Positions 1-24,471 of a stretch of 24,471 nucleotides of DNA are shown here, in pieces. This DNA is from a virus. Location of the stretch: IMG/VR virus record IMGVR_UViG_3300023176_001198, positions 1 to 24,471 of that record. The stretch is one strand, 5' to 3'. The position numbers and the translations under genes were made by a program. The notes under the pieces were generated by a model. It was given only the letters and a program-made list of their open reading frames with translations. It was not told the DNA's origin and searched no databases. The stretch's first letter is position 1. Each line of letters begins with the position of its first letter.

Positions 1-1
1 T

Positions 2-271
2 GAAGAAGGTGGTCGTGTCACTATCCGTCAATTCAAAGGTTCTCGCGCTATTGGCTTCTGGGCTTACTTCATGTTTGGCCTAGAGAGAAACCAACAGTCA
101 GATGACCCTGAGATTCGACAGACAACTATCTTCCGTATCCTGAAAGACAGGTATACAGGCCAGAGTACAGGACTAACACACCCCTTAGGTTATGAAACCT
201 CTACAGGTACTTTGTACCCTAAGACATACATAGAAGATGAAGCTGAAGAGGAAGAAGACTTCGGCTTCTAG
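2..271 (+). CDS. Primase/helicase C-terminal end (gp4-like), partial
   Basis: This is the last 89 residues of a replicative DNA helicase; its 5' part lies outside the window. The frame is open from base 2 and ends at TAG 269-271. The segment GLERNQQSDDP followed by FRILKDRYTGQSTG matches the end of the T7 gp4 RecA-like helicase domain (LERNQQ, then RILKxRFTG with the arginine-finger region), which unwinds DNA as a ring hexamer. After it comes a very acidic tail (DEAEEEEDFGF). In T7 gp4 an acidic tail ending in phenylalanine docks the helicase on the DNA polymerase; the same ending here suggests the same contact. The polymerase gene starts 8 bases downstream, which fits. Whether a primase domain is fused upstream cannot be seen. 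Confidence 0.9.
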   Translation, partial: EEGGRVTIRQFKGSRAIGFWAYFMFGLERNQQSDDPEIRQTTIFRILKDRYTGQSTGLTHPLGYETSTGTLYPKTYIEDEAEEEEDFGF

Positions 272-279
272 GACAGGTA

Positions 280-2220
280 ATGCGATTAGCCGCTGATATT
301 GAGGCTAATGGACTTCTTGATACCGTCTCTAAATTTCATTGTATGGTCGCTATTGATGTCGATTCACGCTTTGTCCATAAGTTCTATCCAGACCAAATAG
401 ACCAAGCTATCGACTTCTTAGAGCAAGCTGATCAAGTCATTATGCACAATGGCATTAAGTACGATCACCCCGCTCTCGAAAAGCTATCTGGACGTAAGAT
501 ACGAAAGGATAACTGGACAGACACGCTCGTACTATCACGCTTAATCTACTCCAACTTGAAGGATAAGGACTATCCGTTAATCACCCGCTGGAAGAAGTGG
601 GCTGCTATGGAAGCTCAGATCGAAAAGCTGGAGTCTCTAAACGACCCTAACCACCTACCCTACCTAGCTGGCCTTAAGAAGAAACTTGAGATTAGCAAAA
701 AGAAAGTAGCGTTACCTCCGAAGCTCTATGGCTCTCACTCGTTGAAAGCTTGGGGCTATCGCTTAGGTAACAACAAAGGAGAATTCGCAGAAGAAACCGA
801 CTGGCAGACATTCAGTCCTGAAATGCTTAATTACTGTGAACAAGATGTCTGGGTGACCCTAGACTTGTTCGAGTTGCTAGAGAGCAAGGCTTATGCCGAG
901 ACAGCAATTAAGTTAGAACATGATGTCGCTTGGCTTATGGCTAAGCAAGAGCAAAACGGTTTCTACTTCGATACTAAGGCGGCTGAGGTGCTGGAGGTAA
1001 CACTCCGCTCTCAGTACGTCACCCTTGAGACTGAACTTAAGAAAGTCTTCGGGTGTTGGTTTCAGAAAGTAGGCGAAACTACCCCTAAAAGAACCCTCAA
1101 TTATAAAGACCCTGTGAGAGCTGATCTTACTCAAGGGGCTTCTTATACCAAGATCAAACTTGTCGAATATAACCCCGCCTCCCGACAGCATACCTCCCGC
1201 TGTCTCAAGAAGTTGTACGACTGGAAACCTTCAGTCTTTACCGACAATGGAGACCCCAAGATTGACGATGATGTTCTAGGAAAGCTGCCTTATCCAGAGG
1301 CTCAGCTCCTAGCGCGTTACTTCATGCTCTCCAAACGCTTAGGTCAACTTATTGATGGTAACCAAGGGTGGTTAAAGCAAGTTACAACAGAAGGATTTAT
1401 TCATGGCTCTGTTAATCCAAATGGTGCTGTTACTGGTCGAGCTACACACGCATACCCTAACGTGGCTCAAGTACCAAGCTGTAAGGCTGAATATGGTTCC
1501 AATTGCCGTGAACTATTTACCGTACCTAGCGGTTGGCTCCTTTTCGGGAGTGATGCTTCTGGTTTGGAGCTACGTTGCCTCGCTCACTTTATGGCGAGAT
1601 ATGACGATGGAGAATACGTTTCCGTAGTCCTTGATGGTGACGTACACACGACCAACATGAATGCGGCTGGTCTGACCATACGAGACCAAGCTAAGACGTT
1701 CATCTATGCCTTCCTCTACGGAGGGGGTGACCAAGTGGTAGGCGCTATCGTCAAACCGCAAGGTACTGAGGATGAACAGAAGAAGATTGGACGAAGACTC
1801 AAGAAGAAGTTCCTAGACAATACCCCAGCGATTAGAGCCTTACGAAATGCAGTGAAGGCCGTTGCTGAGAAACGTGGTTACGTCAAGGGCTTAGATAATC
1901 GTCAAGTTCATATCCGCTCAGCCCACGCAGCCCTGAACACCTTGCTTCAATCTGCTGGAGCTTTGATCTGTAAGTATTGGATCGTAGAGATTGAACGTAT
2001 CGCCCAATCCCGTGGCTTAAAACATGGCTGGGATGGTGACTATGCGTTCTGTGCTTGGGTTCATGATGAAGTCCAAATCGCAGTAAGAAATGAAGAGGTC
2101 GCTAAGCAATTCGCTGAGATCGTAGACCTCGCAATCAAAGAAACCGAGAAAGCCTTTAACTTCCGCTGTCCTCTAGCTTGTGACAGTGCTGTAGGTACGT
2201 CTTGGAAAGATACCCACTAA
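280..2220 (+). CDS. Family A DNA polymerase with 3'-5' exonuclease (gp5-like)
   Basis: Replicative DNA polymerase of 646 residues (T7 gp5 has 704). An N-terminal 3'-5' exonuclease domain opens with the DIEAN motif (D6, E8), followed by TDTLVLSRL and the CEQDVWVT segment. The polymerase domain carries motif A (SDASGLELR, metal ligand D425), motif B (R468, K472, Y476 in the RDQAKTFIYAFLYGG region) and motif C (HDE, H595-E597). Compared with T7, about 39 extra residues, largely lysine-rich and probably helical, sit between NLKD (92-95) and YGSH (150-153). The region equivalent to the thioredoxin-binding loop (about 261-297) is about 33 residues shorter. The start is ATG 280 with a purine-rich AGGACAGG just upstream. 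All catalytic residues I can check are present, so it should be active. Confidence 0.97.
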   Translation: MRLAADIEANGLLDTVSKFHCMVAIDVDSRFVHKFYPDQIDQAIDFLEQADQVIMHNGIKYDHPALEKLSGRKIRKDNWTDTLVLSRLIYSNLKDKDYPLITRWKKWAAMEAQIEKLESLNDPNHLPYLAGLKKKLEISKKKVALPPKLYGSHSLKAWGYRLGNNKGEFAEETDWQTFSPEMLNYCEQDVWVTLDLFELLESKAYAETAIKLEHDVAWLMAKQEQNGFYFDTKAAEVLEVTLRSQYVTLETELKKVFGCWFQKVGETTPKRTLNYKDPVRADLTQGASYTKIKLVEYNPASRQHTSRCLKKLYDWKPSVFTDNGDPKIDDDVLGKLPYPEAQLLARYFMLSKRLGQLIDGNQGWLKQVTTEGFIHGSVNPNGAVTGRATHAYPNVAQVPSCKAEYGSNCRELFTVPSGWLLFGSDASGLELRCLAHFMARYDDGEYVSVVLDGDVHTTNMNAAGLTIRDQAKTFIYAFLYGGGDQVVGAIVKPQGTEDEQKKIGRRLKKKFLDNTPAIRALRNAVKAVAEKRGYVKGLDNRQVHIRSAHAALNTLLQSAGALICKYWIVEIERIAQSRGLKHGWDGDYAFCAWVHDEVQIAVRNEEVAKQFAEIVDLAIKETEKAFNFRCPLACDSAVGTSWKDTH

Positions 2221-2239
2221 ATAAATAAGGAAAGACCAA

Positions 2240-2437
2240 ATGGAACAGAAAGCTATCTTCGGCTTCCTAGCCTGTGCTGCTGTAAAAAACCTAACAGAAG
2301 ATCAACTAATAGCCTTTATTAAGGAGCAGTCTGATAACGATGAAGAGTTTGTAATCTTGGAGTCTAAGGTTATGGACATGGTAAACAAGATATGGGAAGC
2401 CAACCCTCAGTGGGAGCGTCCTACAAATGAAGGATAA
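2240..2437 (+). CDS. Small hypothetical protein (65 aa)
   Basis: I do not recognise this protein. It encodes 65 residues, starts at ATG 2240 with an AAGGAAAGA ribosome site about 5-12 bases upstream, and overlaps the start of the exonuclease gene by 11 bases. The sequence has a mildly hydrophobic start (AIFGFLACAAV), then an acidic, probably all-helical body and a tryptophan-containing end (IWEANPQWERP). It sits where T7 carries small accessory genes of the 5.x series, but I see no clear similarity to gp5.3, gp5.5, gp5.7 or gp5.9. The good ribosome site and the overlap with the next gene support it as real. No function is proposed. Confidence 0.75.
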   Translation: MEQKAIFGFLACAAVKNLTEDQLIAFIKEQSDNDEEFVILESKVMDMVNKIWEANPQWERPTNEG

Positions 2438-3266
2438 ACGCTGTTTATTACTAGACGGTGACATCTTTGCGTTTGAAGCTGCAAGTATGGCTGAGAAAGA
2501 AGTGGACTGGGGGGATGACCTCTGGACAGTTCACTCTTGGTTTGACGATGCGCTCAGACACGCTAAGAACCGTATTGAGAGTCTGAAGAAACAGCTTAAC
2601 GCTGATCTTGTAGTCTTCGTTTGGTCTGACCCTACGGGTGATTACTTCCGTAAAGACATCATGCCTGAGTATAAAGGTAACCGTAAGACTGGCCGTAAGC
2701 CGCTTGCTTTGAAGGAACTCAAGGTTGCTCTAGCCGAAGAGTACGAAGCTTTCATGAGACCTAAGCTGGAGGCTGATGACGTTATGGGAATCTTGGCGAC
2801 TTGGGATAAGTACAAGCCTGAGTACCAGAAGATTATCGTCTCCTCTGATAAGGACATGAAGACTATCCCCGCTTGGCTCTTTAACCCTGATAAGGACTAT
2901 GAGCCTTGGTATCAACATGAAGAAGACGCTGACCTCTGGCACATGACCCAGACCTTAGCTGGAGATACAACTGACGGTTACGGTGGTTGCCCTAACATTG
3001 GGTTAGACACTGCGGCCTCTTTCTTCAAAGAAGGGCTGAAGGTTGAAGCCTACGAACACACGTTCAAGTCAGGCGCAAGGAAAGGACTTACAGAAACACG
3101 CTGGCGTAAAGTGCATAGCGAAAGCCTCTGGGCTACTGTGGTCTCCCTCTTCAAGAAAGCTGGTCTGGGTGAGGCAGAAGCCTTACGACAAGCTCAAGTC
3201 GCTCGTATCTGTCGAGCCTCCGATTACAACTTTAAGACAAAGGAAGTGAAGCTATGGAAACCGTAG
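2427..3266 (+). CDS. 5'-3' exonuclease (gp6-like)
   Basis: A 279-residue 5'-3' exonuclease of the FEN/T7 gp6 family (gp6 has 300 residues). In T7 it removes RNA primers, degrades host DNA and acts in concatemer processing and recombination. Metal-binding acidic clusters are visible: LLLDGD (D10, D12), EADDVMG (E115, D117, D118), SSDKDMKTIP (D141, D143), and GDTTDGYGG (D180, D183) leading into the helix-3-turn-helix region. The ending YNFKTKEVKLWKP matches gp6 closely. It starts at ATG 2427 inside the end of the preceding small gene and overlaps the next gene by 13 bases, so translation is probably coupled. Position after the polymerase gene is as in T7. Confidence 0.95.
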   Translation: MKDKRCLLLDGDIFAFEAASMAEKEVDWGDDLWTVHSWFDDALRHAKNRIESLKKQLNADLVVFVWSDPTGDYFRKDIMPEYKGNRKTGRKPLALKELKVALAEEYEAFMRPKLEADDVMGILATWDKYKPEYQKIIVSSDKDMKTIPAWLFNPDKDYEPWYQHEEDADLWHMTQTLAGDTTDGYGGCPNIGLDTAASFFKEGLKVEAYEHTFKSGARKGLTETRWRKVHSESLWATVVSLFKKAGLGEAEALRQAQVARICRASDYNFKTKEVKLWKP

Positions 3267-3454
3267 ACAAACCTAAGGTTTATCGTATCTGGGATACGCA
3301 GGATTTGAAATATGTGACAAGACCAAATGGTAAGACGTTCTGGAAAACAGGAGGTCATGCGAAATGTGCTCTTCAGTTTTACCCATGTTATTTACATCCT
3401 CGTAGTAGGTATGAAATCCATGAATTTAACTTGGAGTTTACGCAACGTGTCTAA
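3254..3454 (+). CDS. Small hypothetical protein (66 aa)
   Basis: This 66-residue protein is not recognised. It starts at ATG 3254 inside the exonuclease gene, with a strong ribosome site (AAGGAAG, about 3240-3246), and its end overlaps the next gene by 8 bases. The sequence is basic and aromatic, with YRIWDTQDLKY near the start, a central KTFWKTGGHAKCAL and a final YEIHEFNLEF. The layout (a short strand-rich start, a Trp-Lys-x-Gly turn and a YEIHE-type end) is seen in small phage proteins of unknown role. Overlap on both sides and a good ribosome site argue for a real gene; the function is unknown. Confidence 0.75.
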   Translation: METVDKPKVYRIWDTQDLKYVTRPNGKTFWKTGGHAKCALQFYPCYLHPRSRYEIHEFNLEFTQRV

Positions 3455-3995
3455 CTCACTCACCCCCTACGAAAAGCTTAAGGCCGGACAGGAAGTCTTC
3501 TGCGTCAATCGAGGCAAACGCTTCATCTTAGGCCGACCCAGCTTTGACCTCAAAGCCCATACTCATATTTGGGAATCTCAAAGTAAGCTTGCTGTTGATG
3601 TATTTAGCCATAATTCCTACGGTAAAACTTGGGGATTAGCTAAGGAGTTTCCTGTAGACCGTCGAATTGACCCTGTTGTACTAGCCCAAGTTATTAAGGA
3701 ATCTCAACCTAAGGCTTTAACTGGAGGCTCTTCTGATTACTACAAAGTCAAAGTAGAAGACCCTACCACTGAAGGTATCGCGCCTTATCAAGCTGAGTGT
3801 AACGACATCATTGAAGCGCTTGGCATGAACTACGCAGAAGGTAACGCTTTCAAAGCTATTTGGCGTAAAGCTGCTGCCCGACAAGGCAACGGCAAGCAAG
3901 GTACAACTGACCTATATGACAGCGAGAAGGTTCAATTCTTCGGTACTCGTCTGGTCGCTCAATCTAAACAAAATAAGGAACAAACATCATGTTAA
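3447..3995 (+). CDS. DUF3310/gp1.7-like protein
   Basis: I choose GTG 3447 as start, giving 182 residues: GGAG at 3433-3436 lies 10 bases upstream, and the codons before it overlap the coding part of the preceding gene. The first 100 residues are not recognised. The C-terminal part resembles the DUF3310 family, which includes T7 gp1.7: SDYYKVKVEDP, then ECNDIIEALGMNYAEGNAFKAIWR, matching the family pattern of a D-I-I-E-A-L-G helix followed by GNxxKYxxR, and ending DLYDSEKVQFFGTRLV in place of the usual DLKKAxWYLxxLI helix. gp1.7 is a nucleotide (dTMP/dGMP) kinase that makes T7 sensitive to dideoxythymidine; this role is only a possibility here. In T7 it lies in the early region, so the position next to the exonuclease gene differs. 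Confidence 0.65.
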   Translation: MSNSLTPYEKLKAGQEVFCVNRGKRFILGRPSFDLKAHTHIWESQSKLAVDVFSHNSYGKTWGLAKEFPVDRRIDPVVLAQVIKESQPKALTGGSSDYYKVKVEDPTTEGIAPYQAECNDIIEALGMNYAEGNAFKAIWRKAAARQGNGKQGTTDLYDSEKVQFFGTRLVAQSKQNKEQTSC

Positions 3996-4198
3996 AACTA
4001 GCCCTTTTTGCTCAAGAACTAGCAATCAAATTATTCACAGCTTTTATCTCAGCTCAGAACATGAAGATGGTTAAAAGCTCTGAACGAGTCACTAAGGCTC
4101 ACAAACTAGTTGAAGAACTAGAAGTAAACGAAGCAGCAAAACGCGAAGAGTGTTCTAAGCGTATTATCGCAGCCAATAACCAAATGAAATTAAAGTAA
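3989..4198 (+). CDS. Small hypothetical protein with hydrophobic N-terminus
   Basis: A 69-residue protein starting at ATG 3989, with AATAAGGAAC upstream, overlapping the previous gene by 7 bases. Residues 1-24 are hydrophobic and amphipathic (MLKLALFAQELAIKLFTAFI), possibly membrane-associated. The rest is charged and likely one long helix (about 28-69), rich in Glu, Lys and Ala. I cannot link it to a known family. It lies in the small-gene block between exonuclease and portal, where T7 carries 6.3, 6.5 and 6.7, but similarity to those is not evident. Confidence 0.7.
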   Translation: MLKLALFAQELAIKLFTAFISAQNMKMVKSSERVTKAHKLVEELEVNEAAKREECSKRIIAANNQMKLK

Positions 4199-4208
4199 GG
4201 AGAACCCC

Positions 4209-4412
4209 TTGATCGTATATGGCGTAATTGATACTGGCACTGGCGAACAGGTTGAATTCCCTAGTAACCCTGTAGACCTATTCCCTTCTGGAGAAGCGGC
4301 TGAAGCTGCTCTGGAAAAGGTCAACGCTAAGAAGAAAGAAGAAGACAAGATCATTGGCGCTGTAATGGCGTACTCAACAATGAAGATTGTCCCGACTAAC
4401 CGTCTTCGCTAA
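4209..4412 (+). CDS. Small hypothetical protein, TTG start
   Basis: This 67-residue protein starts at TTG 4209. The start is set by a near-perfect ribosome site, AAGGAG at 4197-4202, six bases upstream; no in-frame ATG lies near the beginning. The sequence has a strand-like start (IVYGVIDTGTGEQV), a helical Ala/Glu/Lys middle (EAAEAALEKVNAKKKEEDK) and a short strand-like end. It is not recognised. Its stop overlaps the next start as TAATG, so the two are probably translationally coupled. Confidence 0.7.
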   Translation: MIVYGVIDTGTGEQVEFPSNPVDLFPSGEAAEAALEKVNAKKKEEDKIIGAVMAYSTMKIVPTNRLR

Positions 4413-4582
4413 TGATTAACGTAGATGTAGTCCTTACAAAGCTTGTCGAGGAGTTGGAGGAGACGCACAAAGTAGAAGTTGAACTCCACGACTCAGACCG
4501 TGTAGTAGGACAAAAGATTGGTCAACGCGACATAATTCAATATATAAAACGTAAAGTAGAGGACAAAATAGACTTTGTGTAA
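4412..4582 (+). CDS. Small hypothetical protein (56 aa)
   Basis: A short gene starting at ATG 4412, overlapping the preceding stop codon (TAATG), and ending at TAA 4580-4582, eight bases inside the next gene. It encodes 56 residues: an acidic helix (VLTKLVEELEETHKVEVEL), a short loop (DSDRVVGQKIGQ) and a basic helix (IIQYIKRKVEDKIDF). It fills exactly the gap between its neighbours, with the overlap style seen across this genome; that is the main support. I do not recognise a family. Confidence 0.65.
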   Translation: MINVDVVLTKLVEELEETHKVEVELHDSDRVVGQKIGQRDIIQYIKRKVEDKIDFV

Positions 4583-4787
4583 AACACCAAAGACCCCCGC
4601 CCCTCCACCACCTCCACCACCTCCCGCTCCAGCCCCCGCGCCTAACGCAGACGTAGACCTAGCAGTTAACAAGAGCAAGAAGAAGAACAAGAGCAAGAAA
4701 GGCTCTAAGGCTTCTATGCGAAATAACTTGCAGTCAACCGTAGCAGGTGTCCAAGCGAAGGCTTCAAGTGGACTAAGGATTGGTTGA
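4575..4787 (+). CDS. Proline-rich small virion protein, gp6.7/gp7.3-like
   Basis: This 70-residue protein begins at TTG 4575. That start gives the N-terminus MCKTPKTP, which resembles T7 gp6.7 (MCFSPKIKTPK); AGAGGA lies about 12 bases upstream. Next come a polyproline/alanine tract (about residues 9-23), a lysine-rich stretch (KSKKKNKSKKGSK) and a tail ending SSGLRIG. The tail resembles the SSGGGINI end of T7 gp7.3, which also lies directly before the portal gene. gp6.7 and gp7.3 are small virion proteins needed for infectivity or tail assembly. The position just before the portal gene supports a similar structural role. The exact counterpart is uncertain because the protein shows features of both. 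Confidence 0.7.
   Translation: MCKTPKTPAPPPPPPPPAPAPAPNADVDLAVNKSKKKNKSKKGSKASMRNNLQSTVAGVQAKASSGLRIG
4604..4621 (+). repeat. 9-bp tandem repeat in polyproline tract
   Basis: Two exact tandem copies of TCCACCACC inside a C-rich stretch (about 4592-4640) encode part of the polyproline tract of the gp6.7/gp7.3-like protein. The unit is a multiple of three, so copy gain or loss by slippage would change proline number without shifting the frame. Confidence 0.7.
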
Positions 4788-4794
4788 CAACTAA

Positions 4795-6321
4795 ATGCAA
4801 AAAGACAGTAAGGGTTTAGCTGGAGAGTACAAAAAGCTTTCCTCTAAACGAGAACCTTACTTGAAACGTGCAAGAGCAGCTTCAGTCCTGACTCTTCCTT
4901 ATCTCATTCCCCAAGATGAAAACAACGATGGTCAAGACCTTTATATTCCCCATCAAGGCCACGGTGCGAAAGGCGTTAAGAATCTTTCCTCCAAGTTGAC
5001 CTTAGGTCTAATGCCTTCATCCCATCCATTCTTCAGACTCCAGATCGACGAGCAAGTCCTCCTTAATTCTGGTCTTAACGAAGAATCATTTGGTGATGTA
5101 GAAACCACGCTGGCCGCACTTGAGCGTTCAGCTATGCGTTCAATCGAAGGGAAGGACACAAGGAATAAGCTGAATCTGATTCTGAAACATCTGGTCGTAG
5201 CTGGAAATATCCTCTTTAAGTATGGCGAGAAGTCCATCACGGTTTATCCACTGACTAAATACGTAGTCAAGCGTGATAGCCAAGGTGAGACTCAAGAGAT
5301 CATCCTTAGAGAACGGATTAACCCAGACAAACTACCTGCTGAAGCTATAGCCCATCTGAGGCTGAGCCAGAAGTACCCTAAAGGCTCTGAACCAGTCGAT
5401 ATTTACACCCACATCAAGAATGAAGGGAAAGGTATCTGGACAAGCATTCAGGAAGTCGAAGGGTTCAAACTTCAGACTACATTCTCAAGGTATACGAAAG
5501 ATCGTTGTCCTTGGGTAGCAGCAAGGCTTATTACCATTGATGGTGAAGACTATGGACGCTCATACGTAGAAGAACACATGGGAGACCTGAACAGTCTTGA
5601 GATTCTAACCAAGGCAATTCAGGAAGCTTCTGTAGCCGCTTCTCGAATCATCTTCCTAGTAAGACCCAATGGTACGACCAAAGTTAAGGCAATCATGGAT
5701 GCTAACAACGGTGACGCTATCGCTGGTAACCCAGACGATGTGCAGACCCTTCAGTTAGACAAACAGGCTGACCTTGCGATTGCACAGCAAGTAAGACAAG
5801 AAATAATCCAATCCCTCAATGAGTCATTCCTCCTCACAGGTGCTATCAGGCGAGACGCTGAACGTGTTACCGCTGAGGAAATCCGACAGATCACCCAAAT
5901 GCTAGAAGAAGGCTTAGGTGGTCTCTACTCACAATTATCTCAATCCCTCCAGCAACCTCTAGTCAAGCTTGAGCTTGGCTTTATGCAGAAATCGGGATTA
6001 CTCCCTCAGCTACCTAAGGATACGTTGAAACCTCAGATTCTAACTGGAGTTGAAGCCTTAGGACGTGCCTCAGAATTGGCAGAGTTACGACTATACGTCA
6101 ATGACCTACAGGTTCTAGGTGGTGAGGAAGTAATGAAAGAGTACGTGAATTTCGGGGAACTAGCCTCACGACTGGCTCTGGGAAGGAACATTGATACGAA
6201 CGGCTTGATTTATACCGAAGACGAACGCAACGAGAACCGCGAAATGGCTCAACAAGAAGCGTTACTGATGCAAGGTGGACAAGCGGCTGTTCAGAACATG
6301 GCGACACAACCTATGGAGTAA
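4795..6321 (+). CDS. Portal (head-tail connector) protein, gp8-like
   Basis: A 508-residue portal protein (T7 gp8 has 536). It forms the dodecameric ring at one capsid vertex through which DNA enters and leaves, and it docks scaffold, terminase and tail. Similarity to gp8 runs over the full length: an N-terminal basic region (KREPYLKRARAA), VKNLSSKLTLGLMPSSHPFFRL, KHLVVAGNILF, YGRSYVEEHMGDLNSLE, QLDKQADLAIAQ, RVTAEEIRQI with GGLYSQLSQ, and a glutamine/methionine-rich C-terminus. The start is ATG 4795, 7 bases after the previous stop; no strong ribosome site is seen, so coupling with the upstream gene is likely. Confidence 0.96.
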   Translation: MQKDSKGLAGEYKKLSSKREPYLKRARAASVLTLPYLIPQDENNDGQDLYIPHQGHGAKGVKNLSSKLTLGLMPSSHPFFRLQIDEQVLLNSGLNEESFGDVETTLAALERSAMRSIEGKDTRNKLNLILKHLVVAGNILFKYGEKSITVYPLTKYVVKRDSQGETQEIILRERINPDKLPAEAIAHLRLSQKYPKGSEPVDIYTHIKNEGKGIWTSIQEVEGFKLQTTFSRYTKDRCPWVAARLITIDGEDYGRSYVEEHMGDLNSLEILTKAIQEASVAASRIIFLVRPNGTTKVKAIMDANNGDAIAGNPDDVQTLQLDKQADLAIAQQVRQEIIQSLNESFLLTGAIRRDAERVTAEEIRQITQMLEEGLGGLYSQLSQSLQQPLVKLELGFMQKSGLLPQLPKDTLKPQILTGVEALGRASELAELRLYVNDLQVLGGEEVMKEYVNFGELASRLALGRNIDTNGLIYTEDERNENREMAQQEALLMQGGQAAVQNMATQPME

Positions 6322-6325
6322 CTAA

Positions 6326-7036
6326 GTGTCAACCGAAGTAGAAAACCAACAACAAGAACCAGTTTCTAACGTAGGTTCTGTAACCATCGAAGGTTCTGAT
6401 GGACAGATAATCTCCACTGATGAAACAACCACAGAACAAGAGCAACGACCTTTACCAGAAGGTATTAACTCTTATGAAGAACTGCTAGATCGCTACGCTG
6501 ATCTTCAGGAACAGTCCAAAGGTCTAGAGACCGTCGAAGGTGAGGAGAAATCAGAAGAAGACTCCGAAGAAGACACTGGAGGTGATGACCAAGAAAGCTC
6601 TACTGAAGAACAGAGTGAACTAGAGGCTCTTCGACAACAAGTAAATCAAATGGAAATGGATAAGCAAGACCAAGTGATTTACGACATGTTCGGAGGCAAG
6701 GAAGAGTACGAGAAAGCCGCTGAGTTCTTCGCTCAGAACCTAGATCAAGCAAAGATCGACGTACTTAACGCTGTCTTCGATAGCACTGACATTGAAGCCA
6801 AGAAAGTTGCTGCTATGGGTATGCAAGCCCTGATGAACCAAGAGAACGGCTTCGAAGGTCAACAATTCGCTGGAGACCAAGGAGGTCAATCTTCTACGGC
6901 TCCATTCAAAGACAATGGTGAATATCTTCAGGCTCTTGAAGACCCACGCTATTACAGAAGTGACGCTGTAGGTGAGTCGTACCGTCAAGAAGTACGTTCA
7001 CGCATGTCCTCAGACTTTCTAAACACTGGCTGGTAG
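6326..7036 (+). CDS. Capsid assembly scaffold protein, gp9-like
   Basis: A 236-residue scaffolding protein (T7 gp9 has 307) that shapes the prohead and leaves before maturation. It starts at GTG 6326, with GGAG at 6315-6318 seven bases upstream. The N-terminal half is strongly acidic and glutamine-rich (for example EKSEEDSEEDTGGDD), with a helical segment (SELEALRQQVNQMEMDKQDQ) and a C-terminal helical domain ending DFLNTGW. Low complexity, acidity and the place between portal and capsid genes identify it; the sequence alone would be weaker evidence. Confidence 0.9.
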   Translation: MSTEVENQQQEPVSNVGSVTIEGSDGQIISTDETTTEQEQRPLPEGINSYEELLDRYADLQEQSKGLETVEGEEKSEEDSEEDTGGDDQESSTEEQSELEALRQQVNQMEMDKQDQVIYDMFGGKEEYEKAAEFFAQNLDQAKIDVLNAVFDSTDIEAKKVAAMGMQALMNQENGFEGQQFAGDQGGQSSTAPFKDNGEYLQALEDPRYYRSDAVGESYRQEVRSRMSSDFLNTGW

Positions 7037-7183
7037 CAATTACTAGCTAAAAACCTACGTCTATCCACATCTCATTAACCAGTGGAATTGAAATAGACAC
7101 CCCCTTCTTAAACACAAAACCCCACATCGGGACGTTTTCAGAACGCTCCCACCCTCTCCCCTACCTAAAGGAAAAATATATAC
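7037..7183 (+). promoter_or_regulatory. Leader upstream of major capsid gene, with hairpin
   Basis: This 147-base stretch has no gene. It is C-rich on the + strand (runs of CCCCC, CCCC, CTCCCACCCTCTCCCC). A hairpin at 7129-7150 pairs GGGACGTT with AACGCTCCC (8 bp, one bulged C, loop TTCAG). The ribosome site AAAGGA (7168-7172) sits about 11 bases before the capsid ATG. In T7 the strong phi10 promoter and a structured leader occupy this place. I infer a phage-polymerase promoter here but cannot identify its sequence, because no matching copy was found elsewhere in the window. Confidence 0.4.
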
Positions 7184-8245
7184 ATGGCATTCCCTACTGA
7201 TCAGGTTATCTCTCAAGCAGGTCAAATTAACAAAGCTGGCGACTCTCGCGCTCTATTTCTTAAAGAATTCGGCGGTGAAGTCCTTACGCTTTTCAAACAT
7301 TCCCACTTGGCGTTAAACCTGACGCGAGTACGAAATATCTCTTCTGGTAAGTCGGCTCAGTTCCCTATGATTGGTGAAACTGGTGCTAAATACCATAAGC
7401 CAGGTACTTTGATTGAAGCAGACGCTATCGGACACATCGAGCGTACTGTAACGATTGACGATATTGCTATCTCTCCTGTGTTCATCCCAGACATTCAGGA
7501 AGCAATGGCTCACTACGAGTACCGAGGCCAATACGTTGAAAACTGCTCGTTCTCTCTATCTGATCTGGTAGACCGTAACGTATTCCGTATGATTGCTAAG
7601 GCTTCTTTCATTACTGACGCTTCGGCTGCGGCTGCGGCTGGTCTTCAGGTTCTTCCAGAGCAGAAATACACAGCTAACATTCAGTTGGCGGCTGCTGGTG
7701 ATGAACTTGTAGGTAAGAAGCTGGTAGACGCTTTGTTTAAAGCTCGCACAGAGCTACGTAAGGCGAATATCCGTAAGCAAGCTAACGTTGTGTTCTCTCC
7801 AGAGCAGATCGAAGCCTTGACTAACATTGCTCAAGCTGATGCTCCAGCGATTACTTGGTTGAATAAAGACATTGCAGGTTCTACTCAGGACGGTCTTCTA
7901 GGCAACGCAATGGGTAACCTACCAATCTGTCGTATTGCTGGCTTCAACATCTATGAATCTAACAACCTTCCAAACCAAGATGAATCTCTAGGTCTAGTTA
8001 CTGACCCAGAACCATTGTCTGACGTAGCGTTTGGCTCTGGTAATGCCGCAAAATACCGTGGCGATTTCTCTAAGTTGGTTGGTCTTGTATTCGTCGAAGA
8101 CGCTGTAGCTACAACTAAGTTGATGGACTTGACTGTTAAACACGTGGAAGAGCCTCTACGTATCGGTGACACCATCCTAGCTAAGTTGGCTGTAGGCCAC
8201 GACATCTTGCGCTTCGAATGCGCTATCTCAATCTTGGCGGCTTAA
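7184..8245 (+). CDS. Major capsid protein, gp10A-like
   Basis: A 353-residue HK97-fold major capsid protein (T7 gp10A has 345). Clear matches to gp10A are ALFLKEFGGEVLTLF near residue 25, ISSGKSAQFPMIGET, the segment of about 86-118 including TVTIDD and DIQEAMAHYEYR, and the C-terminal DTILAKLAVGHDILR. It assembles the icosahedral shell on the scaffold. The start ATG 7184 follows a purine-rich ribosome site. Codons are biased toward a few choices, as expected for the most abundant virion protein. It stands alone between a leader and a hairpin terminator. I saw no slippery site pointing to a gp10B-like frameshift product. Confidence 0.97.
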   Translation: MAFPTDQVISQAGQINKAGDSRALFLKEFGGEVLTLFKHSHLALNLTRVRNISSGKSAQFPMIGETGAKYHKPGTLIEADAIGHIERTVTIDDIAISPVFIPDIQEAMAHYEYRGQYVENCSFSLSDLVDRNVFRMIAKASFITDASAAAAAGLQVLPEQKYTANIQLAAAGDELVGKKLVDALFKARTELRKANIRKQANVVFSPEQIEALTNIAQADAPAITWLNKDIAGSTQDGLLGNAMGNLPICRIAGFNIYESNNLPNQDESLGLVTDPEPLSDVAFGSGNAAKYRGDFSKLVGLVFVEDAVATTKLMDLTVKHVEEPLRIGDTILAKLAVGHDILRFECAISILAA

Positions 8246-8255
8246 TCCTCAAGAT

Positions 8256-8281
8256 AAGCGCTGGGCTTCGGCTCAGCGTTT
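8256..8281 (+). terminator. Hairpin terminator after capsid gene
   Basis: An 11-bp stem, AAGCGCTGGGC with GCTCAGCGTT(T), contains two G-U pairs and is closed by a UUCG tetraloop (8267-8270). It begins 10 bases after the capsid stop and is followed by TTTCCTCCCT. The place matches T7 terminator T-phi, directly after gene 10, which lowers transcription of later genes relative to capsid. The U-tract is short and interrupted, so termination is probably partial. Confidence 0.75.
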
Positions 8282-8311
8282 CCTCCCTAACTCTAACTAG
8301 GAGTTCATTCA

Positions 8312-8923
8312 TTGAAAATTGAACCAATGACCGAACTTGATGCTATTAACTTAATGCTTGCTGCTATTGGTGAAGCTCCGGTTAACAGTATTGGTACAGG
8401 TCTTTCAGAGTCTCGTTTGGCTCAAATTGAGTTAGAAAACACTTCGAGATTCGTTCAGTCAATCGGCTGGTATTTCAACACTGAAGATAACTATCCCTTA
8501 AGCCCCAACAATAAGGGTTCAATCCAAGTACCACGAAATACCTTAAAGGTTGACCCTCAGAACAGACGCTATGTGGCTCGAAATAACCTGCTTTATGACA
8601 AGGTTAAACGTACAACTGTTTTTGAAGATACAGTCCTAGTGACTCTTGTATTTGGTCACGGCTGGGACGATCTACCGGAGACAGCTAAGAACTACATTAC
8701 AATTCGTGCAGCAAGACGCTTTCAGGATAACAATGTAGGTTCGAATACACTCCACGCCTTCCACGCTAACGATGAAGCAGAAGCAGAGCTGATGCTCAAG
8801 ACTGAGGAGCTGGAGTCAGGTAATTACAACCTCTTCGCTAACCCTCAGTTACAGTCTATGCAGAGCCGTTCACCTAGCAAGACGTATAACCGTGGGACTA
8901 TCACGGAGGGCTTCTTGACTTAA
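8312..8923 (+). CDS. Tail tubular protein A (gatekeeper), gp11-like
   Basis: A 203-residue adaptor (T7 gp11 has 196) that forms the 12-subunit ring under the portal and links head to nozzle. The start is TTG 8312: TAGGAG at 8298-8303 lies 8 bases upstream, while the in-frame ATG at 8327 has no ribosome site. The N-terminus ELDAINLMLAAIGEAPVNSI matches gp11 ([20 protein letters not shown]). SIGWYFNTED and YITIRAARRFQDNN match the helical core, and EEAEAELM-type acidic helices follow. The stop overlaps the next start (TAATG). Confidence 0.95.
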   Translation: MKIEPMTELDAINLMLAAIGEAPVNSIGTGLSESRLAQIELENTSRFVQSIGWYFNTEDNYPLSPNNKGSIQVPRNTLKVDPQNRRYVARNNLLYDKVKRTTVFEDTVLVTLVFGHGWDDLPETAKNYITIRAARRFQDNNVGSNTLHAFHANDEAEAELMLKTEELESGNYNLFANPQLQSMQSRSPSKTYNRGTITEGFLT

Positions 8924-11700
8924 TGCTTATCTCTCAAGATATACCGAACCTAGTCAATGGAGTCTCACAACAAAGCCCTTCCTTAAGACGCCCCGACCAG
9001 TGTGAAGACCAAGTAAACTGTATCAACTCTGTGGTTGAAGGTATGAGCAAAAGACCTCCTACACAGAAAGTCGGTAAGCTTAACCTAGCCAATCCTTACG
9101 ATTCATACTTTGAGTACATCACACGTGATGACCGTGAGTCTTATCTCATGGCTATCTCTGATGGTTCTCTTCAGGTCTTCGATAAGGCTACCTGTTATGA
9201 GTACCCTGTAGAGATTGACGCTCAGCTTAAATACAGAGGCCGTGTCCCTTATCTACATGTAAGTGGTGAATGGTCTAACGAAAGAGCCTTCCAGACTCTA
9301 CCAATCGCTGACACTACGTTGTTACTGAATAAGACCGCTCCGGTTACCAAGGCGTATGACACTCAGAATGACCCTGAGGACGCTGTAACCTCTGATGTTC
9401 GCTATAGACTGGACTTTAGAGGCTTTCAGTACAACAGGTCATACCTAGTCTCTCTACAAAACACTGACGTTAACTCCGTAGGAAACTTCACAGGATACAG
9501 TTACCTTATCAATGGGACTGAATACCGTTACCACTACCAAACGCCTCTAGCTGACGTTATGCGAGGTGTGCTTAACGCTGTGAAACTCCAGTATCCTACA
9601 GCGATTGTCAGTATGTGGGGATATTCTCTCACGGTTTTCATACCGGAAGGTACTAGCGTAGATATTGTGGACAACTCACATGTTCATGGCGTCTATCGTA
9701 AGCGCTGGAGTAGCTGGCGAGGTTCTAGTTACTACAACGTTTACCAGTCGATGAAGACCTCCACTTATGGCCTAAAGTCATACTGGAATACCCCGACCCC
9801 ACCGTCAGACGGTAGGCCAGAACATGAGGCTATTCTCTGGGTTAAAAAGGTAGACTACGCGACTAAGTACACAGTGACAATTAATGGTTCAACTGTGTCG
9901 TATGAAACCGTCGAAGCTACTACAGCCAGAGCCAGAGCCGGTCTTCAGTCAGAGAAGGTCACGGAAGAGCTGAAGAACGTTATCGACCCTATAGCTAATA
10001 TCACAGTTACTCAGAAAGGTAATGTACTCCACTTAACCAGTACCTCAGCAATCAATATCTCCACTTACGATTCGTTAGGCGATACGGCCTTACTTTCATT
10101 CAAACGGGAAGTGAAGACAGAGACAGAGTTACCCAAGAAGAACGTACCGACTGGGTACAAGGTAAACGTCCAAGGTGAATTGACTGAGGAGGACAGCTAC
10201 GGCTACTGGCTAGAGTTTGTATCTAAAGAAAACGATGGTACAGGCGTTTGGGAAGAGACCACTGGTCTTGACCAAATCAATTACCTATCGCTCTCCTCTA
10301 TGCCTAAGCAGGTCAAACGTCTTCAGAAGAGCGAGTACGTGACTGAAGGTAATCCTTATGGAATATACTTCTACATGACTCATGCTCCTTGGGAAGGACG
10401 CTACGTAGGTGACGATGATTCTGCCCCGTGGCCTTCCTTTGTGTCTGACACTGACGAAAACGGATATGTGACCTCCGCTAAACACATTCGGTCTATGGCA
10501 ATTCACCACAACAGATTGCTACTCGCGTCTGATGAAACTATCAATTGCTCCGAGATCGACAACTTCTTTAACTTCTTCCCCAATACTGTAGCTACTCAAA
10601 TGGATAATGACCCTATTGAGATTGCTGTAGACAGTACCGATATTGCAACCATTGAACACATGGTTCCTTCCTCCGGTGAAATGCTTCTGTTCTCTCGTAA
10701 ACACCAGTTTGCGTTAAAGAGCGAAGATGTCTTCACGTCAAACACTGTGTATACCAAACAGATTAATACCAAAGAAGTGAACGTAAATGTTCCTCCTATC
10801 AGTTTGAACAACAGTACCTACTTCATGACACGCTTGGGTAAATTCAATGCGTTACAGGAACTCATGATTCGTGAGAATTCCGACATTCATGACACTCAAG
10901 ACCTCACTCAGCACGTTCCTAATTATATTACTGGAGACATCAAAAAGATGGCTTCAAGTAGTGCCGTTCAGACGGTCTTTATGTTACCTGACAGTGAAGA
11001 AGGAACCCCCTTCAGTTCAACCGTCTATGTATATGATTACCACGTACAGAACCAAACACGTGTTCAATCGGCTCACCAACGCTGGCTCTTCAATACTCCA
11101 GTGATTGATATTGAGGTAGATGAAACAACCTTGTACTTAGTCACCCTACGTGATGAAGGTATAGGAACACCTCAGCCTTACCTTGAGAAAGTTGACCTGA
11201 CGTTCGATGCGTTTGAACAGGTACACGGACACAAGGTTCATCTTGACTGTCTCGAATGGTCTAACACTCCGTGGAATTCTGAAGACCTCCTACCTAACGA
11301 GGAAACCCTGAAGGTAGACGACAGGTATTACAGAGGGTTTAAGTACCCAATGTGGTACACCTTCAGTCCAATCTTCTACCGTGTCCAAGAGAGAGCGCGT
11401 ACAGATGGACGCTTACAGTTGAGACGTATGTTCCTGAACTATAGCGATACCAGTACGTTTGACGTGAACATTGAGACCTTAGGACGTGACCAACGAGATA
11501 TTAAGTTCGAAGGCCGTGTTCTGGGACGTTTAGACAACCTAATCGGTAGAGTTCCGGTGACCTCTGGTACTTATAGTCTACCCATCATGGGACGCTCAAG
11601 CTCGATCAAAACGACCATCTACAACGATGAAGTCTTTGGTTGCAAATTTCAGTCTGCTATCTGGGAAGGTTTCTACAACTCAAGGAACAGACGACAGTAA
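8923..11700 (+). CDS. Tail tubular protein B (nozzle), gp12-like
   Basis: A 925-residue nozzle protein, larger than T7 gp12 (794). Six copies form the conical tail tube that carries DNA and binds the tail fibres. The N-terminus LISQDIPNLVNGVSQQSPSLRRPDQ closely matches gp12 (ISQSIKNLKGGISQQPDILRYPDQ), and EGMSKRPPTQ follows. The C-terminal half has the beta-propeller-type pattern of the family (HHNRLLLASDETINCS, MLLFSRKHQFAL, VYVYDYHVQNQTRVQSAHQRW). The extra length seems to lie in beta-rich, Tyr/Ser/Thr-rich insertions in the first half (about residues 150-420). The start ATG overlaps the previous stop; CGGAGGG lies upstream. Confidence 0.95.
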   Translation: MLISQDIPNLVNGVSQQSPSLRRPDQCEDQVNCINSVVEGMSKRPPTQKVGKLNLANPYDSYFEYITRDDRESYLMAISDGSLQVFDKATCYEYPVEIDAQLKYRGRVPYLHVSGEWSNERAFQTLPIADTTLLLNKTAPVTKAYDTQNDPEDAVTSDVRYRLDFRGFQYNRSYLVSLQNTDVNSVGNFTGYSYLINGTEYRYHYQTPLADVMRGVLNAVKLQYPTAIVSMWGYSLTVFIPEGTSVDIVDNSHVHGVYRKRWSSWRGSSYYNVYQSMKTSTYGLKSYWNTPTPPSDGRPEHEAILWVKKVDYATKYTVTINGSTVSYETVEATTARARAGLQSEKVTEELKNVIDPIANITVTQKGNVLHLTSTSAINISTYDSLGDTALLSFKREVKTETELPKKNVPTGYKVNVQGELTEEDSYGYWLEFVSKENDGTGVWEETTGLDQINYLSLSSMPKQVKRLQKSEYVTEGNPYGIYFYMTHAPWEGRYVGDDDSAPWPSFVSDTDENGYVTSAKHIRSMAIHHNRLLLASDETINCSEIDNFFNFFPNTVATQMDNDPIEIAVDSTDIATIEHMVPSSGEMLLFSRKHQFALKSEDVFTSNTVYTKQINTKEVNVNVPPISLNNSTYFMTRLGKFNALQELMIRENSDIHDTQDLTQHVPNYITGDIKKMASSSAVQTVFMLPDSEEGTPFSSTVYVYDYHVQNQTRVQSAHQRWLFNTPVIDIEVDETTLYLVTLRDEGIGTPQPYLEKVDLTFDAFEQVHGHKVHLDCLEWSNTPWNSEDLLPNEETLKVDDRYYRGFKYPMWYTFSPIFYRVQERARTDGRLQLRRMFLNYSDTSTFDVNIETLGRDQRDIKFEGRVLGRLDNLIGRVPVTSGTYSLPIMGRSSSIKTTIYNDEVFGCKFQSAIWEGFYNSRNRRQ

Positions 11701-12158
11701 TGTTCAAAGTACGTCCTTACCAAAAGGGTGATGAAGTAAGCCTAGCGCCCCGACTGAAGGACATTGATAAAAACGAGATAGACTGGACTTCTGGTCTGTC
11801 TCCCCTCCAAGGCTTGCAACAATCAATTGAAGAAAGTGTAGAGACCGTTACCGCTGAACTCGACGGTAAACCCTGCGTTATGGCTGGGATTGCTCCTAGT
11901 AACGACGATTGGTACGGAATCTGGCTCTTATCTGATGACCGCTTACAAGACTGTAAGTCTGACTTCATGGAAGCCTGTAGCTCTGTCCTTGAACAGTGGA
12001 TGCGTGAATACGCTAAGGTCTACAACTTCGTATCTGTACGTAATGACGTATCCCTACGCTGGCTTCAAAAACTGGGCTTCACCTTAGGTTCAATCGTCGA
12101 AGATTACTGTTCCTCTGGTGAAGACTTTATCGTTATTTCTAAGGAGGTTTCCTTATGA
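11700..12158 (+). CDS. gp13-like internal virion/assembly protein, GNAT-type fold
   Basis: A 152-residue protein starting at ATG 11700, within the TAATG overlap with the nozzle gene; AAGGAAC lies upstream. Position and pattern match T7 gp13: MFKVRPYQKGDEV at the start (gp13 MMTIRPTKSTDF), a central WYGIWLLSDDRL, and VYNFVSVRNDVSLRWLQKLGFTLG near the end (gp13 WNYVWVGNTSHIRFLKTIGAVF). That last pattern, an asparagine-containing strand followed by a helix and a Lys-x-x-Gly-Phe/Ala turn, is typical of GNAT acetyltransferase folds, but the acetyl-CoA-binding Q/R-x-x-G-x-G/A loop is not evident, so catalysis is doubtful. gp13 is needed for assembly of infectious virions. Confidence 0.8.
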   Translation: MFKVRPYQKGDEVSLAPRLKDIDKNEIDWTSGLSPLQGLQQSIEESVETVTAELDGKPCVMAGIAPSNDDWYGIWLLSDDRLQDCKSDFMEACSSVLEQWMREYAKVYNFVSVRNDVSLRWLQKLGFTLGSIVEDYCSSGEDFIVISKEVSL

Positions 12159-12700
12159 GTGCTGCTGCAACTGGAGCCGCTGCTGGAGCTGGCGCTATCT
12201 TCGGAATGGCTACAAGCTACTTCGGGCAAAAGAGCCGTATGAAAGACGCTGATAAGTTCAATAAGGCTATGCGTAACAACGAAGTTACAGGTCTTATGTA
12301 TCAGAACCGAGGTGCGACGACCCAGCAAGCTCAAATGGAAAAGCAAATCGCTGAACAGAAGCTTAGCACCAAGAAAGAAATGATTAAGGCCATTGGAGCA
12401 GCTAAGGCAAGGAACGCTGAACGAGGTGTTTCAGGCTCGTCTGACCGTGTTATTCAAGGTGTGATTGAGGACGGTTCCAGAGCCTTAGCGATTCTCGATG
12501 ATAACTTGAAAGAAAGCCAAGCGACTTACCAACAGACAATCGAAGGTAATCAGTTCACGGCCAAAAGTAAGATCGAAAGTCAGACCCTACAGCCTCGTTT
12601 CTCATGGCTTAATGTAATTAAAGAAGGGATTTCTGGAGCTGCTTCAGGTGCTTCGATAGCTAATGGAATGTCTTCAGCCGCACCTTCAGGAGGAGCATAA
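12155..12700 (+). CDS. Internal virion protein B, gp14-like
   Basis: A 181-residue protein (T7 gp14 has 196). In T7 gp14 is part of the internal core and is ejected to form the outer-membrane part of the DNA ejection channel. It begins with a small-residue hydrophobic stretch (AAATGAAAGAGAIFGMATSYF), followed by a glutamine/lysine-rich helical body (QQAQMEKQIAEQKLSTKK) and the conserved-type AIGAAKARNAERGVSGSSDRVI (gp14: AIGSIRAAIGESMLEGSSMDRI), and ends in a Gly/Ala/Ser-rich tail. Start ATG 12155 overlaps the previous stop (ATGA) with AAGGAGG upstream; its stop overlaps the next start (TAATG). Confidence 0.9.
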   Translation: MSAAATGAAAGAGAIFGMATSYFGQKSRMKDADKFNKAMRNNEVTGLMYQNRGATTQQAQMEKQIAEQKLSTKKEMIKAIGAAKARNAERGVSGSSDRVIQGVIEDGSRALAILDDNLKESQATYQQTIEGNQFTAKSKIESQTLQPRFSWLNVIKEGISGAASGASIANGMSSAAPSGGA

Positions 12701-14865
12701 TGAGTACGATTAAACAACCTCAACGTATTGTAGTAAATGCCCCTAACCAAAGAGACTTAGCTTCTACACCTAAGGCCGCTAACTTTGCCTCTAACACAAG
12801 CCGTATTGATCGTGATGTAAGTGACTTAATGCGTTCTATGGAAAGAGGAGCTAACGTCTACAAGGGTATTAATAATGAAGCTGAGCGAGATCAAGCGAAG
12901 GCTGATAACCTCGATAGAAGGGCTAAAGCAGAAGAGCGTAGACAACAGATAGACGCTGATAAGGCTCAGACTGACGCTTTCAACGAGGAGAAAGACCGCT
13001 TCAAGATCGCAAGGTCTAAACACGAAGCCGCTCTAATGGCTGACTTGGAGTATAACTACATCGGTCAAGAACCTGAACTCGTTATGGAAAAGCTTTACGA
13101 GCATCCAGAGTTCAAGAACATGACTATTGGCCTCTCAGAAGAAAATCGAGACCTAATCCTAGCCCCTTTCATGCAAGATGTTAGTAACAAGTTCTACGAA
13201 GGTTATAACACTGCGAGGGACATTCAGGCCGACGAGGATAACGCTACGTCCTTGAACTACACCCTCTCGCATAGTCAAAGCCTAGAAGAGCTTAAGGAAG
13301 GTATTGATACCCGTAAGCGTCTTTATTTCAGAGATTCATCAGGTACAGACCAAGAGAAAGACCAAGCGTTTAGTCTCCATCTTTATAAACAGGCCGAACA
13401 CTTGTACAAGGCTAGTAAATTTACAACCTTGGAAGAGTTCACCTCTGAGAAGATGAAGAACATTGAGACTCTTAATGCTCTTCTACATGAATACCCCGCT
13501 TACTCTGCTGAAAGTGTCTCTATAAAGGAAGAACTAGAGCGTAAGCTAGAGGCTGATAACGAGAAGTATATCTTTGCTGCTGATAAGAGTGCTTGGCAAG
13601 ACGCAGGTGTATCCCTTCTCTACGATGTGGATGAAGAGTATAACGAAACAAAAGTAGCAGCTTGGTTAATCGAAGGACGTGACTCTGGATACGACACATC
13701 ATTGAAAGATGTTTCTGGTTTAAATCGTAAAATGAAGCAAATGAAGAAAGACCATTATGAGTTCCGTGTCGTAAAGGAAACAATGTCTTATGCTTCTGAA
13801 ACTCAGGCTACCAACAGACAAGAACTAGATGACTTTGCGTCAGACCGTTCATCCTTCTATAAGGATACTTACGGTGTAGACATGAAGGCTGACAATATCA
13901 TAAGAGCTGTAATTGATCAGAAACGCTTTGATCTGGCTGAAGCTACCGAAGCTTTAGAAATGCAGCCTAACGATCCTTCTACAGTTGAACGTCAGTCCCG
14001 ACTTAAGGAAGAATTCTTAAGGCTTGCACCTGACGAAACTCGTATCCAGTTACGTTCAGTCTTCTCAGAGCTTATTACTGATGATCAGATGGAACTAACA
14101 GATCGACAGGATACAGCTCTAAGTTCCTTCCAAGAGGTAGCCCAAGCGTTTGACGGTAAGGTTGAAGACTTGGCTCAAGCCTATTTCCCTGATAACCCAG
14201 AGTTTCAACGTAAGGCTGTACTTTATGATGCCTCGTTGCAAATAACAGGTGATCACCTAGCGTCTCTACGCTTGGCTAATAAAGCCCCCGTAGCAACCGT
14301 GAGTAAGGAAGTCATTACCACTATGGCCGATACCTTAGAACCTCTCATGGCTCAGTACCCAGCCGCTATGCAAGACGACATCATTGATCTAGCTGAAGGT
14401 TTGGTACGCAAGGGCTTTGGTAATCCTGAGGTAGCCGTGAAGTACATCGAGAATGCCCTGAAGGTTAACACCTTTGAGGCTGAAGAACTGGCTGTCTTTG
14501 GTGACTCTGTTGTCCTTTATGGACGCTACGCTAAGCAGACCTACCAGAATACACAGAAAGCTCTCAAAGAGTTTAAAGATTCACAGCCTAAGCATATCTA
14601 TGATGACGCTGGCCGTGATGACGATATGGTCTACTCAATGTTTAGCAAGTTCACCAATGCTCATGCAGAAACCATTAAATCAAGAGTGATTTCTATCAGT
14701 CCTGACGAAGACCTTGAACTAGAAGAACACGTAACCGTTGAAGCCAATCGCTTTGTCCCTGACGAGTACATCATCTATGAGAAAGGTTCCCGCAATCTCC
14801 TAATGAAAGCCACTATTAAAGACATGGTGGATACCCTTAAGACCCTCCGCAAGAAGGAAACCTAA
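12700..14865 (+). CDS. Internal virion protein C, gp15-like
   Basis: A 721-residue protein (T7 gp15 has 747), predicted to be almost entirely helical and highly charged. In T7 gp15 and gp16 form the core stacked on the portal and, after ejection, the periplasmic tunnel. Similarity is mainly in size, helical character and strict position between the gp14-like and gp16-like genes. An N-terminal segment rich in Asp, Lys and Arg (EERRQQIDADKAQTDAFNEE) is followed by repeated helical segments and a basic end (MVDTLKTLRKKET). The start ATG 12700 overlaps the previous stop and has AGGAGG just upstream, the strongest ribosome site in this block. Confidence 0.88.
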   Translation: MSTIKQPQRIVVNAPNQRDLASTPKAANFASNTSRIDRDVSDLMRSMERGANVYKGINNEAERDQAKADNLDRRAKAEERRQQIDADKAQTDAFNEEKDRFKIARSKHEAALMADLEYNYIGQEPELVMEKLYEHPEFKNMTIGLSEENRDLILAPFMQDVSNKFYEGYNTARDIQADEDNATSLNYTLSHSQSLEELKEGIDTRKRLYFRDSSGTDQEKDQAFSLHLYKQAEHLYKASKFTTLEEFTSEKMKNIETLNALLHEYPAYSAESVSIKEELERKLEADNEKYIFAADKSAWQDAGVSLLYDVDEEYNETKVAAWLIEGRDSGYDTSLKDVSGLNRKMKQMKKDHYEFRVVKETMSYASETQATNRQELDDFASDRSSFYKDTYGVDMKADNIIRAVIDQKRFDLAEATEALEMQPNDPSTVERQSRLKEEFLRLAPDETRIQLRSVFSELITDDQMELTDRQDTALSSFQEVAQAFDGKVEDLAQAYFPDNPEFQRKAVLYDASLQITGDHLASLRLANKAPVATVSKEVITTMADTLEPLMAQYPAAMQDDIIDLAEGLVRKGFGNPEVAVKYIENALKVNTFEAEELAVFGDSVVLYGRYAKQTYQNTQKALKEFKDSQPKHIYDDAGRDDDMVYSMFSKFTNAHAETIKSRVISISPDEDLELEEHVTVEANRFVPDEYIIYEKGSRNLLMKATIKDMVDTLKTLRKKET

Positions 14866-17800
14866 TGTCTGTTGAAGATTTTGGGTTAGGGGCTGAACTA
14901 AGGAAGAGACAGGAAGCCGCCCCCAGAAGACAGGAACTTCACGAAAAGTACATGGGGGAAGATGGTAAGGTCTCTTTCGACTCAGCTTCCGACCATTTAG
15001 ACCAATTTGTACAGGTAAATCTCTCTAACTTAATGCGAGATGATAATCCTGACACGGGCTTTGATGTTAACTCAGAAGAAGCCCAAAGTTACTACGCTGG
15101 GTTAACCCCCGACAACATTGAACGATGGAAAGCTGAAGAACCTACCAATGAGACAGACGCTCAATTGATCGCTGAAACATTGATGAATGAACAGCAAACC
15201 TACGCAGAGTTAGGTGAACTTGATGAAAGTCTACCTATGTGGGCTGCTATCTACTCTTCTTTAACAGACCCTATGCTGGCAGTCACCACGGCTGCTACCT
15301 TAGGTACTGGCCTTGCGGCTACCGGAGTATTAACCACAGCAAAAGCTTCGGGAACTGCGTTAAGAGCTAAGAAGTTCCTTGATACTAGTAATATGCGTAA
15401 GTTTGCTACGATAGGTGGTGTTGAAGGAGCTGTAGAAGGTGCTTTGTATGGCTCAGCTAAGGCTGTTGCAAATGACAACTACTCAGCGTCAGACGCAGTG
15501 ACAGACACCTTAATGGGTGGAGCCGCTGGTATCATCTTAGGGGCTGGAGCTGGTCATTTAACTGATGCAAGCTCTCAGGCCGCTAAAGGTTTGGAACGTA
15601 TGGCTGAAGAATCAGTAGAGACTGAAGGTGGTCTAGCTTTACGCTCAGGTACAGATAATGAGTCTGAGGTGAATACCGCTAAGGTATCTGATGACTTCAA
15701 ACCTCACTTCTTGCGCTTAGATAACTTCGCCTCTGGGATGCGCTCTCTTAGCCCTTATCGTAAGACTCTAACTAAAGGTCTATTGACCAATACCATTCGA
15801 AAGAAAGGCCAGAACCAAGGCTCAACCGCTGATCTTGAAGCCTATGCTTACTCACACGGTATCATTGAGAAAGGTAATTCACAGCTTGCCCCTCTGGTAC
15901 ACAAACTGGAGAAAGACCGTGGGCTTAAGCTATGGCATTGGAAAGATAAAGAAGACTTCAGGTCAGGTCTTCAGGATGAAATCTACGATCTAATCAATAA
16001 AGGTGGACGTAGTGAGATTCCTGAGGTCAACCAAATGGCTTCAATCATTCAAGACCGCTTTGAAGAAACCTTGAATCTAGCTAAGCGTAAAGGCGTTAAA
16101 GGCACTGAAGACCTTGAGATAAACCGAGCGTACACCCCTCGTATGCACTCCAGCCAGAAACGATTAGCTATGGAACAAGCACATGGTTCTGATGAAGTAT
16201 TCTCCGCTTATCGTAACGCTATTCTCACTGCTAATCTGGATATGCCTAGAGCTGTAGCTGATGTAATCACACATGGTTACATGAAGAAGCTAGGAGCTGA
16301 TGGTATGGACAACATGGATGACATCTTCGATAACAGCGATAACCTTGAAGAATGGCTCTCTGACATCATAGGACAAGACCAGAAGTTCAACGGTATGTCT
16401 GTCCCTGAGTACAAAGACCTTATGTTTGACTACTTCAAGTTGAGACGTGAGGCTGGTGAATCTGGTAAGAAAGTCGATGCCTTAGACCGTCTGAAGAGTC
16501 GTATGAAGATGGACATCTACGCTTACTCTGATAATGGCTCTGTACGTGTACGTGACATGGTTGATACTAATATCTTCGGTATCTCAGAGAACTACACTCG
16601 AACCTTAGGTGGTAACGCTGCCTTGGCTAAACATGGGCTTGACTCTCCACGCAGAGTTCAGGCTAAGCGTAAACGTATAGCTGCTGAGGTCGAACAAGCT
16701 CTTAAAGGCCAAGGTAAGAGTAAAGGTGACATTGAGAAAATCGTTCAGAAAGAACTAGATTCATTCGACGATCATTTAAGCCTAATCAAAGGCCAGCCAA
16801 TCCACTTTAAGACTATGACCTCAGGTCAGAAACAAGCCGCTAACGCTATGCTGGGACTAAACAATATGTCCATGCTTGGTATGGCTGGTTTAGCTGGTAT
16901 GTCTGAATTCATGGGCGCTGTCTTTCGCGGTGGCCTTATGACTGCTGTGAAGTCAATTCCAATGACCCAGACTAAAGACAGTATCAAGCTATTCGATACC
17001 CTTGAAGGTTTGAACCTAACGTTTGGTAAACAGCACTTCGCTATGTATTTCAACCAGTTTGAAGAGACTGGTGACTATGGGATGCAATCATGGATGCAAC
17101 GCTTTGTACACTACGGGAACAGAGCTACGTCTGTAGCCTCGTTAATGCAAGGTTTTGACTCCTTCGCCCGTAAGTCTACGCTAGGTATTTCCGTGAATAA
17201 GAGCCTAGAGTTAGCCCGAAGCAAGGGTAAGTTACTCTTCACTAAGGAAGAAATGGGTATGGATACCGCTACGTATAAACGAGTGGTTGATAACCTGAAG
17301 TCTTCCGCTAAAGAGAAGAAAACAGGTCTTGGAACAGTAGTCGATGACATTGACTTCTCCTCATGGGAGGCTCAGGACATCGAAGCGTTTACCCTTGGTC
17401 TATACCGCATGAACAACCAACAGACCCTTAGGCTTCTGGCTGGTGAACGTATCTCCTTTGTAGACAGCTCTTGGGGTAAATTCCTGTTCCAATTCCAGAC
17501 CCTCCTACTCTCAGGTATCTATAAAAGCCTTGGTAACAAAGTTGTGAACATGCAAGAGCTACACACATGGACAACCCTTATGGGTGAAGCTGTGGGTGCT
17601 AGTATCTGGTATGGTGCTAGACAGCATATCAAGGCCGCTGGTAAAGAGGACAAGGAACGTAACGAATACCTTCAGGAACACGTTTACGACCCTTCAGCGT
17701 TTGTCCAAGGAGCTATTGGCTACTCTGGTACATTCGGTGGTATTACCTCACTGTGGAACCTCCAGTCCAATATCACGGGACTACCTACCTTTGGACAACG

Positions 17801-18020
17801 TTACAGTCCAGCCACAGGTTCAGCAATCTTCAATAACCCTACCGTTTCTCAGATAGAAAAAGCTGGGAAATTAGGTGGAAACCTACTCCAAGCTCCGTTT
17901 AGTGATGACGTAGAGATCGACGATAAGACCTACATGAAGGCAGTCCGTTTGCTACCGCTAAGCTCTTGGTATGGTTCCCACTTCCTCAACAACAAAATCC
18001 TAAATGAAATTAAGGAGTAA
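14865..18020 (+). CDS. Internal virion protein D, gp16-like, lacking transglycosylase
   Basis: A 1051-residue ejection protein, much shorter than T7 gp16 (1318). In T7 gp16 enters the cell first, crosses the inner membrane and helps pull in the leading DNA. T7 gp16 begins with a lytic transglycosylase domain; here the N-terminus is charged and helical (LRKRQEAAPRRQELHEKYMG) and I see no SLT-type active-site motif. Hydrophobic Gly/Ala-rich segments suited to membrane insertion lie at about residues 126-165 and 217-235, and another at about 659-690 (SMLGMAGLAGMSEFMGAVF). The C-terminal part resembles gp16 (SSWGKFLFQFQTLLL, ending LLPLSSWYGSHFLNN). Start ATG 14865 is in a TAATG overlap. Confidence 0.92.
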   Translation: MSVEDFGLGAELRKRQEAAPRRQELHEKYMGEDGKVSFDSASDHLDQFVQVNLSNLMRDDNPDTGFDVNSEEAQSYYAGLTPDNIERWKAEEPTNETDAQLIAETLMNEQQTYAELGELDESLPMWAAIYSSLTDPMLAVTTAATLGTGLAATGVLTTAKASGTALRAKKFLDTSNMRKFATIGGVEGAVEGALYGSAKAVANDNYSASDAVTDTLMGGAAGIILGAGAGHLTDASSQAAKGLERMAEESVETEGGLALRSGTDNESEVNTAKVSDDFKPHFLRLDNFASGMRSLSPYRKTLTKGLLTNTIRKKGQNQGSTADLEAYAYSHGIIEKGNSQLAPLVHKLEKDRGLKLWHWKDKEDFRSGLQDEIYDLINKGGRSEIPEVNQMASIIQDRFEETLNLAKRKGVKGTEDLEINRAYTPRMHSSQKRLAMEQAHGSDEVFSAYRNAILTANLDMPRAVADVITHGYMKKLGADGMDNMDDIFDNSDNLEEWLSDIIGQDQKFNGMSVPEYKDLMFDYFKLRREAGESGKKVDALDRLKSRMKMDIYAYSDNGSVRVRDMVDTNIFGISENYTRTLGGNAALAKHGLDSPRRVQAKRKRIAAEVEQALKGQGKSKGDIEKIVQKELDSFDDHLSLIKGQPIHFKTMTSGQKQAANAMLGLNNMSMLGMAGLAGMSEFMGAVFRGGLMTAVKSIPMTQTKDSIKLFDTLEGLNLTFGKQHFAMYFNQFEETGDYGMQSWMQRFVHYGNRATSVASLMQGFDSFARKSTLGISVNKSLELARSKGKLLFTKEEMGMDTATYKRVVDNLKSSAKEKKTGLGTVVDDIDFSSWEAQDIEAFTLGLYRMNNQQTLRLLAGERISFVDSSWGKFLFQFQTLLLSGIYKSLGNKVVNMQELHTWTTLMGEAVGASIWYGARQHIKAAGKEDKERNEYLQEHVYDPSAFVQGAIGYSGTFGGITSLWNLQSNITGLPTFGQRYSPATGSAIFNNPTVSQIEKAGKLGGNLLQAPFSDDVEIDDKTYMKAVRLLPLSSWYGSHFLNNKILNEIKE

Positions 18021-18022
18021 AT

Positions 18023-20326
18023 TTGTCCTCAGACCCTTATTACTCAAGGGTGATCTACAGAGAGGATGAAGCAACACAGGGGCGACAGGACTTTCCTGTT
18101 CCCTTTACCTACAAGGACAGAGATTCCGTCTTCGTTGCTATCAATGGCACAGACACTACGTCCTTCACATGGTTATCTGACTTCACAATCCTTTTAGATA
18201 CCCCCCTCCCTACTGCCTCCGTAGTCTCCATCTACCGAAAGACTGATCTAGACAACCGCTCCGTTAACTTTGTGAATGCTGCTGAGTTAGACGAGAAGAC
18301 CCTTGACGATAGCGCTGACCAAGTGTTTTACGCTATGCAAGAAGCCAAGGATGACGCTAGAGACAGTATCCAGCCTAACCCCGACGGTACATTCTCAATG
18401 GATGGTCGTTTGCTTCAAGACCTAGCCTCACCTGTGAATGTCGGTGATGGAGCTAACAAAGGTTACGTTGATGGTCTTATCCAAACGAATGAGAACCTAC
18501 GGGATGAAACCCAAGGTTACAGAGACGAGGCTTTAACGAGTAAGAATAGCGCTCAGGTTATCAAGAATGATACCCAAGGTATTTACAATGCCACGGTAAC
18601 TATCCGAGATAACACGACTGCGTTAAAGAATGAAACACAGACAATCCGTGATGACACTAACCAACTTAAGACTGATACGAATTCGATTAAATCTGCAACT
18701 GACCAGATCAAGTCGGACACTCAAGCACTTAAAGATAGCGCTCAGTCTATCCATGATTCGATTACACCACTTGCTACCCTAGAAAAAGACGGGATTAAAG
18801 CCGAAGGTACTACCCAGAAGAACGCTGTTAAATCTGAAGGTACAACTCAGATCACGGCTGTAACTAACGAAGGTGGTAACCAAGTAGGCTTAGTAAAGAC
18901 CGAGGGTACAACCCAAGTAGGTCTAGTCCAAACACAAGGTACAACCCAAGTAGCGCGTGTAGCTCAAGCTGGTGATGACAAGGAAGCCGCTCTACAGACA
19001 GCCTTAGACAATCGCATTGCAGATGTTACAGCCGAGGGTAATACCCAAGTAACCAGAGTACAGGCTACAGGTGATGCTGAGGTACTACGCATTGAGACAG
19101 ACGGGACGCAGTATAGAACTGATGCTTACAATGAAGCCGACCGTTCCCACTCTCAGGCCGACCGAGCGCAAGTAGAAGCCGACCGAGCAGCCCTAATCGC
19201 TGATACCATTGATAACCAAGGGACACTCCCTACGATGGTAGCTCAAGACGGTAAGTTTCTACGTGCTTATGGTGCTACGAGAACTTGGGAGTTTATTACC
19301 AAGGCAGATATTAGCGACTTTAACGTAACGGTTGCCGATATTGTTGAACAAGGCGTAGGCTCTGGTTTAGACGCTGATACCGTCGATGGTTTACATAAAG
19401 AAGACCTAGCGTTAGTAGACCATACGCATGACGACAGATACTACACTGAGGGAGAAGTAAACACGCTACTATCTGGTAAATCTGGGACAAGCCATACGCA
19501 TGACGATAGGTATTACACTGAAGCTGAAGTCAACGCTCTGTTAAACGGTCAGACTCACTCAGCGTCAGACATTACCTCAGGCACTATGTCTACAGCCCGT
19601 TTACCTGCGGCCTCTACCTCTGGTTCAGGTATCGCTCAATTATCAAATAGTTATTCGGGTACAGCTCAGAATAAAGCGGTGACTGAGAAAGCTTTGAAAG
19701 ATGGATTAGCTACTAAGTCGGGTACTAGCCACAACCATAACAGCACCTATCTAGGTATTAGCGCTACGGCTGCTGATTCGGTAAAACTAGGTGGTAAAAG
19801 TATCGCCTCGTTCTTACGATCAGATGCAGATGACGCCTTCACGGGTAATTTCCTACGTTTTAACGATAACAAACACCTAAGGTTCGGTTCTGGAAGTGAC
19901 GTAGAGTTCTTCTGTAATGGTTCCCACATGTACACGGACTTAAACTCTGGTATTGGCAACTGGTACATTCGTGACGGTTCAACCACACGCTTTACCTTTG
20001 ATGATGCTGGACACTTTACCGCTACTGGTAACGTCACTGCTTACTCTGATGTCCGTGTTAAGACTAACTTTGAGACGATTAAGGATGCCTTGGATAAGGT
20101 ATGCCGTTTGAATGGTCTTACCTTCGACCGAACGGATAACCCTAAGGTTGGGCGTCAAGCTGGCCTGATCGCTCAGCAAGTTCAAGAAGTCTTACCTGAA
20201 GCAGTTACAGAACTAGAGAATGGTCACTTGGCTGTAGCATACGGAAACCTTATGTCTATCTTGGTGGAAGCCATTAAAGAGCTGAAGGAACAAGTAGACG
20301 CTCAGAACCCAGAGAGGTACTTCTAA
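18023..20326 (+). CDS. Tail fibre with gp17-like N-terminus and S74 chaperone C-terminus
   Basis: A 767-residue trimeric tail fibre for host recognition. TTG 18023 is the start: AAGGAG at 18012-18017 is five bases upstream and the reading gives YREDEATQGRQDFPVPFTY, the gp17-type attachment domain (about residues 1-150). The shaft has ten exact 7-residue repeats (181-250), then eleven 11-residue units (259-379). Next are two HTHDDRYYTE-type repeats (from about 467) and a related SHNHNSTYLG segment, then a receptor-binding region. The end (about 673-767) is an S74 intramolecular chaperone: AYSDVRVK with catalytic S675 and K680, then AGLIAQQVQEVLPEAV and a helical tail. In this family the chaperone trimerises the fibre and cuts itself off before the serine. 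Confidence 0.94.
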   Translation: MSSDPYYSRVIYREDEATQGRQDFPVPFTYKDRDSVFVAINGTDTTSFTWLSDFTILLDTPLPTASVVSIYRKTDLDNRSVNFVNAAELDEKTLDDSADQVFYAMQEAKDDARDSIQPNPDGTFSMDGRLLQDLASPVNVGDGANKGYVDGLIQTNENLRDETQGYRDEALTSKNSAQVIKNDTQGIYNATVTIRDNTTALKNETQTIRDDTNQLKTDTNSIKSATDQIKSDTQALKDSAQSIHDSITPLATLEKDGIKAEGTTQKNAVKSEGTTQITAVTNEGGNQVGLVKTEGTTQVGLVQTQGTTQVARVAQAGDDKEAALQTALDNRIADVTAEGNTQVTRVQATGDAEVLRIETDGTQYRTDAYNEADRSHSQADRAQVEADRAALIADTIDNQGTLPTMVAQDGKFLRAYGATRTWEFITKADISDFNVTVADIVEQGVGSGLDADTVDGLHKEDLALVDHTHDDRYYTEGEVNTLLSGKSGTSHTHDDRYYTEAEVNALLNGQTHSASDITSGTMSTARLPAASTSGSGIAQLSNSYSGTAQNKAVTEKALKDGLATKSGTSHNHNSTYLGISATAADSVKLGGKSIASFLRSDADDAFTGNFLRFNDNKHLRFGSGSDVEFFCNGSHMYTDLNSGIGNWYIRDGSTTRFTFDDAGHFTATGNVTAYSDVRVKTNFETIKDALDKVCRLNGLTFDRTDNPKVGRQAGLIAQQVQEVLPEAVTELENGHLAVAYGNLMSILVEAIKELKEQVDAQNPERYF
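18563..18772 (+). repeat. Ten in-phase heptad repeats in fibre shaft
   Basis: Residues 181-250 of the tail fibre divide into ten 7-residue units without a gap, each ending in Ile or Leu (KNDTQGI, YNATVTI, RDNTTAL, KNETQTI, RDDTNQL, KTDTNSI, KSATDQI, KSDTQAL, KDSAQSI, HDSITPL). Thr recurs in the fourth or neighbouring position. The DNA period is 21 bases. This predicts a regular trimeric coiled coil. Confidence 0.85.
18797..19159 (+). repeat. Eleven 11-residue (hendecad) repeats in fibre shaft
   Basis: Residues 259-379 divide into eleven 11-residue units, such as KAEGTTQKNAV, KSEGTTQITAV, KTEGTTQVGLV, QTQGTTQVARV and TAEGNTQVTRV; later units are more degenerate. The consensus is x-[TAS]-E-G-[TN]-T-Q-V-x-x-V. 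The DNA period is 33 bases, with recurring GAAGGTACAACCCA-like blocks. Hendecads can form right-handed or straight coiled coils. Confidence 0.8.
19421..19534 (+). repeat. Two HDDRYYTE repeats in tail fibre
   Basis: Two near-identical blocks begin CATACGCATGACGA at 19421 and 19493, 72 bases (24 residues) apart. Each encodes HTHDDRYYTE, then EVNxLL and a Gly-Lys/Gln-Ser/Thr turn. This H-x-H-DDRYYT-type repeat is common in phage fibres; a third, degenerate copy (SHNHNSTYL) follows near 19730. Confidence 0.85.
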
Positions 20327-20859
20327 TGGCTTTACAAAGCTCTGGGGCTATCTCCATAAATGACATTGCGGCTGAATTTGACTGTGCTAAGAATCTGTTA
20401 GCCTGTGCCCAAGCTGCTGGTTTGTCTACGAGTAACATCAAGCTCTCTGATTTCTACGGGTTAAGCGCTGTTACCCACCAATTATCTATCGCTAACTTAG
20501 GGGGTATCTTCAATGGGAGAGGCTACGACTTAGAAAGCGTTTATGCCGATAAAGGGAATATCACGCCTAATGCTCTAGAAGGCTGTTCACTAACCCAGTT
20601 TATTACAAACTCACTAGGTACGTTTTCTGTAGTATGCGAACCACGTTTACATGTAGGCAGAACCCTACAGTTTACCGCCCCTACGTGGTCTCATGCTCCT
20701 CTAACGGCTGTGGGCTTAGCTTCTAATGTAGGCAGCCCTGCACGTGAAGCCGTAGGTTTCATCTTCCAAGAACCTAATGGAGGTTCCACGACAGGTTGGG
20801 ACTGGATGAACTCAAATGTAGGACAAACAGTAGACATTCAACTCACCTTTCTAGATTAA
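20326..20859 (+). CDS. Tail-associated structural protein (probable)
   Basis: A 177-residue protein whose start overlaps the tail-fibre stop (TAATG). The N-terminus MALQSSGAISINDIAAEF followed by NIKLSDFYGL is a pattern widespread in phage tail and fibre-associated proteins (SSGAISLxDIxxEF...ISLSDYYG). The remainder is beta-rich with Gly, Asn and Thr, and has aromatic patches (TGWDWMNSNVG) and four cysteines (residues about 20, 27, 87, 103). It ends in a strand (QTVDIQLTFLD). The T7 counterpart of this position is the holin gene 17.5, so this is an added gene. Likely roles are a fibre tip, a second receptor-binding protein or a fibre-linked domain; none is proven by sequence. Confidence 0.7.
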   Translation: MALQSSGAISINDIAAEFDCAKNLLACAQAAGLSTSNIKLSDFYGLSAVTHQLSIANLGGIFNGRGYDLESVYADKGNITPNALEGCSLTQFITNSLGTFSVVCEPRLHVGRTLQFTAPTWSHAPLTAVGLASNVGSPAREAVGFIFQEPNGGSTTGWDWMNSNVGQTVDIQLTFLD

Positions 20860-20864
20860 CATTA

Positions 20865-21110
20865 ATGCTCAACCTTGAATCACTCCCTAAGTGGTTCTTA
20901 GCTGCTCTTCTCTCCTTCTTCATGATCTTCCTGCCTACTTACATTGACTTGGAAAAACGAGTCGCTGTGATGGAAACACGTCAGGAAGAATACGAAAGCC
21001 GTGATAAGAGAACCGTGGAGATTCTTGACCGCCTCAGTGATGGAGTCTCCAACCTAGCTATTGCCACAACCCAACTCAAAACTGAAATGAAAAACTTAAA
21101 GGAAAAATAA
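20865..21110 (+). CDS. Membrane protein with coiled coil, candidate holin or spanin
   Basis: An 81-residue protein starting at ATG 20865, just after the preceding stop. One membrane segment lies at about residues 10-27 (WFLAALLSFFMIFLPTYI), followed by a charged coiled coil to the end (EKRVAVMETRQEEYESRDKR and further heptads). This N-in single-pass plan with a periplasmic or cytoplasmic helix resembles inner-membrane spanins and some small class III holins. The place between tail fibre and endolysin, where T7 has holin gene 17.5, suggests a lysis role. No partner lipoprotein (o-spanin) is nested in its other frames, which close quickly. The choice between holin and spanin is open. Confidence 0.7.
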   Translation: MLNLESLPKWFLAALLSFFMIFLPTYIDLEKRVAVMETRQEEYESRDKRTVEILDRLSDGVSNLAIATTQLKTEMKNLKEK

Positions 21111-21111
21111 T

Positions 21112-21285
21112 ATGCCTGTAATCCTAACCAAAATGCTAACTACCCTATTGACTGAGAAATTGATCATGAAGGTAGTAACTGAATTGTTAACCTTCGTCTC
21201 CAAGAAGACTGACAACAAGGTTGACGACGAGATCATTGCATTGGTGAAAGACGCTTACTACGGTGACGTTGAAACCAATGGCTAA
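21112..21285 (+). CDS. Small lysis-cluster protein (57 aa)
   Basis: A 57-residue protein from ATG 21112, preceded by TAAAGGAAAAATAAT (AAAGGA about 7 bases upstream), ending at TAA 21283-21285 and overlapping the endolysin start by 8 bases. An amphipathic helix (residues 3-29, LTKMLTTLLTEKLIMKVVTE) precedes the segment KKTDNKVDDEIIALVKDA. Similar small proteins with a KKTDNxxDDxxVxxVK end are common beside phage lysis genes, but I know of no proven function. It has no clear transmembrane span; membrane-surface binding is possible. It fills the gap between two lysis-type genes with a good ribosome site. Confidence 0.7.
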   Translation: MPVILTKMLTTLLTEKLIMKVVTELLTFVSKKTDNKVDDEIIALVKDAYYGDVETNG

Positions 21286-21643
21286 GATCAAAGAATACTT
21301 CTCAGACAGTGAGCTACAGTGTTCATGCTGTGGCTCTGAGGAGGTGACCCCTGAAGCTCGTCTGTTGCTCAATGCGCTACGTTGTCTCTGGGGTAAGCCT
21401 CTGTCCCTCTCCAGTGCTTATCGTTGCGAGAATCACCCCGTAGAAGCCCGTAAGATCGCTAAAGGCCGTAAAGCTGGGCGACATAATGTAGGTGATGCCT
21501 TCGATATTCGCTCCTCAAGTAAAACCGAACAGTTAGCCCTAATGAAGATCGCAATGTCACTAGGGTTCAAAGGCTTCGGTTTCCATTCCTCTTTCCTCCA
21601 TATCGACCTACGTGAAGACTTCATGTACTGGGACTATGACTAA
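21278..21643 (+). CDS. M15-family peptidase, probable endolysin
   Basis: A 121-residue zinc peptidase of the M15 (peptidase_M15_3-like) family, which cuts peptide bonds in peptidoglycan stem peptides (D-Ala-linked or L-Ala-D-Glu bonds). The signature is present: SSAYRC (R49), then RHNVGDAFDI with zinc ligands H69 and D76, and FLHIDLR with H108. A short N-terminal segment (YFSDSELQCSCCGSEEV) typical of the family precedes it. I choose ATG 21278; GTG 21263 is in frame and would add five residues, but its product would begin atypically. There is no signal peptide, so it needs a holin. In T7 the lysozyme is an early amidase (gp3.5); here muralytic activity is in the late operon. Confidence 0.9.
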   Translation: MAKIKEYFSDSELQCSCCGSEEVTPEARLLLNALRCLWGKPLSLSSAYRCENHPVEARKIAKGRKAGRHNVGDAFDIRSSSKTEQLALMKIAMSLGFKGFGFHSSFLHIDLREDFMYWDYD

Positions 21644-21866
21644 GAAACGAGACTACAAGAAAGAGTATCAGGATTATCACGCTAAGCCTGAACAAAAGAA
21701 GCGTAGAGCTGGCCGAAATAAGGCTAGACGAATCATGGAGAAGGCCGGACGTGTTGCTAAGGGCGACGGTAAAGACGTAGATCATAAAGACCGTAACCCA
21801 GCGAATAACGCTAAGTCTAACCTTCGAATTCAATCTAAAAGTAAGAACAGGAGTCGTAATAAATGA
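21636..21866 (+). CDS. Small HNH-endonuclease-like protein
   Basis: A 76-residue, very basic protein starting at ATG 21636, inside the end of the endolysin gene (8-base overlap). The C-terminal part has an HNH-type core: DVDHKDRNPANNAKSNLRI (D49, H50, then N57/N58), followed by QSKSKNRSRNK; the N-terminal 40 residues are Lys/Arg/Tyr-rich (DYKKEYQDYHAK). The first histidine and the asparagine of the motif are visible; the last histidine is replaced by N in KNRS, as in many short phage HNH proteins. It is directly followed by the terminase genes. HNH proteins beside terminase help DNA packaging cleavage in some phages (HK97-type); a role of that kind is plausible but unproven here. Confidence 0.8.
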   Translation: MTKKRDYKKEYQDYHAKPEQKKRRAGRNKARRIMEKAGRVAKGDGKDVDHKDRNPANNAKSNLRIQSKSKNRSRNK

Positions 21867-22102
21867 GTGAAGCTACGTTAAACGCTTTGCTTGCAGAACT
21901 ACACCTTAAGACCGTCGAACAGCTACTAGAACGAGTTACGTCAGGTAAAGCCTCTGCACAGGAACTCAACGTAGCCCGACAGCTACTTAAAGATAATAAC
22001 GTTGAGGCTAAACCTGTGGCTGGTTCCCCGTTAGCTGGCTTGGCTGACTCGCTACCTGATTTAGACCCAGTAGATGAAGGTGAGTTCTACCCTAAACACT
22101 AA
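21863..22102 (+). CDS. Terminase small subunit, gp18-like
   Basis: A 79-residue protein (T7 gp18 has 89). The small terminase subunit recognises concatemeric DNA and regulates the large subunit. It begins at ATG 21863, overlapping the HNH gene stop (ATGA), and its stop overlaps the large-subunit start (TAATG). The N-terminal two thirds is helical (LNALLAELHLKTVEQLLERV, then AQELNVARQLLKDNNVEA) and resembles the small-terminase helical region of this phage group; the acidic, proline-containing C-terminus (LPDLDPVDEGEF) probably contacts the large subunit. Identification rests largely on position and this pattern. Confidence 0.88.
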   Translation: MSEATLNALLAELHLKTVEQLLERVTSGKASAQELNVARQLLKDNNVEAKPVAGSPLAGLADSLPDLDPVDEGEFYPKH

Positions 22103-23778
22103 TGGATATAGCAGAACAGAAACTAAAGAAAGACTTTAGGCTGTTCCTCTACCTTATCTGGAAACATCTAAACCTACCCGACCCTACCCCACTTCAATAT
22201 GACATGGCTCAGTACCTCCAGCACAGCCCTAAACGCTGTGTGATCGAGGCTTTCCGTGGTGTGGGTAAGAGTTGGGTAACTTCGGCTTTCGTCGTCTGGT
22301 TGCTCTACAGAGACCCACAGTTAAAGATTATGGTTGTCTCTGCGAGTAAGGAAAGGTCTGACCAATTCAGTTCCTTCACCAAGAGACTTATTGCCGATAT
22401 TCCTTGGTTATCCCACCTTCAGCCTAAGTCTGGACAAAGAGATAGCCTTATCGCCTTTGATGTCGCACCAGCCCGACCTGACCACTCACCCTCAGTTAAA
22501 TCTGTTGGTATCACTGGACAGCTTACGGGTTCACGTGCAGACATCATCATTGCCGATGACGTAGAGGTTGTTAACAACAGTCAAACCCAACAGGCAAGGG
22601 AGAAGCTAAGCGAACTCGTTAAAGAGTTTGACGCTATCCTAAAGCCCCTACCTACAAGCCGTATTATCTTCTTGGGTACTCCTCAGTGTGAAATGTCACT
22701 GTACAACGAGTTACCTGCCCGTGGTTTTGAGATTCGTATCTGGCCTGCGCTATTCCCTACTGATGAACAGATCGTCAACTATAAGGGAAGACTAGCGCCG
22801 TATATCACGGAGCATCCAAGGTACGAAGCTGGGAAGACCACTGACCCTCAACGTTTCTCTAATGAAGACCTAGATGAACGTAGAATGTCCTATGGTAAGG
22901 CTGGCTTTGCCCTACAGTTCATGCTTGATACAAGCCTGAGTGATGCTGATAAGTATCCCCTCAAGTTTAGTGATCTGGTCATTACCTCAATCCATTACCA
23001 GAAAGCCCCCGCTGAGGTAATTCACAGCTCCGATAAGGACAGATTAGTAGAAGACCTACCTAACCTTGGGTTAGCTGGAGATCGCTTCTATGAGCCGTTC
23101 TACAAGTCCTCAGAGCTAGTCGAATATCAAGGCCGTGTCATGGCGATTGACCCTTCAGGCCGTGGTAAGGATGAGACCAGCTACGCAGTAGGTTACATGC
23201 TTAACGGTAACATCTTCGTGCCAGAAGCTTCAGGGATAACCGGAGGTTACAGCGACGAGGTTCTGAAGAAGCTGGCTACCATTGCCAAGGTGCATAAGGT
23301 CAATGAGATCGTAGTAGAAAGCAACTTTGGTGACGGTATGTTCGTGCAACTACTAGCCCCTCACGTACAGCGTATATACCCTTGCACAATCACTGAGGTC
23401 AGACATAGCACTCAGAAAGAAGCACGTATCATCGACGTGTTAGAGCCTCTAATGATGCAGCACAGACTTATCGTAGACCCTAAAGTTGTGACCAGAGATT
23501 ATGACGAAACGGTGCTAGACCCTGCGTATAGCCTAATGTACCAAATGGCTAGGATTACACGTGAAAGAGGTGCGCTAGGACATGACGATAGGCTGGACGC
23601 TCTGGCTATGATGGTTGCCTACTGGACAGAGTATTTGTCGAAAGACCAAGTAGGAGCTGAGAAGGACAGACAGGAAGAGTTACTACAGGCAGAGCTGGAC
23701 ACCTTTATCAATGATGTGACCGGAGGTTCAGGCCAGAGTAACAACTCATGGTTAGACCAAGGGTTCAATGTAATCTAA
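22102..23778 (+). CDS. Terminase large subunit, gp19-like
   Basis: A 558-residue packaging motor and nuclease (T7 gp19 has 586). The ATPase domain has Walker A FRGVGKS (51-57) and Walker B IIIADDVE (148-155), with the strongly conserved VKSVGITGQLTGSRAD just before it and the coupling motif FLGTPQ after it. The C-terminal RNase H-like nuclease shows D350 in AIDPSGRGKDET, E406 in ESNFGDGMF and HDDRLDAL (494-501, with the acidic D495/D496 and D499). Identity to gp19 is high in these blocks. It packages concatemers into proheads through the portal and cuts them at terminal repeats. ATG 22102 overlaps the gp18-like stop. Confidence 0.97.
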   Translation: MDIAEQKLKKDFRLFLYLIWKHLNLPDPTPLQYDMAQYLQHSPKRCVIEAFRGVGKSWVTSAFVVWLLYRDPQLKIMVVSASKERSDQFSSFTKRLIADIPWLSHLQPKSGQRDSLIAFDVAPARPDHSPSVKSVGITGQLTGSRADIIIADDVEVVNNSQTQQAREKLSELVKEFDAILKPLPTSRIIFLGTPQCEMSLYNELPARGFEIRIWPALFPTDEQIVNYKGRLAPYITEHPRYEAGKTTDPQRFSNEDLDERRMSYGKAGFALQFMLDTSLSDADKYPLKFSDLVITSIHYQKAPAEVIHSSDKDRLVEDLPNLGLAGDRFYEPFYKSSELVEYQGRVMAIDPSGRGKDETSYAVGYMLNGNIFVPEASGITGGYSDEVLKKLATIAKVHKVNEIVVESNFGDGMFVQLLAPHVQRIYPCTITEVRHSTQKEARIIDVLEPLMMQHRLIVDPKVVTRDYDETVLDPAYSLMYQMARITRERGALGHDDRLDALAMMVAYWTEYLSKDQVGAEKDRQEELLQAELDTFINDVTGGSGQSNNSWLDQGFNVI

Positions 23779-23788
23779 GGAGAAGACA

Positions 23789-23899
23789 ATGGAAGGATTA
23801 ATATTCTTCGTACCACTTATAGCTGTGATCTTAGGTGGCCTTATCGCTGAGACCATAAAAGCTATTGTAGCTGTAAAGACACATAAAGAAGAGATTTAG
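23789..23899 (+). CDS. Small single-pass membrane protein (36 aa)
   Basis: A short gene from ATG 23789 to TAG 23897-23899. A near-ideal ribosome site (AAGGAG 23777-23782, overlapping the terminase stop) lies 6 bases upstream. The product is one membrane helix (LIFFVPLIAVILGGLIAE, about residues 4-21) followed by a basic tail (KAIVAVKTHKEEI). T7 carries small genes 19.2-19.5 in this place, one hydrophobic (19.5), but similarity is not visible. Function unknown; a lysis or host-membrane role is possible. Confidence 0.7.
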   Translation: MEGLIFFVPLIAVILGGLIAETIKAIVAVKTHKEEI

Positions 23900-23926
23900 G
23901 TCTCCGAAGAGAGCCTCTGGAGAGCC
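23899..23926 (+). other. Hairpin after small membrane-protein gene
   Basis: GGTCTCC pairs with GGAGAGCC (7 bp, one bulge) around an inner AGAG/CTCT stem with loop AGC. It begins at the last base of the stop codon. There is no U-tract after it, so a classical intrinsic terminator is unlikely; RNA processing or 3'-end protection are alternatives. Confidence 0.55.
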
Positions 23927-23972
23927 TATGGTTACTGGGCTGGGACTTTTGCATGCCCTATGACTGAAAAAG

Positions 23973-24015
23973 AGGGACGTAAGGTTATAGCCCTAAGTAT
24001 GAACCTTACGTCCCT
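23973..24015 (+). other. Perfect 14-bp inverted repeat hairpin
   Basis: AGGGACGTAAGGTT (23973-23986) is the exact reverse complement of 24002-24015. The stem can be extended by ATA/TAT with one bulged G (24001), leaving the loop GCCCTAAG. No U-tract follows (ACTCTAGG). It lies in the gene-free stretch 23900-24080 between two small genes. Candidate roles are transcript end or processing site, a DNA cruciform, or a packaging-related site. Confidence 0.8.
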
Positions 24016-24025
24016 ACTCTAGGTT

Positions 24026-24329
24026 CTTGGGTAAGTCAGAAGATAAGAGTAAAGATAAGATAAACAACAAGGAGTAACCTATGAGTTACAGAACCTATAG
24101 CCAACCAATCGCCTTCTTGATGAAGCTAGAGGGTAAGGCTGAGGAAATAGTTACAGGTTCCAGCGTTAAAGAGATCGCTGAGACCTTCTTTAGTAAGTAC
24201 CAAGTGACAGACACAGATGAACAACGTCAGGTCTTACTGAACATGGAATATAAAGGTAAAGCTGACAGCTACGTACCCTAAGTTCTTGGGCTAGGTGAGA
24301 CTCCTAGATACCTTGGGTGAGCTGAGAGA
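24026..24329 (+). repeat. Three-copy CTTGGG-type dispersed repeat
   Basis: Three related 18-base elements lie in the two intergenic gaps at the right end: 24026-24043 (CTTGGGTAAGTCAGAAGA), 24285-24302 (CTTGGGCTAGGTGAGACT) and 24312-24329 (CTTGGGTGAGCTGAGAGA). Two are preceded by GTT. The 66-residue gene lies between the first and second. They could be promoter-like or terminal-repeat-associated elements; the match is partial, so confidence is limited. Confidence 0.4.
24081..24281 (+). CDS. Small hypothetical protein (66 aa)
   Basis: A 66-residue protein from ATG 24081, with AAGGAG (24069-24074) six bases upstream, an optimal spacing. The sequence is mixed alpha/beta: MSYRTYSQPIAFLMKLEG, then a helix (SSVKEIAETFFSKYQV) and DTDEQRQVLLNMEYKGKA. 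It is not recognised. It lies alone between two structured, repeat-bearing intergenic stretches right of the terminase, where T7 has small non-essential 19.x genes. Confidence 0.75.
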   Translation: MSYRTYSQPIAFLMKLEGKAEEIVTGSSVKEIAETFFSKYQVTDTDEQRQVLLNMEYKGKADSYVP

Positions 24330-24429
24330 CATCGAAGCGAACCAAAGTCAACCCTAGCCCTTAACCCTAAGCCCCTCCTCTGGTATCCTCTCCTCTTCAG
24401 TCATGATGATGAAGAAGGAACATAAGGAC
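24282..24429 (+). other. Gene-free stretch with repeats and pyrimidine tract
   Basis: These 148 bases hold two CTTGGG elements, a short hairpin (CTAGG/CCTAG, 24291-24307), a CCCTAR-type short repeat (24352-24374: CCCTAGCCCTTAACCCTAAG), and a pyrimidine-rich tract (24371-24400). GGGCTAGG (24288-24295) is complementary to CCTAGCCC (24353-24360), so a long-range stem is possible. T7 carries arrays of short repeats (CCTAAAG type) next to its terminal repeats; this may be a counterpart. No promoter could be named. Confidence 0.45.
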
Positions 24430-24471
24430 ATGCCTAACGTTGTACTCAAGGCTCTACGCAAAGCTCCACTA
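24430..24471 (+). CDS. Start of an unidentified gene, partial
   Basis: An open frame starts at ATG 24430 and runs off the window (14 codons, MPNVVLKALRKAPL). GAAGAAGGA (24411-24419) lies about 10 bases upstream. In-frame ATGs at 24403, 24406 and 24409 follow a pyrimidine tract and lack a ribosome site, so the later start is preferred. Too short to assign. Confidence 0.45.
   Translation, partial: MPNVVLKALRKAPL

Follow-up and report, generated by a model that had tools for sequence, protein, structure and literature searches.

The DNA polymerase gene of the window, i.e., the whole 24,471-base virus record that was analysed, encodes the replicase of a T7-like podovirus, a member of the gp5 family with a short thumb-tip insert of a kind that is ordinary among its relatives. 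T7 gp5 is the textbook example of a polymerase that borrows thioredoxin. The reading preferred here, to which we give about an even chance, is that the window enzyme is a common short-insert gp5-type replicase whose hairpin may still dock host thioredoxin, with the extra contacts of the T7 loops absent.

The polymerase and its thumb-tip hairpin

The gene order of the window is that of a T7-like podovirus: the end of the primase-helicase gene, DNA polymerase, gp6-like exonuclease, connector, scaffold, major head protein, two tail proteins, internal virion proteins, tail fibre, endolysin, and the small and large terminase. The polymerase gene (280..2220, + strand; 646 aa, family A with a 3′-5′ exonuclease domain, assigned by homology, fold, and catalytic residues) lies between the C-terminal end of the T7-type primase-helicase (2..271, +; acidic tail EEEEDFGF) and the exonuclease (2427..3266, +; phrog_107, E 2e-65). 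At the DNA level, the matches in a phage collection were all short; they came from 31 records, and in no record did they reach 80% coverage of the query. Over 8217 compared bases, a viral contig, L001, differs from the window at two positions, 13 and 3474, both outside the polymerase gene, and it reaches 3337 bases further upstream, where it encodes a T7-type SSB (PF21265), a RusA-like nuclease, and the complete primase-helicase. Downstream of the exonuclease, two overlapping frames are present at 3254-3995, the longer of which (3327-3995) has a C-terminal part that matches function-unknown families as well as a portion of a polynucleotide kinase-phosphatase family; directly before the connector gene lies a small, proline-rich frame with a TTG start (4575-4787) that has no PHROGs match.

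The polymerase aligned with T7 gp5 (6n7w chain H) in phmmer with an E-value of 2.5e-151, in three stretches covering both ends. Its AlphaFold model has a mean pLDDT of 92.8, and T7 gp5 is the best match among solved structures (2ajq_F: Z 42.0, rmsd 1.9 Å over 582 residues, 50% identity). At each of the 12 catalytic or active-site positions tested, the window polymerase has the T7 residue: D5, E7, D65, Y170, D174, D475, D654, and E655, together with H506, R518, K522, and Y526. The latter four are named for T7 gp5 in PMC5984650.

The counterpart of the T7 thioredoxin-binding subdomain, anchors W260 and N298 included, is encoded at 1057..1173 (+), as placed by alignment; the AlphaFold block means of this stretch are 83-94. 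The sequence-only reading had counted 37 residues between the two anchors, and this count is exact; 70 residues separate W264 and N335 of T7. According to DSSP on the model, two basal strands, residues 259-267 (1054..1080, +) and 289-296 (YTKIKLVE; 1144..1167, +), flank a tip loop, residues 268-288 (1081..1143, +), which by model and alignment is short where T7 carries basic loops. The absence of the distal basic loop of T7 (KKPKNKAQ), noticed in the same reading, was borne out by the alignment, in which its counterpart amounts to at most a few doubtfully placed residues. T7 K281, K285, R288, K290, K302, and K304 have no counterpart in this alignment, K300 is aligned with D277, and K293 and K299 with K270 and K276, their placement within the gap being uncertain. 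The insert contains seven K/R residues with a net charge of +3, compared with 14 and +7 in T7, at about the same density per residue. A full-length T7-type insert, with its basic loops and roughly 70-76 residues, is thus not found in the window. The insert is best explained as a beta hairpin that keeps both basal strands of the T7 subdomain, the distal basic loops having been lost or never acquired. Since the distal basic part is missing, its role in T7 is either absent here or performed elsewhere.

The hairpin is confidently predicted, and that it folds by itself in the model favours an alternative in which the polymerase is independent of thioredoxin: the hairpin would be a fixed thumb-tip element touching the primer-template, and processivity would come from helicase and SSB tethers. 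We consider this alternative a serious one, with a probability somewhat short of even. The control fold of a relative with a 61-residue insert (L050) showed predicted basal strands (237-241 and 294-298) and a stretch with pLDDT below 50 (261-284), so by prediction the short hairpin is ordered on its own and the long insert is not. However, the alignment behind the control fold had 37 rows, of which just 6 carried long inserts, and the low confidence may reflect this shallow alignment.

Insert length among related polymerases

The aligned set consisted of 105 polymerases (80 IMG/VR loci, 16 phage records, six bacterial-genome loci, Syn5, SIO1, and SP6). The IMG/VR relatives were found by peptide patterns taken from the window protein itself (80 of 99 kept) and the 16 phage records (L081-L096) were hand-picked, so all frequencies given here are those of a biased sample. 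The set covers 105 of 106 loci, phiKMV (L106) being absent; the window's own gene is counted as L001, and duplicates such as L011/L099 are included. A non-redundant set of 67 of the 105 was defined by a length of at least 500 aa and identity below 88%.

The insert has at most 40 residues in 86 of the 105 polymerases (range 13-40) and at least 55 in the remaining 19; by class, four have 25 or fewer, 62 have 26-34, 20 have 35-45, and 19 have 55 or more. The short insert is therefore the majority state in this sample and does not stand out as an oddity, and the absence of the domain from phiKMV-type polymerases is already described in PMC5653853, where it is tentatively connected with errors in replication. 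This published absence also speaks for the thioredoxin-independent alternative. The description of the loop as reduced probably has the direction wrong. In the alignment, E. coli Pol I has practically no insert, and its absence from Pol I is also stated in PMC3997047. In a tree built excluding the insert, the T7 group has long forms and so, apart from it, do L026/L027/L082, L083, L094, and L108; long and short states changed at least five times. The rooting of this tree is unsafe, as the outgroup does not fall on one side of any branch and long branches meet. With Pol I lacking the insert and short forms scattered over the tree, the long loop of T7 looks like a probable elaboration.

It might also be supposed that the loop was shortened in one genome only, by recent deletion or by misassembly. 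This is hardly credible: nothing was found in its favour, contig L001 is identical across the gene, and the polymerases of nine further loci (L002-L007 and L009-L011) all have 37-residue inserts containing the letters YKD.

A further difference from T7 was observed in the exonuclease domain, where residues 97-146 (568..717, +) form an insertion of 50 residues, compared with 11 in T7, lying within a predicted helical hairpin (93-120/123-139). At least 25 residues at this site were found in 10 of the 105 aligned polymerases, all with thumb inserts of 32-38 residues. As a candidate substitute for the missing loop, the insertion was not supported: among non-redundant rows, such lengths are reached in 7 of the 52 with short inserts and in none of the 15 with long ones (Fisher p 0.34), and L002 does not retain the basic charge.

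The thioredoxin face and candidate partners

A simulation described in PMC5984650 has T7 Y265, P325, T327, V329, and E330 touching thioredoxin. The corresponding residues of the window polymerase are F261, S288, T290, I292, and K293, all within the kept basal hairpin. Loop length by itself is no ground for the earlier suggestion that the enzyme may not use thioredoxin, as the hairpin with the contact positions and the strand motif are kept, with K293 in the place of E330. The replacement of this salt-bridge partner by lysine, together with that of P325 by serine, counts in favour of thioredoxin independence; K293 would, judging from the aligned sequences, place a positive charge opposite thioredoxin R73. 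Of the 15 long-insert rows, 6 also have a lysine at the E330 position. Six contigs of bacterial genomes contain relatives of the polymerase, including those of Marinobacter similis, Nitrincola, and a Bermanella MAG. One thioredoxin each of M. similis (L110) and Nitrincola (L111) keeps the letters IRGIPT, which are those of E. coli thioredoxin as well, a point in favour of docking; further thioredoxins there read IRSIPT. Thioredoxin R73, G74, and I75 are named in PMC5984650. The conservation of IRGIPT in these genomes leaves the change of E330 to K293 unexplained, as K293 would face R73.

The second basal strand carries a pattern, [FY][TSC]x[IVL], scored in the 12 residues preceding the conserved N at positions equivalent to T7 326, 327, and 329. 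It is present in 25 of the 26 non-redundant polymerases with inserts of at least 35 residues, the window included, and in 1 of 41 with shorter ones; the misfits are L047 (insert of 73, without the pattern) and L089 (insert of 32, with it). The window's GASYTKIKLVEY fits the pattern and so falls on T7's side of the divide, T7 E330 not being kept. The pattern was defined after column counts had been inspected and the sequences are related; among three well-supported independent pairs the contrast went the same way in 2.8 on average and the opposite way in none (median p 0.25). A post hoc pattern, related sequences, and only three independent pairs make this divide a lead. It suggests, at the level of aligned sequences, that inserts of at least 35 residues share a surface missing from shorter ones, and in T7 the surface carrying this strand meets thioredoxin. 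Such a divide is not clearly to be expected of a hairpin with a structural role only, which weighs against the thioredoxin-independent alternative; the strand may also be conserved merely for packing of the hairpin.

One tentative interpretation arranges the inserts in steps: practically none in Pol I, next a loop of about 28-34 residues that lacks the thioredoxin-face strand, then a hairpin of 35-45 residues that has it, as in the window enzyme, and finally the long form of T7 with its additional basic loops; the middle form would be a minimal thioredoxin dock. We regard it as rather doubtful. Among the matches listed in literature searches, nothing was found on an insert-length threshold for the strand pattern. 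If the steps are real, then thioredoxin binding would be separated in the middle form from the DNA- and helicase-binding loops with which it is fused in T7. In Syn5, whose polymerase lacks the pattern and has an insert of 30 residues, gp25 nevertheless gives a weak match to thioredoxin, so the pattern may not mark thioredoxin use. The gp25 result slightly lowers the probability of the stepwise interpretation and raises that of another possibility, that processivity is provided by a different phage- or host-encoded factor.

This last possibility, raised earlier as another clamp, is nevertheless improbable. It gains from the missing T7 loops, from the incompleteness of the genome, and from Syn5, which shows that a thioredoxin-like gene can lie next to the polymerase gene in a short-insert phage. 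It loses from the searches of the window, itself a genome fragment, where neither thioredoxin (PF00085) nor the beta-clamp N-domain was matched and a PHROGs scan of 26 of the 59 listed frames gave no clamp-like family. Moreover, the helicase-polymerase gap, 8 bases in L001, has no room for a gene, and for the small frame just downstream of the polymerase (2240-2434) the only relative in viral contigs is L001's own copy.

A phage-encoded thioredoxin was rejected as the general partner of short loops: PF00085 was matched nowhere in the window, in 1 of 47 related records (G002, the record of L007; IMG/VR records may be incomplete), and in one of four named phages (Syn5, SIO1, phiKMV, and SP6), namely Syn5, under the curated cut-off. 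The Syn5 (L105) match is gp25 (10475-10771), in the helicase-polymerase interval, with an E-value of 4.1e-5, short of the curated cut-off, and a CxxC motif; it is annotated merely as gp25. Thioredoxin genes in marine T7-like phages are reported in PMC2784036 and PMC4961962, and the genomes cited there include SIO1 and Syn5. As SIO1 was negative here despite these papers, divergent phage thioredoxins can escape PF00085. When small frames between helicase and polymerase were judged by eye in 88 loci, a thioredoxin-like one was seen in Syn5 only. Many loci with 32-residue inserts (L012-L042 and similar) have a gene of about 66 aa (SISQREALIDYSIQSLTKRISELR) in this interval, and the window has none. 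The record of L007 contains two near-identical small CxxC proteins of the thioredoxin fold (L097 and L098), at about 0.9 and 41.3 kb of the 49.7-kb contig, each adjoining a similar frame that from its sequence may encode ribonucleotide reductase; the pair is either a long repeat or an assembly duplication.

Taken from the sequences, the use of host thioredoxin by the window enzyme would thus be about evenly balanced, with a slight preference for weak docking because the strand pattern is kept.

Fork contacts and known systems

The site of the T7 W579 separation-pin hairpin, residues 516-536 (1825..1887, +), has by alignment 21 residues compared with 35 in T7, and the window polymerase, like most sampled relatives, has no counterpart of W579. 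Among 64 of the 67 non-redundant rows (L094, L107, and L108 left out), the longer stretch is present in eight long-insert rows and absent from five; it is present in two short-insert rows (L060 and L061, with a different sequence) and absent from 49. Of the front basic patch of T7 (K587, K589, R590, and R591), R590 is kept, K587 falls in a deletion, and other residues stand in the places of K589 and R591. Cleft residues K501, R505, and K509 occupy the positions of T7 K545, K549, and K553. In T7, the W579 beta hairpin lies at the fork opening, and its replacement by a short linker cut strand displacement and helicase coupling, as PMC8835902 reports; the front basic patch near this hairpin binds helicase tails according to PMC12593628. 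Judged from the aligned sequences, both polymerase regions bound by helicase tails in T7 look reduced in the window enzyme. The acidic C-terminal tails are kept (EEEEDFGF in the helicase and EELDDF in the SSB).

Among genes ending inside the locus (helicase in 55 and SSB in 32 of the 67 non-redundant rows), tails ending in F are common in short-insert phages (helicase 36/47, SSB 24/28), a further point in favour of processivity through helicase and SSB tethers without thioredoxin. Three loci (L059, L060, and L064) have both SSB and helicase ending in I or V in place of the usual F, as if the two tails shared one changed docking pocket. The idea of compensating charge, i.e., less acidic tails where the insert is less basic, was rejected for the helicase (rho 0.02, n 55); for the SSB, the correlation (rho 0.36, p 0.04, n 32) comes from statistics ignoring kinship and is not used as evidence. 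Tree-based pairs were too few (two for SSB, four for helicase), and the window's strongly acidic tails run opposite to such a trend.

In the preferred reading, the hairpin would still dock host thioredoxin, probably more weakly than in T7, E330 being K293. The additional DNA and helicase contacts of the T7 loops would be missing, and the grip on the fork would be shifted toward the acidic, F-ending tails of helicase and SSB, at putative binding places, and toward the basic parental-DNA cleft. No less telling about how the window replisome differs from that of T7 is the lack of the W579 hairpin. The finding is mostly ordinary, yet it raises an idea about which loops still bind thioredoxin; should the short hairpin dock it, a small, clean module would be available for studying the contact and for engineering processivity. 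In this sample, the long loop and the fork-splitting hairpin are confined to T7 and some other lineages, so conclusions on helicase coupling drawn from T7 may not transfer to many T7-like phages.

T7 gp5 and the window polymerase share the fold, the polymerase and exonuclease domains, the tested catalytic residues, the basal thumb-tip hairpin, and a gene position between the helicase and exonuclease genes. They differ in that T7 has the 70-residue insert with distal basic loops, the W579 hairpin, and an exonuclease site of 11 residues. Closer are the polymerases of L002 and of a prophage-like locus of Marinobacter similis (L099, identical to L011), with 61-63% identity, 37-residue inserts, and a 51-residue exonuclease insertion; they differ from the window in the charge of this insertion, and the L002 helicase tail ends in Y. 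The M. similis locus lies in the bacterial chromosome, which indicates that related prophages exist; its helicase frame is broken in the record. The phiKMV-type polymerases are, by the published description (PMC5653853), likewise T7-related enzymes without a full thioredoxin-binding subdomain, and the window polymerase retains a hairpin of 37 residues; the alignment does not include phiKMV, its polymerase gene (807 aa in the record) giving no match to the query at the cut-off used. At the other extreme, the loop of phiCbK is 11 longer than that of T7 according to PMC3556154. The phiCbK-type CcrKarma (L083) has an insert of 79 residues by the W/N anchors, compared with 37 in the window, and at its end YKDPMKGDRTAGAAF resembles the window's YKDPVRADLTQGASY.
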